This document shows, in pieces, positions 1-64,000 of a stretch of 64,000 nucleotides of DNA (position 1 is the first letter of the stretch; every line of letters begins with the position of its first letter). The notes under the pieces were generated by a model, which saw only the letters and a list, made by a program, of their open reading frames with translations, had not been told where the DNA came from and searched no databases. This DNA is from Bacillota bacterium (GTDB taxonomy: Bacteria > Bacillota > SHA-98 > Ch115). The position numbers and the translations under genes are program-made. The stretch covers positions 248,001-312,000 of the forward strand of contig JABLXA010000004.1 in assembly GCA_013178415.1 (NCBI GenBank), read 5' to 3'.

Positions 1-96
1 CACGCCGCCCGAAAACGCCACAAGGACGCTTTTCATCCCGGCAAGATTCTCTTGTAGATTCCTGAGCTTATCCTCTAGCAAAGTCAACTCTACCAC
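1..96 (-). CDS. larE: LarE-like ATP-dependent sacrificial sulfur transferase, N-terminal fragment
   Basis: The minus strand past the end of cbiO opens a new frame that runs off the window edge. It reads VELTLLEDKLRNLQ, then about ten residues, then SVLVAFSGGV. The last part is the start of a PP-loop ATP pyrophosphatase motif (SGGxDS), and the preceding short helix matches the usual LarE N-terminus. LarE donates sulfur to build the nickel-pincer cofactor of lactate racemase. The likely start is GTG at 96 behind a GGAAGGG Shine-Dalgarno sequence; TTG at 87 or 81 are alternatives. It overlaps the 3' end of cbiO, so it is probably translated from the transporter mRNA. Only about 30 residues are visible, so other PP-loop enzymes are not fully excluded. 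Confidence 0.6.
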   Translation of the reverse strand, partial: MVELTLLEDKLRNLQENLAGMKSVLVAFSGGV

Positions 97-871
97 ACAC
101 CCTTCCGCGCATGTCGTAACCCATTATCTGCCTGTGTTCTATTCCATGGGCTTCCAAAAGATCCGGAGATTTTAGGATCTCTGACGTTCTCCCGCTTGCG
201 ACGAGCCTCCCCCCATCCAGAATGAATATTCGGTGACAAAGGTCACAGACTATGTCCAGATCATGAGTCACTATTATCTTTGGAATGCATAGTGAACGCA
301 GGACTCCCAAAAGTCCTCTCTTGCCCCTGAGGTCAAGTCCACTAAAAGGCTCATCCAAGAAGATAATTGAAGGATTCATCGAGAGAACACAGGCCAGGGC
401 GATGCGCTTTTTCTCGCCGTGACTCAGGTGATGGGAAAGTCTTTTCTCATAACCCGTCATACCCACGAGGGAGAGAGCAGTCCTCACTCTGGCTTCGACC
501 TCAGTATCTGACAATCCCTGATTTAGGGGGCCAAAGGCCACATCATCAAAGACCCTGGGACAGAAGAGCTGGTCGTCAGGGTTTTGAAATACCTGGCCTA
601 CTTTGGACCTGATCTGCCGGAGATTTTTAGGTTCGACTGGGAGGCCCAAAACCTTAATGTCCCCCTCGGCTTGTAGGATCCCGGTAAGGGTCAGGAGTAA
701 AGTGGATTTTCCCGCGCCATTCGGGCCAACAATAGCTACAGACTCCCCCTCATATATGTCGAGGCTGATATCCTCCAATGCCCTCGTCCCATCCGGGTAT
801 GTATAGTTCAGGTTCTTGATCTCGACTATTTTCGCTGTTGAGGCATATACAGCCTCACTATTTTCGCACAA
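68..871 (-). CDS. cbiO: Cobalt/nickel ECF transporter ATP-binding subunit CbiO
   Basis: This ABC ATPase energises the group I ECF metal transporter formed with CbiM, CbiN and CbiQ at the inner face of the membrane. Visible motifs are Walker A (GPNGAGKST, about residues 49-57), Q-loop FQNPDDQ, signature LSHGEKK (about 149-155), Walker B IIFLDEP (about 169-175) and the H-loop VTHD. The family-conserved region begins at IVEIKNLNYTYPDG. The nearest start upstream of it is TTG at 871, which has a GGGGAGGG stretch 12 bases before it; TTG at 916 or 928 would add residues without homology. The gene is last in the cbiMNQO operon and overlaps larE. The larE linkage suggests nickel rather than cobalt, by inference. 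Confidence 0.9.
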   Translation of the reverse strand: MCENSEAVYASTAKIVEIKNLNYTYPDGTRALEDISLDIYEGESVAIVGPNGAGKSTLLLTLTGILQAEGDIKVLGLPVEPKNLRQIRSKVGQVFQNPDDQLFCPRVFDDVAFGPLNQGLSDTEVEARVRTALSLVGMTGYEKRLSHHLSHGEKKRIALACVLSMNPSIIFLDEPFSGLDLRGKRGLLGVLRSLCIPKIIVTHDLDIVCDLCHRIFILDGGRLVASGRTSEILKSPDLLEAHGIEHRQIMGYDMRGRVCGRVDFARG

Positions 872-902
872 CCTTCTATGGAGCCCTCCCCATGTTCTAG
901 CA

Positions 903-1637
903 TTATCTTGACACAATGCCGGGGGCAACTAACCTGATTGCTAAAATGCATATGAGAGATAGTATCAGGAAGCCCCAATCCCCAAGAGTCATGGTTAGAC
1001 CATCTTTGCCCGGCATCTCTCCAGTAAATCCACGGGCAAGCATGGCCTGAGAGATCCTCTCCGAGCGTTCCCAGGCCTTGATAAAAAGATCTCCAATGAG
1101 ATACCCCATAGTTTTGAGATTAAAAGATCCCTTGCCGCTGCCGGCTCTTAGATCATATGCGGTCTTCATCCGCTGGATCTCCAGCCCAAGCACAGACATA
1201 TATCGATAAAGAAACAAAAGCGTAAGGGTCATGATTCTTGGCACGCCAAGGCGTCTCATCCCCTTTACGAGGTCATCGAAATCCGCCGCAAGACCGAGTA
1301 ATATCGCTATAATAGAGGAAAGCCACGCCTTGATGCCTGCATTCCATGTGACCAGGAACCCATCTGATCCCCAACCTCCGCGGTATCCCCAGTGATCTAG
1401 CAGCGTCGATACAAAGATAGAGCAGGACACAGTCAGTATGAAGGGGATCACCACAAGTGACTTTCTCAGAACTCTGCCTGGAGGGACCTTGAAAAGGAAT
1501 AGGGCCGATCCGACGGGAACCAGAAAGAGTCCGAATCTCCATGGCGCAACCTGTGGCATTGTTGCCACAGCCACAATGAAGCCTACGGCGCTCAAGAGCT
1601 TCACTCGCGGGTCAAGTTGAAGACCTGGTCCCCTCAT
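903..1637 (-). CDS. cbiQ: Cobalt/nickel ECF transporter transmembrane subunit CbiQ
   Basis: This is the T component of the metal ECF transporter, an integral membrane protein of 244 residues that couples CbiO to the substrate-binding CbiM. The N-terminus LDPRVKLLSAVGF is the usual CbiQ opening. Several hydrophobic segments follow, then a cytoplasmic region with the conserved RLGVPRIMTLTLLFLYRYM stretch and the Arg-containing coupling helices (RMKTAYDLRAG; later AMLARGF). The length is normal for the family. The start ATG at 1637 overlaps the end of cbiN by 26 bases, so translation is probably coupled. Confidence 0.9.
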   Translation of the reverse strand: MRGPGLQLDPRVKLLSAVGFIVAVATMPQVAPWRFGLFLVPVGSALFLFKVPPGRVLRKSLVVIPFILTVSCSIFVSTLLDHWGYRGGWGSDGFLVTWNAGIKAWLSSIIAILLGLAADFDDLVKGMRRLGVPRIMTLTLLFLYRYMSVLGLEIQRMKTAYDLRAGSGKGSFNLKTMGYLIGDLFIKAWERSERISQAMLARGFTGEMPGKDGLTMTLGDWGFLILSLICILAIRLVAPGIVSR

Positions 1638-1926
1638 TATGTTTACCTCTCATATCTGTAAGCCGCCCAACAAGATGAACAAGAAGATAAACCACAATGG
1701 TGCCCAAGAGTCCCGCCATGGAAGTAGCAAGCGCACTGCTTCCCACTCCAGGGAAAGAATAATCGGGGATCGGAGAAGGAAATGTTGCTGCTCCCTCGGT
1801 TTTTGCAAGGAATCCATGGTCTTCCGCTACCCGCTCGAGTCCGTCTGGGAAAGATGATGCCAGGGGCGAAAGGACGCAGGCCAAGAATATCGCAACAAGC
1901 AAGCCTATCAAATAGTCACGCTTCAT
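1612..1926 (-). CDS. cbiN: CbiN-like / PDGLE-domain subunit of the metal ECF transporter
   Basis: This small protein of 104 residues has two membrane segments, one at the N-terminus (about residues 5-25) and one near residues 68-88. Between them is an extracytoplasmic loop carrying the PDGLE motif (SSFPDGLERVAEDHGF). This is the architecture of CbiN and its PDGLE relatives, the auxiliary subunits needed for cobalt or nickel uptake together with CbiM. It overlaps cbiM by 11 bases and cbiQ by 26 bases. PDGLE proteins are frequently found with nickel-type systems, which fits the larE linkage; the metal itself cannot be read from this sequence. Confidence 0.8.
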   Translation of the reverse strand: MKRDYLIGLLVAIFLACVLSPLASSFPDGLERVAEDHGFLAKTEGAATFPSPIPDYSFPGVGSSALATSMAGLLGTIVVYLLVHLVGRLTDMRGKHNEGTRSST

Positions 1927-2590
1927 AGCTTCTCATCCTCTCAAAGAGAAATCCCCGCAGGAGGTCGGGCCTCACTGCGGCCACATAAGAAACCACGGCA
2001 AGGGTGATCAAGCCTTCACCAATTCCTATAAGCGCATGCCAACCTACCATGGCAGGAAATACGATGCCCAGAGGCGCTGTGTTTGAGAAGGCCAATTCCA
2101 ATGCTGCCAGCGCCGCGGCAGCTACCGCAGAGCACCATGAAGCCGCAAAAGTCCCGTAAAGCAATCCACGCCTTTCACCAAATGTTTTCAAGGAAAAGCG
2201 GATTATAGCATAGCCCAAAAATGTGGCCGCTACCCCCATATTCAGCACATTGGCGCCCAGGGCAGTTATGCCCCCATCCTGGAAAATGAGGCTCTGCACT
2301 ATCAAGATCGAGGTCATAACAATGAGTGCCCTATGGGGCCCGAGGAGAATCATTGCCAATACCGCACCTATTAGATGACCTGATGTTCCCCCCGCTACGG
2401 GGAAATTAAGCATCTGGGCCGCAAATATGAAAGCGGCCATCACCCCCATCATGGGAGCAGAGGATTCAAGATGCTCTTCGGCATCTGGTCCTTTTCTAAG
2501 CATCCTTATGCTATATGCAATCACTCCGGCACTCAAAGCCGCCGCGCCAAGCCATGTTTTTGTATCCAGAAATCCATCTGGTATGTGCAT
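1916..2590 (-). CDS. cbiM: Cobalt/nickel ECF transporter substrate-binding subunit CbiM
   Basis: CbiM is the S component that binds the metal ion within the membrane. The chosen start, ATG at 2590, follows a GGGGGGA Shine-Dalgarno sequence and gives the N-terminus MHIPDGFLD. In the CbiM/NikM family the amino group and His2 of this very N-terminus take part in metal coordination, so the 21 extra residues of the longer open frame are not expected in the protein. The remainder (224 residues) is strongly hydrophobic, with about seven predicted helices and the conserved NFPVAGGTSGHLIGA stretch. It is the first gene of the operon. No cobalamin riboswitch is visible in the 245 bases upstream. Confidence 0.92.
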   Translation of the reverse strand: MHIPDGFLDTKTWLGAAALSAGVIAYSIRMLRKGPDAEEHLESSAPMMGVMAAFIFAAQMLNFPVAGGTSGHLIGAVLAMILLGPHRALIVMTSILIVQSLIFQDGGITALGANVLNMGVAATFLGYAIIRFSLKTFGERRGLLYGTFAASWCSAVAAAALAALELAFSNTAPLGIVFPAMVGWHALIGIGEGLITLAVVSYVAAVRPDLLRGFLFERMRSYEA

Positions 2591-2835
2591 ATTTATCCCC
2601 CCAATCACCGCGTGTCGTTTGTTTAGCCCTCCGAACCGGACCCTGTAAAACAAAAGGGCCGCGGAGAACCAACCTCAAGCCTACACGGCTCTTAGAAGAT
2701 CTTCGTGACCCTCTTCTTTCCTTCACCTTGTTCAATTCTAGTTAGTTCTATTCGACGTCAAGGTAGGAATTCCTTTGAATATGACCTTCCCCGGTTTCAT
2801 TCCACCGCCTCAACCGAACATGCTCCACCCTCCTC

Positions 2836-3303
2836 CTACCCCAGCTCCCGCAGGAGGTTTGCCATCTCTATCGCCGAGAGGGCCGCATCCCATCCCTTGT
2901 TGCCGGCCTTTGTCCCTGCCCGTTCTAGGGATTGCTCCAAATTATCGGTGGTCAGAACCCCAAAGGTGACGGGTATGCCGGTCTTGAGCGCGACCTGCGC
3001 TATCCCCTTTGCCGCCTCGGCCGCTACATATTCGAAATGAGGGGTGGCCCCCCTTATGACGGCGCCGAGACAAATGACCGCGTCATATTTCTTGGATTCG
3101 GCCATTCTTTGGGCCACAAGGGGGATTTCGAAGGCCCCAGGTACCCAGGCAAGTTCTATGTCCTCGTCTGCAACGCCGTGTCTTGTGAGAGCATCCCTGG
3201 CCCCTTCCACGAGCTTTTTTACTACTAATTCGTTGAACCTGCTTGCGACGACCCCTATGCGTAACCCTTCGCCGATGAGTTTCCCTTCATAGATTCTGAA
3301 CAC
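2836..3303 (-). CDS. ribH: 6,7-dimethyl-8-ribityllumazine synthase
   Basis: RibH joins 5-amino-6-ribitylamino-uracil with 3,4-dihydroxy-2-butanone 4-phosphate in the penultimate step of riboflavin synthesis. All family signatures are present: VVASRFNE near the N-terminus, [23 protein letters not shown] with the catalytic His in the TPHFEYV part, and FGVLTTDN with [11 protein letters not shown] at the C-terminus. The length of 155 residues is standard. It is the last gene of the ribD-ribE-ribBA-ribH operon and overlaps ribBA by 17 bases. Expression should follow the FMN riboswitch upstream of ribD. Confidence 0.97.
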
Positions 3304-4519
3304 TGGTCTTCCCTCCCAAAATAGTTGAATCGATCAGATGGCCGAGTTTCTCCCGTTTCGTCCCAAGATAGCCTGTGTTGACCCCGTTCGGCGGGATCTC
3401 GATCGGCACCCTTTTGATTACCCCGATCCCATAATCCTCAAGGTCATTGATTTTATCGGGGTTATTGGTCAAAAGACGAATAACGGATAGGCCCAGATCC
3501 TTCAGTATTTGTGCGGCCGTCTCGTACGACCGCTCGTCCGCAGCAAATCCCAGCTCCTCGTTGGCCTCAACGGTATCTCTCCCCCGGTCCTGGAGCTCGT
3601 AGGCGCGCAGTTTATTCAGGAGGCCGATTCCCCTGCCTTCCTGCCGGAGGTAGAGCAGGACGCCGAGGCCTTCCCTTTCGATTAGTTCCAGAGCCCTCGC
3701 CAGCTGTTCTCCGCAGTCGCATCGCAAGGAGCCAAGGGCATCTCCCGTAAGGCACTCTGAATGTATCCTCACGAGGACTCCCTTCTTGCCCTCGACGTCC
3801 CCTCTTACAATGGCGAGATGGCATTCCCTGTCCAGTAGAGATTCATAAGCCATCACCCTGAAATCCCCGAATCTCGTGGGAAGCGAGCTTACAGCTACTT
3901 TCCTCACAAGCTTTTCGTGCATCTTTCGGTATCTCACCAGGCTCGCGATAGTTATGATTCTCAGGCCGTGAAGATCGGCAAAGGCAACAAGCTCCGGAAG
4001 CCTGGCCATGGTCCCGTCCTCGTTCATTATCTCGCAGATAACGCCGGCGGGGGGAAGGCCTGCAAGCCGGGCCAGGTCCACGGCCGCCTCCGTATGGCCG
4101 GGCCTTGTGAGGACTCCGCCCTCCCTCGCCTCCAGGGGGAAAATATGGCCGGGTCTTGTGAGATCTTCGGGCCGCGTTTTGGGGTCAACGAGGGCCTTGA
4201 CTGTCATGGCCCGTTCAGGAGCTGAAATCCCAGTAGTGACCTCCCTGGCATCCACCGAGACCATGAAGGCCGTGCCCATTCTCTCGGAGGTCTCCGTGAC
4301 CATGGGCGGGATACGGAGCTCTTGAAGCCGCTCCCGGATCATCGCGACGCAGATGAGTCCGCGGCCATACTTGGCCATGAAATTGATGGCCGTCGGGGTG
4401 ACGCATTCGGCAGCCATTACAAGGTCGCCCTCATTCTCCCTGTTTTTATCATCGCACACTATCACCATCTTGCCATCGCGGATGTCCCTTAGGGCTTCAT
4501 GGATACTATCGAAAATCAT
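3287..4519 (-). CDS. ribBA: Bifunctional 3,4-dihydroxy-2-butanone-4-phosphate synthase / GTP cyclohydrolase II
   Basis: This fusion protein (410 residues) supplies both precursors of riboflavin. Residues 1 to about 200 are the RibB domain, with [25 protein letters not shown] and the RPGHIFPL and [14 protein letters not shown] stretches. Residues about 205-400 are the RibA domain: [18 protein letters not shown] contains the three zinc-binding cysteines, RQEGRGIGL is the catalytic region, and NPDKINDL closes it. All expected metal and catalytic residues appear intact. The start at 4519 is 16 bases after ribE. The reading frame and its neighbours in the rib operon look more GC-rich than the nad genes next door. 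Confidence 0.97.
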
Positions 4520-4535
4520 TGGATCACCTTCCTAC

Positions 4536-5228
4536 TCAGTAACCAAGTTCGTGCAAGAGGTCCAGCGTAAGGGATGAAGACGCGCCTACCTGCTGCTTGA
4601 GATACGGCTCCTTGAGATTGAGATACGGCTCAAGGAGTTTTTCCACATATTTGCCTATTATGTCGGCTTCGAGATTGCATGGTTCGCCGACGCGTTTGGA
4701 TCCCAACGCGGTAACGCTTGCGGTGTGAGGTATTATGGAAACGGTAAACCCCTCTGCGTTGCAGCTTGCGACGGTAAGGCTCACCCCGTCTACGGCGATG
4801 GAACCCTTTTCTACAATGTAGCGCATCACGTTGGGAGGAGCCTTTATAGTGAAAAGGAAGCCCTCCTCTACTTCCTCGCGCTTCTCGAGATATCCGACCC
4901 CGTCCACGTGCCCTGTGACCAGGTGACCGCCGAGACGTCCGCCCACCCTGAGGGAGCGCTCGAGGTTTACTTTATCCCCCGGTGCAAGCCCCGCGAGAGC
5001 AGTTCTCCTCAAAGTCTCGGGCATCGCATATGCAAGAAAGCTCCTGTTTCTAGTCAGCCGAGCTACGGTGAGGCAGACACCATTCACAGCGATGCTCTCC
5101 CCTATCGTTAGCTCTGCGAAGTCAGAACCCCCGGGGTCACCCATAATCGCTATCTGGAGTTCTAAGGCTTCGCCCCTCCGGATGATACCTTCGACCGTGC
5201 CAGTGGCTTCAATGATCCCGGTAAACAT
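4536..5228 (-). CDS. ribE: Riboflavin synthase alpha chain
   Basis: Riboflavin synthase dismutates two lumazine molecules into riboflavin. The two lumazine-binding half-barrels are obvious: MFTGIIEATGTV with SIAVNGVCLTV in the first, and SIAVDGVSLTV in the second. The start was set at ATG 5228 because AGGAGGTGAT lies 8 to 9 bases before it. The reading frame could also use the TTG immediately before. At 230 residues the protein is a little longer than usual (about 215); the additional residues are a C-terminal tail. It sits between ribD and ribBA in the riboswitch-controlled operon. Confidence 0.95.
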   Translation of the reverse strand: MFTGIIEATGTVEGIIRRGEALELQIAIMGDPGGSDFAELTIGESIAVNGVCLTVARLTRNRSFLAYAMPETLRRTALAGLAPGDKVNLERSLRVGGRLGGHLVTGHVDGVGYLEKREEVEEGFLFTIKAPPNVMRYIVEKGSIAVDGVSLTVASCNAEGFTVSIIPHTASVTALGSKRVGEPCNLEADIIGKYVEKLLEPYLNLKEPYLKQQVGASSSLTLDLLHELGY

Positions 5229-5254
5229 CAAGAATCACCTCCTATCCGTGACCA

Positions 5255-6385
5255 TCAGTATCCGCGGCCATCAGTATTTACATAGGCTTCGAGCAATATG
5301 TCCCCGCGAAATCGTCTTACCCTGGAGATACTCAATGTAGCACACCCGCCTATCGTACGAGCCCCCGTGCCTTCGACCCAGGTTATGGCATCCTTCCCGC
5401 CGATGATTTTGGGAGCTATGAAGACCAGCACTTTATCTACCAGCCCCTCCCCGAGGAGGGAGGCGTTGAGGCTCCCGCCCCCTTCAACGAGGACCGAGGT
5501 TATCCCCTGTCTCCCCAGTTCAATTAAGACCTCCTTGATGTCCACGCGCCCTTCCTTCGGATCTGTTACTATGACCTTTGCTCCCAGATCTTTCAGGCTT
5601 TCAAGCTTCTCCGAAGGGGCGAACGAGGTCGTAGCGATGATGGTGTCGCCAGGATTTTCCACAAGTAGATTGGCATCAAGGGGGATTCTGGCGTGGGTAT
5701 CCACAATAACCCTCACTGGATTCCGGGGCGCCCGCATCTGCCCCGGCTGGAGTCTCACGGTGAGCCGAGGGTTGTCGGCCAGGACGGTCCCGATGCCCAC
5801 CATTATGGCGTCGTGATGCGCCCTAAGAATATGGGCGTAGCGTCGGGCCTTCTCCCCCGTAATCCAGCGAGAATCTCCGGTGTAAGTGGCGATCTTGCCG
5901 TCGATGCTCATGGCGGCTTTGATGGTGACGAAAGGGAGTCGGGTTCTCACGTATTTGATGAATACCTCGTTTAGCTTCCTCGCGTCCTCCTCCAGGACGC
6001 CGAGGGTAACTTCGATCCCGGCTTCCCTCAAGCGTTGAAAGCCCTTCCCGCAGACGAGAGGGTTCGGATCCTCCATAGAGCATACTACCCTGGCGATCCC
6101 TGCCTTGATGATAGCGTCCGTACAGGGAGGCGTTCTGCCATAGTGACAGCAGGGTTCAAGCGTAACATAGAGCGTAGCCCCCCTGGCAAGCTCCCCTGCG
6201 CGCCTCAAGGCGAACACCTCCGCGTGTGGTTCTCCGGCCATCGGGTGATAGCCCCGGCCCACGATCTGGTCGTTTCTTACAATCAAAGCCCCCACCATGG
6301 GATTGGGGGACGTTGCGCCTATTCCGCGACGCGCGAGCTTAAGGGCTATTCTCATATAATGCTCGTCTAACTCTCCTGGATTCAT
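5255..6385 (-). CDS. ribD: Bifunctional diaminohydroxyphosphoribosylaminopyrimidine deaminase / 5-amino-6-ribosylamino-uracil reductase
   Basis: RibD catalyses the deaminase and reductase steps of riboflavin synthesis. The N-terminal cytidine-deaminase-like domain carries the zinc motifs HAEVFAL and PCCHYGRTPPC; the C-terminal reductase domain (from about residue 150) has SIDGKIAT, DSRWITG and VEGGGSLN. At 376 residues it is full length. ATG 6385 follows AGGAGG. A perfect 5-bp hairpin, GAGGT-AAAC-ACCTC, overlaps this ribosome-binding site and could limit translation. It is the first gene of the operon, preceded by a terminator and an FMN riboswitch. Confidence 0.97.
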   Translation of the reverse strand: MNPGELDEHYMRIALKLARRGIGATSPNPMVGALIVRNDQIVGRGYHPMAGEPHAEVFALRRAGELARGATLYVTLEPCCHYGRTPPCTDAIIKAGIARVVCSMEDPNPLVCGKGFQRLREAGIEVTLGVLEEDARKLNEVFIKYVRTRLPFVTIKAAMSIDGKIATYTGDSRWITGEKARRYAHILRAHHDAIMVGIGTVLADNPRLTVRLQPGQMRAPRNPVRVIVDTHARIPLDANLLVENPGDTIIATTSFAPSEKLESLKDLGAKVIVTDPKEGRVDIKEVLIELGRQGITSVLVEGGGSLNASLLGEGLVDKVLVFIAPKIIGGKDAITWVEGTGARTIGGCATLSISRVRRFRGDILLEAYVNTDGRGY

Positions 6386-6507
6386 CGAGGTGTTTACCTC
6401 CTGCCTTTAATCCATTCGTTTATCGGGGCTTCGCCTCAGCCGGGCTCAATGAGAATCCCGCCCCGGGGGACTCGGGGAAGACTCGTCCAGCAGAGAATCC
6501 GCCCGCC

Positions 6508-6541
6508 AAAAAGTCAAAGCCCTGAGGCTCCCTCAGGGCTT
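6508..6541 (-). terminator. Riboswitch-associated intrinsic terminator upstream of ribD
   Basis: On the minus strand, AAGCCCTGAGG pairs perfectly with CCTCAGGGCTT across a three-base loop and is followed by GACTTTTT. It lies between the FMN aptamer and ribD, so FMN-dependent premature termination is the expected control mechanism. Confidence 0.85.
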
Positions 6542-6582
6542 ATCAATGTCTATCCGAAAAACGGCCGTTCAAAACGGCATGC

Positions 6583-6730
6583 AGCTTTTCGCCCTCTTCC
6601 ATCCAGACTTTACTGTCGGCTTTGGCTTCCCACCAAATCAACCGCTTGCGCGGCTCGCGGGCTCGACACATGCGTTATTCATACCGTGTCATACCGCCGA
6701 TCGGGAATTTCACCCTGCCCTGAAGGCTTG
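6583..6730 (-). promoter_or_regulatory. FMN riboswitch (RFN element)
   Basis: The minus strand carries the conserved RFN blocks in order: AGGGCAGGGTGAAATTCCCG, ATCGGCGGTAT, GAGCCCGCGAGC, GATTTGGTG, AAGCCGACAGT and AAAGTCTGGATG. This order and spacing are diagnostic of the FMN aptamer. It controls the downstream rib operon through the terminator at 6508-6541. Confidence 0.95.
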
Positions 6731-6752
6731 ACCCCATATTCAATTCTATTTT

Positions 6753-6781
6753 ATCATAGCATATACTTGTGGTGTCTGCAA
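6753..6781 (-). promoter_or_regulatory. Sigma-A-type promoter of the rib operon
   Basis: On the minus strand TTGCAG and TATGAT are separated by exactly 17 bases. The expected transcription start lies a few bases before the FMN aptamer, so the whole riboswitch is transcribed. Confidence 0.75.
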
Positions 6782-6798
6782 TGCCCGTCTGATAAGGG

Positions 6799-6837
6799 TA
6801 TGTGTCAAGAAGACTGCCCTAGTCTTCTTGACACATA
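6799..6837. repeat. Perfect 17-bp inverted repeat between rib and nad operons
   Basis: The left arm TATGTGTCAAGAAGACT and its exact complement are separated by GCCCT. There is no T-tract on either side. It lies in the divergent regulatory region and contains the same TGTCAAG/CTTGACA core as the palindrome over the nadA promoter, so it may be a second operator or a strong hairpin. Confidence 0.7.
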
Positions 6838-6854
6838 CTAGCGCTCTGAATCTC

Positions 6855-6873
6855 CTTGACAGCCGGTGTCAAG
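6855..6873. promoter_or_regulatory. Candidate NAD-operon operator (palindrome over the nadA -35 box)
   Basis: CTTGACA-GCCGG-TGTCAAG is a perfect 7-bp inverted repeat that contains the -35 hexamer of nadA. Its position suggests repression. Bacillota nad operons are commonly controlled by NiaR (YrxA); assignment to NiaR is inference because I cannot compare with its motif here. Confidence 0.5.
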
Positions 6874-6884
6874 TCAGGTATCAT
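6856..6884 (+). promoter_or_regulatory. Promoter of the nadABC operon
   Basis: TTGACA at 6856-6861 and TATCAT at 6879-6884 are spaced by 17 bases. The predicted start lies near 6891, about 30 bases before nadA. Confidence 0.75.
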
Positions 6885-6920
6885 GTCAGTAAGAAAATGG
6901 TTTAAGGGGGCGAGGCAGGA

Positions 6921-7859
6921 TTGCCTTGCAACGTAGAGATATCACATGAAGAGGAAACGGCGAGTCTCATGGAGAAGGTGCATCGCTTAAAGAAAGAACG
7001 AAATGCCATCATTCTCGCGCACAATTATCAAATCGGGGAGGTCCAGGATGTAGCGGATTTTGTGGGTGATTCCCTCAAATTGAGCCAGATAGCTGCAAAG
7101 ACGGATGCCGGGGTTATTGTCCTCTGTGGAGTCCGCTTCATGGCCGAGAGTGCCGCAATATTGGCTCCTGATAAGGTGGTAATATTACCTTCAATAGACG
7201 CTGGATGTCCAATGGCAGACATGGTCACCCGCGAATCGTTACTGGAAAAGAAAAAGGATCTGCCGGGTGTGCCGGTTGTCTGCTATATAAACTCTTCGGC
7301 TGAGGTTAAGGCAGAAAGCGATATATGCTGCACCTCATCAAATGCCGTGCGAATCGTGAAATCGCTCTCCGAAGATACCGTGTTATTTGTGCCTGATAGA
7401 AATTTGGGTAGTTGGGTGGCGAAACAGGTTGATAAAAAGGTGATCCTGTGGGAAGGTTATTGCTTGACCCACCAGCGAGTGACTCCGGAGGAGGTCCAGA
7501 GAGCCAAAGCAGCCCATCCTGATGCGGTTGTGATGGTACACCCTGAATGCCGACCAGAGGTTGTGGACCTTGCCGACATTGTGTGCAGCACGGAGCAGAT
7601 GGCTCGCTATGCTCGTGAGTCACCCGCTCATAAATTTTTGGTTGGGACGGAAATGGGACTTATTTACAAGCTCCAAAAGGATAATCCCGAGAAGAAATTT
7701 TATCTTCTCTCGCAGGGCCTCATCTGTCCAAATATGAAGCGGACCAGCCTGCGCCATGTCCTGGATGCCCTTATTACTCTCGAACCCAGGATAACCGTGC
7801 CTGATGAGATACGGATCAAGGCAAAGAGGGCCCTTGATAGAATGCTGGCTGTGGGGTAG
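6921..7859 (+). CDS. nadA: Quinolinate synthase NadA
   Basis: NadA is a 4Fe-4S enzyme that condenses iminoaspartate with dihydroxyacetone phosphate to quinolinate in de novo NAD synthesis. The sequence shows the three quasi-repeats of the fold: [19 protein letters not shown], the cluster-ligand region with [24 protein letters not shown] with [19 protein letters not shown], and the closing [16 protein letters not shown]. The three conserved cluster cysteines fall in CGVRF, HPECR and LICPNM. It is 312 residues long. TTG at 6921 is the first usable start and lies after an AGGGGG stretch. nadB and nadC follow. Confidence 0.96.
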
Positions 7860-7939
7860 GCATGTATGCGAGCCGTGTATTCATGTGCAAGTCTGGTATG
7901 ACGGGGATACTGAAGACAGAGAAGACAGAGATATTGCAG

Positions 7940-9730
7940 ATGAATTACAGATATTTGGTGAATTTCCGAGCGACAGAGCTTGATCACACTGAAACAGAGA
8001 TTATAGTCGTCGGAGGCGGCATCGCCGGATTATTTGCTGCCCTAACCCTGGCCACGAGTGGTTATAGAGTTATTCTTCTCACAAAGGGCAGGGATTTCGA
8101 TAGCAATACTTATCATGCTCAGGGAGGTATAGCCGCGGCTCTGGACGATTTTGATTCTCCTGAACTCCATTTTCAGGACACGATATCCGCAGGGGCCGGC
8201 CTGTGTGATCCTGAGGCGGTCAGGGTCATGGTTGAGGAAGGGCCAGAGATGATCCGAGAGCTCATAGCTTTAGGCGTGAAATTTGATCAAGACGAGGGGA
8301 GGCTGGCTCTAACCCGGGAGGGTGCCCATTCCCGCAGTCGGATCGTTCATGCAGATGGTGATGCGACAGGGCGGGAAATCATTGAGGTGCTTGAATGCCA
8401 GGTAAGGCGCCAAGGGAACATAAGCTGGGTTGAAGATACTTTCGTAATTGACGTCCTGACTATAGAAGGCCGCGCTTGTGGTGTGCTCGCCTTGCAACCT
8501 GGCGGCAGTCTGATTATCTATTACGGCTGCGCAGTTATCCTTGCCACAGGGGGATTGGGCAGGCTTTTTGAATACACCACCAATCCCGAAGGGGCAACGG
8601 GAGATGGCATGGCAATGGCCTTTCGGGCAGGCGCTGATCTCATCGATATGGAATTCATTCAATTCCATCCGACCGTCCTTGATCTTCAAGGGGCGCCGAG
8701 ATTTCTCATATCAGAGGCCGTCCGCGGGGAAGGTGCGGTTTTGCTTGATAGCCACGGGGAGCGGTTTGTACATCGCTACCATCCCCTTGGGGAATTAGCT
8801 CCGCGGGATGTGGTTGTGCGGGCCATGGTAACGGAGATGCGGAAGATGGGTGGACTGGAGTTTTTCCTGGACATGAGACCTCTGGGCGAGCACTTGATAA
8901 AAGAGCGCTTCCCGCATATTTATCATACCTGCCTCGAATACGGTCTGGATATTCCACGTGAACCTATTCCGGTTTCTCCCGCTGCACACTATTGCATGGG
9001 TGGCATACATACTGATCTATGGGGACACACCCGCGTGCCCGGCCTTTTCGCTTGTGGAGAGGCTGCCTGCACTGGAGCTCACGGGGCAAATAGATTGGCG
9101 AGTAATTCCCTCCTCGAGGGTGTTGTGTTTGGAAGACGTGCGGCGTTAAAGGCCGCCGAGTATGTTGAGAAAACCGCTTCTTGTAAGCCTTTTGCTGACA
9201 CTTCTGCCCTCATGAATTTCGTGGATCGCATTTATTGCTCACTATATGATTCATTGTCCCCTGATCCATTGCGGAGAGCTAACCTCATGGCCAAAGTTAT
9301 GGACGACCTTCGGAATCTTCGTGGTGATGCTTGCAATGAAATGATTAGTTCAGTCCTCGACTCGTTCGAAGGGTGCAAGCCGGATGTAGAGTTTTTTGTT
9401 GACCTGCTGAGGCGAGCTATGACGCGTGGGGCCGGAATAGCGCGTTCCGGAGAGGGGCTATCAGCTCTTCAAAGATTTCTTAAGGCGCTGGCACCCTTAC
9501 ATCATCTCGAGTTCAGGGATACATCCGGGTTAGAGCTCCAGAACATGATGACATTAGCCGATATTATCGTTAGCGCAGCCCTTGCAAGGACTGAGAGCCG
9601 GGGCGCTCATTTTAGAGAGGACTTCCCCCTGCCTGATGACGGGAAGTGGTTGAAACATCTTAAATGGAATATTGAAGATACAGCGATCAAAGTAGACCTC
9701 CATTCTGCCGCGGCAGCACCATCAGAATGA
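7940..9730 (+). CDS. nadB: L-aspartate oxidase NadB
   Basis: NadB oxidises L-aspartate to iminoaspartate with FAD and hands it to NadA. The FAD-binding motif GGGIAGLFAAL, the SNTYHAQGGIAAA stretch, SRSRIVHADGDATGREI, FIQFHPT, SEAVRGEGA, YCMGGI and the C-terminal FAD motif GANRLASNSLLEGVVFGRRA are all present, followed by the helical C-terminal domain. The open frame reaches back to ATG 7862, just after nadA, but family-like sequence starts at MNYRYLVNF, so ATG 7940 is preferred; neither has a strong ribosome-binding site. Confidence 0.94.
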   Translation: MNYRYLVNFRATELDHTETEIIVVGGGIAGLFAALTLATSGYRVILLTKGRDFDSNTYHAQGGIAAALDDFDSPELHFQDTISAGAGLCDPEAVRVMVEEGPEMIRELIALGVKFDQDEGRLALTREGAHSRSRIVHADGDATGREIIEVLECQVRRQGNISWVEDTFVIDVLTIEGRACGVLALQPGGSLIIYYGCAVILATGGLGRLFEYTTNPEGATGDGMAMAFRAGADLIDMEFIQFHPTVLDLQGAPRFLISEAVRGEGAVLLDSHGERFVHRYHPLGELAPRDVVVRAMVTEMRKMGGLEFFLDMRPLGEHLIKERFPHIYHTCLEYGLDIPREPIPVSPAAHYCMGGIHTDLWGHTRVPGLFACGEAACTGAHGANRLASNSLLEGVVFGRRAALKAAEYVEKTASCKPFADTSALMNFVDRIYCSLYDSLSPDPLRRANLMAKVMDDLRNLRGDACNEMISSVLDSFEGCKPDVEFFVDLLRRAMTRGAGIARSGEGLSALQRFLKALAPLHHLEFRDTSGLELQNMMTLADIIVSAALARTESRGAHFREDFPLPDDGKWLKHLKWNIEDTAIKVDLHSAAAAPSE

Positions 9731-9809
9731 TGAAAACCGCGGTGCGCATTTTTCGGGATGCGTCAATAAAGACTTGCAAACAAATAAGAATAGGCCAATG
9801 TAAGTTCGG

Positions 9810-10701
9810 GTGGGCGAAAAGGTGGTGTCATATTTGCATCTTGAAAGGTTTCTGATTGAGCCCATCGTGCGACGGGCGCTGGAGGAAGACCTGGGATATG
9901 GAGATATCACGACCAGCAGCATTATTGACAAAGATGCCTGGGCCGAAGGAGTTTTCATTTCCCGCGAAAAGGTGGTCATTGCAGGTCAGGCGGTTGTAAG
10001 TTTGACCTATGCGTTACTGAATGACGAAATTCAGATAACCTGGCTTGAACGGGAAGGTGAATGGATCGAGGCCGGCACTCGCATAGGGGAGATTCGAGGC
10101 CCTGTGAGACCGATTCTCTCCGGCGAGAGGGTTGCGTTGAATTTTCTTCAGATGATGTCGGGAATCGCGACTGCCACAGCCAGGCTCGTGAAGGAGATTA
10201 AAGGGACAGGAGCGAAAGTTACCGATACGCGCAAGACAACGCCGGGGTTGCGTCTGCTTGAGAAATATGCAGTATCAATCGGAGGGGGATATAATCATCG
10301 CTTCAATCTGAGCGATGCTGTTTTGATAAAAGATAATCATATCGTTGCTGCAGGTAAGCGTAGGGGCGGCAGTGGCCAGGGTGCGCCAAAAACTCGGACA
10401 TACGGTAAAGATAGAGGTTGAAGCCGAAAACGAAAATGAGGTTAAGGAAGCCCTGGCCTCAGGCGTGGATATAATCATGCTGGATAACATGGAACCCCAC
10501 CAAATCAAGGAGATGGTGAAACTCATCGGTGGTCGCGCTTTGGTGGAGGCCAGCGGCGGGATAAACGAGACAAATATCCGGCAGGTGGCCGAGGCAGGGG
10601 TGAATTTCATTTCCGTTGGAGCCATTACCCATTCGGCCCCCGCGGTCGATATAAGCCTTGAGGTGACAAGCCTTTATGAGAGTATCCATTTTGATGTTTG
10701 A
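9810..10701 (+). pseudogene. nadC: Nicotinate-nucleotide pyrophosphorylase NadC, interrupted by a one-base frameshift
   Basis: NadC converts quinolinate and PRPP to nicotinate mononucleotide, the third step of this operon. The first part (9810 to about 10355) encodes LGYGDITT, SGERVALNFLQMMSGIAT, TDTRKTTPGLRLLEKYAV and LIKDNHIVAAG. The protein then continues one frame over as SVGAAVARVRQKLGH, EVEAENENEV, IMLDNMEP and VEASGGIN, to a stop at 10701. Removing one A in GGTAAGCG at 10353-10360 restores one continuous protein of about 296 residues. Both halves look fully conserved, so this is either a very recent mutation or a sequencing/assembly error. The start is taken as GTG 9810; GTG at 9822 or 9825 is possible. 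Confidence 0.88.
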
Positions 10702-10839
10702 AGACAAGGTATCTCAATGACAATGTCGCTTATCTGGTCGATGTCGCTAGAGAGTTAATTCTTAAAACACCTCATCCATCAACTCTGCTCGAAGCCGACA
10801 AAAGAAGACCTGCAATTTTTGAATTGTCTTGCTTCGTGC

Positions 10840-11490
10840 CTACTTTGTGCGCTCGAAAACCTCATCTATCTTCAATCTAAAGCCATTCAACAGGGGGCTT
10901 TCCAGTATCGTGCCAAGCGGATAAACCTGCACCGTGGCGAGTTCCCTGCCATTATGAGCGGCAACCTCAATGCTGCGACCGTCGGGATCCACTATCCAGA
11001 ATTCGCGAACTCCATAGCGGCTGTAAATCTGACGTTTAGTCACCCTATCCAACTCCGCGGTAGAGGGTGAAAGGATTTCGACCACCAGGTCCGGCGCGCC
11101 TCCAATATAGGCTTCCTTGATTATCCCAAGGCGTTCCCGCGAAATATACAAAACATCAGGCTGGAATACGTTATGTTCACTCAATACTACGTCAATGGGA
11201 GCATGATACACTTCTCCAAGATCGCGATCCTCAACCCAGCGCCACAGCGCCTTTTCAATCCTCCCGGAGACTTTTTGGTGAAAAACAGATGGAGCCGGCG
11301 TCATCTTCCTCAGATCCCCCTCCACGAGCTCATATCTTTCACCGGACGGCATTCGGCAATAATCTTCGTATGTAAGACGAAGATCAGCCGTATAATATTG
11401 AACTGCCGTTTCCTTCACCATATCCGGAGACTTTGACACGTGGGGGCTCTTCATCGCATCCCGGTCCTTCACGGAGATCACCTCGATCAT
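10840..11490 (-). CDS. Uma2 family (DUF820) restriction-endonuclease-fold protein
   Basis: This 216-residue protein belongs to the Uma2 group of PD-(D/E)xK-fold nuclease-like proteins, whose cellular role is not settled. The typical entry LTYEDYCRMPSGERYELVEGDL, the active-site-like pair QPDVLYIS and PDLVVEILSPST, and the YGVREFWIVDP block are present, as is the lysine preceding YSRYGV. The gene is a single unit on the minus strand between nadC and the iron locus. The start is uncertain: the first ATG at 11490 has no clear ribosome-binding site, and family-like sequence begins near MVKETAVQYY (about 24 residues later). Confidence 0.8.
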   Translation of the reverse strand: MIEVISVKDRDAMKSPHVSKSPDMVKETAVQYYTADLRLTYEDYCRMPSGERYELVEGDLRKMTPAPSVFHQKVSGRIEKALWRWVEDRDLGEVYHAPIDVVLSEHNVFQPDVLYISRERLGIIKEAYIGGAPDLVVEILSPSTAELDRVTKRQIYSRYGVREFWIVDPDGRSIEVAAHNGRELATVQVYPLGTILESPLLNGFRLKIDEVFERTK

Positions 11491-11579
11491 GCGATTTCAC
11501 ACATTTATTGATATCCTAATTCTACCAATAAAAAAGGGACCGGTCAAGAATTACTCGCAAGGACTTGCGAAATTTGGCC

Positions 11580-11608
11580 TTGCCCCGCGCTAGTCTTTAT
11601 GGTATTAT
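11580..11608 (+). promoter_or_regulatory. Promoter of the iron-uptake locus
   Basis: TTGCCC and TATTAT are separated by 17 bases. The predicted start near 11615 falls at the edge of the DtxR-type palindrome, as expected for metal-dependent repression. Confidence 0.65.
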
Positions 11609-11616
11609 TTATATGG

Positions 11617-11638
11617 AAAGTTAGGATTCCCTAACTTT
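11617..11638. promoter_or_regulatory. DtxR/IdeR-type operator upstream of dtxR-feoA
   Basis: AAAGTTAGG-ATTC-CCTAACTTT is a perfect 9-bp inverted repeat. The TTAGG...CCTAA core is the hallmark of iron- or manganese-dependent DtxR-family operators. It suggests autoregulation by the downstream DtxR-like protein. Confidence 0.8.
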
Positions 11639-11670
11639 AATGAGCATGATTCAAAGGGGGGGGAATCCCG

Positions 11671-12354
11671 ATGTCTGAAGCGCTCACCCTTTCGCCAGCC
11701 TTACAGGATTACCTTGAGTGTATACTAAACCTTTCTGAACAAGAAGGGACGGTCAGAGTCACGGACCTGGCGGCCAAGCTTAAGGTGGCCAAGGCCAGCG
11801 TCAGTCAGGCCATGAACACGCTTGCAGGCCTAAATCTGATCCGACAGCAGCGTTATGGACCCGTTGAACTTACCAAATTGGGCAGGGAACATGCTGAGAG
11901 AGTCCGCAAGCGACACCGGGTCGTGAAGGCGTTTTTAATTGAGGTCTTAAACGTGCCCCCTAAGGTCGCTGAAAAAGACGCCTGCCTGCTGGAACATGTA
12001 GTAAGCGCTGTTACCATGGAGCGATTAACTGAGTTCCTCGAGTCAAAAGTTGGAACCAGAGATCCTGCTAAACCACCGCGACAGGAGAACGATATAAAGG
12101 AGGGCGAGCATATGACTTCAACAAAAACCAGAACTCTGAGTGAGCTCTCTCCGGGAATGAGCGGCAGAGTAATCAGAGTTGCCTCCCAGGGGGAGCTTCG
12201 CCGCCGGATACTCGATATGGGTCTAGTCCCGGGCGCCGAGGTCCGGGTGAATGGGGTGGCTCCTCTGGGTGACCCGATGGAGATCACCGTGCGGGGTTAC
12301 CACCTGAGCCTCCGAAAGAGCGAGGCCAATGATATATTCGTGGAGACAGAATGA
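11671..12354 (+). CDS. DtxR-family metal-dependent regulator fused to a FeoA domain
   Basis: Residues 1 to about 140 are a DtxR-type winged helix (LQDYLECILNL, VRVTDLAAKLKVAKASVSQA, GPVELTKLGREHAERV) with the dimerisation/metal-binding helices (RHRVVKAFL and ACLLEHVVS). Residues 148-227 form a FeoA SH3-like domain (LSELSPGMSGRVIRV, RRRILDMGLVPGAEV, GDPMEITVRGYHLSLRK). DtxR proteins with a C-terminal FeoA-like domain are known. Unusually, an optimal ribosome-binding site precedes Met148 in frame, so the FeoA part may also be made alone. The gene opens the feo operon behind a DtxR box and follows a GGGGGGG stretch at its own start. Confidence 0.88.
   Translation: MSEALTLSPALQDYLECILNLSEQEGTVRVTDLAAKLKVAKASVSQAMNTLAGLNLIRQQRYGPVELTKLGREHAERVRKRHRVVKAFLIEVLNVPPKVAEKDACLLEHVVSAVTMERLTEFLESKVGTRDPAKPPRQENDIKEGEHMTSTKTRTLSELSPGMSGRVIRVASQGELRRRILDMGLVPGAEVRVNGVAPLGDPMEITVRGYHLSLRKSEANDIFVETE
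12096..12114 (+). promoter_or_regulatory. Internal ribosome-binding site and start codon within dtxR-feoA
   Basis: AAAGGAGGG followed after seven bases by ATG (12112) lies in frame inside the fusion, exactly at the join between the DtxR and FeoA parts. Initiation here would give an 80-residue FeoA protein ending at 12354. It may be the relic of two once separate genes or a working second start. Confidence 0.55.
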
Positions 12355-12384
12355 TGTGCCATGGGAAGTAATGGAGGGAATGGA

Positions 12385-12609
12385 ATGTTGCCTTTAGGGT
12401 TTCTCCCTATTGGTCGTGAGGGCGTAGTAAAGGAAATAACAGGCGGTCCGGGATTGCGTAGAAGGCTGGCGGACCTGGGTTTTGCCAGGGGCGCAGTTGT
12501 CCGTGTCATACAAAATGACAGAGGCCCCCTGATCGTCGCCCTGGGAGATTCTCGCGTGGCTCTCGGCTATGGGATGGCCCAGAAGGTTATGGTGGAGGAA
12601 TTGCCATAG
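12385..12609 (+). CDS. feoA: FeoA family ferrous-iron transport accessory protein
   Basis: This 74-residue protein is a stand-alone FeoA SH3-like domain: LPIGREGVVKEITGGPG, RRRLADLGFARGAVVRV and the closing RVALGYGMAQKVMVEE. FeoA binds the cytoplasmic side of FeoB. ATG 12385 was chosen because GGAGGG lies six bases before it; the first ATG of the frame, at 12361, has no ribosome-binding site. Together with the FeoA domain of the preceding fusion the locus encodes two different FeoA modules ahead of feoB. Confidence 0.9.
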   Translation: MLPLGFLPIGREGVVKEITGGPGLRRRLADLGFARGAVVRVIQNDRGPLIVALGDSRVALGYGMAQKVMVEELP

Positions 12610-12658
12610 GGCATGATGCCCGGTCCAATGGTAGATAGTTATTATTCTCGGTCTAAAA

Positions 12659-12674
12659 GTTAAGTTGGCCTAAC
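12659..12674. promoter_or_regulatory. Second DtxR-type operator upstream of feoB
   Basis: GTTAAG-TTGG-CCTAAC has the same four-base spacer and half-site as the operator at 11617, with one mismatch. It lies 27 bases before feoB and suggests an additional iron-controlled site. No convincing promoter was recognised directly upstream. Confidence 0.5.
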
Positions 12675-12700
12675 AGAAGAATGGGAGGGAGAGGCTGTTC

Positions 12701-14752
12701 ATGGAAGCTTCATATGCCGCAAAGGCTGAAAGGGAAATAGTTATCGCGCTGGCCGGCAACCCTAATTCAGGTAAGACAAGCCTATTCAACGATCTCACAG
12801 GAGCAAGACAACACGTTGGCAATTGGCCCGGCGTGACCGTTGAAAAGAAGGAAGGCAGAATAGTCCATGATGGAGCAACCATTCGGGTGGTAGACTTGCC
12901 AGGCACTTACAGCCTGGGCGCTTATTCTGAGGATGAAGTTATTGCCCGAAACTTTATTCTCGGCGGTGAATCCGATGTGGTAATTAATGTCGTCGATGCT
13001 ACAAACCTAGAGAGAAATCTCTATTTGACGATACAGTTATTGGAAATGGGTGCAAATGTGGTAGTGGCCCTCAATATGTTCGATGAAGCCCGTGCACGAA
13101 ACATGGAGATTCACGTCGAGAAGCTATCAGAACTCCTGGGTGTACCCGTGATTCCAACTGTCGCTACCAGGAATCAGGGAGTCAAAGAACTTCTCGCTGA
13201 GGCCCTGGCCGCGGCAAGGAACCCAAGCAAGAAGGTCATAAGGGTTGATTATGGCAGTGAGGTGGAAGAAGAACTTGAGAGGCTTGAGAAAATCGTGGCG
13301 TCACATCCGGGTCTATCGAAACGCTATTCATCCAGATGGCTTGCGACCAAACTCCTGGAGCATGATGCACGCATTCTAGAGGATCAGAAACATTCAGATA
13401 TAGAGGAACTCCTGTCCCAGGCTGACAAGAGCGTAAAGCACCTCATAGAAGTCATCGGAGAAGATGCTGAATCTATTATCGCGGATAGGCGCTATGGGTT
13501 CATTGCAGGTCTTGCCAAGGAAACCGTCAAAAGGCGTCAAACTCTCGAAGAACGGCTCACTATATCCGATAAGATTGATAAGGTGGTTACCAATCGTTAC
13601 CTCGGCATCCCCATATTCCTAGCTGCTATGTGGGCAATGTTTCAATTCACCTTTAAGCTGGGTGACCCCATGATCGGATGGGTGGAGGCTATCTTCGAAT
13701 GGATTGGGGGAACTCTCACCGGAGCCCTCGATGCAATGGGCATGCCGGGATTCCTCATATCGTTCATATCCGATGGAATCATTGGAGGCCTGGGATCTGT
13801 CTTGGTATTCATCCCGCCGATTTTCCTCTTATTCTTCGCCATATCCATATTGGAGGATAGCGGCTATATGGCCCGCGCAGCTTATGTGATGGACCGTTTG
13901 ATGCATACTCTGGGGCTCCATGGAAAATCCTTTATTCCCCTTCTCATAGGCTTCGGGTGTAGCGTGCCCGGGATCATGGCCACGCGGACACTGGAGAATA
14001 AGAGGGACAGATTGATCACGATCCTGATCACGCCCCTCATGTCATGCACAGCGCGGCTTCCCGTGTATGTGCTTTTTGCAGGTGCATTCTTCTCTGCAAG
14101 GCAGGGGCTCGTGATATTCTCCCTCTATGTTCTGGGGATAGTTCTCGCGATAATAGTGGGCAAACTTTTAAAAACCTTTGTATTCAAGGGGGAATCGTCT
14201 GCATTTGTCATGGAACTCCCACCTTACCGGGTACCGACGCTAAAGGGAATTTTCATTCACATGTGGGAACGAGGCAGCGCCTTCATCCGTAAGGCTGGTA
14301 GCGTGATTTTCGTAGTGGTCATCTTAGTATGGGCGCTTTCGATTCTCCCGCCTGGAGTCGAATATGCAAGCAAGGAAAGCCTGATCGGGCGGCTCGGGAC
14401 CCTAGTCGCTCCTATATTCAAGCCCGCTGGATTCGGCACTTGGGAGGCCGCGGCTTCCCTATTCTTTGGGATTCTCGCTAAGGAAGTTGTAGTGGGCACG
14501 CTGGGTGTGCTTTACGGGGTGGAAGAAGCAGGGCTCGGCGATGCGATAAGACGACACTGGACACCGCTTTCGGCTTATGCATTTATGGTGATGACCCTGA
14601 TATACATACCCTGCGTTGCCACTATCGGCGCAATTCGGCGCGAAACTAATTCCTGGGGTTGGACAGCCTTCGCTGTCGGCTACAGTCTTATTCTGGGATG
14701 GATGATGGCAACTCTAGTATACCAAGGAGGACGGCTTCTGGGGTTGGGTTGA
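12701..14752 (+). CDS. feoB: Ferrous iron transport protein B
   Basis: FeoB is the membrane permease for Fe(II) with an N-terminal G-protein domain. G1 is GNPNSGKTS (residues 19-27), G3 DLPGTYSL (about 65-72) and G4 NMFDEA. A helical insertion domain follows (about residues 180-290), then the membrane part with two Gate motifs, including [16 protein letters not shown] and [18 protein letters not shown]. At 683 residues it is full length. ATG 12701 follows GGAGGGAG. It is the last gene of the feo operon and is preceded by a DtxR-type palindrome. Confidence 0.96.
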
Positions 14753-14912
14753 GCCCCGGTTTCCAGCCGCCAAGCTGAAAGGACCTTGACACACTTCCGA
14801 TGGGGCTTGGTGAGTTGGGGTCGATATGAATTCAGCAGTACCCTGATCACAATTCCAGGCGCTGGCCTCGGGAAATGGAGAGTGACAGGCGTACCATAGG
14901 AGAGAAAATAGC

Positions 14913-15548
14913 ATGTGGCCCTGGGTAGATTTTCGTAGACTACACGGAACATATCATGACGTCATTGATTGTTTGGTGACCGCCCTGGAAGCGAAAGATC
15001 CATATACCCGGGGCCATTCCCGTCGGGTGGCGGATATGAGTTTAGATTTGGCCCGCAGGGTTGGATTGAAGGGCTCAGCTTTAGAGGTCATACATATTGC
15101 CGCCCATATACATGATATTGGTAAGATTGGGGTTCCGGATCAAGTATTACATAAACAGGGCCCTCTGTTCCCCCATGAATGGGCGGCCATCCAGCGTCAT
15201 CCGGAGATAGGGTACAATATCTTGCATAAATGCCGACATCTAGAACAAATGGCACTGGTGGTATTACACCACCACGAACGCTGGGACGGCAAAGGATATC
15301 CCTCCGGATTAAAGGGAGAGGCAATTCCCTTGGGTTCTCGGATTATTGCCCTATGTGACGCAATAGACGCGATGACCTCTGAGCGTCCTTACCGAAAAGC
15401 ACTTAGCTGGCGAGAGTGTTGGGACGAAGTTATCGCATACAAGGGCGTTCAGTTTGACGCAGTGCTGGTGGAAGCCGCCGAGCAGCTATGGCAGGTTTGG
15501 GAAAAAAGATGGCCCAATGCTAGTCGCAGCACGAAGGACGCAGGGTAG
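14913..15548 (+). CDS. Stand-alone HD-GYP domain protein (probable cyclic-di-GMP phosphodiesterase)
   Basis: The 211 residues consist almost entirely of an HD-GYP domain: RGHSRRVADMSLDLA, the metal-binding HDIGKIGVPDQVL, HPEIGYNIL, LHHHERWDGKGYP with the GYP signature, and SRIIALCDAIDAMTSERPYRKAL. HD-GYP proteins hydrolyse cyclic di-GMP; no sensor, receiver or membrane domain is attached here, so its input is unknown. ATG 14913 follows AGGAGAG. It stands alone between feoB and the convergent toxin-antitoxin genes. Confidence 0.9.
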   Translation: MWPWVDFRRLHGTYHDVIDCLVTALEAKDPYTRGHSRRVADMSLDLARRVGLKGSALEVIHIAAHIHDIGKIGVPDQVLHKQGPLFPHEWAAIQRHPEIGYNILHKCRHLEQMALVVLHHHERWDGKGYPSGLKGEAIPLGSRIIALCDAIDAMTSERPYRKALSWRECWDEVIAYKGVQFDAVLVEAAEQLWQVWEKRWPNASRSTKDAG

Positions 15549-15555
15549 AGCCAGA

Positions 15556-16023
15556 TCAAGAAAGGAGATCCGCCAGGCTTTCCTCCAGAGATGTCTGAAA
15601 GTCGAAGTACCTCATCCACGTGTCTTCGAGAAAATCGCAACGTGTCTCTTCATCTCGAGAGTAGAGGATAAGCCCACGGGTGGCATGGTATCGAAACTCT
15701 ACTGGCGCGGTATTTAGTGAATGAACGTCGGCCTGCACCCCCACCAGATGGCTTATCTCAGCGGCCAGTGTGAGGCATAGCTGAAGCTGATCACGGGGGG
15801 ATATGGAATCCGTGAAATAGATGGCGATATCAACGTCCCGAAACGCTGACTCTTCTATGAAAGAACCGTGTATGTAAGCAAAGACAATCTCGGGATATGA
15901 TCCTAGGTGATTGCGGATCTGCGATATTATGCGTATCTTGCCTTCAGAGGAGACCGAATGAATTGACTCCTCGAGCCGGTTGGCCTCGTTGGATATCCTG
16001 GCGAATCTGTCCGCGTTATCCAC
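15556..16023 (-). CDS. mntA: MntA-like antitoxin nucleotidyltransferase (MNT domain)
   Basis: This 155-residue protein has the minimal nucleotidyltransferase signature HGSFIEESAFRDVDIAIYF: GSF at residues 53-55 and the catalytic aspartates at 63 and 65. In characterised MntA-HepT systems the MNT protein AMPylates a tyrosine of HepT and so neutralises it. It overlaps the upstream hepT by eight bases in the usual toxin-first order. The C-terminus shows the typical SRDEETRCDFLEDTWMRYFD stretch of this family. It ends seven bases from the convergent HD-GYP gene. Confidence 0.88.
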   Translation of the reverse strand: MDNADRFARISNEANRLEESIHSVSSEGKIRIISQIRNHLGSYPEIVFAYIHGSFIEESAFRDVDIAIYFTDSISPRDQLQLCLTLAAEISHLVGVQADVHSLNTAPVEFRYHATRGLILYSRDEETRCDFLEDTWMRYFDFQTSLEESLADLLS

Positions 16024-16480
16024 TAATCCCCTTCTCCTTTCCTTTGTTATGTGATCTAATTACTTTTTCGACAGCGCTAAGGTAACGGTCTAGGTCCCCA
16101 AGGTCCTTTCTCATTATGTCAAGCATGCGCCTGTCATCAATCTCTCCATAGCGATGAACTAGCAGATTTCGGAAGCCAGTCATTGCAGCTAGCTGCCTTG
16201 TAAGCCCCTTATCAAGTATACCTTTTTCGGAAAGAAGGATAAAGGCATCCGCGTAGCTGGTCGGTGCCTTCGCAAGCAGCTTGGCACAAAGATGATTTGC
16301 GATGTTGGAAGCGGCCTCAATAAGTACGATAAATGCATAACGAGCTGATCTAATAGCCTCACCATTTGTGAGAAATGCCTTGTCATCCCATGAGGCGTAA
16401 TCTTGGAGTATCACTAGAGCCTCTTTGATGTCGGCTACTTTTTGCCTTATGCGGGCCAGGTTTAATTCACCATAGGGCAT
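16016..16480 (-). CDS. hepT: HepT-like HEPN-domain toxin (ribonuclease)
   Basis: An all-helical 154-residue HEPN protein. The catalytic RX4-6H motif is RNLLVH (Arg104, His109), followed by Tyr111, the residue modified by the partner MntA in studied systems. The start ATG 16480 follows GGGGAGGATG. It is the first gene of the hepT-mntA operon and has its own strong promoter at 16616-16644. HEPN toxins of this type cleave RNA and often take part in defence or plasmid stability. Confidence 0.9.
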   Translation of the reverse strand: MPYGELNLARIRQKVADIKEALVILQDYASWDDKAFLTNGEAIRSARYAFIVLIEAASNIANHLCAKLLAKAPTSYADAFILLSEKGILDKGLTRQLAAMTGFRNLLVHRYGEIDDRRMLDIMRKDLGDLDRYLSAVEKVIRSHNKGKEKGISG

Positions 16481-16615
16481 ATGGCCTACATCCTCCCCTA
16501 GGTTCCCTTGTCCTATGTATTAGCGGGATATGCCGCGTATAGCATCTCTATCGAAGCATTTGCTGAGAACCGAGTTAAATTACATCAATTGTCTATGTCT
16601 ATTACAGATATCTAA

Positions 16616-16644
16616 AGTATATTTTATCTGGATACATCTGTCAA
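16616..16644 (-). promoter_or_regulatory. Promoter of hepT-mntA
   Basis: On the minus strand TTGACA and TATACT are separated by exactly 17 bases, close to the consensus. The leader to hepT would be about 130 bases. Confidence 0.7.
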
Positions 16645-16683
16645 TCATCATATTATCATATAATCTGTCCCCGGACTCGCATC

Positions 16684-16986
16684 ATGTTCTGTAATATTGA
16701 CATACCCCCTATGGGGATTATAACCGGATATATGCCGGGAGCTTCCAACCTAAGAGTCAAATTAGTATTTGAGAGAGGAACCGGTATTCTTCTCGGAGGT
16801 CAGGTTTCAGGCGCCGAAAGTGGTGGAGAACTCATCAATGCCATCAGTGCATGCATACACCAGAAAATGACCGCAGATGATATGGCCACTTTCCAGACAG
16901 GAACTCATCCCGCCCTTACAGCCTCGCCAATTGCATATCAACTGGTCAACGCGGCAGAAGTAGCTATTATGCGGATGAAATCTTAA
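16684..16986 (+). pseudogene. C-terminal dimerisation-domain fragment of a pyridine nucleotide-disulfide oxidoreductase
   Basis: The 100 residues match only the C-terminal interface domain of NADH oxidase or CoA-disulfide-reductase type flavoproteins: GYMPGASNLRVKLVFERGTG, ILLGGQVSGAE, AISACIHQKMTADDM and THPALTASP. The FAD and NAD(P)H domains (roughly 330 residues) are missing, and the first ATG has no ribosome-binding site. It is therefore probably a truncated remnant. It lies directly before a second broken gene, so the stretch looks like a decaying island. Confidence 0.65.
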
Positions 16987-17011
16987 ATTGAGAAAGTGAA
17001 GGAGCGAAAGA

Positions 17012-17369
17012 ATGCCTGGTAAACAGCTAGACCATTTGAGGATATTGGTATTAGCAGAGGATACTGTTGGTTACGAGCGAGGTCTTTTGGGGCAACACGG
17101 AATTTCATTCCTCATTGAGGCGCGGATCGGTGACATTTCAAAGCGAATAGTTGTGGATGTGGGGCAAAACCATATTGCCTTAAGGTATAATATGGATTTT
17201 TTGGGGGTTGACCCCGGAAGATATAGATATGATCGTGTTGACCCATTGCCATTATGACCACACAACGGGTCTGGCGTCATTGCCGGCAGACATCGGGAAG
17301 CACGACCTACCGGTGATCGCGCACCCTGATATCTTTAGACCGAATTTCTCCATGGATCCTTCTGTATAA
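17012..17369 (+). pseudogene. Truncated, frameshifted metallo-beta-lactamase-fold hydrolase
   Basis: The frame from ATG 17012 encodes LRILVLAEDTVGYERGLLGQHG, then SFLIEA and VVDVGQN, typical of metallo-beta-lactamase-fold proteins of the dihydropterin-related type. At the CCCC run near 17210-17216 the coding continues in the next frame as EDIDMIVLTHCHYDHTTGL, which holds the metal-binding HxHxDH motif (HCHYDH). It then ends at a TAA at 17367, after only about 118 codons of an expected 250 or more. One extra C and a missing C-terminal half indicate a pseudogene. Confidence 0.72.
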
Positions 17370-17404
17370 TTGCGTAATGTCGATGGCATTTCGTATGCCA
17401 TGAG

Positions 17405-17437
17405 CTAGAGGCGGGATTTTCCTGATTCCGCCTCTAG
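17405..17437. repeat. Hairpin between the broken hydrolase and the radical SAM gene
   Basis: CTAGAGGCGG and its exact complement CCGCCTCTAG enclose 13 bases. No T-tract follows on either strand, so it is not a standard intrinsic terminator. Confidence 0.55.
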
Positions 17438-17474
17438 GTCTCTAGCACCTCGGATAAATCGGGGGTGACAATTT

Positions 17475-18455
17475 TTGAAACATATTTTCGGCCCTGTACC
17501 CTCAAGGCGATTAGGCTTGTCCCTCGGGATTGATATTATCCCATTTAAGGTCTGTTCATTTGATTGCATATATTGCCAACTTGGTAGGACTACGCAAAAG
17601 ACGATCCATCGTGGTTCGCTCGTGGATACATACGAGGTCATTTCAGAACTGAAAAAGGCATTGCCCGGAGTGACGGCAAACTATATCACATTTTCAGGAT
17701 CCGGTGAGCCGACACTCAATTCTGACCTTGGTCTATTCATAAAGGAAGCCAAGGAGTCGAGCTCAATACCAGTCGCAGTTCTCACCAATGGTTCGCTGCT
17801 TGGCGATCCCTCTGTTCAGGAAGCGCTGTCGAGAGCTGACTTGGTAATACCATCTGTGGATGCGGCGACACAGGAAGTGTTTGAAAAAATAAATCGACCT
17901 TTTCAAGGGCTAAAGATGGATGTCATTCTCGATGGGTTAAGGGCATTCTCTGAAGGCTTCCATGGAAGGCTGTGGATAGAAGTGATGCTGGTCAGAGGCG
18001 TGAATGATTCCAAGGACGAGCTGGGAGCGATCGGTTCAGCATTATCGAATATAAAAGCAGAAAAAATCCAGCTCAATACTGTGGAGAGACCTCCTGCTGA
18101 ATCATTTGCCAGGCCGCTTTCCGAGAATGAGATGGAAAGGGCGAAAAGTTATTTTGATGAGCGCGTGGAGATAATTACGACATTTGTGGACAGGCATGTG
18201 ATGGATGGGCGATACAGCTATGGCGGTTCGGAGACCCTAACAACGGACCAATCTATATTACTGCAAGAGAGGCGAAAGGCGGTTCTTGAACTCTTGAGAC
18301 GGCGCCCCTGCACGGCCAGGGACGTCGCGGACGCCCTTGGCTTCAACATCAATGAGGCTTCAAAATACCTGGGAATACTATCGGAGAAGAAGCTCATTGA
18401 GTCTGTGAGAACTGCGACTGGGGCTACCTATTTTCGAGAAACAACAGGTAGGTAA
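17475..18455 (+). CDS. Radical SAM protein with C-terminal winged-helix domain
   Basis: The N-terminus FGPVPSRRLGLSLGIDIIP and the cluster motif CSFDCIYC (Cys27, Cys31, Cys34) define a radical SAM subgroup common in anaerobes; ITFSGSGEPTLN is the SAM-binding glycine-rich strand. From about residue 260 a winged helix follows (RKAVLELLRRRPCTARDVADALG...LSEKKLIE), which is an additional DNA-binding-like module. The substrate is unknown. TTG 17475 is the start, after GGGGGTGA. It precedes the Mrp/NifX/MinD cluster and may belong with it functionally, although mrp has its own promoter. Confidence 0.8.
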   Translation: MKHIFGPVPSRRLGLSLGIDIIPFKVCSFDCIYCQLGRTTQKTIHRGSLVDTYEVISELKKALPGVTANYITFSGSGEPTLNSDLGLFIKEAKESSSIPVAVLTNGSLLGDPSVQEALSRADLVIPSVDAATQEVFEKINRPFQGLKMDVILDGLRAFSEGFHGRLWIEVMLVRGVNDSKDELGAIGSALSNIKAEKIQLNTVERPPAESFARPLSENEMERAKSYFDERVEIITTFVDRHVMDGRYSYGGSETLTTDQSILLQERRKAVLELLRRRPCTARDVADALGFNINEASKYLGILSEKKLIESVRTATGATYFRETTGR

Positions 18456-18513
18456 TTTGAAGATAAAACCCCATCCATTTGTCATTTATACAGGGTTATT
18501 TTTATCTCGATTA

Positions 18514-18542
18514 TTGACATATGCTCAAAATTAGGTTATACT
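18514..18542 (+). promoter_or_regulatory. Promoter of the mrp-DUF5320 unit
   Basis: TTGACA (18514-18519) and TATACT (18537-18542) are separated by 17 bases. The imperfectly overlapping arms TATGCTC (18520-18526) and GAGCATA (18549-18555) bracket the -10 box and could be an operator. Confidence 0.75.
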
Positions 18543-18595
18543 ATAAACGAGCATAGGATCAATATCAAATCATCAGGAATCCTGGGGGCTATCAA

Positions 18596-19405
18596 ATGGA
18601 TGAAAAGAATGAGTTGGCCAAGGAAAAACAGAACGAGCTGAGTAACATTGCGCACGTCGTTGCGGTAATGAGTGGCAAGGGCGGTGTCGGTAAATCTTCG
18701 GTGACAGCCCTTCTAGCCACGAGCCTCGCGAGGAAGGGATATAAGGTTGGCGTCCTTGATGCCGATATAACTGGTCCGAGCATACCCAAGTTATTCGGTA
18801 TTCATTCACGTGCCGAAAGCTTTGAGTTTGGAATACTTCCTGCAAAGACCAAGCTCGGAATAGAAGTTATGTCTTTGAACCTTCTGCTGGAGCATGAGGA
18901 CGATCCTGTCATCTGGCGTGGTCCTCTAATTGCTGGCGCAGTCAAGCAATTCTGGACAGATGTCGTCTGGGGCGACCTGGACTACCTGCTTTTAGATCTC
19001 CCGCCAGGCACGGGTGACGCCCCGCTTACCGTGATGCAATCCCTGCCACTGGATGGATTGCTGATAGTATCTTCACCACAAGAACTTGCAATCATGGTAG
19101 TGAAAAAGGCTATCAACATGGCCTCCATGATGAAAGTGCCTGTGCTCGGTCTTATCGAAAATATGAGTTATGTTATATGCCCAAAATGCAATGAAATACT
19201 AAGAATTTTCGGTCCGAGCAAAGGGGAAGAAGTTGCGAAGGCCGCAGGAATACCATTTTTGGGGGCCTTGCCCATTGATGTCAATCTGGTGGAATTGTGC
19301 GATAAAGGAAAAATTGAGAAATATAACAGCTCACTGATAGATAATATCGTTGACCGGGTCGTAACTTTCGACCTGGCACCAACACAGACGGAAAAGGAGG
19401 AGTAG
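18596..19405 (+). CDS. Mrp/NBP35-family Fe-S cluster carrier ATPase
   Basis: This P-loop protein of 269 residues has the deviant Walker A SGKGGVGKS (residues 26-34), the DADITGPSIPKLFG switch region, LLLDLPPGTGDAPLT and the two cluster-ligand cysteines in ICPKC (195 and 198). Mrp/NBP35/ApbC proteins bind a bridging 4Fe-4S cluster and pass it to apo-proteins. It follows a strong promoter and a GGGGG ribosome-binding site, and the DUF5320-like gene starts three bases after its stop. The setting among NifX-like and MinD-like genes points to metal-cluster assembly or delivery. Confidence 0.92.
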   Translation: MDEKNELAKEKQNELSNIAHVVAVMSGKGGVGKSSVTALLATSLARKGYKVGVLDADITGPSIPKLFGIHSRAESFEFGILPAKTKLGIEVMSLNLLLEHEDDPVIWRGPLIAGAVKQFWTDVVWGDLDYLLLDLPPGTGDAPLTVMQSLPLDGLLIVSSPQELAIMVVKKAINMASMMKVPVLGLIENMSYVICPKCNEILRIFGPSKGEEVAKAAGIPFLGALPIDVNLVELCDKGKIEKYNSSLIDNIVDRVVTFDLAPTQTEKEE

Positions 19406-19408
19406 GTT

Positions 19409-19852
19409 ATGCCAAGAGGTGACGGTACTGGACCAATGGGATTTGGTCTTATGACGGGAAGAGCGGCGGGATACTGCGCAGGCTATCCTGTTCCGGGGTT
19501 CATGAACCCAGTGGGAGGTCGTTGGTTGGGATTTGGACGCGGTTTAGGCCTTGGCAGGGCCCGGGGTTGGAGGCATATGTATTACGCGACCGGCCTGCCG
19601 GGGTGGGTAAGGTTTGGATATCCTGCCTGGTCCTGGCATCCGGGCTGGGTCGCCCCAAGTTATCCTGGCGCCTATAGGATTCCAGCCGCTGGAGCGCCAT
19701 ATGCGGGTCAGACAGCCCAACCAGCCGTTGAGCAGGAAACGGAAATCCTTAAAGAACAGGCGGAATACCTTCGTGAATCGCTCAAGGAAATCGAGGAGCG
19801 CCTGAAGGATCTTGGAAGTCATGGGAAGGACAAATCGGAAGATGGTAAATAA
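19409..19852 (+). CDS. Glycine/aromatic-rich DUF5320-like protein with C-terminal coiled coil
   Basis: The N-terminus MPRGDGTGPMGFGLMTGRAA, followed by GYCAGY, is the hallmark of the short DUF5320 proteins that accompany Mrp and NifX-like genes in anaerobes; their function is unknown. The middle is unusually rich in Gly, Trp, Tyr and Pro (WRHMYYATGLPGW, YPAWSWHPGW). The last 45 residues (EQETEILKEQAEYLRESLKE and onwards) look like an amphipathic coiled coil. It is 147 residues long and is co-transcribed with mrp. A strong hairpin follows at 19870. Confidence 0.75.
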   Translation: MPRGDGTGPMGFGLMTGRAAGYCAGYPVPGFMNPVGGRWLGFGRGLGLGRARGWRHMYYATGLPGWVRFGYPAWSWHPGWVAPSYPGAYRIPAAGAPYAGQTAQPAVEQETEILKEQAEYLRESLKEIEERLKDLGSHGKDKSEDGK

Positions 19853-19869
19853 AGTAATCTCTGCCCGCT

Positions 19870-19915
19870 GCAACCGAGTAGGACGGGGGCTAGTCGCCCC
19901 CTCCTACTCGGTTGC
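19870..19915. repeat. Long hairpin between the DUF5320-like and NifX-like genes
   Basis: GCAACCGAGTAGGA pairs perfectly with TCCTACTCGGTTGC; inside, GGGGG pairs with CCCCC around a seven-base loop, with one bulged C. There is no T-tract, so it may be a processing or stability hairpin, or a Rho-independent terminator of unusual form. Confidence 0.65.
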
Positions 19916-19973
19916 CTAGGGTATATCTAAATTCTGTTGACTCAAATAAGAATAACCTTAGGAGGCAGAGTAT

Positions 19974-20345
19974 ATGATTCTAGCCATAACTGCTCAGGGG
20001 ACGGATCTCGATTCTTCTCTGGTTCCTCGTTTTGGACGATGCAGATATTTCATTCTTGTGGATCTCGAATCTGGCGAGTCTAAAGCCCTCGCTAACCAGG
20101 CTGTCACCGAGTCAGGTGGAGCAGGACCCCAGGGCGCTCAATTCCTGGCCGACAACAATGTGGGGGCTGTGATCACAGGGAATGTGGGCCCGAATGCCAT
20201 GCGGGCGCTCCAGGCAGCAGGAATTAAGGTATACTTGGCAGCTTCGGGAACGGTTCGTGATGCGCTGGAAAGTTACAAAAAAGGCAAACTTGCTCCACTT
20301 TCAGAGGCGACTGTGGGGTCACATTCTGGCCTGGGTAGGAATTAG
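19974..20345 (+). CDS. NifX/NifB-domain (dinitrogenase iron-molybdenum cofactor family) protein, copy 1
   Basis: A 123-residue single-domain protein of the family that binds Fe-S or Fe-Mo type clusters (NifX, NafY, the C-terminus of NifB, and the orange protein). Recognisable are FGRCRYFILVDLE, GAGPQGAQFLADN, AVITGNVGPNAMRAL and the C-terminal AASGTVRDALESYKKG. There are no nif structural genes nearby, so a general metallocluster role is more likely than nitrogen fixation. AGGAGG precedes the ATG. The second copy follows after 17 bases. Confidence 0.88.
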   Translation: MILAITAQGTDLDSSLVPRFGRCRYFILVDLESGESKALANQAVTESGGAGPQGAQFLADNNVGAVITGNVGPNAMRALQAAGIKVYLAASGTVRDALESYKKGKLAPLSEATVGSHSGLGRN

Positions 20346-20362
20346 CGAGGAGGATCATTAGC

Positions 20363-20752
20363 ATGATGAAGATTGCTATAGCGACAGATGGCGAAATGGT
20401 CGCCGGCCACTTCGGGCGTTGTCCTGAGTATACCATAGTTAGTACAGATGGTGATAATATCGAGAGCTCAGTGGTCATACCTAACCCCGGGCACGAGCCG
20501 GGGTTTTTGCCCGGCTATCTCGCTAAATTGGGGGTTTCGTGCATTATAGCAGGCGGCATGGGGCCGAGGGCAGAAGGGCTCTTCCGTGAAAAGGGTATCA
20601 AGACAGTAGTAGGTGTATCGGGGCCCGTAAATGAGGTCATCAAGGCTTATCTGGCGGGAAATCTCGAGAGTGGGGAAAGCCTATGTGATCATGGCAATGA
20701 GCCTCATGGCGACGGCCATCATTCATGTGGCCGGCACCACAAGGGTGAGTAG
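20363..20752 (+). CDS. NifX/NifB-domain protein, copy 2, with histidine-rich tail
   Basis: A second member of the same family, 129 residues, with the typical KIAIATDGEMVAGHFGRCPEY opening spread over residues 3-23, then CIIAGGMGPRAEGLFREKG and VVGVSGPVNEVIKAYL. The C-terminal 20 residues contain six histidines and two cysteines (CDHGNEPHGDGHHSCGRHH), a probable metal-binding tail that copy 1 lacks. It could begin at either of the two adjacent ATG codons. It precedes the two MinD-like ATPase genes and is presumably a partner of them. Confidence 0.87.
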   Translation: MMKIAIATDGEMVAGHFGRCPEYTIVSTDGDNIESSVVIPNPGHEPGFLPGYLAKLGVSCIIAGGMGPRAEGLFREKGIKTVVGVSGPVNEVIKAYLAGNLESGESLCDHGNEPHGDGHHSCGRHHKGE

Positions 20753-20804
20753 CGCGCTAGTATGTGAATACATGATAGTGCGCAATGAGATGCGGTGGTA
20801 CAAA

Positions 20805-21788
20805 ATGATTTTAGCGGTAGCCAGCGGAAAGGGTGGCACAGGCAAGACCACTGTTGCCGTCAATCTGGCGATCACTCTCGAAAAGATGTTCCCCGTTCAA
20901 CTCCTGGATTGCGATGTGGAAGAGCCTGATTGTCACCTCTTTCTCCGGCCTGTTTTGAATGGGGAAGAGGCTGTGACCATCTCCGTCCCGGATATTGACG
21001 AATCCCGCTGTGACGGGTGCGGAAGGTGCTCAGAAATCTGCGCTTTTCATGCCATTCTTGTGTTAGGAGGCAGAGTCGTCACCTTTCCAGAGCTTTGCCA
21101 CGGATGTGGTGGGTGCAGTCTATTCTGCCCGTCGGGCGCAATCTCGGAGATGCCCGTCCCAATAGGTGTCGTGGAAAGCGGGAAAGCCGGCGAGATCAAT
21201 TTCGTCCGGGGACGACTTCGGATAGGCTCGGCTCTCGCTCCGCCGGTGATTAAGGCCGTGAAACGGAATGCTGCGAAGCAGAGGGCCGCGATTTCCAAGG
21301 CTTCAGAGCAAAAGATGGCGATTGTCAAGGGTGCAGAGCAGAATGTCACGATTGGCGGCACATGCGGCGAGATGGGGCCGGAAGGAGATACTGTTACCAT
21401 AATCGATTCCCCGCCGGGCACCTCATGTCCTGTGGTGAATTCCGTGGCAGGCGCCGATTTTTGTCTGCTTGTCACCGAGCCTACACCTTTTGGACTAAAT
21501 GATCTTACCCTGGCGGTGGGTATGGTAAGAGAACTTCAGGTGCCCTTTGGTGTCGTGGTTAATCGCGTAGGATTGGGTGAATCTCGGATAATCAGGTCAT
21601 ATTGCGAACAGGAGGATATACCAATCTTGCTGGAGATCCCATTTAGCCGAGAATATGCTGGTTGTTATGCGCGGGGAGGACTCCTGGCGGAAGAATTCCC
21701 CGAGCTCAGGGAAGCATTTGAAGGGCTCTGGCTGAAGATTGGAGAGATAGTCGAAGATGAAAGAGATAAAGGAGCTTCTCGTTATTAG
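20805..21788 (+). CDS. MinD/ParA-type ATPase with inserted double 4Fe-4S ferredoxin domain, copy 1
   Basis: The deviant Walker A SGKGGTGKTT lies at residues 7-16. Between switch regions sits a ferredoxin domain with two Cx2Cx2Cx3C motifs: Cys69, 72, 75, 79 and Cys98, 101, 104, 108. IIDSPPGTSCPV is the Walker B region. Such proteins occur with NifX-like or orange proteins in anaerobes and are thought to act in metallocluster handling; their exact role is unknown. Residues about 145-185 are an unusual charged insertion with repeated KASEQK/KGAEQN units. The start is set at ATG 20805 from the P-loop position; the open frame extends further upstream. Confidence 0.87.
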   Translation: MILAVASGKGGTGKTTVAVNLAITLEKMFPVQLLDCDVEEPDCHLFLRPVLNGEEAVTISVPDIDESRCDGCGRCSEICAFHAILVLGGRVVTFPELCHGCGGCSLFCPSGAISEMPVPIGVVESGKAGEINFVRGRLRIGSALAPPVIKAVKRNAAKQRAAISKASEQKMAIVKGAEQNVTIGGTCGEMGPEGDTVTIIDSPPGTSCPVVNSVAGADFCLLVTEPTPFGLNDLTLAVGMVRELQVPFGVVVNRVGLGESRIIRSYCEQEDIPILLEIPFSREYAGCYARGGLLAEEFPELREAFEGLWLKIGEIVEDERDKGASRY

Positions 21789-22755
21789 CGGCAAAGGCGG
21801 CACGGGCAAGACCTCAATTGTAGGGGCGTTTGCTGTCCTGGCTAGGGATAAGGTGCTTGCCGATTGCGATGTGGATGCCGCTGACCTCCATCTTCTATTG
21901 AAACCTATAATACGGGAGACCCACGAATTTCGTGGTTCCAAGAAAGCTGTGATAGATCAGGAAAAATGCGTTGGGTGCGGCAGGTGCGCCGAGCTCTGCC
22001 GTTTTCAGGCCATCACCGGCCCAACGAATGGGCGAACTACGTCTCGGACCGACATGCAGCAGACCGATCATTCCAGGAATAAGAGTAGCGCCCGTGGCAA
22101 CGATCATGCTGGGGCGGCGGGTCCCGGCACGATCCTATACAAGGTTGACCCAGTCTATTGTGAAGGCTGTGAGGTCTGTTATCATGCCTGTCCGCGGGAT
22201 GCAATAACAATGGAAGAACGCGTCTCCGGACACTGGTTTATATCTGACACTCCCTATGGACCTATGGTTCACGCCAGGCTCGGAATTGCTGAGGAGAATT
22301 CCGGCAAGCTGGTCTCTCAAGTGAGGCAGGCAGCCAGAGCCGTGGCTGAAGAACAGGGGTCGAACTATATCATCATCGACGGGCCGCCAGGGATAGGCTG
22401 CCCTGTTATATCCTCCATTTCAGGAGTAGACCTGATCCTTGCGGTTACCGAGCCAACAGTCTCAGGGAAACACGATCTAGAGAGGGTTCTGGAGTTGGCG
22501 AGGCACTTCGGCGTGGAGGCCAGGGTATGTATCAACAAATATGACCTTGACGTGGAAAAAGCGGCAGAAATCGAGCGGTACTGCCAGGATGAAGGGGTAA
22601 AGGTTGCAGGTAAGATACCCTTTGATGAGGATGCAGTCAAGGCTATAATGAATGGCATGTCTGTGATTGAGTATGGGCAAGGCCCGGTCTCGAGGGCTAT
22701 GAAGAGTATATGGCAAGAATTGGATTACGATTTGAAGGAATTGGCCCGACAGTGA
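21757..22755 (+). CDS. MinD/ParA-type ATPase with inserted double 4Fe-4S ferredoxin domain, copy 2
   Basis: This 332-residue paralogue of the preceding gene overlaps it by 32 bases. It has the P-loop SGKGGTGKTS (residues 11-20), a first cluster motif at Cys71, 74, 77, 81 and a second at Cys135, 138, 141, 145, then IIIDGPPGIGCPV. The two cluster motifs are split by a low-complexity, polar insertion at about residues 88-125. Pairs of such ATPases are the usual arrangement in anaerobes. A cobalamin riboswitch begins about 60 bases downstream, so this is probably the last gene of the cluster. Confidence 0.88.
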   Translation: MKEIKELLVISGKGGTGKTSIVGAFAVLARDKVLADCDVDAADLHLLLKPIIRETHEFRGSKKAVIDQEKCVGCGRCAELCRFQAITGPTNGRTTSRTDMQQTDHSRNKSSARGNDHAGAAGPGTILYKVDPVYCEGCEVCYHACPRDAITMEERVSGHWFISDTPYGPMVHARLGIAEENSGKLVSQVRQAARAVAEEQGSNYIIIDGPPGIGCPVISSISGVDLILAVTEPTVSGKHDLERVLELARHFGVEARVCINKYDLDVEKAAEIERYCQDEGVKVAGKIPFDEDAVKAIMNGMSVIEYGQGPVSRAMKSIWQELDYDLKELARQ

Positions 22756-22814
22756 CGAACTATCTCTTAGAAAATCACCTGCGAGGCCCTGGCTTGAGCC
22801 ATTAAGCTGAAAGT

Positions 22815-23012
22815 CCACATCGATGCGGATAGGTGCCCCTTTACCTTTACGGAAAGGGGAGAATAGGGAACCAGGTGCGAAGCCTGGACGGACGCGCCAC
22901 TGTGACCGGGGAGCAACTTCCCTGAATGCCACTCATGTGGGGAAGGCGGGAAGGACGCTTGGATCCGGAAGTCAGGAGACCTGCCTGTCCGTTGTGTTCC
23001 GAAGCCTTCGCG
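22815..23012 (+). promoter_or_regulatory. Cobalamin riboswitch upstream of nrdD
   Basis: The conserved parts are in order: GATAGGTGCCCC, GGGGAGAATAGGGAACCAGG, TGCGAAGCCTGG, GCGCCACTGTGACCGGGG and the B12 box AAGTCAGGAGACCTGCC. No terminator follows. CCTT at 23005-23008 could pair with AAGG of the ribosome-binding site at 23022-23025, so control of translation is likely. Confidence 0.92.
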
Positions 23013-23037
23013 GGAAGAGGCAAGGAGATGAAGTCCA

Positions 23038-25116
23038 ATGTTGAAGAAGATAATCAAACGGGATGGGAGAGTGGTAGATTTTGACCAGGAGAGGATAATC
23101 AACGCCATCTTCAAGGCAGGAAAAGCGGTCGGCTTTGATGACCGGCGGCTCGCCTACGAGCTCTCCAATGAGGTTGTCGATATCCTTCTGCGCGAATTCG
23201 CCGACAAGATACCCGCTGTTGAAGATGTTCAGGATGTCGTCGAGAGAGTATTGATCGAACATGGTCAGGTCAAGACGGCCAAGGCGTACATTCTCTATCG
23301 TAAGCAGCACCAGGAACTACGAGACTTCCATAATCTCCTCGTCAATGCCGAAAAGATGGTCGAAGACTACGTAGGCGGCCGGGACTGGCAAGTAAACGAA
23401 AATAGCAACATGAATTACTCGCTGCAGGGCTTGAATAATCACCTAATTTCCGCTCTCACATCAAGATACTGGCTGGAAAAGGTCTACCCTGAAGAGATAC
23501 GAGAAGCCCATAAAGATGGAAGCATTCATATTCATGACCTGAGCCTTCTTGCGCCATATTGTTGCGGATGGAATCTGGCAGACCTGCTGCTGCAGGGGTT
23601 CGGCGGCGTAGCCCAAAAGATCGAAAGTGCTCCTGCCAGGCATTTTCGCACGGCGCTCGGCCAGGTAGTCAATTTCTTTTATACACTCCAGGGAGAATCT
23701 GCCGGCGCTCAGGCTTTCGCCAATTTCGACACTTACCTTGCGCCTTTTATCGCCTACGATGGCCTGAACTACAAGGAAGTCAAGCAAGCAATCCAAGAGT
23801 TCATCTTCAATCTCAACGTGCCGACCCGTGTCGGGTTTCAAACTCCATTCGTCAATATAACTATGGATGTTGTGGTTCCCGGGATACTGGCTGGTGAGCC
23901 TGTCATAATCGGCGGCAAGACGCAAAGCGCGCAGTATAGGGAATTCCAGCGCGAGATGGACATGCTCAATACGGCCTTTTGTGAAGTGATGATGGATGGA
24001 GACGCTAGAGGAAGGATATTCAGTTTTCCAATCCCGACCTACAATATATCTCCGGAATTCGATTGGGATAGTCCGGTGATCGCAAAGGTCATGGAAATGA
24101 CAGCGAAATATGGAATCCCTTATTTCGCCAATTTCATCAATTCGGACCTGTCACCGGAAGATGTGCGGAGTATGTGCTGTCGCCTCCGCATTGATAATCG
24201 CGAGCTCCGAAGACGCGGCGGCGGGCTGTTCGGGGCGAACCCTCTCACAGGATCCATTGGCGTTGTGACGTTGAATATGCCGCGAATTGGCTATCTCTCT
24301 CGGTCAAAGGATGATTTCCTGAACCGGGTAAAAGAGCTTATGGATCTTGCGAAGCAAAGCCTGCTGATCAAGAGGGAAGTCCTTGAGCGGATGACGGAAA
24401 CGGGTCTCTATCCATATTCGCGCCATTATTTGGATTCCGTGAAGAAACGCTTCGGCAAATACTGGCATAATCATTTTAACACCATCGGCCTGGTTGGGAT
24501 GAATGAAGCGCTCCTCAACTTCATGGGACGAGATATCACCACCCCGGAAGGGCACCAGTTTGCTATAGAAGTTCTAGATTTCATGCGGCAAGTGTTAGTT
24601 GCATACCAGGAAGAAAGCGGGCAGATGTTCAACCTTGAAGCTACCCCAGCCGAAGGCACAGCATACAGGCTGGCCCGGCTGGACCGGCAGGCTTACCCCG
24701 ATATCGTCACCGCGGGCGAAAGCGAGCCATACTATACGAATTCCACCCAGCTTCCAGTCGACTTCACCGACGATATCTTTGAGGCTCTGGACCTGCAGGA
24801 AGAGCTTCAAATAAAGTATACAGGGGGCACGGTGTTTCATGGTTTCATCGGGGAACGAATCGATGACATCGGCGTGATGAAAAAACTCCTCTACAGAGTA
24901 ATGTCCAATTACAGGGTGCCATATTTCACCATAACGCCCACTTTCAGCATCTGCCCTGAACATGGTTATATGGCGGGCGAACATTCAACCTGTCTCACAT
25001 GCGGGCGTGAATCCGAGGTATGGAGCAGGGTGGTGGGATTTTACAGGCCGGTTCAGAACTGGAATAAGGGCAAACAGAGCGAGTTCGCCGATCGGAAGGA
25101 ATATACGATAGGGTAA
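23038..25116 (+). CDS. nrdD: Anaerobic (class III) ribonucleoside-triphosphate reductase
   Basis: NrdD reduces ribonucleotides using a glycyl radical. Residues 1 to about 90 are an ATP-cone (KKIIKRDGRVVDFDQERI...). The catalytic domain includes the GSIHIHDLSLLAPYCCGW and NVPTRVGFQTPFVNI stretches. The C-terminus holds the zinc site (SICPEHGYMAGEHSTCLTCG) and the glycyl-radical region RVVGFYRPVQNWNKGK. The length of 692 residues fits the short class III branch. It is preceded by a B12 riboswitch, so vitamin B12 should shut down this B12-independent enzyme; a class II enzyme is expected elsewhere in the genome. AAGGAG precedes ATG 23038. Confidence 0.95.
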   Translation: MLKKIIKRDGRVVDFDQERIINAIFKAGKAVGFDDRRLAYELSNEVVDILLREFADKIPAVEDVQDVVERVLIEHGQVKTAKAYILYRKQHQELRDFHNLLVNAEKMVEDYVGGRDWQVNENSNMNYSLQGLNNHLISALTSRYWLEKVYPEEIREAHKDGSIHIHDLSLLAPYCCGWNLADLLLQGFGGVAQKIESAPARHFRTALGQVVNFFYTLQGESAGAQAFANFDTYLAPFIAYDGLNYKEVKQAIQEFIFNLNVPTRVGFQTPFVNITMDVVVPGILAGEPVIIGGKTQSAQYREFQREMDMLNTAFCEVMMDGDARGRIFSFPIPTYNISPEFDWDSPVIAKVMEMTAKYGIPYFANFINSDLSPEDVRSMCCRLRIDNRELRRRGGGLFGANPLTGSIGVVTLNMPRIGYLSRSKDDFLNRVKELMDLAKQSLLIKREVLERMTETGLYPYSRHYLDSVKKRFGKYWHNHFNTIGLVGMNEALLNFMGRDITTPEGHQFAIEVLDFMRQVLVAYQEESGQMFNLEATPAEGTAYRLARLDRQAYPDIVTAGESEPYYTNSTQLPVDFTDDIFEALDLQEELQIKYTGGTVFHGFIGERIDDIGVMKKLLYRVMSNYRVPYFTITPTFSICPEHGYMAGEHSTCLTCGRESEVWSRVVGFYRPVQNWNKGKQSEFADRKEYTIG

Positions 25117-25153
25117 TATGGCAGAAGTATGAAATGCACTGGCTGGGAAGGTT

Positions 25154-25912
25154 ATGTTGGGCCAGCGTAAGTGCTTTCCGACACAACGATGCAAGGTGGT
25201 ATGCCATACGCTAATAAGAGGCATTCAGAAGACGAGTCTAATAGATTTTCCTGGGAATGTCGCAGCAACGATATTCGTAAGCGGCTGTAATATGCGGTGT
25301 CCCTATTGTCACAACAGGGATCTGGTGCTGGAGACCGACGGACTTCCCACCATCTCGGAGGATGAGGTATTAGCTATATTGCGGAAACGAAAAGGTCTCC
25401 TTGATGGTATATGCATCACCGGCGGCGAGCCGACTTCGCAGAGCGAGCTTGCCCTATTCATAGACCGCATAAGGGCCTTAGGACTGAAGATAAAATTAGA
25501 CACCAATGGCTCCAACCCTGCGGTTCTCGGCGAGCTGATAAAGCAGGGCGCATTGGATTATATTGCCATGGATATAAAAGGGCCTAGAGATCGCTATGCG
25601 GAGATTACGCGTTCTCGTTTGGATCTGGCTGGCATTGGTGAAGCGATTCGCCTGATAAGAGAAGGCGGCATAGATTATGAATTCAGGACAACAGTCGTTC
25701 CTGGCCTCATCGGAGAAGAGGATTTGCTCGAGATAGCTAGATGGATAGAAGGCGCCAGGAAGTATGTGCTTCAGCAATACAAGCCAGGGCCGACCCTTGA
25801 TCCATCGTTTTCGGATAAATGTCCATATGAGAGGGCATGGTTCAATGATGTTGCTGCCAAATTGGCGCGCTTCTTCGAAATTGTTGAAATACGCGGGATT
25901 TCGGCTCTTTAA
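25154..25912 (+). CDS. nrdG: Anaerobic ribonucleoside-triphosphate reductase activating protein (radical SAM)
   Basis: NrdG is the radical SAM activase that generates the glycyl radical on NrdD. The sequence begins the family-conserved part at LIRGIQKTSLIDFPG, followed by the cluster motif CNMRCPYC, the ICITGGEPTSQ strand and YIAMDIKGP. At 252 residues it matches the longer NrdG/PflA-like form. It lies 37 bases after nrdD in the same operon. The start is uncertain: ATG 25154 has GGGAAGG very close to it, and the first 20 residues are not family-like; GTG 25196 is an alternative. Confidence 0.9.
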   Translation: MLGQRKCFPTQRCKVVCHTLIRGIQKTSLIDFPGNVAATIFVSGCNMRCPYCHNRDLVLETDGLPTISEDEVLAILRKRKGLLDGICITGGEPTSQSELALFIDRIRALGLKIKLDTNGSNPAVLGELIKQGALDYIAMDIKGPRDRYAEITRSRLDLAGIGEAIRLIREGGIDYEFRTTVVPGLIGEEDLLEIARWIEGARKYVLQQYKPGPTLDPSFSDKCPYERAWFNDVAAKLARFFEIVEIRGISAL

Positions 25913-26241
25913 TGGATTATGCCAGGCCGTTAAAAGGTAGTCTGGTTAGTAAGGTATCGCCGGGAATTTTACCATTGTTGGTAGAAATGTGCCGTGGTTC
26001 CACTAGTTTCAGGGGCGAGCGAACGAGAAACATGAAGGAATCGTTAGGTACACGGAGAATAAGTATGACAGAAACCTGAAAACGAACCTTGACAACAAAA
26101 TAGTTTGGAATCTTGCTGGAAGAATCGTTGAATCAATTTTCGCAGCACTGATCATCGCAGTATCATTACAGCTTGTTTCTCATGCGATATCGGGCACTTA
26201 ATATGGAATATCATCTTCCCGTTCAGGCCGGAGGAAAGGAG
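25913..26241. other. Intergenic stretch with no clear gene
   Basis: I see no complete gene here. From about 26004 to 26201 one plus-strand frame is open and protein-like (DNKIVWNLAGRIVESIFA and a hydrophobic end LIIAVSLQLVSH) but has no start codon, so it may be the relic of a small membrane protein. Confidence 0.35.
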
Positions 26242-26370
26242 GTGAACCCCTGGTTACCGGAGAAGCGGGAGGTTGATAGATACGCAGCAGATTACGCAGC
26301 CGGGGGAATTGGTGAGGAAACATGGAGACTCATTAAACACCCCCATCGCACCAACAATCGCAGCAGATGA
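26242..26370 (+). CDS. Possible 42-residue protein of unknown function upstream of the barrel protein
   Basis: A GTG at 26242 follows GGAGG by seven bases and opens a frame of 42 codons (NPWLPEKREVDRYAADYAAG, then about 20 more, ending NNRSR). It is hydrophilic without signal or membrane segments. It ends 36 bases before the barrel gene. I do not recognise it, and the only positive evidence is the ribosome-binding site. Confidence 0.25.
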   Translation: MNPWLPEKREVDRYAADYAAGGIGEETWRLIKHPHRTNNRSR

Positions 26371-26406
26371 TAAAGCAGTTCAATGAACCAAGGGGGATTT
26401 CAGAAC

Positions 26407-27939
26407 ATGCGGAAACTAACTGTAGCACTAGTAGCACTGCTGACATGCGCAATAGCCCTTCCAGCAGTTGCAGCACCCAAGGTTGATGTAACTGGATCGC
26501 TTGATACCAGCATCAAATTGGATCCCAATGTGAATGGTGAAAGCAAAGTGTTTGGGGAGAGCGACCTGAGGCTCAATCTTGGAATAGGACTCGGAGCGGG
26601 TGACGCCATCAAGGCCGTCATCGAGTTCGCTCCAATCAAGTGGGCTCCACTTGGAGCGATCACGGACGAGAATAATCAGATGCTCAACAACGATAAGCCG
26701 TTGGGCTCAGATGTTACCGTAAACCCGGGTACTCTCGGCAAACTGACGCCGGCCCAGATCCTCGGCCCTGAGAACGGGCTGACCATCGACAAGGCTTACC
26801 TCGAGACGGCCGGCGCCTACTGGCCAGGTGGCCCGCAGGTTGTCACCAGACTCGGTGACCTTGCCGTAGATTATTCGCCATATGTTGCCGCTAAGAGCGC
26901 GACAGACGGGGTAATTGAAGGCGCTCAGATGACCGGTATGCCCATAGGACCTGTGACCATAAGCGGGTTCTATGGCTGGGCCCCGGATAATCCTGATGAT
27001 CCAGTCAGCAATACCATCGTCGTCCGTGGGGCTTCCGCTGGCGCATCTATCCAGGGAGTCGACCTCTCTGGTAGCATGGTCAAGGCGGGAGAGAATCTCT
27101 CCTATGTGGGCCAGGCAGCCTTCTCACCGATGCAGAATATGACCATAACTGGCACATACGCCGCTGATGAGGCTCATTCCGCAGCCGCCCGCAAGGTGGA
27201 AGGCACCATCACTGGTCTTCCGGTCCTGTCTGGCGTCACCGTGAAGGCTGGATACAGGGACTTCGATTGGGCATTCGATCCGAAGTATCGTGACCGATCG
27301 GAGGATGACGATGGCAATTGGACTAACGTTGTCGACCAGAATAGAGGTCAGCGTGGATTCAACGCCGAGGTCTCCACGGCTCTTCATGGCGTCAACCTGA
27401 CTGGTTCGATCGATCAGCATGAGCAAAGAGAGGATGCGAATGTCATCGGTCAAAGACGCATATTCACAGTCGGAGCTGATACCGAGCTTCGGGGCTTTAA
27501 ACTCTCTGGCGCATATAAGCTTACCACTTCTAACGTGATATGGACCAATGGCGATAATGCCCAGAATTATGGAGGGCTTGAAGAGGGCCAGAAAGCCGAA
27601 GCTCCTGAAGTCACCACTATCGAGCTCGGCGCCGAAAGGACATTCCCGGTCGGCATGCTGGCTATCGACGCTAAATACGGACTCACCCTCAACAGCAACG
27701 AGCCTGCCATCCATGATGTCCAGGCATCTACAGTGTTGCCGGTGCCCGTGCTGAACGCAGTCGAGGTAAGCGGCAAGGCTAGACTCAATGGTGAACAACT
27801 CAGCTACGTGGCTGGCGCAGGCTATGTCGCTCCCAATGGAATAAAGTTCGCTGTCAACTACAGCAATGGCTACGAAGTCGGGGACGACAGCTATGAAGCA
27901 GGTCTGTCGGCGAGTGCTGATCTCAAGGTTGAGTTCTAA
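26407..27939 (+). CDS. Secreted outer-membrane beta-barrel (porin-like) protein
   Basis: The N-terminus MRKLTVALVALLTCAIALPA followed by VAA is a classical signal peptide with signal-peptidase-I site. The mature 485 or so residues have alternating short strands rich in Gly, Tyr, Val and Thr (VTGSLDTSIKL, LRLNLGIGLG, VTVKAGYRDFDW, GFKLSGAYKLTTS) and end in DLKVEF, with the terminal aromatic typical of outer-membrane barrels. No lipobox, cell-wall sorting motif or SLH domain is visible. ATG 26407 was chosen because AGGGGG lies ten bases upstream; ATG 26383 has none. In a spore-forming Bacillota this suggests a two-membrane envelope. The family could not be named more closely. Confidence 0.65.
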   Translation: MRKLTVALVALLTCAIALPAVAAPKVDVTGSLDTSIKLDPNVNGESKVFGESDLRLNLGIGLGAGDAIKAVIEFAPIKWAPLGAITDENNQMLNNDKPLGSDVTVNPGTLGKLTPAQILGPENGLTIDKAYLETAGAYWPGGPQVVTRLGDLAVDYSPYVAAKSATDGVIEGAQMTGMPIGPVTISGFYGWAPDNPDDPVSNTIVVRGASAGASIQGVDLSGSMVKAGENLSYVGQAAFSPMQNMTITGTYAADEAHSAAARKVEGTITGLPVLSGVTVKAGYRDFDWAFDPKYRDRSEDDDGNWTNVVDQNRGQRGFNAEVSTALHGVNLTGSIDQHEQREDANVIGQRRIFTVGADTELRGFKLSGAYKLTTSNVIWTNGDNAQNYGGLEEGQKAEAPEVTTIELGAERTFPVGMLAIDAKYGLTLNSNEPAIHDVQASTVLPVPVLNAVEVSGKARLNGEQLSYVAGAGYVAPNGIKFAVNYSNGYEVGDDSYEAGLSASADLKVEF

Positions 27940-27963
27940 ACCTGACTGAACGTGGTAGGCGAG

Positions 27964-27980
27964 GCGCCTTCGGGCGCTTT
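27964..27980 (+). terminator. Short GC-rich hairpin after the barrel gene
   Basis: GCGCC and GGCGC pair around a TTCG tetraloop, followed by TTT. It is a weak candidate terminator just after the stop codon of the barrel gene. Confidence 0.4.
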
Positions 27981-28314
27981 GCCGATGAAGATGCATGGCC
28001 GGGGGCAGAAGCGGCAAATGACGCAGCATGAGATGCAGCAGAGTAGTAGCAGAGAATGAAGCAGGGAAAGTAGCGGAATATCTGCCAATAATTCGGAGCA
28101 TGTGTTGACTCAATAGACGAGGTAGCTTACGAGAGACTGGCAATAACCGCTTTCGGCCATGCCGCTCGACGTGGTCGGGCGAGATAGTCGAAGCAGAATA
28201 CGCAACATGGTCTATAGCAACTATCATAACCTGATTCGAAGCAATCACTACATTACAAAAATAGAGCAACGAAACCTCCTCCCTTCTAGCAAGGAGATCC
28301 CTTCCTTGCAGAAT
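27981..28314. other. Intergenic stretch without a convincing gene
   Basis: No credible gene is seen on the plus strand. TTGACT with TACGAG 17 bases later (about 28103-28131) is a weak promoter-like pair. On the minus strand a long open frame that runs antisense into the barrel gene starts near 28269 behind a purine-rich site; I consider it a shadow. Confidence 0.4.
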
Positions 28315-28343
28315 AGGCCCCGGGTCCTCCCCGGGGCCTTTTG
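28315..28343 (+). terminator. Strong intrinsic terminator
   Basis: AGGCCCCGGG pairs with CCCGGGGCCT across a five-base loop and is followed by TTTT. It separates the barrel-gene region from the ABC ATPase gene. Confidence 0.8.
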
Positions 28344-28393
28344 CAACAAATTTTGCTGTTTAGATGCCTTTTGAGGTGGGAAAAAGGAGGATA

Positions 28394-28422
28394 TAGACGG
28401 ATTGTGTTGAATAGTTTACAAT
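28394..28422 (+). promoter_or_regulatory. Candidate promoter of the ABC ATPase leader
   Basis: TAGACG and TACAAT are separated by 17 bases, directly downstream of the terminator. It would give a leader of about 280 bases. The -35 box is a four-of-six match. Confidence 0.4.
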
Positions 28423-28497
28423 GAGAATGCCAGACGGGGGACAAGGCTTCTCATGGGCGTAATTATCAAGCCGATACGGCGTAATGGTTATGGGCAA

Positions 28498-28600
28498 GAT
28501 CTGGTGGCTTGCCCAGTGCGCAAGCGGATTTTCAAATGTTGAAATCCTCCTGCGCACAGATCACCAGAGATCTAGAGGGTTCACTATCTAGGGGGTGAAC
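28498..28600 (+). ncRNA. Candidate structured leader RNA upstream of the ABC ATPase gene
   Basis: Nested pairings form one long stem: GATC+TGGTG with CACCA+GATC, GTGCGCA with TGCGCAC and GGATTT with AAATCC around a ten-base loop. A second, exclusive pairing GCTTGC/GCAAGC (28507-28512 with 28520-28525) would break it. A third hairpin, GTTCAC/GTGAAC, closes the region. No known riboswitch was recognised. Confidence 0.45.
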
Positions 28601-28706
28601 AGGTAGAATATCGATATCATTTGAGATGGATTTGCGTGTTCATATCATTAGTTTCATATTTTACAGATTTTACAGAACCTCGTAAATTACTAGGGGAGGC
28701 AAGAGG

Positions 28707-29807
28707 ATGGCAAGGGTATATCTTGAGCATGTAGTCAAGGCCTTTGGTAATGTCATTGCAGTCAATGACGCCACCCTGGAGATCAAGGATAAAGAGTTTT
28801 TGGTACTTGTAGGACCTTCGGGTTGTGGCAAATCCACCACTCTCCGAATGGTGGCGGGCCTTGAAGAAGTAACATCAGGTAATATTTATATCGGTGATAC
28901 CTTGGTGAATGATGTTCCGCCGAAAGACCGCGATATCGCAATGGTCTTCCAGAATTACGCCCTCTATCCCCATATGGATGTATACAACAACATGGCATTC
29001 GGATTGAAGCTCAGGAGGTTCCCAAGGGCGGAGATAGACCGCAGGGTCAAAGAAGCGGCAAGGACGCTGGGCATCGAGAACCTTCTGAACCGTAAACCTA
29101 AGGAGCTCTCCGGCGGCCAGCGCCAAAGGGTTGCACTCGGACGAGCCATTGTGCGTGAACCGAAAGTCTTCCTGATGGATGAGCCGTTATCAAACCTCGA
29201 CGCCAAGTTGCGGGTACAAATGAGATCCGAGCTCAGCAAGCTTCACAATCGTCTCCAGACCACCATCATATATGTAACCCACGATCAGACCGAGGCTATG
29301 ACGATGGGTGATAGAATCGTCGTCATGAGAGATGGATTCATACAGCAGGTCGGCGCCCCCATGGAAATCTATGAGCATCCAGATAATGTATTCGTCGCAG
29401 GGTTTATCGGCAGCCCGGCAATGAACTTCATAGACGCTGTAATTGTCAAAGAGGGCGATGATTACTATGTGGATGCCAAGAGTTTCAAGGTCAAGGTTCC
29501 ACCTACCCGGTTTGAGAATATAGGTGCATATGTGGGGAAAGAGGTCATTTTCGGCATTCGTCCCGAGGATATAGACGACAGAGAACTGGTCCCCAATCCC
29601 CCTGAGGACCGGGTCGTAACAGCATCAGTCGACGTTATGGAGCCTATGGGATCTGAAGTATATCTCTATCTGTCAAGCGGGGACAATTCATTTGTCGCCA
29701 GAGTAGATCCCCATACGAGGGCCCGGGATGGCATGACCCATCAGGTTGTTATGAATACCGACAGATGCCATCTCTTTGATCCCAAGACTGAGCGCGCTAT
29801 AAGGTAG
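28707..29807 (+). CDS. Carbohydrate ABC transporter ATP-binding protein (MsmX/UgpC/MalK type)
   Basis: Residues 1 to about 235 are the nucleotide-binding domain with Walker A GPSGCGKST, Q-loop VFQNYALYPHM, signature LSGGQRQR, Walker B VFLMDEP and VTHDQTEAMTM. Residues about 240-366 form the regulatory OB-fold (TOBE) domain characteristic of sugar-importer ATPases (FGIRPEDIDD; VDVMEPMGSEVYLYL). It is a single gene with no permeases next to it. The permease cluster at 38265-40107 has no ATPase, so this protein may energise it and others, as MsmX does in Bacillus subtilis; that pairing is inference. Confidence 0.93.
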   Translation: MARVYLEHVVKAFGNVIAVNDATLEIKDKEFLVLVGPSGCGKSTTLRMVAGLEEVTSGNIYIGDTLVNDVPPKDRDIAMVFQNYALYPHMDVYNNMAFGLKLRRFPRAEIDRRVKEAARTLGIENLLNRKPKELSGGQRQRVALGRAIVREPKVFLMDEPLSNLDAKLRVQMRSELSKLHNRLQTTIIYVTHDQTEAMTMGDRIVVMRDGFIQQVGAPMEIYEHPDNVFVAGFIGSPAMNFIDAVIVKEGDDYYVDAKSFKVKVPPTRFENIGAYVGKEVIFGIRPEDIDDRELVPNPPEDRVVTASVDVMEPMGSEVYLYLSSGDNSFVARVDPHTRARDGMTHQVVMNTDRCHLFDPKTERAIR

Positions 29808-29856
29808 TCCCAGGTTCCATATATCTTATATCTCAACTCGTTTCGGACATTAAGCA

Positions 29857-29891
29857 GGGGATAGTCGGGAATGATATTTCTGACTATCCCC
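29857..29891 (+). terminator. Hairpin terminator after the ABC ATPase gene
   Basis: GGGGATAGTC pairs exactly with GACTATCCCC over a 15-base loop. Only TT follows, so termination strength is uncertain. Confidence 0.5.
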
Positions 29892-29995
29892 TTATCGCGC
29901 AGGAAGTCGATTCATATTCATAGAGAGTCATAGGAAAGGAGCGAAGCCGCGGTCTTTTCCCCTGCGTCTCAGGCGGTATACTCGCGGCGATTTTT

Positions 29996-31090
29996 ATGCA
30001 GCATGATTTTAAGGCCAAAACTGGCGAACTGCCGATTGACCTGGACAACCCCGATTCCATTGCTTCTATGGATGCAGGAGGCATGTTGTCAGCCATTTCC
30101 GGATTACCTTCGCAATGCAGGGAGGCCTGGGAGATTGCTTCTACGGTAACGATTCCCGCTGAATATAGGAATCGCGAGAATGTAATCAGCATAGGAATGG
30201 GCGGCTCTGCGATAGGCGGGGATCTAGTTCGAACCCTTACTGCATCTGAAATGAATCAGCCTATGACAGTTATTCGTGGCTATGATATTCCAGGTTTCGT
30301 GAGTGACAAGACCCTGGCCATATTGTCAAGCTATTCAGGAAATACTGAGGAAACTCTCACAGCCTATGAGTCATGTAATAAGAGGGGAGCCAAGATCGTC
30401 GCAATCACGTCCGGGGGAAGGCTTGCTGAATTGGCCCGCAAGGACGGGGTTCCTCTTGTATTGGTGCCATCAGGTCTTCAGCCTCGCGCCGCTCTCGGTT
30501 ATCTCTTCCTTACTGCCCTGTCGATTGTGCAAAAAGCGGGGTTGGTGACGGATAAATCAGAAGACGTGGAGGAGGCATGTGATGTTCTCGAACAATTGGT
30601 AGGCGTTTTGGGGCCATCCTCACCCGCTGAGGTCAACCAGAGCAAGCGCCTAGCCATGCATATGTTCGGGCGCATCCCGGTGATCTATGCGGCCGTAGGA
30701 TTTCCTGCTGCCGCGGCGCTGAGATGGAAATGCCAAATCAACGAAAACTCCAAGACCCACGCATTCTGGAACGAGATTCCGGAGATGAATCACAATGAAA
30801 CTGTCGGCTGGAGCGCCCCCGATGAGATTCAAAAGGCCTTGTGTGTGATTTTCTTGAGAGACAAGGGCGAGCACCCTCGTATAGCCAAAAGGTTCGAAAT
30901 CACGAAGTCCATAGTTAAGGGCGCGTCTTCCATCAATGATGTCCACAGTCTTGGGCGTTCAGAGCTGGCGAGGCTCCTTTCTTTGATCTATGTCGGAGAC
31001 TTCGCTAGTTTCTATCTGGCTCTTCTGTATGGAGTTGATCCGACTCCAGTCAAAGTGATAGAATTTCTAAAATCCGAACTTGCCAAATGA
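29996..31090 (+). CDS. Bifunctional phosphoglucose/phosphomannose isomerase
   Basis: This 364-residue protein belongs to the PGI/PMI family of the SIS fold, better known from archaea and some anaerobes. Visible are ISIGMGGSAIGGDLVR, ILSSYSGNTEETL (phosphosugar-binding SIS loops), QINENSKTHAFWNEIPEMNHNE carrying the catalytic glutamate and histidine, and the C-terminal LLYGVDPTPVKVIEFLKSEL. It interconverts glucose-6-, fructose-6- and mannose-6-phosphates. No good ribosome-binding site precedes ATG 29996, so the start could be later (for instance near Met25). The ROK sugar kinase follows after 260 bases. Confidence 0.9.
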   Translation: MQHDFKAKTGELPIDLDNPDSIASMDAGGMLSAISGLPSQCREAWEIASTVTIPAEYRNRENVISIGMGGSAIGGDLVRTLTASEMNQPMTVIRGYDIPGFVSDKTLAILSSYSGNTEETLTAYESCNKRGAKIVAITSGGRLAELARKDGVPLVLVPSGLQPRAALGYLFLTALSIVQKAGLVTDKSEDVEEACDVLEQLVGVLGPSSPAEVNQSKRLAMHMFGRIPVIYAAVGFPAAAALRWKCQINENSKTHAFWNEIPEMNHNETVGWSAPDEIQKALCVIFLRDKGEHPRIAKRFEITKSIVKGASSINDVHSLGRSELARLLSLIYVGDFASFYLALLYGVDPTPVKVIEFLKSELAK

Positions 31091-31098
31091 GAACCGGC

Positions 31099-31161
31099 GT
31101 CAACCCCCCGGACTGAAGTCCGAGGCTTGCGGTAAAATCTAGGCGCAGTCTCACGGTTGAC
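31099..31161. repeat. Palindromic remnant, possibly of an IS200/IS605-type element end
   Basis: GTCAACC and GGTTGAC form outer arms; inside, CGGAC-TGAA-GTCCG is a perfect hairpin. Small hairpins of this kind are found at the ends of IS200/IS605 elements and their non-autonomous derivatives. No transposase gene is present here. Confidence 0.3.
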
Positions 31162-31350
31162 CCGCCTCAGCATCTGAGCCGATGGACAAGGCGACGAGGA
31201 TGCTACATTATTGGGAGGCATCCTGCGCCAGATTTTGTGAATCAAAGCCATCTTTGCTTCTTTCTAAAGGATGGTCGTAGATGAATCGTTATCGGGGCAC
31301 ATCAACTGAAAGAGCCATGGTATATGGATTATGGTGGGAGGGGAGACCTT

Positions 31351-32325
31351 TTGTCCAGAGATCTATTTGCAGTAGGGGTTGATCTTGGTGGAACAAAGAT
31401 AGCCACCGGAGTGACCGATCTTGAGGGCCGTGTGATCCAAAGGATCATAGCCCCCACTGAGCCGGAATACGGCGCGGAACATGTAATCGGCAATATATGT
31501 CGGAGCGTAGAAGATGCTATAAGCCGGGCCGGGGTGCCTCGCGACAAGATCGTGGGAATTGGAGTTGGGAGCCCTGGACCTCTTGACCCAAGATCCGGCA
31601 TCGTGATCTTTGCCCCTAACCTCAAGTGGAAGAATGTCCCCTTGAAGGCGATGATAGAGGCGTCGACAAAGCTACCTGTCTGGGTGGGAAACGACGCCAA
31701 TCTCGCAGCATTGGGGGAGATGCGATTCGGGGCAGGCAAGGGCTCCAGTAATATGATCTACATAACTGTGAGCACTGGTATCGGGGGCGGTTTGATCATC
31801 AATGGCGAGGTATTTGAGGGGACAAGCTTCATAGCCGGCGAGGTCGGCCATATAGTTATCGTGCCAGATGGGCCCAGGTGCGGTTGCGGCAATTATGGCT
31901 GCCTGGAGGCCGTTGCTTCAGGGACCGCTATTGCGCGAGTCGCCAGAGAACATGCCCAAGAGGGAATGGCAGAGAAGATACTCTCCCTTGCGGGCGGAGA
32001 CCCCGACAAGATTTCAGCCAAGATTGTGGCCCAGGCTGCTGACCAGGGTGACGAAGAGGCTATTTCTATATTGAATGAGGCATTTACCTATTTGGGGCTG
32101 GGCATTGTGACCTTGCTCAATCTGCTAAATCCTGAGGTGATCGTCATAGGCGGCGGTGTCTCGCAAATCGGCGCCAGGCTTTTCGGCAAGGTGCAAGAGG
32201 TGGTATCAAAGCGAGCTATAAAGGCCGCCGTGGATGTAGTGCGCATAGTGCCCTCGGCACTTGGGCAGGATGTTGGACTGGTAGGCGCCGCAGCTCTGGC
32301 CATCGATTCAGCGCTAAATCGCTAA
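31351..32325 (+). CDS. ROK family sugar kinase (probable glucokinase)
   Basis: The ATP-binding motif VGVDLGGTKI opens the protein. IGVGSPGPLD, VGNDANLAALGE (catalytic aspartate), TGIGGGLIINGEV, GEVGHIVI and the zinc-binding CGCGNYGCLE follow, all typical of ROK kinases; the lack of an N-terminal DNA-binding domain argues for a kinase, most likely glucokinase, rather than a repressor. TTG 31351 was chosen since GGGAGGGGAG lies directly upstream, whereas ATG 31324 has no such site. It follows the PGI/PMI gene; a strong terminator ends the unit. Confidence 0.9.
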   Translation: MSRDLFAVGVDLGGTKIATGVTDLEGRVIQRIIAPTEPEYGAEHVIGNICRSVEDAISRAGVPRDKIVGIGVGSPGPLDPRSGIVIFAPNLKWKNVPLKAMIEASTKLPVWVGNDANLAALGEMRFGAGKGSSNMIYITVSTGIGGGLIINGEVFEGTSFIAGEVGHIVIVPDGPRCGCGNYGCLEAVASGTAIARVAREHAQEGMAEKILSLAGGDPDKISAKIVAQAADQGDEEAISILNEAFTYLGLGIVTLLNLLNPEVIVIGGGVSQIGARLFGKVQEVVSKRAIKAAVDVVRIVPSALGQDVGLVGAAALAIDSALNR

Positions 32326-32385
32326 TGGCTGCATATGCGCAAGACTCGCGAATATCCTTATAACGCGGGTAAATCCCGATGAACG

Positions 32386-32412
32386 CCCGGCCCGCTCGGG
32401 CCGGGATATTTT
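32386..32412 (+). terminator. Intrinsic terminator after the ROK kinase gene
   Basis: CCCGGCCC pairs with GGGCCGGG around GCTC and is followed by ATATTTT. Confidence 0.75.
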
Positions 32413-32431
32413 CGACCGGGAGGGCTGCCAG

Positions 32432-33364
32432 GTGGTCCTATCCAGCCGTATTAGGGCTTTTGCGATTTTCTGTGTTTTCTGCTTGATCATTTCACACCTA
32501 CTGATAGTATCAGGCAGCAAGGTGAGCCAAACGGCGAATCCTGAAAGAGGTCCGGAAGTGATCTTTGAGATGGAGGACCCGGCCGGCGACGACTATGGAC
32601 CGGGCACATATACATATCCTACACATAAAGCTTTCGCGCATCCTGGGCTTTTTGACCTTCTCAAATTCGTCGTCTCTTATGACATTCAGAATATCTATTT
32701 TGATTTCACTTTCAAAGAGATCGTCAATCCCTGGAACGCTCCTGAGGGTTTTAGCCACCAATTAGTAGACCTCTACATTGACAATATCCCGGGAGAGGGG
32801 CTTGCGCTACCTCTTCGTCCTGGTCCAAATGTGGCATTCTCCCGCCGGAACGCCTGGGATTATAGAATCAAGATCATCGGCTGGGGAGGAACCCGTCTCT
32901 ATTCTTCGAAGGATGAGAAAGACAGCGACGGGATAAGAAGCGGACTGAGGGTTCACCTGCTGCCGGATAAAAAGACCATACGAGCGGTCGTGCCAATAAC
33001 TCTGCTCGGGAAGCCCGATCGGATGTGGAGATACTATGTTCTGGTGGGCTCCCAGGATGCCTTTGGAAACGATGATTATCGCCCTGTTATGGAACAGGCT
33101 GATAGCTGGTTTTTCGGCGGCGGGCGAGATTCTGATGCAGACCCAAATGTGATAGATCTCCTGGCCGTTGCAGAGGGTCCGCGTTCTCAAGGAGAGATGC
33201 TGAGGTCTTACAATCCCAAGACTGGCGCTTTCGCGACCATTTACCCTGTAGGGCCCGGAGCCATGGGCGGTTTTCCTCCGCTATTATTGCCAGCGATACT
33301 GGCGGCGCTTTTGATAGTGGGAGCCCTCCTGATCGTCAGGATTCGTCGGGCGCGACAGCAATGA
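32432..33364 (+). CDS. Membrane-anchored glucodextranase C-terminal-domain-like protein
   Basis: The N-terminal hydrophobic stretch (about residues 8-28) is a signal or anchor. The body has the features of the glucodextranase C-terminal (DOMON-like, sugar-binding) domain: FEMEDPAGDDYGPGTYTYPT, LFDLLKFVVSYD, HQLVDLYID and WDYRIKIIGW. A second hydrophobic segment (about residues 279-302) with a positively charged end (RIRRARQQ) would fix it in the membrane, so the domain faces outward. No glycosidase domain is attached. GTG 32432 follows GGGAGG. Role inferred: binding or presenting alpha-glucans. Confidence 0.75.
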   Translation: MVLSSRIRAFAIFCVFCLIISHLLIVSGSKVSQTANPERGPEVIFEMEDPAGDDYGPGTYTYPTHKAFAHPGLFDLLKFVVSYDIQNIYFDFTFKEIVNPWNAPEGFSHQLVDLYIDNIPGEGLALPLRPGPNVAFSRRNAWDYRIKIIGWGGTRLYSSKDEKDSDGIRSGLRVHLLPDKKTIRAVVPITLLGKPDRMWRYYVLVGSQDAFGNDDYRPVMEQADSWFFGGGRDSDADPNVIDLLAVAEGPRSQGEMLRSYNPKTGAFATIYPVGPGAMGGFPPLLLPAILAALLIVGALLIVRIRRARQQ

Positions 33365-33445
33365 TTTGCTGGCCCTGTGACATCATATCGAGCGCAGTTT
33401 GCGGGTTGCCGCTCCATTTTCACAGAGCCGCAACCCGCAAGGCAT

Positions 33446-34438
33446 CTAGACAATGCTCACCCTGAGATCATGTGACCCGTCTGGTCGCGCGAACTCATAG
33501 AAATAGTAGAATTTGTCCTCATGCGGCACGACCTCTATGTAGCGGAGGGTGCCGGGGCTGTTGGGGGAAGTGAGTATGGGACCACCCGGCGTCAGCCTTT
33601 CGAAATGGACGAGGTCAAAGCTTATGGCAAGGCCGGTCTTCTCCTCATAATTATCTTTTACATCGGGTATTCCATCATAGAACGCAGTGAATACCGGTGG
33701 CGCGTAGACGATTGACGATATGCGCGTTGCGTATTTGTCCCATCCAGAGTCTCCAGGGGACAGCACATCCCCAATCCATGAGAAATTCACGCCATCCAGG
33801 CTTACCGCGAGGCCGGTGCATGACTTGGTTATACCTGTATTGTAAACATCAAATGTCGCATGCATCGCTTTCCTGGTCTCATGGTCGGCGTTTGGCGCTG
33901 GCGGAGCATAGCTCAAAAACATGTAGTACTTCCCGCCAACAATCAGAATATATGGATCTTTGACTCCTTCCACTCCTATATCTGCCGCGCAGAGGATCTT
34001 GGTGCGTTTGTGGATATCGAATTTTGAGGGGCTTTCGGCTTCCAAGAGATCAATTCGCCATCTGCCGTCTGCGGGATCTACGTAGCTCATGTAAAGCCGG
34101 TAAATTCCTCCCGGAGTCTTGACCAACGCAGCCCGTTCCATAGATTCCGTATTAAGGTCTTGTTTGGTGGCTTTCCAGATCTGATTAAGCGTAATTCCAT
34201 CTTCACTCTCGTAAATGCGGCACTCATAACCCCGTCCCTCACCACGGGGTTTTCTCAGTCTGCAGTAGATATAGAATCTCCGCGTCTCATCATCGTAGAT
34301 GGCGCTCGGAGCGCCGATCCAGTAGCCATTTCCCTGGCCGGGAGGATCTGCGATTGGCATGCCTGTTTTAGGATTGAAGAGAGGTACAGTGCCGAGCCAG
34401 TGTTTGCCATTGCAGCGCAATTCATAAATTCGGTTCAT
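33446..34438 (-). CDS. Five-bladed beta-propeller glycosidase-like protein
   Basis: The 330-residue protein shows the repeated blades of GH43/GH32/GH130-like propellers: YWIGAPSAIYDDETRRFYIYC, ECRIYESEDGI, GVEGVKDPYILIVGGKYYMF and LAVSLDGVNFSWIGD. The candidate acid residues sit in APSAIYDD and VKDPYI, as in such propellers. There is no signal peptide, so it would act in the cytoplasm. I cannot assign a family or substrate. GGAGGG precedes ATG 34438. It is transcribed away from the sugar cluster that starts at 34740. Confidence 0.65.
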   Translation of the reverse strand: MNRIYELRCNGKHWLGTVPLFNPKTGMPIADPPGQGNGYWIGAPSAIYDDETRRFYIYCRLRKPRGEGRGYECRIYESEDGITLNQIWKATKQDLNTESMERAALVKTPGGIYRLYMSYVDPADGRWRIDLLEAESPSKFDIHKRTKILCAADIGVEGVKDPYILIVGGKYYMFLSYAPPAPNADHETRKAMHATFDVYNTGITKSCTGLAVSLDGVNFSWIGDVLSPGDSGWDKYATRISSIVYAPPVFTAFYDGIPDVKDNYEEKTGLAISFDLVHFERLTPGGPILTSPNSPGTLRYIEVVPHEDKFYYFYEFARPDGSHDLRVSIV

Positions 34439-34739
34439 TAGTGGAATCCCTCCGTGAAATCAAGTTTTAATGGTTAATTAGTTTGATATATGAATTTATT
34501 CTCCATAACCCGTCAGAATCCTTCTAACTGAGAAAGGCATGGCAGGAGTTTTAACATTTTTTTATTTGCGCCCGAGAAAATCTCAAAATCAAGAAGGGGA
34601 TTTTGAAGTTATGTAGAAATGAATTCATACGTCGACTTAATTAAATAGTTATTTACTTCAATGATGTAAAGATGTTTGTTTTTGAGTGTATTAATTTGTG
34701 CGGCGAACGATCATTTTTCTTTGATTGGAGGGCTAGGCG
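34439..34739. other. AT-rich divergent regulatory region
   Basis: No gene is seen. The stretch is much richer in A and T than its surroundings and contains small palindromes such as TTTAC-N9-GTAAA (about 34651-34669) and AAAATC-N8-GATTTT. It must hold promoters for both divergent genes, but I could not fix their boxes with confidence. Confidence 0.4.
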
Positions 34740-35819
34740 GTGGCTGTTAGAGTTGGGGTTATAGGATGCGGGAGAATCGCCAGAGGAGCGCACCTTCCGA
34801 ATTATGCGCGACTGGAGGGGGTGGAAATTGCCGCTCTGTGCGATACAGATGAAAGAGCTTTGAGCGCTGTCGCAGGGCAATATGGTGTAAGTAATATCTT
34901 TACCAGGCCGCAAGATCTCCTTGACAAAGGCGGCGTAGACGCAGTAAGCGTTTGTACGCCCAATGTCTACCATAAAGACATAGTGATGGCTGCGCTTAGA
35001 AAGAGGAAGCATGTCCTATGCGAAAAGCCTATGGCCATGAATGCCGGAGAGGCTGAGGCCATGTTGGAAGAGGCGAGAAGAACAGGAGTAGTCAATATGG
35101 TGAGTTTCACCCATCGCTTCAACCCAACGATGGCTTTTGTAAGAGAGGTCATAGAAGAAGGCAGACTCGGTAGGCTATATCATTTCAGAGTGCTCTGCTC
35201 AGTAGAACGCATAATGAACCCTGAGGTCGGGCTGGAGTGGCGGCTGATTCGCGAGCAAACTGGCAGCGGCGCCTTGGGTGATCTAGCGTCTCATATGGTA
35301 GATCTATCCACCTTCTTGATGGGGAATTATTCTGGACCCATTATGGAGGTTTCGGGTGTGACGACCATTTTCATTAAGCAGCGCAAGAGGCTCGATGGCT
35401 CCGGGTTGGGCGAAGTGACTGCCGATGATGCTGCTGCCTTCATTGCCTCCTATGAGAAGGGAGTTATGGGGGTATTTGAAGTAAGTAGATTTTCACCAGG
35501 CCGGGTCCATATTGAAATTGATGGTAGCAAGGGGTCTCTAATCTATGACTCGTCCAGGCCCAATACGGTTTTGGTGAAGCTTGAAGAGTCTTTTGGTGAT
35601 TACTTCAAAGAATTTAGGCCAGTGGAGGTGCCGAAGTCGTTTCTGGACAGGTTGGGTTACTCGCCCGAAATGTTCTTCAACGAGATCAAGTGTTTCGTCG
35701 ACGGGGTAAGGGAAGGCGTCCAGGTTAAACCCGATTTCTATGACGGGCTCATATGCCAGAAGGTTCTGGATGCCGTCCTCGCTTCTTCTGAAGAAAAGGT
35801 CGCCAAAAGGATCTCATGA
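34740..35819 (+). CDS. Gfo/Idh/MocA family NAD(P)-dependent sugar oxidoreductase
   Basis: The N-terminal Rossmann domain begins VGVIGCGRIARGAHLPNY; CEKPMAMN has the conserved EKP lysine, and GALGDLASHMVDLSTFLMG holds the substrate-binding Asp and His of the C-terminal domain. It is a complete member of 359 residues. GTG 34740 follows GGAGGG. It starts a run of co-directional genes (epimerase, binding protein, permeases, second Gfo/Idh), which together suggest oxidation and epimerisation of an imported sugar or inositol. The substrate cannot be read from the sequence. Confidence 0.9.
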   Translation: MAVRVGVIGCGRIARGAHLPNYARLEGVEIAALCDTDERALSAVAGQYGVSNIFTRPQDLLDKGGVDAVSVCTPNVYHKDIVMAALRKRKHVLCEKPMAMNAGEAEAMLEEARRTGVVNMVSFTHRFNPTMAFVREVIEEGRLGRLYHFRVLCSVERIMNPEVGLEWRLIREQTGSGALGDLASHMVDLSTFLMGNYSGPIMEVSGVTTIFIKQRKRLDGSGLGEVTADDAAAFIASYEKGVMGVFEVSRFSPGRVHIEIDGSKGSLIYDSSRPNTVLVKLEESFGDYFKEFRPVEVPKSFLDRLGYSPEMFFNEIKCFVDGVREGVQVKPDFYDGLICQKVLDAVLASSEEKVAKRIS

Positions 35820-35883
35820 TTTCATAGAAGATTACTGAAGAATATTGCGCTGGACGCAGCCATCTCAGAGAGGAGAGATTTTC

Positions 35884-36666
35884 TTGAAAATAGGGGTATG
35901 TTTACCGAGTCTTGGTCTACCACTTGAACAGGCTTTGGTTGAGTGCCCAGGATTAGGTATTCGGGGGCTTCAAGTTTGGCCAGTGAAGGAGCTTGCACCA
36001 GAGGGCTTGGATTTAGATGCGCGTAAATCTCTCAGAGCAAAGATAGAGGGCCATCAGATGGAGATATGCGCTCTTGGAGGGGGATTGAACCTAATGGTCC
36101 CCGACAAGCATAGAGAAAATATAGAGCGTTTTAAGGAATTCCTTGATCTGAGCCGGGATATTGGAAGCGGGATAGTGACGACAGAAAGCAAATCGCCCCC
36201 TGCCAATGTATCAATCGATGAGGCCTGGGATCTTTTTATGCGGGGAATACGAGAGATCGCGCTCCACGCGCAAAAGACGGGGACTTACTTTGCAGTAGAA
36301 CTCGGCCCGGGTTGCTTGATCGATACCCCAGATAAATTCCTGAAACTTGCCGAAGGAGTTAAAAGCCCCAATCTCAAGGTCAATTATGATCCTGGGAATG
36401 TAATAATGGCAGGCCTTGATCCGATAGAGGGCCTCCGGACGCTGCGGGAGTTCGTGGTTCATACCCATATGAAGGATGCAGTTTATAGTCCTGGTGGAAA
36501 GTATTCTGAAGTCGCTCTCGGCACCGGAGCACTGGATCTTCCAAGGTACATAAAGGAGCTACGTGCCATTGGTTATGATGGATACCTCACCATAGAACGT
36601 GAAACAGGGCCGGATCCTGTCGGCGATGTGCGCAGGGCCGTGGGGCTCTTAAGAGAGCTTCTATAG
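35884..36666 (+). CDS. Sugar phosphate isomerase/epimerase-like TIM-barrel protein (AP endonuclease 2 fold)
   Basis: This is a xylose-isomerase-like TIM barrel: LKIGVCLPSLG, GLQVWPVKEL, GTYFAVELGP (metal-binding Glu), LKVNYDPGNVIMAG (Asp), VVHTHMKDA (the HxK/D metal site) and YLTIERE (final Glu). Such enzymes isomerise or epimerise sugars and inosose. TTG 35884 was chosen because AGAGAGGAGAG precedes it closely and the family sequence starts there. It is 260 residues long and directly follows the Gfo/Idh gene. Confidence 0.85.
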   Translation: MKIGVCLPSLGLPLEQALVECPGLGIRGLQVWPVKELAPEGLDLDARKSLRAKIEGHQMEICALGGGLNLMVPDKHRENIERFKEFLDLSRDIGSGIVTTESKSPPANVSIDEAWDLFMRGIREIALHAQKTGTYFAVELGPGCLIDTPDKFLKLAEGVKSPNLKVNYDPGNVIMAGLDPIEGLRTLREFVVHTHMKDAVYSPGGKYSEVALGTGALDLPRYIKELRAIGYDGYLTIERETGPDPVGDVRRAVGLLRELL

Positions 36667-36846
36667 TATTTCGCTTTGGAGCCTCTTTGGATGGTATTTT
36701 CCGGGAGGAGGAAGGGGGGATTGATTGCGGCCGAGAGGATTAGGCTATAGGATAGATCGGGGTACAAACTTGCCGCTAATACCTATCGTGTCTGGCATAT
36801 TTAACTGATAATGCTAAGGATTTCTGAGAGTGGAGGGAAGTAATAT

Positions 36847-38154
36847 ATGAAGAATTCAAGAATTTTCAATGGGTTTACGAGAATACGTGTATTGGCCATC
36901 ACCTGTCTACTTGCGACAACGATCTTGGGCATTATAGGTTTTTATACAGCTGAAGCCGCGCCAAAGGCCCAGATAACCTGGCTATGTCCGGGTGACTTCA
37001 CTGTGCAAAAGGCCCACCAGAAGATTGTGGATGAATTTAATAAGCGCTTCCCGGATATTAGGGTGAACTACCAGCATGTCACTGTAGGGGCAGATTATAT
37101 GCCAAAGCTACAGACTATGATAGCCGGTGGTTCTGCTCCAGATATATTTCAGATAGATCCTTGGTACTTTGCAGGTCTGGTAAGAAAAGGAGGTCTCTCA
37201 AACCTTCAACCATATGCGGACAAGACAAAAGGATTCGATGAGGGAGATTTCTTCCCCAATTCTCTCGCCGGATTCAAATATAAAGGTGATATCTATGGGA
37301 TTCCCAGAGAGGGTGGTCCAAGTCTCCTTGCATTCAACAAAGATCTCTTTAAGGCAGCCGGCTTGAAACCTCCTACAGATAGCTGGACCTGGACTGATCT
37401 TCTGAATGCCGCGAGAAAGCTCACAAAACGTGATGCCTCCGGGCGCGTTACCCAATATGGGTTCCAGTGGGGACATTGGGCTGAGTGGGTATGGTCAAAT
37501 GGGGGCGACATTCTTAGCCATGATAATAAAGAATGCGTTCTCGATCAGGCGCCTGCGGTAGAAGCTCTCCAGTGGCTCGCCGACCTGATCCATAAGGAAA
37601 AGGTGGCGCCTCCGGTTGAGGCTCTAACTGAACAGAATCCCATTGAGATGTTTATGATGGGCAGGCTCGCTACCCTTGTTACTGTGCGCTCCTTCTGGTA
37701 CCGGTTAAAGGATGTGAGGTTTGAGTGGGGTATGGAGCTTTTGCCTAAGGGTAAGGCTGGCAGGGTCCCCGTGCTCAACGCCAACGCCCTCTGTGTTTCC
37801 TCTTCATCTAAACATCCCGAGGCAGCCTGGACTTTCATCAACTGGGCCCTTGGCGTAGATGGGTGGAATATAAGGTTCGAGGCCGCTCAACAAGCAGGAG
37901 TTCCTCAGCGATTATCTGTGACGGCTTCTGAAGGATATTTAAGTAATGGCAATCCGTGGCTCTCGCGTGTAACTAATCAAAAGATAGTAAAGGGCGTCTA
38001 TGAAGCCAGATTCTTGCCTCTGATCCCGGCATGGTCCGAGATAGAGCGGACGATTACACCTGAACTTGATCTTCTCTGGAGCGGGAAGGCGACAGCGAAA
38101 GAGGCCGTCTCCCGGATAAAGCCTGCCGTCGACGCTATCTTGAAGAAACAATAG
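36847..38154 (+). CDS. Sugar ABC transporter substrate-binding protein with signal-peptidase-I signal
   Basis: An extracytoplasmic solute-binding protein of the carbohydrate type (435 residues): AQITWLCPGDF, FNKRFPDIRVNYQHV, IAGGSAPDIFQIDPWYFA and a late SSSKHPEAAWTFINWAL. The first 38 residues are a signal sequence ending in TAEAAPKA, with an AxA-type cleavage site and no convincing lipobox (the only nearby Cys, in LAITC, has a poor context). Monoderm Bacillota usually lipidate such proteins, so a soluble periplasmic form would fit two membranes. GGAGGG precedes the ATG. The two permease genes follow after a hairpin. Confidence 0.93.
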   Translation: MKNSRIFNGFTRIRVLAITCLLATTILGIIGFYTAEAAPKAQITWLCPGDFTVQKAHQKIVDEFNKRFPDIRVNYQHVTVGADYMPKLQTMIAGGSAPDIFQIDPWYFAGLVRKGGLSNLQPYADKTKGFDEGDFFPNSLAGFKYKGDIYGIPREGGPSLLAFNKDLFKAAGLKPPTDSWTWTDLLNAARKLTKRDASGRVTQYGFQWGHWAEWVWSNGGDILSHDNKECVLDQAPAVEALQWLADLIHKEKVAPPVEALTEQNPIEMFMMGRLATLVTVRSFWYRLKDVRFEWGMELLPKGKAGRVPVLNANALCVSSSSKHPEAAWTFINWALGVDGWNIRFEAAQQAGVPQRLSVTASEGYLSNGNPWLSRVTNQKIVKGVYEARFLPLIPAWSEIERTITPELDLLWSGKATAKEAVSRIKPAVDAILKKQ

Positions 38155-38164
38155 CAGCGAAATT

Positions 38165-38204
38165 GCTTCCCTGGCAGGAGGATAAGTTCCTCTGCCAGGG
38201 AAGC
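38165..38204 (+). repeat. Stable hairpin between binding-protein and permease genes
   Basis: GCTTCCCTGGCA pairs with TGCCAGGGAAGC and GAGG with CCTC inside, with one bulged G. There is no T-tract. Such a hairpin can stabilise the upstream mRNA and lower permease expression relative to the binding protein. Confidence 0.7.
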
Positions 38205-38264
38205 ATGCCAGTCTACGTTTTGGCTTTAACTTTGTTTGTGGAAACTGGAGGGATATGAGCTGAT

Positions 38265-39191
38265 ATGATGAATTCGCGTCGGGCTACTGGGCGTCGTAGC
38301 AGGCTGATGTTTCGCGAGCATATTGATGGCTGGATCTTTGCGCTTCCATGGCTCCTCGGTTTTGCCATATGGACCCTGGGACCCATGATTGCTTCTCTCA
38401 TATTTGCCTTTACCGATTACGACATGGTAACCCCACCCAGGTGGATAGGCATGGGCAATCTAAGGGAGCTTATTAGGGACCCGCTGATAGTCCACTCTCT
38501 TAAAGTTACAACTCTCTATGCCGTGGCAAGCGTGCCCCTTAATATCTGCCTTGGCCTTATCTTGGCTATGCTACTCAATAGCAAAATCCGTGGGCTCCGG
38601 TGGTACAGGACAGGCTATTATCTTCCTTCCGTACTTTCAGGGGTGGCCGCCGCGCTTCTCTGGAGATGGATTTTTTCTCCTGATTTTGGACTATTCAACC
38701 TGGTATTATCATGGTTTGGTATAAAGGGACCCGCCTGGCTTGCCGACGAAAGATGGGCACTGCCGGCTTTGGTCATCATGAGCCTGTGGGGCGTCGGGGG
38801 CGGCATGATAATCTACCTCGCTGGTCTCCAGGGCATCCCCACAGAGCTATATGAGGCCGCCGAGGTGGATGGAGCGGGACTCTTGGCGAAGACCTTCCAT
38901 GTGACTATCCCCATGATGAGCCCAGTGATATTCTACCAACTTGTAATGGGTGTCATCGGATCATTACAGGTTTTTACTCAGGGTTATATCATAACTGCGG
39001 GTGGCCCGCATAATGCAACCCTTTTCTATATGTTGCATCTCTATCGTAATGCCTTTGAGTATTTCAGGATGGGGTATGCCTCGGTAATGGCCTGGGTACT
39101 TTTCTTCTATATTCTGATCTTGACGCTATTCGTATTCAAGTCATCTGCAGCCTGGGTATATTATGAGGGGCAGTTAAGAGGGGGGAGATAA
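38265..39191 (+). CDS. Carbohydrate ABC transporter permease (UgpA/MalF type)
   Basis: An integral membrane protein of 308 residues with six predicted helices and the cytoplasmic EAA loop TELYEAAEVDGAGLLAKTFH followed by ITIPMMSP-like VTIPMMSP, where the ATPase docks. The N-terminal DGWIFALPWLLGFAIWTLGP is typical for the UgpA branch. It pairs with the following permease and the preceding binding protein. It may start at either of two adjacent ATG codons. No ATPase gene is in the cluster. Confidence 0.92.
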   Translation: MMNSRRATGRRSRLMFREHIDGWIFALPWLLGFAIWTLGPMIASLIFAFTDYDMVTPPRWIGMGNLRELIRDPLIVHSLKVTTLYAVASVPLNICLGLILAMLLNSKIRGLRWYRTGYYLPSVLSGVAAALLWRWIFSPDFGLFNLVLSWFGIKGPAWLADERWALPALVIMSLWGVGGGMIIYLAGLQGIPTELYEAAEVDGAGLLAKTFHVTIPMMSPVIFYQLVMGVIGSLQVFTQGYIITAGGPHNATLFYMLHLYRNAFEYFRMGYASVMAWVLFFYILILTLFVFKSSAAWVYYEGQLRGGR

Positions 39192-39195
39192 CACT

Positions 39196-40107
39196 ATGTC
39201 AAGTGACGCCATGTCAATAAGTAATCCAACGCAATCGGCGAGGACGCAAAAACGCCTTAGAAACCCGCTCCATTCCAAACGTATGCGAGGAATCATGGGT
39301 GCAATTATTGTTCATCTCGTGCTGTTAACAGGGTTGGTATTCATTCTTATGCCTCTTGCATGGTCGATCTCTACCTCGTTGAAGGAGCCCGGAGCCGTCT
39401 TTACCTATCCACCAGAATGGATTCCGAGACCGGTGGTGTGGCGGAATTATATAGACGCATGGACAGTGCTTCCCTTCTTTCGATACCTCTGGAATACGAC
39501 AATGATCACTACTTTTTCAATAGTGGGGAGATTGCTTGCTTGTTCTCTCGCGGCTTTTGCGTTTTCAAGGCTGCGCTGGCCGGGTAGAGATGTCCTATTT
39601 TTTATGATGCTGTCAACCATGATGCTCCCCAGCCAGGTCACACTGATTCCAACATTCATCCTCTTTCGCAAGCTTGGCTGGGTTAATACCTTTTTGCCTC
39701 TGATAATTCCTAAATTCTTCGCAGAGCCTTTCTTCACGTTTCTTATGCGCCAGTTTTTCATGACGATACCGATCCAAATGGATGAGGCGGCCAGAATAGA
39801 TGGTTGCACGAATTTTTCTATTTTTTCGAAGATCATCATGCCCCTCTCTAAACCCGTGTTTATTGCGGTAGCCATTTTCGTGTTCAACGCCAACTGGAAT
39901 GACTTCTTTGCTCCTCTGATTTATCTTCATGATTCCGACAAGTTTACCCTTGCCCTTGGGTTGAGAGCATTCCAGGGGCAATTCGGTACTGAATGGAATC
40001 TGATGATGGCGGCATCTAACCTGGTTCTATTGCCGGTGGTTTTGTTGTTCTTCTTTGCTCAGAAATACTTTATGCAAGGAGTTGTAATTACGGGCCTTAA
40101 GGGTTAA
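39196..40107 (+). CDS. Carbohydrate ABC transporter permease (UgpE/MalG type)
   Basis: The second membrane subunit, 303 residues with six predicted helices. The EAA loop is IQMDEAARIDGCTNFSIFSK followed by IIMPLSKP. SISTSLKEPGAVFTYPPEW and the closing FFAQKYFMQGVVITGLKG are characteristic of the UgpE branch. It starts four bases after the first permease. The N-terminal 30 residues are polar and poorly conserved. The ATP-binding partner is probably the protein encoded at 28707. Confidence 0.92.
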   Translation: MSSDAMSISNPTQSARTQKRLRNPLHSKRMRGIMGAIIVHLVLLTGLVFILMPLAWSISTSLKEPGAVFTYPPEWIPRPVVWRNYIDAWTVLPFFRYLWNTTMITTFSIVGRLLACSLAAFAFSRLRWPGRDVLFFMMLSTMMLPSQVTLIPTFILFRKLGWVNTFLPLIIPKFFAEPFFTFLMRQFFMTIPIQMDEAARIDGCTNFSIFSKIIMPLSKPVFIAVAIFVFNANWNDFFAPLIYLHDSDKFTLALGLRAFQGQFGTEWNLMMAASNLVLLPVVLLFFFAQKYFMQGVVITGLKG

Positions 40108-40131
40108 GACGTTGCAGGAGGTATGGTAACA

Positions 40132-41046
40132 ATGAAAAAAGTAGCAGTTATCGGAGAACACCTGATCCACAGGTATGTATATCCTTCCTTCTTCAATGGC
40201 TTTGATCCGGAGCTTATGGAGAAGAACGGTGGATGGGCGGCTGATCTAGTCAGGGGTAAGACAACAGAGAGTATTGTGCCAGGGGCGAGAATCAATTATA
40301 TCTGGTGTGGCGACCGCCAGCTGGCTGAGAATCTTGCTGCCACATGCTTCATTGACAATGTTGCGGATCGCTTCGACGAAATGGTTGATGAAGTGGATGC
40401 TGTCATGATTCTAGAGGATGATGGGAATCTCCATCTGGGCCTTGCGCGTCCTTACATTGAAAGAGGAAAGGCCGTGTTCTTTGACAAACCATTTGCCTGC
40501 ACTGCCAGGGATGCTCGGGCCATAGTGGATCTGGCCCGGAAATATGGCGCGAAAATTATCGCTGGATCAGCTCTCAAGTATTCAGTAGAGCTCAATGATC
40601 TGTTATCCAGGGTTCCGCAGGATGCCATTAAGAGCGTCTATGTGGCTGGCCCTGGTCAATGGTTAAATTATGGTGTCCATGTCGTGGAGGCGCTCCAGAC
40701 AATCTTGGGATCTGGCGCCATGAGGGTGCGGAATGTTGGAACAGAAGAAACCGACCTGGTGTGTGTAGATTATCAAGATGGTAGATTTGGGATACTTCAG
40801 GTGAGCCGGACTATTTGTCCCGGCTTTAGTATCGTTGCCTGCACCAAGGATAGCGCGGAGTATGTGCAGGTTCAAGATTCTTATCACTTCTACTCAACGC
40901 TTGCAAAAGCGATGGGCAAGACATTCGTCGGAGGTGAGGAGCCGTTCCCGCTCGAACGCTATATCGAGACAGCGGAGATCCTGGAGGCAGGGGAAAGATC
41001 TCTACGGCTAGGAGGCCTCCCAGTGGACCTTTCTGATCTGGTCTAA
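40132..41046 (+). CDS. Divergent Gfo/Idh/MocA-like oxidoreductase with DKP instead of EKP
   Basis: The Rossmann-like start KKVAVIGEHLIHRYVYP, VDAVMILEDDGNLHLGLARP and AVFFDKPFACTARDARAIVD resemble Gfo/Idh proteins, but the signature EKP reads DKP and the glycine-rich loop is replaced by GEHLIH. The C-terminal half contains a short NYGVHVVEALQTILG helix that corresponds to the GxHxxD region. At 304 residues it is shorter than usual. ATG 40132 was chosen because AGGAGG lies ten bases before it. It closes the sugar cluster; its substrate is unknown, and an inactive or altered enzyme is possible. Confidence 0.75.
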   Translation: MKKVAVIGEHLIHRYVYPSFFNGFDPELMEKNGGWAADLVRGKTTESIVPGARINYIWCGDRQLAENLAATCFIDNVADRFDEMVDEVDAVMILEDDGNLHLGLARPYIERGKAVFFDKPFACTARDARAIVDLARKYGAKIIAGSALKYSVELNDLLSRVPQDAIKSVYVAGPGQWLNYGVHVVEALQTILGSGAMRVRNVGTEETDLVCVDYQDGRFGILQVSRTICPGFSIVACTKDSAEYVQVQDSYHFYSTLAKAMGKTFVGGEEPFPLERYIETAEILEAGERSLRLGGLPVDLSDLV

Positions 41047-41113
41047 GCGCATACTGCCATTCTGCTATGTGAAGACGATACTGACCTTATGTCCCGCTCT
41101 GGGAGGCCCGAAC

Positions 41114-41335
41114 GATGCTCATCCCGACGGCATTGATTCCGTCCTTCTTCCTGATCCCTCGAGACGTGGGTTTAATGCGGGTATGCCCGGAGAGGTGCCA
41201 AATGCCGCAAATGCGCCGAAGGGATGCCGTCTGCACCCGCGGTGTCCCCATGTTCTGGAAATATGTCGCTCAGTCGCGCCTCCCCTGAAGAACGCGGTAG
41301 AGGGACACCTGGTTGCCTGCCATATAGCCATATAG
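41114..41335 (+). pseudogene. Remnant of an oligopeptide/dipeptide ABC transporter ATP-binding protein (C-terminal tail)
   Basis: Only the C-terminal oligopeptide-transporter tail remains: PGEVPNAANAPKGCRLHPRC, then PHVLEICRSVAPPL and GHLVACH, with the cysteines of that domain. The nucleotide-binding domain is absent. The preceding residues (PDPSRRGFNAG) still resemble the linker. This is a leftover of a deleted opp/dpp operon. Confidence 0.72.
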
Positions 41336-41377
41336 TATACACTGGTAATTGAAGTCAGGATGGTGTATACTGGCTAT
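41324..41377. repeat. Inverted repeat upstream of the MFS gene
   Basis: ATAGCCA-(tat)-AGTATACAC is mirrored by GTGTATACT(GGCTAT) after 20 bases. The right arm contains TATACT, a possible -10 box of the MFS gene, so this may be an operator; it also overlaps the end of the transporter remnant. Confidence 0.5.
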
Positions 41378-41400
41378 GTAATCGGGAGGGACCGGAGCGG

Positions 41401-42630
41401 GTGAAAAGAACCTCATCATGGCGGCGAAGTGTGCAGCTTTTGGCTTTCGGGGTTTTAGTAGCGCAGATCGCTTTTTCAATGGCAGCGCCACTCCTGCCGG
41501 TTTATCTTTCGGACCTGGGGCTGAGGAAAAATGTAGCCCTGTGGTCCGGTTTGATTTTTTCCATAAATTCAGTTACCTTTGGCATAATGTCCCCAATTTG
41601 GGGGTCTATCTCAGACCGGTATGGGAAGAGGCCGATGATCCTGAGGGCCGGGGTTGGGATGGGCATTACATATGCCCTCATGTCTATGGCTCACGATCAT
41701 ATCCAGCTGTTTCTGCTGCGCGGTCTAAATGGCATGTTGTCAGGTTATATCCCAGCAGTGATAACTTTGGTGACTACCATTGCCCCTGAGGCCCGGCTTG
41801 GATGGGCCTTGGGGACAGTCCAATCTGCCAGCGCTATTGGCGTCATAATGGGACCGCTGGTGGGAGGGCTCGCGGCGCAATTTCTTGGCATACGGGCGAG
41901 CTTCATCTTCTCGTCCATACTGCTGATTGTTGCTGCCCTCGTTCCCTATTTCTGGGTCGGTGAACCCCCTGTCCAACGTAAAGATCGTATTTCCGTGTCG
42001 GCTGATGTCAAGCTTGTACTGGGGATACCTGCTGTTCGCGTCTTCCTTGCGGTGTTCCTCTTTGTGCAGGCAGCGGCCATGGTGGTTCAACCTACCATTC
42101 CCCTTTTTGTGGCGGCGATCATGAAATCGGATGCAGGGGTTCCTGTCACCTCAGGTTTAGTTTTCTCATTGGTTGGTATCTCCACAGCCCTGGGATGCCC
42201 CCTGATCGCAAAGACGCGGGATTCCCAGTATGGAGCCGTGATGCTGGCAAGCCTGTTCCTTGCTTCAGGGCTTAATCTGATTCAAGGTTTCAGCGCCACC
42301 GTATTTGCATTGGCAGTGGCAAGATTCTTATTCGGCTTTGCCAATGCAGGGATCACGGTCTCCGGGAACGTGCTGTTCGCTAGCGCCACTCCAAAGGATG
42401 CTCGTGGACGCGCCTTTGGTCTCCTCAATAGTATAACCTCAATCGGAAGCGTCCTTGGACCGATTCTTGGGGGTTTTCTTGGAGAGACTCTTGGGCTCAG
42501 GAGTTCGTTTTGGGGTTCCTCTGTTCTCTTCTTTGTTGCGGGAATCCTGGCTGTAACAGGCACCCGTGTCGCCAAAAGGGAGGCACGTCCCACGGTAGCG
42601 GAGACTGAGCTGGCCAATAGTAGAGAGTAA
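41401..42630 (+). CDS. Major facilitator superfamily transporter (drug-efflux-like)
   Basis: A 409-residue, twelve-helix MFS protein. Motif A is SPIWGSISDRYGKRPMILRA between helices 2 and 3, and the motif C-like GPLVGGLAAQFLGI lies in helix 5; a second half repeat ends with GPILGGFLGETLG. These features fit the proton-antiport multidrug group (YfmO/MdtG-like). The substrate is unknown. GTG 41401 follows GGGAGG. It is a single gene preceded by an inverted repeat. Confidence 0.88.
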   Translation: MKRTSSWRRSVQLLAFGVLVAQIAFSMAAPLLPVYLSDLGLRKNVALWSGLIFSINSVTFGIMSPIWGSISDRYGKRPMILRAGVGMGITYALMSMAHDHIQLFLLRGLNGMLSGYIPAVITLVTTIAPEARLGWALGTVQSASAIGVIMGPLVGGLAAQFLGIRASFIFSSILLIVAALVPYFWVGEPPVQRKDRISVSADVKLVLGIPAVRVFLAVFLFVQAAAMVVQPTIPLFVAAIMKSDAGVPVTSGLVFSLVGISTALGCPLIAKTRDSQYGAVMLASLFLASGLNLIQGFSATVFALAVARFLFGFANAGITVSGNVLFASATPKDARGRAFGLLNSITSIGSVLGPILGGFLGETLGLRSSFWGSSVLFFVAGILAVTGTRVAKREARPTVAETELANSRE

Positions 42631-42764
42631 TCTGCTCGCGCCAACTCCCGAGAGTTTCATTTGACGCGCTGCTACAATATGGAGATCGGAAATAGCGGTC
42701 ATTTAGGTTGATGAATTCTTTTGCGCATCCTGGCAAATCCTAAAAAGGACAAGGAGGGCCCTGG

Positions 42765-44093
42765 ATGCGTATTTTTATGCTCTCATGGGAATATCCGCCG
42801 CGAGTGATCGGAGGTCTGGCGAGGCATGTTCATCAGCTTTCAGCTGCCATGGCGCGGATGGGGCATGATGTGCATGTGTTTACGTGTGGTGAGGTTTCCG
42901 ATAGCAAGTCTGCTGAATATGGCAATGGAGCCCTGAAAAACGGGAATGGGGCGGTAACATGCGAGGAAGGGGTCACGGTGCATCGAGTCCTTCCCAGCGG
43001 CGCGACCCCGAGAGATTTCGTCACATGGGTCATGCAGCTGAATTTCGACCTCCTGGAGGCGGCTATCCGTGAATCAGAAGCAAATGGTCCATGCGAGATA
43101 GTCCATGCCCACGATTGGCTTACGGCTTACTCAGCTAAGGCTCTCAAACATGCATATAGAATTCCCTTGGTCGCCACCATTCATGCCACCGAATGGGGAC
43201 GGAACCATGGCCTTCATAATGACCTCCAGCGCTACATAAGTGACGAGGAATGGTATCTTTGCTACGAGTCATGGCGAGTCATCTGCTGCAGTGATTATAT
43301 GCGTGGCGAACTAAAATGGGTGTTCCAATTGCCTGAAGACAAAATCCGGGTCATACCCAATGGTGTGGATCCCGAGGAATTTGAGGTGGACTCAGATATA
43401 AACCTCAGTGCTTTTCGTTCAAAGTATGCGGCGCCAGATGAGAAAATGATCTTTTTCATAGGTAGGCTGGTCCATGAGAAAGGTGCCCATATCCTTGTGG
43501 AGGCAACTCCGAAAATCCTTCACTATTGGGATAAGGCAAAGATTGTAATAGCAGGCAAGGGGCCTCAGGAGGCCTATCTGAAGGAGCGCGCCCAAGCTCT
43601 GGGAGTCTCCGGACGTATTTATTTCACCGGTTATGTGGATGACAACACCCGGAATCTACTTTATCGCTGCGCGGACATAGCCGTATTTCCAAGCCTCTAT
43701 GAGCCGTTTGGGATAACGGCCCTAGAAGCTATGGCATGTGGCGTCCCTGTGGTGGTTTCCGATGTAGGCGGACTCGCTGAAGTAGTCCGGCATGGCCTTA
43801 CCGGATGGAAGGTCTATGCTGGCAATCCGGGGTCCCTTGCAGATGGAGTCCTGCATCTACTCTATGAACCTAAACTTGCAGACAAGCTGAGACAGAACGC
43901 CCTCAAGATCGTGGAATCAAAGTACAACTGGCCTTCGATTGCAGAGGAAACAATAAGGGTCTACCAGGAAATCCTCGACCAATACAACCGCAGTGAATGG
44001 TCGAACATCAGAAGGGAGTCCGTACGGACAAACGCGTCAAGAATGGTGGCATATCGGCAATTCATGGGAGACGGGAGATATGCATCCACGTGA
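42765..44093 (+). CDS. Glycosyltransferase family 4 (glycogen/starch synthase-like)
   Basis: The N-terminal domain starts MLSWEYPPRVIGGLARHVHQ, the glycogen-synthase-like KxGGL-type entry used by GT4 enzymes. HAHDWLTAYSAKALKHAY follows. The C-terminal GT-B domain has VIPNGVDPEEFEVD, FFIGRLVHEKGAHIL, AGKGPQEAYL and the EPFGITALEAMACGVPVVVS donor-binding segment with the E-x7-E pattern. It is 442 residues long, with a short low-complexity insert (YGNGALKNGNGAV). AGGAGGG precedes the ATG. The neighbouring NDP-sugar synthase, GH57 and DUF4912 genes suggest alpha-glucan or exopolysaccharide synthesis. Confidence 0.88.
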   Translation: MRIFMLSWEYPPRVIGGLARHVHQLSAAMARMGHDVHVFTCGEVSDSKSAEYGNGALKNGNGAVTCEEGVTVHRVLPSGATPRDFVTWVMQLNFDLLEAAIRESEANGPCEIVHAHDWLTAYSAKALKHAYRIPLVATIHATEWGRNHGLHNDLQRYISDEEWYLCYESWRVICCSDYMRGELKWVFQLPEDKIRVIPNGVDPEEFEVDSDINLSAFRSKYAAPDEKMIFFIGRLVHEKGAHILVEATPKILHYWDKAKIVIAGKGPQEAYLKERAQALGVSGRIYFTGYVDDNTRNLLYRCADIAVFPSLYEPFGITALEAMACGVPVVVSDVGGLAEVVRHGLTGWKVYAGNPGSLADGVLHLLYEPKLADKLRQNALKIVESKYNWPSIAEETIRVYQEILDQYNRSEWSNIRRESVRTNASRMVAYRQFMGDGRYAST

Positions 44094-44127
44094 GTGTAAG
44101 GGCTTTTAATTGCAGGAGGAGATTCGA

Positions 44128-46632
44128 GTGAAGGCGGTCATAATGGCTGGAGGCAAGGGCACACGACTCCGGCCCCTTACGTACGATATGCCTAAGCCCA
44201 TGGTGAGAATGGCAAATCGTCCAATGATGGAGCATGTAGTGAGGCTTCTTGCCAGGTCCGGCTTCAGGGACATTATTGTTACGCTTTGTTACCTGCCGGA
44301 AAAGATCCAGAGTTATTTCGACACCGGTGAGCGTTTCGGGGTCGATCTGAGATACTCCATTGAAGAGACTGCTCTGGGCACGGCCGGCAGTGTCAAGAAG
44401 GTAGAAAAGGATCTTGGCGGCACTTTTCTGGTGATCAGTGGAGATGCGCTGACAGATATCAACCTTGCTCCGGCTATCGAATTCCACCGGTCAAAGGGGG
44501 CTATGGCGACGATCCTGCTGACACGGGTCGAAAACCCTCTGGAATATGGGGTCGTTATTACAGAAAAGGATGGCAGGATAAGGCAATTCCTCGAGAAGCC
44601 TGGGTGGGGAGAGGTCTTCAGTGATACCGTGAATACAGGCATCTATGTTCTGGAACCAGATGTCCTGGAATATGTTGAGCCCGGGACGCAGTTTGATTTC
44701 AGCAAGGACCTTTTCCCATTGCTTCTCAAAAATAGGGCGCCGGTTTTGGGATATGTTGTCGATGGCTACTGGTGTGACGTTGGTACCCTTGATCAATACC
44801 GCAAGAGTCATAATGATATCCTGAATTCACATGTGAAAGTGGACATAGATGGCGAACAGATTCAAGAAGGAGTATTTGTGGGGGTAGGGACGCATCTAGA
44901 TGATGGAGTCAGGATTTCCGGGCCCTGCATAATCGGGTCTGACTGCATTATCGAAAAGGATGTTGAGATCGGCGAGTTCACAGTGATAGGCTCGGGATCG
45001 GCTCTGCAAAGGGGGGCTTCCCTCAGGCGAACTATTTTGATGGATAAAGTATATGTTAGCGAAGGCGCAGAACTCAGGGGATGTATAGTAGATAATCGCG
45101 TGATGATCAAACCCAGAGCTATGATCCTCGAGGGGGCCGTCATCGGCCACAAAGCCACGATAGGCGAGAAGGCTATAGTAAGGCCTCAAGTAAGGATATG
45201 GCCTGAGAAAACTGTCGAGGATGCGGTTACTGTAAGCACAAACCTCATATGGGGCACTCGTTGCTCCAGGCGCCTTTTTGGAGCAAATGGGGTATCAGGT
45301 GTCTTGAATGCGGAGATCACCCCTGAATTTGCGGCAAGGCTGGCGGCTGCCTTTGGGTCGGCGATCCCAGCAGGTAAAGATGGAGATCGTGCGGTAGTGG
45401 TTTCATGTGACGCTCATGGCCCATCCAGGATGCTGAAACGTGCCATAATAGCGGGCCTTCTGTCATGCGGGGTGGATGTATTCGACCTCGGCCACATCAC
45501 AACTCCAGTTTCGCGTTACGCGGTCGGCACCCTAGGCGCCCAGGGTGGAATACATATCCGCATGGCTCCCACAGATCCCGGCCAGATTCTTTTTGAGTTT
45601 CTGGACTCGATGGGGATAAACATCTCCAGGGGGCTGGAAAGGAATATTGAGACCATCTTCTTCAATGATGATTTCCAGAGGTCTCCTTCAACGCAGATTG
45701 GTGAAGTGGCCTTCCTCACAAAAGTGGCAGAACAGTACCTGGAGGGCTTGTTAAGGCAGCTCAACGTGGATGCCATACGACAGAGAAGATTCAAAGTAGC
45801 CGTGGATTATGATCCCGGAAGTCTTTCCCTGTTACTCCCCTCGTTTTTTGAGAGGCTGGGGTGTGAGGTGGTAATGGTTGGAGGTGCGATGGGGCAGACT
45901 GCCTCTGCCAAGACGGCACCGGAGATCAGGGAGGCCCTTTCCGGCATAAAGAAGCTGGTCAAGGATACAAGTGGGGATGTTGGAGTAGTGGTTGACAACA
46001 ACGCTGAGAGGCTGTTGCTGGTGGATGAACTTGGCCGCGAAATAGCGGAAGATACCCTCTTGGTTTTGATGTCCATACTTTCATTCAAGGCAGGCGAAGG
46101 CTCGAGAGTAGCGGTGCCTGTCACAGCGCCAGGAGTCATAGAGACCCTTGCCAAGGTTTACAAAGGCCAGGTTATACGAACCAAGGCCGATCCTCGATCT
46201 ATCATGGAAAAGACTATCGAACAGAGGATTTTCATAAGCGATCATCAGGGTCCGCCGACGTTCCAGCCAGCATTTGACGCGTTGATGATGTTCGGGAAGG
46301 TCCTGGAAGTTTTGGCAGAAGAGAAGCTGACACTATCCAGCCTTGTCAGCATGATTCCCGAATTTTACATGAGCAAGAGCTCGATTGGGTGTCCATGGGA
46401 ATCCAAGGGTAAGATAATGCGGACTCTGATTGAAAACACAGATGTGAATTCGGTGGAGCTCATAGACGGGGTCAAGATCCACCAGGAGCGGGGGTGGGCG
46501 CTTGTCTTGCCGGATTCCGACCACCCCGAACTGCATATTGTTAGTGAGGCGCAAAGCCCGGACGAGGCGGCCGCTCTCCAGAACCTCATCATGTCCAAGA
46601 TCTCGGAAATACAACAAAAAGACCAACCCTGA
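44128..46632 (+). CDS. NDP-sugar pyrophosphorylase with left-handed helix and degenerate phosphomannomutase-like domain
   Basis: Residues 1 to about 230 are a nucleotidyltransferase: VIMAGGKGTRLRPLTYDMPK, TALGTAGSVK, VISGDALTDI, FLEKPGWGEVFSD and VDGYWCDVGT. About 245-370 form hexapeptide repeats (left-handed helix). From about 385 to 834 follows a phosphohexomutase-like region whose key loops are lost: the phosphoserine loop (TASHNP in active enzymes) reads IHIRMAPTDPG, and the Mg loop DGDGDR reads DNNAERL. The family is usually annotated as mannose-1-phosphate guanylyltransferase; the mutase part is probably inactive or regulatory. GTG 44128 follows GCAGGAGGAG. Confidence 0.87.
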   Translation: MKAVIMAGGKGTRLRPLTYDMPKPMVRMANRPMMEHVVRLLARSGFRDIIVTLCYLPEKIQSYFDTGERFGVDLRYSIEETALGTAGSVKKVEKDLGGTFLVISGDALTDINLAPAIEFHRSKGAMATILLTRVENPLEYGVVITEKDGRIRQFLEKPGWGEVFSDTVNTGIYVLEPDVLEYVEPGTQFDFSKDLFPLLLKNRAPVLGYVVDGYWCDVGTLDQYRKSHNDILNSHVKVDIDGEQIQEGVFVGVGTHLDDGVRISGPCIIGSDCIIEKDVEIGEFTVIGSGSALQRGASLRRTILMDKVYVSEGAELRGCIVDNRVMIKPRAMILEGAVIGHKATIGEKAIVRPQVRIWPEKTVEDAVTVSTNLIWGTRCSRRLFGANGVSGVLNAEITPEFAARLAAAFGSAIPAGKDGDRAVVVSCDAHGPSRMLKRAIIAGLLSCGVDVFDLGHITTPVSRYAVGTLGAQGGIHIRMAPTDPGQILFEFLDSMGINISRGLERNIETIFFNDDFQRSPSTQIGEVAFLTKVAEQYLEGLLRQLNVDAIRQRRFKVAVDYDPGSLSLLLPSFFERLGCEVVMVGGAMGQTASAKTAPEIREALSGIKKLVKDTSGDVGVVVDNNAERLLLVDELGREIAEDTLLVLMSILSFKAGEGSRVAVPVTAPGVIETLAKVYKGQVIRTKADPRSIMEKTIEQRIFISDHQGPPTFQPAFDALMMFGKVLEVLAEEKLTLSSLVSMIPEFYMSKSSIGCPWESKGKIMRTLIENTDVNSVELIDGVKIHQERGWALVLPDSDHPELHIVSEAQSPDEAAALQNLIMSKISEIQQKDQP

Positions 46633-48228
46633 TCATTGGGCAGCAGCCAACGGGGTATAGACGCGATAGTCGATGTCGGGAAAGATGTTATCCAGCCATT
46701 CCACATGAGCCAGCCATGATTCATCTATTGAATTCGATTTGATATCATCATAAAGCTTGATGAACCTTCCCACGTGGTCGCGAGTCCTCTTTATCGCATA
46801 TGGCACGGTGGTGCCGGTTTTCATAATGAAGGCCCAGTCGCTGCTTTGGGCAAGGAGCAACTCCCGGGCAGCCTGATTTAGGGCGCGCCTCAAAACTCCA
46901 TTTGCATCCGGGTATTCTCTCGCCAACTCTATCATCCGCTCGGCGGCTTTGTGAAGGTGCCTGTAGATCCAGTCATTACTTCCCTCGAGCCATACTTCGT
47001 TATATCCTTTATACCCCCAACTCGAGAGGGATGGTGTGGACTTTTGATTCCGAGGATTGAGCTTTAGATAATCGCCTGGGGTGGTCAACTCAACGATGTG
47101 CTGGTCGAATGCCATTTTCCTGATGAGAAGATCAAGCCATTCTATTCCTTCAAACCACCAATGGCCGAATAGTTCCGCGTCGTAAGGGGCGGTTACGATG
47201 GGTTTCCTATCAATGACAGAAAATAAGTATTCGACTTGCCGTTCCCGGTTGAACATGAAATTCCCAGCATGGATTGCCGCCTTATTGAGCGCCCATTCTC
47301 TCCGGTATGGAAGCTTATCCTCGGTTTTCCCCGTGATTCGATAATACTTTATTCCAGTCTGAACTCTGAGCCCTCCCGGCAGGTAAGGCTTTAGATAATC
47401 ATAATCAAGCTCGTATCCAATATCCCGGTAGAATTCCCTATAGTCAAAGTCGCCAGGATAGCCTTCCCGCGCGCTCCATACTTGTTTCGAGGATTCCATA
47501 TCCCGTCCGAAGGCCGCCACCCCTGAGTCACAATAGATCGGGGCATAGACACCATAGCGCGGCCTGGGGGATGCGAACAGCACGCCATGTGAATCTGTAA
47601 AGAAATACCTTATCCCCTCATCTTTGAGAAATCTATCGTCCCCCGGATTATACCCGCATTCAGGAAGCCAGAAGCCGACCGGTCTCATGTCAAATGTGCG
47701 CTCAAAGAGATCAATGGCTATCTTTATTTGGGCGCGGACAGCGTCCTTATGTATTTCCATGAGGGGCAGATATCCATGGGTTGCCGCAGTAGTTATGAGC
47801 TCTAGCACTCCTAATCTCGCTAGGCGCTGAAATCCGAGCAGTATATCTCCGCCATACTGTTTTTCATAAATGTCACGAGTCTCATAGAACTTATCCCTAT
47901 ACATTTGGGCATTTTCATTGAATTCAGGAAGCCAACGAGTTCTATCGACTTCACGCTCGGCAAGCTCGATGAGCCTATTCAAATGGCGGAGGTACCGTTC
48001 TTGAAGCAGCGGGTCCTTCAACATTAATATGAGAGGCGGCGATATGGAGAGGGTCAGCTTGAATCTGACGCCATCCCTAACTAGACCATTCAACATTTTG
48101 AGCAGGGGCACATATGATTCTGTAATTGCCTCGAAAAGCCAAAGTTCCTCCAAATACTCCGGAAATTCTGGATGCCTTACGTAGGGCAGGTGAGCATGCA
48201 AAACAAGCGCTAGATATCCCTGGCTCAT
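46633..48228 (-). CDS. GH57 family glycoside hydrolase (1,4-alpha-glucan branching enzyme type)
   Basis: The sequence opens LALVLHAHLPYVRHPE, the GH57 signature. The catalytic nucleophile region is GFWLPECGYNPG and the acid/base region is TAPYDAELFGHWWFEG; FTDSHGVLFASPRPRYG and the C-terminal helical domain (SSDWAFIMKTGTTVPYA) match the branching-enzyme subgroup. At 531 residues it is full length. The chosen start ATG 48228 follows AGGGAGGGG and gives the normal N-terminus. The stop codon directly abuts that of the convergent NDP-sugar synthase gene. It is co-transcribed with the DUF4912 gene upstream. There is no signal peptide. Confidence 0.9.
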   Translation of the reverse strand: MSQGYLALVLHAHLPYVRHPEFPEYLEELWLFEAITESYVPLLKMLNGLVRDGVRFKLTLSISPPLILMLKDPLLQERYLRHLNRLIELAEREVDRTRWLPEFNENAQMYRDKFYETRDIYEKQYGGDILLGFQRLARLGVLELITTAATHGYLPLMEIHKDAVRAQIKIAIDLFERTFDMRPVGFWLPECGYNPGDDRFLKDEGIRYFFTDSHGVLFASPRPRYGVYAPIYCDSGVAAFGRDMESSKQVWSAREGYPGDFDYREFYRDIGYELDYDYLKPYLPGGLRVQTGIKYYRITGKTEDKLPYRREWALNKAAIHAGNFMFNRERQVEYLFSVIDRKPIVTAPYDAELFGHWWFEGIEWLDLLIRKMAFDQHIVELTTPGDYLKLNPRNQKSTPSLSSWGYKGYNEVWLEGSNDWIYRHLHKAAERMIELAREYPDANGVLRRALNQAARELLLAQSSDWAFIMKTGTTVPYAIKRTRDHVGRFIKLYDDIKSNSIDESWLAHVEWLDNIFPDIDYRVYTPLAAAQ

Positions 48229-48248
48229 CCAAATCCCCTCCCTTTCCC

Positions 48249-49295
48249 TTATGTCGTTTTTCTTTCGATGGTTGTGGTTATGCGACGGCATTCCGCGCCA
48301 TCCGAGGACTTTGCTTCTATTGGAACCACCTGAACTCCATCCGGGAGAGCGAATCTAACGGAAAAAGTCCCGTCAGGCCTCAGTTTCGCGGGAACGCCTT
48401 GAATCGTCAGACTAGCTTGAGGGTCTGTAGCGCCGTGAATTATAACCTCGACATCGGCCCTTAGCCAGAACCCCCGTTTTCTCTCGGGGAATGCGAGACC
48501 TGGGCTCGATATACTGCTTACAGCTTCCGATCCCATCAGAAGCTCTCTGAGTTCCTTGCTTTCAACCCATTCTCGTGCGAATTCTGGAGAGCTTGGTCCC
48601 ATTCTGAGCGTTGGTCTCACCGTTCGCTCGAGAGCCTCTATCGTCATCCATTCCTCATCGAACTTCTCCGACATTCCATCGCGGGGCGTGTTCACAATAT
48701 TGGAACGCGCAAGCAGGATGAAGCTGCCATCAGATACCTTGAGACCTAGGTCGACGCAATAGGAACGGTTGGGCCTATCCACATTGATATACCAATTGTT
48801 GGCGTCATTATTCAGATGAATATCAAAAGAATACCATGAATTAGTGCCATCAAAATCAAGGTTTGTAACATCATGCACCCTGAGGACCTTTTGGGATTGT
48901 TGAAGGCCTGCCGGGGAGACCTTCCTCTCTACTTCCATCAGCGATTCATGTGCGATTTCCCAGTAAGCATGAAGCCAGTAAGGGTCTCGCACCATCAAGA
49001 CAACCCTTGTTTCACCATAACCAGGAGGAAGGTCATATTGGGTAGCGAGCTGATAGGTGGGCTGGAACGTATCCAGGGACGGAATCCTCGATAGAGTCAT
49101 TTCGCTTGGTTCCACGACACTCTGCTCAGAAATTGGTCCACCTAACTGTATTTCAGCCATTTCCGCGGCATGGGCCTGGCGCGGGCGTTCATGCAATTGG
49201 CCCTGGCGCTCGAGATCGTCGGCTACATCTTGGGCCAGGTCTTCGGGCGTGATTTGATTCTCTTGATCATTTGCTCCCCTTGCCTCTGGTGTCAC
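48249..49295 (-). CDS. DUF4912 domain-containing protein
   Basis: The DUF4912 core is at residues about 85-240: LPPGYGETRVVLMVRDPYWL, HAYWEIAHESLMEVERKV, LRVHDVTN, YINVDRPNRSYCVDLGLK and LLARSNIV. About 80 N-terminal residues are polar and Gln/Glu-rich, and the C-terminus (VEVIIHGATDPQASLTIQG) resembles a small Ig-like strand domain. The function is unknown, but the gene regularly sits with GH57 and glycosyltransferase genes, as here (20 bases before GH57), so a role in binding or making a polysaccharide is likely. GTG 49295 follows GGGAGG. Confidence 0.82.
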   Translation of the reverse strand: MTPEARGANDQENQITPEDLAQDVADDLERQGQLHERPRQAHAAEMAEIQLGGPISEQSVVEPSEMTLSRIPSLDTFQPTYQLATQYDLPPGYGETRVVLMVRDPYWLHAYWEIAHESLMEVERKVSPAGLQQSQKVLRVHDVTNLDFDGTNSWYSFDIHLNNDANNWYINVDRPNRSYCVDLGLKVSDGSFILLARSNIVNTPRDGMSEKFDEEWMTIEALERTVRPTLRMGPSSPEFAREWVESKELRELLMGSEAVSSISSPGLAFPERKRGFWLRADVEVIIHGATDPQASLTIQGVPAKLRPDGTFSVRFALPDGVQVVPIEAKSSDGAECRRITTTIERKTT

Positions 49296-49632
49296 ATTGC
49301 CAACCTCCCAAAAACAACCGCCTTACCCTTGAGCACGCGGGCAAAGGCCCGTATCTAGATTCGGCCGGAAGGCGAAAATTGCCAAGATGATGCACTAAAC
49401 AGCTAAAATATAGTATTACTTTGAGGCCAAGAATTTATGTGATTGACGGCCCTTCGCGGATTCTACGGACGAAATTGATTCAGTGACCTTCATCGAATTA
49501 TGCTATAATTATTTGTTGGCTGAGTTCGGATTTAGTCTGCCATAAAAACGAAATCTTGTTCATGTCGGCATTTCAGGGAGATATTCTGCCAGACACAAAG
49601 GTATCTGCGCAGCAACGAAGGGGGCAATATCG
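49296..49632. other. Divergent intergenic region between DUF4912 and nagA
   Basis: No gene is visible. TTGATT (49475-49480) and TATGCT (49499-49504), spaced by 18 bases, with an overlapping TATAAT at 49504-49509, are the likely promoter of nagA on the plus strand. No clear promoter for the minus-strand operon was identified. Confidence 0.5.
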
Positions 49633-50829
49633 ATGGGAAAGGCTTCGGCAAAAAGGGTTATACTAAAGGGCAAGGATGTGATCACCCCCGAAGGAGTTAT
49701 TACTGATGGATTCATTGAAATCGCGGACGGAACCATAACCAGGGTGGGATCAGCTGGCGAATACCGGGCGATGGCTGCCTGGGGGCAGGAAGACGTGGAA
49801 ATAATGGATGAAACGGGGAAGATAATTTCCCCAGGCTTTATTGATATTCACGTTCATGGTGGTGGAGGGCATGAATTTTCAGAGGGGACTCTTGATGCCA
49901 TTGAGGCTGCCGTCAGAGCCCACGCTCAGCATGGAACGACTGCTCTCCTGGCGACCCCGGCATCGCTCCCACAGGATAAGCTGGCGAATTGCGCCAGGGC
50001 GGTCAAAGAGGCCATGGGGCGCGATCTAAAGGGGGCGCAAATCCTCGGGATGCATCTCGAGGGGCCTTGGCTCAATCCCACCAAAAAGGGCGCTCAGGAT
50101 CCCGAGGCCATCCGTCGTCCTGATATCCGTGAATTTGAAGAGATCTGGGATGCAAGCGGGAATAGCGTGCGCCATGTCACCATGGCTCCCGAAGTGGTGG
50201 GTGGCTTCGAGATGATCCGGGTGCTGAAAGAACGAGGGATTACCATATCTGCCGGGCATTCGGCGGCGAGCTATGAACAGGTATTGAATGCCATCAAATG
50301 CGGCCTTACTCATACTACTCATGCATTTAATGGGATGGTCCCGTTGCATCATAGAGATCCCGGCCTGGTCGGCGCTGTCCTGACCCGAGATGAGCTTACC
50401 ACGGAGATGATAGTAGATGGCTTCCATCTTCATGCAGCTATTGTGAATTTGCTTTACCGCTGCAAGGGACGGGAGAGGCTAGCCCTGGTCACTGATTCTA
50501 TCATGGCGGCTGGAATGCCTGAAGGGACATATCATCTTGCCGGGCTCAAGGTTAAGCTCAGCGGCGACGGATCTGTGCGCCTTGCGGATGGCACCCTGGC
50601 AGGCAGCATCCTCACTATGGACAGGGCAGTGTCTAACACTGCAAAATTCCTGGGGGTTCCTATCCATGATGTGATTCCCATGGCATCGATAGTCCCGGCT
50701 AGGATCATCGGGGTGGACAATAAGAAGGGGTCTTTGGAGGTTGGCAAGGACGCGGACATTGTCGTTCTTGATGATGATGGGACCGTGCATAAGACCATAG
50801 TAAGGGGGCAGGTAGTCTATAGCGCCTGA
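49633..50829 (+). CDS. nagA: N-acetylglucosamine-6-phosphate deacetylase
   Basis: NagA deacetylates GlcNAc-6-phosphate in amino-sugar recycling and catabolism. Visible family features are GFIDIHVHGGGGHEFSEGT (first metal-binding HxH), MHLEGPWLNPTKKGAQDP (metal-binding Glu), SAGHSAASYEQ, THAFNGMVPLHHRDPG, and LVTDSIMAAGMPEG with the catalytic aspartate, then KGSLEVGKDADIVVLD at the end. It is 398 residues long. AAGGGGG precedes ATG 49633. No nagB or PTS gene is adjacent. The PHP gene follows nearly without gap. Confidence 0.94.
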   Translation: MGKASAKRVILKGKDVITPEGVITDGFIEIADGTITRVGSAGEYRAMAAWGQEDVEIMDETGKIISPGFIDIHVHGGGGHEFSEGTLDAIEAAVRAHAQHGTTALLATPASLPQDKLANCARAVKEAMGRDLKGAQILGMHLEGPWLNPTKKGAQDPEAIRRPDIREFEEIWDASGNSVRHVTMAPEVVGGFEMIRVLKERGITISAGHSAASYEQVLNAIKCGLTHTTHAFNGMVPLHHRDPGLVGAVLTRDELTTEMIVDGFHLHAAIVNLLYRCKGRERLALVTDSIMAAGMPEGTYHLAGLKVKLSGDGSVRLADGTLAGSILTMDRAVSNTAKFLGVPIHDVIPMASIVPARIIGVDNKKGSLEVGKDADIVVLDDDGTVHKTIVRGQVVYSA

Positions 50830-50848
50830 CTCGAGACATTTCTATATC

Positions 50849-51634
50849 ATTGCGGATTTCCACACCCATACAACATATAGCCATGGCAAGGGGAGTGTTG
50901 AAGACAATGTTCGGGCCGGCCGCGAGCGAGGGCTTAGATTCGTGGGGATCGCTGACCATGGCCCTGCTAACCTTTTCGGAATCGGCGTGAAGGACCTGGA
51001 TGCGTATCAGGATATCAGGCGAGAGGCAGAAAGGTGCAACCTCAAGTATGGCGATGTGGAAGCTCTGACATGCGCTGAGGCTAATATCATCACCAGAGAT
51101 GGCGACCTGGATGTGCCGCTGGCCGTCGCAAGGAATCTAGATGTGGTCCTTGCTGGTCTACATGTGATGATCAGGGGCAAGACGGCGAGTGACAGCTGGG
51201 TTCTTGCCGGCAGGAATTTCATTGCGCGCTATAGCAGGTGGCTGAGACGGCGGGCGCGTGTCGACAATACCAAAGCAGTCATCGAGGCGGTTATGAAGAA
51301 TCCCATCGATGTGATTACACATCCGGATTTTGGTGTTTCAATTGATACGGAGGAATTAGCCAGTGCCTGCGCCAGGACCGGGGCCGCCCTCGAGATAAAC
51401 GCAAGGCATGCAAGTTCGAGCGAAGACTTCATCAAGACGGCCGCTAAGCAAGGTGTGTTGTTTTGTGTCGGGAGTGACGCCCATTGTCCTGAGGAGGTGG
51501 GCGATCTGGAATGTGCCTTACATGCCGCAGCAAGATCTGGTCTTGCGAGTGACCGGATAGTGAATTCGGCGGAAACTTTTGGGGAGAGGAAGGTCAACTG
51601 GAGGAACAAATGGTGGAAAAAGGTCGATTTGTGA
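50849..51634 (+). CDS. PHP-domain phosphoesterase with non-canonical start codon
   Basis: A PHP-domain metal-dependent phosphoesterase of about 260 residues. The first metal motif, ADFHTHTTYSHGKGSVEDNV, and GIADHGP are encoded upstream of the first ordinary start codon of the frame. Since the frame is closed by a TAG at 50813, translation must start at a non-standard codon, for example ATT 50849, ATC 50846 or ATA 50819. The remaining metal ligands appear in DVITHPDFG, EINARH and CVGSDAHCPEEVG. It overlaps rapZ by 25 bases; the PHP-rapZ-yvcK-whiA order is known from clostridia. Its substrate is unknown. Confidence 0.82.
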   Translation: MADFHTHTTYSHGKGSVEDNVRAGRERGLRFVGIADHGPANLFGIGVKDLDAYQDIRREAERCNLKYGDVEALTCAEANIITRDGDLDVPLAVARNLDVVLAGLHVMIRGKTASDSWVLAGRNFIARYSRWLRRRARVDNTKAVIEAVMKNPIDVITHPDFGVSIDTEELASACARTGAALEINARHASSSEDFIKTAAKQGVLFCVGSDAHCPEEVGDLECALHAAARSGLASDRIVNSAETFGERKVNWRNKWWKKVDL

Positions 51635-52506
51635 TCATCACGGGCCTTTCCGGCGCAGGGAAGAGCGAGGCTATGCACGCCTTTGAGGATTTAGGCTATT
51701 TCTGCATAGATAACCTACCTGCCAACCTGATTCCTAAATTTGCGGAGCTTTATAACCAGTCGCGGGGCAGAGTCTCACGAGTTGCCCTGGTGGTTGACAT
51801 CCGGGGACGAGAATTCTTTTCCAGCTTCCTTGACGCCCTCGATGAACTCGGAAAAATGGGCATTGAATACGAAGTGTTATTCTTGGAGGCATCTCCGGAG
51901 GTGCTCGTGCGACGTTTCAAAGAGACACGGCGCAGGCATCCTTTGGCGGGAGAAGGCAGCATACTCGAAGGAATAAGGGCTGAAAGGGAGAGACTTGGAG
52001 AAATTCGAGGGAGAGCAGATCATATCACAGATACATCCAGCCTGACGGCAAAGCAGTTGAGAGAGAAAATCCAGGCGGTGTATGGGGACACGTCCCAGAA
52101 GGGCCGGATCACGATTTCCATCATTTCTTTTGGCTTCAAATACGGGCTCCCATTGGACTGTGATCTGGTTTTTGATTGCCGCTTTCTGCCAAATCCATAT
52201 TATGAGAAATCGCTTTCTTCGCTTACGGGCTTGGATGATCTGGTGAAACAATATGTCATGAAGAGCCCTGTGGCAGTGAAATTCCGGCAGAAACTCCATG
52301 ATTTCGTTGATTTCCTATTGCCCCATTATGTCGAAGAGGGCAAGACGCATCTGGTTATAGGCATAGGATGCACCGGGGGCAGGCACAGGTCTGTTGTTCT
52401 GGCGGAGGAATTGTCGAGATTCCTCCGTGAAGGTGGATATACTGTCTCCGTAGAGCACAGGGATCTGGCAAATGATGCCCCGGCAAGGCAGGAGAAATCA
52501 GGGTAG
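51610..52506 (+). CDS. rapZ: RNase adapter / nucleotide-binding protein RapZ
   Basis: RapZ (YvcJ in Bacillus) is a P-loop protein that binds nucleotides and, in enteric bacteria, controls GlmS through small RNAs and responds to glucosamine-6-phosphate; its role in Bacillota is less clear. The P-loop is GLSGAGKS (residues 12-19), with DNLPANLIPKF, FLEASPEVLVRRFKETRRRHPL and the C-terminal IGCTGGRHRSVVLAEEL. It is 298 residues long. It lies next to nagA and yvcK, so a link with amino-sugar and cell-wall metabolism is plausible. Confidence 0.95.
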   Translation: MVEKGRFVIITGLSGAGKSEAMHAFEDLGYFCIDNLPANLIPKFAELYNQSRGRVSRVALVVDIRGREFFSSFLDALDELGKMGIEYEVLFLEASPEVLVRRFKETRRRHPLAGEGSILEGIRAERERLGEIRGRADHITDTSSLTAKQLREKIQAVYGDTSQKGRITISIISFGFKYGLPLDCDLVFDCRFLPNPYYEKSLSSLTGLDDLVKQYVMKSPVAVKFRQKLHDFVDFLLPHYVEEGKTHLVIGIGCTGGRHRSVVLAEELSRFLREGGYTVSVEHRDLANDAPARQEKSG

Positions 52507-52581
52507 CGAGTTTCCGGCATTATCATATGATATTGTGGATCTCTTGATATTGTAGAGCTGTGTGGGGGAGGTGTATGGTCT

Positions 52582-53577
52582 CTGAGGAACCTTGAAGTTG
52601 GACCAAGAATAGTCGCGATAGGTGGCGGGACAGGGTTGTCCACGCTGCTCAGGGGCTTGAAGGAATATACCAGCAATATTACCGCTATTGTCACGGTGGC
52701 AGATGATGGGGGAAGTTCTGGGCGGCTTCGCCGTGAGATGGGCGTTTTGCCGCCGGGGGATATTCGTAACTGCCTTGTAGCGCTGGCCGACGCGGAATCT
52801 TTGATGCAGCAGCTCTTCCAGTACAGATTCGGTGACGATGGTCCGCCGGGCCTGGCAGGGCATAATTTCGGAAATCTCTTCATCGCGACCATGAGCGAGG
52901 TCACAGGAGATTTCGAGCTAGCCATCAAGGAATCGAGCCGTGTTCTGGCGGTTCGAGGTCAGGTGCTGCCGTCGACGCTATCGCAAGTGGTGCTTGTAGC
53001 GGAACTGGAAGATGGTTCTAGCGTCAAAGGGGAATCCATGATATCAAAATGTTTTCGCAGGATCAGGAGGATCAGGCTCGAACCAGAAGACGTGGAACCT
53101 CTCCCAGAGGCTTTGGACGCCATTAGAGCGGCGGATATGATCGTGCTCGGCCCGGGAAGCTTGTATACCAGCGTATTGCCCAACCTCATGGTCAAGGGCA
53201 TACGGGATGCCATCAAGGAAGTCGCGGCGCTCAAGGTTTATGTTTCAAATGTGATGACTCAACCAGGTGAAACTGACCATTTCACCGCCCGAGATCACGT
53301 CAGCGCTATTTGCGAACATATTGGACCAGGTGTCCTGGATTATGCAGTTGTGAATGTGGGGATCATCCCACTCCATTTGCTGGAGAAATATAGACTCGAA
53401 GGAGCCGAACCCGTGCTGCCCGATGTAGATGCAATATCCTCCATGGGAATCCGTGTCATAGAAGGAGACTTCGTCTGCCAAAATCATGTGGTGCGGCATG
53501 ACCCGTTGAAACTTGCTGAAGTCATAGTTGGTCTCACCAAGCGCGCAGATGATTATAGATTAGCACAGAACCTATGA
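52582..53577 (+). CDS. yvcK: YvcK/GlmR-family gluconeogenesis and cell-wall regulator, CTG start
   Basis: YvcK (GlmR) binds UDP-GlcNAc and is required for cell shape on gluconeogenic carbon sources. The glycine-rich opening VAIGGGTGLSTLLRGLKEY lies upstream of the first TTG of the frame. No ATG, GTG or TTG precedes it, but CTG 52582 is nine bases after GGGGGAGGTG, giving RNLEVGPRIVAIGGGTG. Further motifs are VTVADDGGSSGRLRREMGVL, PPGDIRNCLVAL, GHNFGNLFIATM, LGPGSLYTSVLPNL and VSNVMTQPGETDH. It ends inside the convergent spmB gene (44-base overlap). Confidence 0.92.
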   Translation: MRNLEVGPRIVAIGGGTGLSTLLRGLKEYTSNITAIVTVADDGGSSGRLRREMGVLPPGDIRNCLVALADAESLMQQLFQYRFGDDGPPGLAGHNFGNLFIATMSEVTGDFELAIKESSRVLAVRGQVLPSTLSQVVLVAELEDGSSVKGESMISKCFRRIRRIRLEPEDVEPLPEALDAIRAADMIVLGPGSLYTSVLPNLMVKGIRDAIKEVAALKVYVSNVMTQPGETDHFTARDHVSAICEHIGPGVLDYAVVNVGIIPLHLLEKYRLEGAEPVLPDVDAISSMGIRVIEGDFVCQNHVVRHDPLKLAEVIVGLTKRADDYRLAQNL

Positions 53578-54070
53578 TGGCCAGTATGTCCGCCATGATG
53601 CCAAGCGCCAGGGTATGTCGGACTTTTTTTATTCCTACCGCTCCAAAATATATGGTAACGACGTAAAAGGTGGTCTCGCAGCTCGATTGGATCATTGAGG
53701 CCATCATGCCTATTGGCGAGTCCGGTCCGTGTGTCTTGAAGATGTCGACGAGCGCTCCAAGCGATCCTGTCGCTGACAATGGCCGGATTATCATAAGGGG
53801 CAGGAGTTCCGGCGGCATTCCCAGTAGCGAGACAATGGGCGCGAGGAGCTTTGCTATGAAAGGCAGCGCCCCTGAGGACCGAAACATGCCTATAGCTACA
53901 AACATCGCTATGAGGTAGGGCGCTATCCTGGCCGCGGCCATGAGTCCTTCCTTCGCGCCTTCAACGAACGTCTCATAGACCCTGATCCCCCTTAAATACC
54001 CAAACAGGCAGATGCCCAGTATCATTACAGGGATCATTATAGATGATATGATCTGAATAAGTATGATCAC
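53534..54070 (-). CDS. spmB: Spore maturation protein B
   Basis: SpmB (178 residues) is a membrane protein of the nucleoside-recognition (Gate) type needed for spore core dehydration in Bacillus. Four to five hydrophobic helices are visible, with the conserved GAKEGLMAAARIAPYLIAMF, PPELLPLMIIRPLSATGS and MIQSSCETTFYVVTIYFG stretches. The start is GTG 54070, after AGAAGGTGAT. It follows spmA by seven bases and overlaps the 3' end of yvcK by 44 bases on the other strand. It is evidence for sporulation ability. Confidence 0.93.
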   Translation of the reverse strand: MIILIQIISSIMIPVMILGICLFGYLRGIRVYETFVEGAKEGLMAAARIAPYLIAMFVAIGMFRSSGALPFIAKLLAPIVSLLGMPPELLPLMIIRPLSATGSLGALVDIFKTHGPDSPIGMMASMIQSSCETTFYVVTIYFGAVGIKKVRHTLALGIMADILAIIGSVLIYNHLRAW

Positions 54071-54077
54071 TGCGGGA

Positions 54078-54662
54078 TCACCTTCTTTTGGAAATAGCTC
54101 GCAAAATCGCGTCTATGGTGAGGGTTGTGATCATCACCATGGATGTGAGAAAGATGATTGGTCCAACTATGCTTGTGGGCCTGGCGGAACCATTCTGCGC
54201 TCTGATGGCTATAACTGTTGTCGGCGCGAGGACTATTCCGGTGAGGGTCAATGCAACGAACGTGCACATGGGATAGGTAGCTGTGGTCTTGTCCTTGTTT
54301 AGCTCCTGCAATTTCTCCATTGCCCTCAAGCCCAGGGGAGTAGCAGCATTTCCCATCCCCAATAGATTTGCGACAACACTCAAGGTGATAGCCGCTATTG
54401 CAGGATGGTCTCGAGGGATGTCGGGGAACAGGCGGGACATGATTGGCCTCATCACAGTGGAGATTATATCCGCCATCCCCGACTCTTCAGCTATCTTCAT
54501 CACACCCGACCAGAGCGCCATGACTCCCACGAGATTCAAAACAAGGTTGACGGCGCTTTGCGCTGAATCCAGGATAGCCTCTGTGAGCGTGTTCCCCCCG
54601 TCTCGCAAAAGCCCTGCTATCCCCCCGACCACTATCATGAGCAGCCAAACGATATTGACCAT
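54078..54662 (-). CDS. spmA: Spore maturation protein A
   Basis: SpmA is the partner of SpmB: VNIVWLLMIVVGGIAGLLRD, SAVNLVLNLVGVMALWSGVM, PDIPRDHPAIAAITLSVVAN and LLGMGNAATPLGLRAMEKLQ are the conserved blocks. With ATG 54662, preceded by GAGGGGA, it has 194 residues, as usual; the longer frame would add 50 unrelated residues. The spmA-spmB pair is divergent from whiA over about 110 bases. I could not identify a sporulation-sigma promoter with confidence. Confidence 0.93.
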   Translation of the reverse strand: MVNIVWLLMIVVGGIAGLLRDGGNTLTEAILDSAQSAVNLVLNLVGVMALWSGVMKIAEESGMADIISTVMRPIMSRLFPDIPRDHPAIAAITLSVVANLLGMGNAATPLGLRAMEKLQELNKDKTTATYPMCTFVALTLTGIVLAPTTVIAIRAQNGSARPTSIVGPIIFLTSMVMITTLTIDAILRAISKRR

Positions 54663-54775
54663 AATTCGTCCCCTCATAAGTGTGATAGTGAAGCGGGTTC
54701 CGGTTTCAATTATGTTTATTCCTGCTGTGAGGGAGGATATGCTTCTATGATACAATACTGATGGAGGGTATGCGC

Positions 54776-55783
54776 GTGCAGTTTTCTTTGGATGTTCGCC
54801 ATGAGTTATCAAGAATCTTGCCTGACCGCCGTTGCTGTAGATTGGCTGAGATGTCCGCCATTCTTCGCGGCGCGGGAAGCCTTGTGGTTTCCGGGAGCGG
54901 CGGTCTTTTCCTTGTCATAGCTTTAAATGATGCTGCCGTGGCTCGAAAGATGGTGAGGCTCATCAAAGGCGCTTTGGGGGTGGAGCCGGAGATAGCAGCG
55001 GAGAAAAGCCCAACTGGGCGCAGGATTCGCAGGTATGTCATCAGGATAGCGGTCGAGACTGGCATGAGGACCATGCTAAGGCGGCTTGGGATAGAAAAAC
55101 AGATATCAGGGTCTAGACCTCTCATGAAATCAGGCCTTCTTCGTAATAAATGCTGCAGGAGAGCCTATCTCAGGGGGGTCTTCCTAGCTTGTGGATATGT
55201 GGCTGACCCCGAGAGGGGTTACCACTTGGAGATGACCATATTCTCTGACCGCTATGCAGAGGAGATAAGGGCACTTTTGGCCTCCCTCGACCTTGAAGCT
55301 GGATCATCAGTGAGAGGGGGATTGCACGTGGTGTACCTTAAAGGCTCTGAGGCGATCTTTGAGCTCCTGGCGATGATGGGAGCACATAATTCGGCATTGA
55401 GACTGCAGAGTGTCCGGGTAGACAGGAGTATCAGAAATGATGTAAACCGGCTGGTGAATTGTGATACCGGAAATGTGTCAAGGATCGTCGAGAGCGCCAT
55501 GAAACAAGTCGAAGCCATAAAGCTCATCCAAGAACATATTGGGCTTGGAAAACTAAAGCCGGCTCTCAAGGAAATCGCCCAGCTCAGATTGATGTACCCC
55601 GAATCCAGCCTGAACGAGCTCGTAGAGCTGCTCGGCCGTAAGATTTCAAAATCAGGAGTTGAACACAGGTTGAGGCGAATACTTCAGCTGGCAGAGAAGC
55701 TCAAGCATGATGCCACGGGGCATTCAGAAGTAGGCGAGGCTGGAGATGCCGGGGCTTCCATGGATTGTGGATCGCGGCCGTGA
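54776..55783 (+). CDS. whiA: DNA-binding protein WhiA
   Basis: WhiA combines a LAGLIDADG-homing-endonuclease-like fold with a C-terminal helix-turn-helix. The N-terminus FSLDVRHELSRIL, KCCRRAYLRGVFLACGYVAD, and the DNA-binding segment RLMYPESSLNELVELLG, then KISKSGVEHRLRRI, are typical. It is about 335 residues long. GTG 54776 gives the best spacing to GGAGGG; ATG 54770 or 54761 are possible. In Bacillus it affects cell division and chromosome segregation, and in actinomycetes sporulation. It belongs to the conserved rapZ-yvcK-whiA group, here split by the inverted spmBA genes. Confidence 0.92.
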   Translation: MQFSLDVRHELSRILPDRRCCRLAEMSAILRGAGSLVVSGSGGLFLVIALNDAAVARKMVRLIKGALGVEPEIAAEKSPTGRRIRRYVIRIAVETGMRTMLRRLGIEKQISGSRPLMKSGLLRNKCCRRAYLRGVFLACGYVADPERGYHLEMTIFSDRYAEEIRALLASLDLEAGSSVRGGLHVVYLKGSEAIFELLAMMGAHNSALRLQSVRVDRSIRNDVNRLVNCDTGNVSRIVESAMKQVEAIKLIQEHIGLGKLKPALKEIAQLRLMYPESSLNELVELLGRKISKSGVEHRLRRILQLAEKLKHDATGHSEVGEAGDAGASMDCGSRP

Positions 55784-55843
55784 CCCGGACATAGAAAGGA
55801 GATACAGCGCTTTGCTAGAATATATTAATATAAGGGAGAGGTG

Positions 55844-57322
55844 ATGAGGCAAATGCGGATTGGACAGGAATTAGCCTTGAAGCAGATTCCGAAACTGGTC
55901 ATGACGCCAGAATTGAGGCAGGCGATTACTGTCTTGCAATTGCCCATCATGGATCTTCGTCAATACATCGAAGGTCAGCTGCTGGAGAACCCATTGCTGG
56001 AGATTGAAGATCAGGAGCCGTCCGACATCAGTGGGGAACCGGAAGGTCTAACAGAATCTACCGACTTTTCCGCTACCCCCCAGGACAAAGACTTGGACCC
56101 CCAGGAGCGGCAGGACGATAAATCTGCTGACATCGATTGGGAGCAATACTTCGCTGATTCTAGCGATGTGGGCTATCGTGAGACTTTTCCATCTGGTTTT
56201 GCTGATAAAGATGACACCTCCTTTGAAAACATGGCTACATCCCCACTTTCTCTACATGATCACTTGATGCTCCAGCTTCGCCTTGCTTGCTCTGGGAGAG
56301 ATTTCACTATCGGCGAATTTATCATCGGAAATATCGACGATGATGGGTATCTGCGCTCAGGTATAGAAGAGATTGCTAGCATGTGCGGAGCGAGCCCCGA
56401 CCAGGTAATTCATGTGCTTAGGTTGATCCAGTCTTTTGAACCCTCTGGTGTCGGTGCGAGAAATATCGCCGAATGCCTGCTCCTGCAGGTGCGCACCCTG
56501 GATCTCGACCCCGGACTTTTGCGATTGGCCGAAGCTGTCATACAAGGCCATCTCGAGGATTTAGCCTATGGGAGATATCACAAGATAGCTGAATCTCTCG
56601 GTATCTCGGTTCAAGATGCCCAGAAGGCAGGCGATCTGGTGAGGACCTTGGATCCCAAGCCTGGCAGAGAATTCGGAGGGACTCAGGGCACGAATTATAT
56701 CATCCCGGATGTCATCATTCAGCGAGTCGGCCGTGAATATGTTGTAATCGTAAACGATCAGGCTGTTCCAAAGCTCACATTGAGCGCGACATATCGCCGG
56801 CTTTTACGTTCGCCTGATGAATATGGAGAGGTCGTGTCGGATTTCATAAAGGCGAAACTCAACTCCGCCATGTGGCTCTTAAAGAGTATCGAACGCCGCA
56901 GGCTTACGCTCCAGAGAGTTACGGAATGCATCGTGAAGTTTCAGAGGAAATTTCTTGAATATGGCATTGAATATCTGAGACCGCTTACTCTTCGTGAAGT
57001 GGCTGATGCTGTCGGTGTCCATGAATCCACCGTCAGCAGGGCTACTAGTGGCAAATATGCGGAAACCCCGCAAGGCACCTTCAGCTTCCGATTCTTTTTT
57101 GCAAGTGGGGTATCCACCGCGTTGGGGGATGGCGCCGCTGCGGGGAGCGTCAAGAAGCGGATTAAAGAGCTCATTGAACAAGAAGATGCTAGAAACCCTC
57201 TCTCTGATCAGGACATAACAGATGAACTCAGAAAGGCAGGGGTGATGATTTCCCGGCGAACGGTGGCTAAATATCGTGAGGAGCTGGGGATACCCGCTTC
57301 GAGCAAGAGGCGCAGATATTGA
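55844..57322 (+). CDS. rpoN: RNA polymerase sigma-54 factor RpoN (SigL)
   Basis: Region I (LALKQIPKLVMTPELRQAIT...) is Gln/Leu-rich and contacts activators. A short acidic region II (about residues 50-110) is followed by the core-binding domain, the HTH (LRPLTLREVADAVGVHESTV) and the C-terminal RpoN box, here SRRTVAKYREELGIPASSKR (normally ARRTVAKYR), which reads the -24 promoter element. It is 492 residues long. ATG 55844 follows AGGGAGAGG. No sigma-54 activator gene lies in the window. It precedes cggR, a common order in clostridia. Confidence 0.95.
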   Translation: MRQMRIGQELALKQIPKLVMTPELRQAITVLQLPIMDLRQYIEGQLLENPLLEIEDQEPSDISGEPEGLTESTDFSATPQDKDLDPQERQDDKSADIDWEQYFADSSDVGYRETFPSGFADKDDTSFENMATSPLSLHDHLMLQLRLACSGRDFTIGEFIIGNIDDDGYLRSGIEEIASMCGASPDQVIHVLRLIQSFEPSGVGARNIAECLLLQVRTLDLDPGLLRLAEAVIQGHLEDLAYGRYHKIAESLGISVQDAQKAGDLVRTLDPKPGREFGGTQGTNYIIPDVIIQRVGREYVVIVNDQAVPKLTLSATYRRLLRSPDEYGEVVSDFIKAKLNSAMWLLKSIERRRLTLQRVTECIVKFQRKFLEYGIEYLRPLTLREVADAVGVHESTVSRATSGKYAETPQGTFSFRFFFASGVSTALGDGAAAGSVKKRIKELIEQEDARNPLSDQDITDELRKAGVMISRRTVAKYREELGIPASSKRRRY

Positions 57323-57500
57323 TCAGCCTGGAGTCCGTCATACTTTCGCTCTATCAGGCTGAGGTCATATGGTTCCGGCATGTAGAGGAGCATGTGAAGG
57401 AAAGGAATTTATTCAATTCCGGAAGGAATTTCGCAGTCTCCCTCGAATAGTAATTTATGTTGAAGTCGAAAGCCCCTGGGAAGTTTTTTTATGCATCGAC

Positions 57501-57536
57501 TGGGACATTATAGGATATGGGGGGACATTTGAAGTC
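57501..57536 (+). promoter_or_regulatory. CggR-type tandem operator upstream of cggR-gap
   Basis: GGGACA occurs twice, at 57502 and 57522, exactly 20 bases apart; the second copy continues to AGTC after six bases. This reproduces the spacing CGGGAC-N6-TGTC-N4-CGGGAC-N6-TGTC known for CggR of Bacillus subtilis. It lies 30 bases before cggR, consistent with autoregulation relieved by fructose-1,6-bisphosphate. Confidence 0.65.
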
Positions 57537-57565
57537 CCAATATGTAATTCCTGGAGAGAAGTTAT

Positions 57566-59636
<2,071 letters not shown>

Positions 59637-59705
59637 ATCGAAGAAGAAGCGGGGCTCCTCGCGGGCGTTGCATTGGCCTCAGAGGCCGCAGCATGACCGG
59701 GGATG

Positions 59706-59806
59706 GTGATACCGTCCCATTGGACGCGACCTTGCTGCAGGTCGCTCTGTGATCCGAGGCCCTTGGGTAGTAAGGCCTCGGATCAAAGCCACTGGGACGG
59801 TATCAC
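59706..59806 (+). ncRNA. Candidate three-way-junction RNA or palindromic element between gap and pgk
   Basis: Outer arms 59706-59723 and 59789-59806 pair over 18 positions with one mismatch. Enclosed are two further perfect stems: GCGACC/GGTCGC (59726-59731 with 59740-59745) and GATCCGAGGCC/GGCCTCGGATC (59751-59761 with 59774-59784). The result is a three-way junction of 101 bases. No T-tract and no known RNA family were recognised. Confidence 0.55.
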
Positions 59807-59845
59807 GCACACCCGAGTAACTGCCGCCTTATTGGTCGTGGTATA

Positions 59846-59914
59846 GCCTCGGATCAATGCCAGCCTCAGGGATACCGTCGCTCCCCTGGCCTCCAAGTGT
59901 CGGACCAAAGCCAC
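59846..59914 (+). repeat. Degenerate copies of the gap-pgk palindromic element
   Basis: GCCTCGGATCAATGCCA at 59846-59862 repeats GCCTCGGATCAAAGCCA at 59775-59791 with one change; GATACCGTC at 59871-59879 repeats part of the left arm (59709-59717); TCGGACCAAAGCCA at 59900-59913 is a third, weaker copy. The rest of the gap-pgk interval to 60000 shows nothing else recognisable. Confidence 0.55.
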
Positions 59915-60014
59915 ATCACGGGGGAAGGGGTTCATAAAATGAACTTTGAAATGAGAGCGGAGGTCCGTTCAGTTACGGCCACGCGGGCTATTGATGAGAA
60001 GGAGGTGCATAATC

Positions 60015-61202
60015 GTGAATAAGGCTACAGTGAAGGATATTCCGGTTGCGGGTAAGAGGGTGCTGGTGCGAGTGGACTTCAACGTTCCAATGAATGAAAA
60101 ACAGGAGATCACCGATGATCGTCGTATCCGTGCCGCTATTCCAACGATCCAGTACCTGGTAGACCTGAAAGCAAAGGTGATATTGGTTTCTCATCTGGGA
60201 AGGCCAAAGGGGAAACCTACCCCGCAATTTCGTATGGATCCCGTGGCTAAGAGGCTCAGCGAGCTTCTCGGCCGCGATGTGAAAAAAGTTGATGACGTGA
60301 TAGGCGATGTACCGGCCCGAGCTATCGCTGAAATGAAGGATGGCGACGTCATTCTCCTTGAGAATGTAAGGTTCTATAAGGAAGAGGAAGCGAATGATGA
60401 GGGATTTGCGAGAAAACTCGCGGATCTGGCCGATATCTTCGTAAATGACGCCTTTGGCACAGCTCATCGAGCTCATGCTTCCACCGCGGGAGTTGCGAAA
60501 TTTCTGCCTGCGGTGGCAGGATTCTTGATGCAGAAAGAGATAGAGACCATGGGGAGGGCGCTTGAGAATCCAGTAAGGCCTTTTGTGGCCATATTAGGGG
60601 GAGCCAAGGTTTCTGACAAAATCGGGGTAATCAAGAACCTGATCGGAAAAGTGGATACTCTGATCATTGGCGGAGGAATGGCTTATACCTTCTTGAAGGC
60701 CAAGGGATATGAAGTAGGGGATTCGCTGCTCGAAGCGGACAAAATAGATCTCGCTTCTTCGCTTATGCAAATGGCGGAGCAGAGGGGCATAGAGTTCCTA
60801 CTCCCCGTTGATGTTGTCGTAGCCGATAGATTTGCGCCGGATGCAAATGCTAAGATAGTGAAGAGCAGCCAGATTCCCAAAGGCTGGCAGGGAGTAGATA
60901 TTGGGCCTGAGACAGTCGATGCTTTCAAAGAAGCCATAAAGGGCGCTGGTACTGTAATCTGGAACGGCCCTATGGGCGTATTTGAAATGGAGCGATTTGC
61001 GGTCGGCACCAGGGAGATAGCGGAGGCCCTTGCCAAGTCGGGCGCTATCACCATTGTAGGCGGCGGCGACTCGGCTGCAGCCATCGAGCAGATGGGGTAT
61101 GCGGACAAGATGACCCATGTGTCTACCGGGGGCGGCGCGTCACTAGAATTCCTCGAAGGGCTAGAGCTTCCTGGTGTGGCTGTCCTGCAGGACCGGAAAT
61201 AG
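60015..61202 (+). CDS. pgk: Phosphoglycerate kinase
   Basis: PGK makes ATP from 1,3-bisphosphoglycerate. [11 protein letters not shown] is the N-terminal signature, with [35 protein letters not shown], the nucleotide-binding [10 protein letters not shown] and the C-terminal [13 protein letters not shown]. The start GTG 60015 lies nine bases after AAGGAGG and gives the normal N-terminus [15 protein letters not shown]; the longer frame adds eight residues. It has 395 residues. tpiA follows after 39 bases. Confidence 0.97.
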
Positions 61203-61241
61203 CGGTGTAGATCCATCTATGTTCATCGGAGGTGTGGCGTA

Positions 61242-63301
<2,060 letters not shown>

Positions 63302-63403
63302 GCGGGTCGATGGCGATCAATGAAAAATGGAGCTGAAATTCCGCGACTCTTGGCCTGGGGGTAGGGTCCGCACGGGAAGCGAATCAGGGCGGTTTGACGT
63401 TAC

Positions 63404-63432
63404 TTGCAGCAGGTCCCGGGTTATGATACAAT
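63404..63432 (+). promoter_or_regulatory. Promoter of secG
   Basis: TTGCAG and TACAAT are separated by 17 bases. The predicted start is about 30 bases before the secG start codon. Confidence 0.65.
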
Positions 63433-63467
63433 CCTTTCAGATGTGCCCGTGATGGGGGGTGTAGGGA

Positions 63468-63689
63468 TTGAGGACCGCATTGATAGTCTTCCAATTCATT
63501 GTATCCATAGCGCTGATAGCTGTTGTGCTCATGCAGTCCAGCAAGGGCGAAGGTCTTGGGTCCATTGGAGGTGGAGCGCAGTTGTTCTTCTCCAAGAATA
63601 AGGGCCTGGACGATTTGTTGAGCAAGGTCACCAGCGTGGTGGCAGTGCTTTTCCTGCTATCCAGTATCATCCTGACCATCGTCGTCTAG
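63468..63689 (+). CDS. secG: Preprotein translocase subunit SecG
   Basis: SecG is a small subunit of the SecYEG channel. The 73 residues show the two membrane helices (ALIVFQFIVSIALIAVVLMQ and TSVVAVLFLLSSIILTIVV) and the central conserved SSKGEGLGSIGGGAQLFF loop. TTG 63468 follows GGGGGGTG. Placement of secG after eno is widespread in Bacillota. It has its own promoter and is followed by a hairpin. Confidence 0.94.
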   Translation: MRTALIVFQFIVSIALIAVVLMQSSKGEGLGSIGGGAQLFFSKNKGLDDLLSKVTSVVAVLFLLSSIILTIVV

Positions 63690-63761
63690 AGGATTCCCAT
63701 GTCCACGAGGATCTCTCAGACCCGGGGCCAAAGGATTTTTCAACTTTCGCGCCAGCCATGT

Positions 63762-63789
63762 GCCCTGGCATCTAGGCGTATGCCAGGGC
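63762..63789 (+). terminator. Hairpin terminator between secG and hppA
   Basis: GCCCTGGCAT pairs perfectly with ATGCCAGGGC around eight bases; GCGTTTG follows, a weak T-tract. Confidence 0.55.
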
Positions 63790-63847
63790 GCGTTTGTGAA
63801 TCAGGGTAGCATATAAGAATATCACAAGCAAATAAGAGGTGACAGAG

Positions 63848-64000
63848 ATGAGTCAAGTATTATGGACAACGCTTGCAGGCTTAATTGGTATCTTATTCGT
63901 CATCTACTTGGCAACTGGTGTCCTCAAGAAAGACCCCGGGAACCCTGCGATGAGGGAAATATCCGGAGCCATCCATGAGGGCGCGATGGCCTTCTTGAGG
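63848..64000 (+). CDS. hppA: Membrane-bound pyrophosphatase (H+ or Na+ pump), N-terminal fragment
   Basis: The last 153 bases encode 51 residues of a membrane pyrophosphatase: a first membrane helix (LAGLIGILFVIYLATGVL) followed by KKDPGNPAMREISGAIHEGA and MAFLR, the conserved opening of HppA proteins. These enzymes pump protons or sodium ions with the energy of pyrophosphate. AAGAGGTG precedes ATG 63848. The gene continues past the window, so ion specificity and potassium dependence cannot be judged. Confidence 0.9.
   Translation, partial: MSQVLWTTLAGLIGILFVIYLATGVLKKDPGNPAMREISGAIHEGAMAFLR

Follow-up and report, generated by a model that had tools for sequence, protein, structure and literature searches.

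The host group of this spore former consists mostly of single-membrane bacteria, and a porin-like gene in its genome raises the questions of what membrane the protein would sit in and what it would let into the cell. The gene lies at 26407–27939 on the plus strand of the window (the whole stretch of 64,000 nucleotides that was analyzed, from a contig of a Bacillota bacterium). It codes for 510 amino acids: a signal peptide (about residues 1–23), followed by a predicted 24-strand outer-membrane barrel, with neither SLH domain nor stalk. The evidence is computational throughout, and consists of the open reading frame and its signal, the barrel model, the outer-membrane gene set, the synteny, a single OB_MalK ATPase, and sugar importers devoid of an ATPase of their own. 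The reading that we consider likely is that the protein is a tether-free sugar diffusion porin of the outer membrane, belonging to an unnamed family, paired with a shared import motor and LamB-like in its role.

The Porin and Its Homologs

The protein starts with MRKLTVALVALLTCAIALPAVAA and ends with KVEF; an alternative in-frame ATG at 26383 would lengthen it to 518 residues. The mature protein has no cysteine. Its hydrophobic residues alternate more regularly than in its own shuffled sequences (z = 2.96, matched or exceeded by 6 of 1000 shuffles) and more than in all 44 other open reading frames of the window with at least 220 amino acids that were scored, the runner-up reaching 2.44. With the identical script, the BamA barrel of this genome scores 2.7, the barrel of its OmpM-like protein (see following) scores 4.1, and the coil of the latter −0.2. 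Among the 45 homologs examined, z is above 2 in 35, and the last residue is Phe in all. The alignment of homologs shows that the signal peptide and the final Phe are conserved across the family. The first-pass annotation had pointed to the signal peptide, the alternating strands, and the terminal Phe, all of which are borne out; of the Gly/Tyr richness that it also noted, glycine is indeed abundant (11.9%), but tyrosine is not (3.5%).

In Pfam (E up to 1), the porin matches Porin_4 (PF13609) alone, at 22.2 bits and thus below the cut-off of 27, with no match to the LamB family or to the usher domain. Porin_4 is matched by 6 of the 45 homologs (E up to 0.01) and SlpA_C by 7 (best E 5.8e-07), whereas the SLH domain is absent from the window porin and from all 45 homologs scanned. 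The NCBIfam scan of the porin gave no family, and one homolog (L087) has a partial DESULF_POR1 match with a score far below the cut-off. A search of PDB sequences with a profile of 14 rows found no relative, the best hit (E = 1.1) being an unrelated receptor.

Structure modeling, on which the first-pass annotation had made its reading depend, gave a barrel of 24 strands (mean pLDDT 84.2, pTM 0.77). This model was built on the alignment of 45 sequences, a depth that counts as a weakness, and supersedes an earlier one made from 14 rows (pLDDT 75.3, pTM 0.62). The longest loops of the model (residues 80–125, 152–170, 287–314, 376–400, and 487–498) each follow an odd-numbered strand, so that by our reading of the topology both termini would face the periplasm. 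Among known folds, the 24-strand ushers FimD and PapC match the full length best (Z 14.1–17.9, rmsd 4.0–6.5 Å, 341–380 residues). Residues 22–411 align with porins of the OprD/AlgE/LamB type, LamB itself covering residues 25–409 (Z 14.4–14.7, rmsd about 8 Å). OmpM structures (8bys/8bym) also match by fold, and the Deinococcus SlpA barrel does so partially. Taken together, the signal, the alternation, the C-terminal aromatic residue, the barrel model, and the presence of BamA in the genome identify the porin as an outer-membrane β-barrel protein.

The Predicted Outer Membrane of a Spore Former

Judged by its gene content, the cell has an outer membrane. The first-pass annotation had argued for a diderm spore former, and the genome does contain BamA, LpxABCD, and Lpt genes along with spore genes. 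One contig (C2) carries tamB, bamA, Skp/OmpH, and lpxD, the bamA product being an Omp85 of the BamA type that has three POTRA stretches, and the spore gene ypeB is found about 8.7 kb from bamA. Another contig (C3) carries an LPS cluster, inside which lies an OmpM-like protein of 1019 amino acids with an SLH-coil-barrel architecture, along with LptF/G, an ABC ATPase, LptA/C-type proteins, LpxB, LpxI, LpxA, a FabZ-like enzyme, and LpxC. Hence bamA, whose absence would have refuted that annotation, and lpxC are present, but lptD, the third gene that it named as a check, has a syntenic candidate only: a 737-residue protein in the Lpt cluster (L069:5191–7404, minus strand, contig C3) that scores 12.7–14.6 bits against LptD for a cut-off of 22.4 and is perhaps the divergent LptD of this lineage. 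SpoIVA is encoded on the window's own contig. Because spore genes occur both on this contig and near bamA, a mixed bin is unlikely. SpoIVA was found in 39 of 41 genomes and LpxC in 21 of them.

Diderm spore formers have been described before. Limnochorda pilosa is a Gram-negative spore-former by the title of a work cited in PMC11448272, and an excerpt of PMC11456536 describes another two Limnochordia as having two membranes. Limnochorda pilosa, Geochorda, and Carboxydochorda share with the present genome an outer membrane in deep Bacillota, with spores in L. pilosa; here the membrane is predicted from gene content. What is new is the function proposed for the porin locus.

The occurrence of the porin tracks the outer membrane. 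Homologs occur in 23 of 61 genomes, this one included, and, in a larger draw from one phylum group, the family is present in 55 of 299 genomes and Omp85 in 77 of 299, all 55 falling within the 77 (the two counts are taken as made on the same draw, as shared genome labels suggest). The 22 genomes with Omp85 and without the porin include the class-mate G007 and every one of the seven members listed for family f31. The genome under study has one copy, and identity between homologs drops to 26–34%.

The sugar-binding proteins agree with this picture. A loose lipobox pattern is found in 3 of the 24 in this genome, versus 29 of 30 in five genomes lacking Omp85, 22 of these 30 coming from a single genome (G037). 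The count of 24 derives from 25 loci, one of which (L162, with no start) was dropped, while two fragments without signal (L171 and L175) were kept. The first-pass annotation had taken the nonlipidated binding protein at 36847 as an argument for a diderm cell, and this observation generalizes. The scarcity of lipoboxes fits soluble periplasmic binding proteins that would be retained by the outer membrane.

Conserved Linkage with Sugar Genes

Downstream of the porin, and on the same strand, the window contains a CUT1-type ATPase similar to MalK, UgpC, and MsmX (28707–29807), a bifunctional phosphoglucose/phosphomannose isomerase (29996–31090; NF006426 over its cut-off), a ROK-family glucokinase (31324–32325; TIGR00744 over its cut-off), the last two being part of the linkage described below, and a protein with a Glucodextran_C domain (32432–33364; PF09985, 226 bits) and hydrophobic N- and C-terminal segments. 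The last is conserved in the cluster, accompanying the porin in 20 of 61 loci. Further along, also on the plus strand, are the sugar-binding protein devoid of lipobox (36847–38154), predicted to be soluble and periplasmic, and two ABC sugar permeases (38265–39191 and 39196–40107) that form with it an operon without ATPase. Near this operon, the minus-strand frame at 33446–34438 weakly resembles mannooligosaccharide phosphorylases of family GH130 (15.9 bits, under the cut-off). The gap between porin and ATPase is 767 bp, so that a transcript common to both is no more than a possibility.

Among 61 porin loci collected, 4 end at a contig edge and were left out, leaving 57 testable loci (G226 has two porin fragments, of which the one on C21 alone entered the count; for G013, likewise, just the fragment on C192 did). 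An ATPase was regarded as linked if it had at least 60% identity with the window ATPase and lay within 10 kb on the same strand. By this definition, 45 of the 57 loci have a linked ATPase, which is downstream of the porin in 44; another 9 have the isomerase and/or the kinase without the ATPase, and 3 have neither. Linkage to sugar genes is thus found in 54 of 57 loci, and it persists down to a porin identity of about 26–30%. We estimate chance linkage of porin and ATPase at a few per cent at most, since a genome of about 2–4 Mb has no more than six such ATPases. In several class-mates, a LacI regulator, a sugar-binding protein, and two permeases are found between the porin and the ATPase. Five loci (L121, L123, L125, L126, and L129) have a GH4-type gene upstream of the porin, the GH4 domain being confirmed for L123 and L129 only. 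In some lineages porin and ATPase are separated by another protein that looks secreted (L087:11605–13107 and L127:11178–12524), with no Pfam family over the cut-off.

A Probable Single ATPase for Many Importers

The window ATPase is the only protein of the genome with an OB_MalK match, versus 26 places with an SBP_bac_8 match. Twenty-two loci in which a permease pair adjoins a binding protein were examined, and none has a close ATPase. The stretches around them contain four weak ABC ATPase matches (28–30% identity), which could serve some of these importers and to that extent speak against one motor for all. An excerpt of PMC7658222 ties the residues D77, R104, E110, and K154 of MsmX to multitask ATPases. 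The window ATPase has all four counterparts (D76, R103, E109, and K153), as do 39 of the 45 porin-linked ATPases. It probably powers nearly all sugar importers of the cell. The resemblance to MsmX and MsmK extends to the CUT1 type and to the existence of importers lacking their own ATPase. However, according to the same excerpt, these multitask ATPases are orphans or lie beside importers in Gram-positive bacteria, whereas the window ATPase adjoins an outer-membrane porin.

The relatives are less uniform. In 39 porin-bearing genomes, exactly one OB_MalK protein was found in 18, two to six in 20, and none in 1. Where there is one, it lies beside the porin in 16 of the 18 cases. Since 20 of the 39 have two or more, the single motor is not universal, and one universal ATPase as a general rule is ruled out. 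OB_MalK matches over the cut-off occur in 8 of 15 Omp85 genomes without the porin versus 38 of 39 with it, counts that cover 54 of the available genomes and are uncorrected for phylogeny.

Proposed Function of the Porin

Given the outer-membrane gene set, the large predicted pore, and the adjoining, probably shared ATPase, the porin is most likely the sugar gate of the cell. It would admit sugars, probably mono- and oligosaccharides, to the periplasm, where soluble nonlipidated binding proteins would capture them. They would then cross the inner membrane through about 22 CUT1-type permease pairs, most or all of which would draw on the one MsmX-like ATPase encoded just downstream of the porin, and the isomerase and the ROK glucokinase would feed the sugar into glycolysis. 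The locus would thus assemble the common parts of uptake (gate, motor, and entry enzymes), with the substrate-specific importers dispersed across the genome. The outer membrane would be tethered by the separate SLH-coil-barrel protein, which is OmpM-like. Pore function, sugar preference, and sharing of the ATPase are what we infer here, and the points against a sugar porin include these: synteny reveals association, not substrate, and the loci include the 9 in which only the isomerase or kinase accompanies the porin and the 3 in which neither does.

The main competing account, which we find unlikely, holds that this is a nonspecific general diffusion porin whose proximity to sugar genes would reflect no more than the importance of sugars as the chief nutrient, or high expression of the locus. 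The weak Porin_4 similarity, the SlpA_C matches of some homologs, the size of the modeled barrel, and its single copy in the genome would all suit such a protein. Yet a general porin does not readily account for linkage to sugar genes in nearly all testable loci despite the low identity between the porins, nor for the complete sugar ABC operon with LacI regulator directly downstream in several class-mates, nor for the GH4 genes upstream in some lineages.

Two other accounts start from barrels that the porin resembles. It could be a structural or tethering protein derived from OmpM, nutrients passing mainly through the OmpM barrel; when its profile is compared with that of the OmpM-like barrel of this genome, the match has a probability of 84% across 222 columns, and Veillonella OmpM1 is described in an excerpt of PMC10628300 as a general porin. 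Against this, none of the 45 members has an SLH domain, a separate OmpM-like gene is present in the LPS cluster, and BLAST of one sequence with the other reveals no real similarity past the signal peptide. Sequence likeness is confined to profiles, the idea of a trimmed OmpM is weakened, and a structural or tethering protein is, in our view, highly improbable. We give almost no credence to a kinship with pilus ushers, under which the barrel would serve secretion or assembly. The Z scores of FimD and PapC are the highest among full-length matches, but identity with them is 11–14%, and the common strand number suffices to explain the match. No usher domain was found in Pfam at E up to 1, and those neighbors that were scanned or that homology identified are sugar genes and include neither chaperone nor pilin. 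Strand number being the sole shared feature, the usher reading was dropped.

Comparison with Known Systems

For the sugar porin preferred here, the closest known arrangement is that of LamB with MalEFGK in Escherichia coli, where a porin is also encoded with the ATPase of an ABC sugar importer. LamB, which forms a Pfam family of its own, has 18 strands. The window porin differs from it by the absence of a LamB sequence match and by more strands, and the window ATPase looks common to many importers. OmpM of Veillonella parvula is likewise an outer-membrane porin of diderm Bacillota and matches by fold; in contrast with it, the window porin has no SLH domain or stalk, has 24 strands in the model versus 16, and sits in a sugar-uptake locus, outside the LPS and outer-membrane cluster. 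The same lack of SLH domain and stalk separates it from Deinococcus SlpA, a 30-strand protein according to an excerpt of PMC10628300, in spite of the SlpA_C matches among its homologs.

As excerpted, that 2023 study of Veillonella concludes that OmpM combines outer-membrane tethering with nutrient entry in diderm Firmicutes, considers the same dual role probable in other diderm Terrabacteria, and bases on it an account of outer-membrane loss. The preferred reading, a tether-free sugar porin paired with a shared motor, would qualify this view across diderm Firmicutes, and the homologs suggest that many diderm Bacillota have a separate, tether-free porin. Literature searches listed no paper describing, in diderm Bacillota, either a porin associated with a shared sugar ATPase or a tether-free porin of this kind. 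A broader proposal, on which we are evenly divided, is that in many families of diderm Bacillota nutrients would enter mainly through the tether-free porin family rather than through OmpM, the porin having long been kept beside a universal sugar-import ATPase; that most of these lineages would assign tethering and feeding to different genes; and that loss of the outer membrane would shed both porin and tether while keeping the motor. If so, the motor kept after that loss would be of the same kind as in one-membrane Bacillota. If a separate sugar porin were the rule outside the Veillonella group, the account of outer-membrane loss, as excerpted from PMC10628300, would need revision. The conserved pairing of an outer-membrane gate with the shared motor also suggests directly what a so far unnamed family of proteins may do.

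Other Observations

One genome (G054) has three tandem short proteins (336–354 amino acids; L230:8219–12382) with the same type of signal and a final Phe, unlinked to sugar genes. Elsewhere in the window are two riboswitches. A cobalamin riboswitch (22814–23002, plus strand, 120 bits) lies directly upstream of a gene (23038–25116) that by reading resembles anaerobic ribonucleotide reductase, and an FMN riboswitch (6587–6731, minus strand, 106 bits) lies upstream of the minus-strand gene at 5255–6385.
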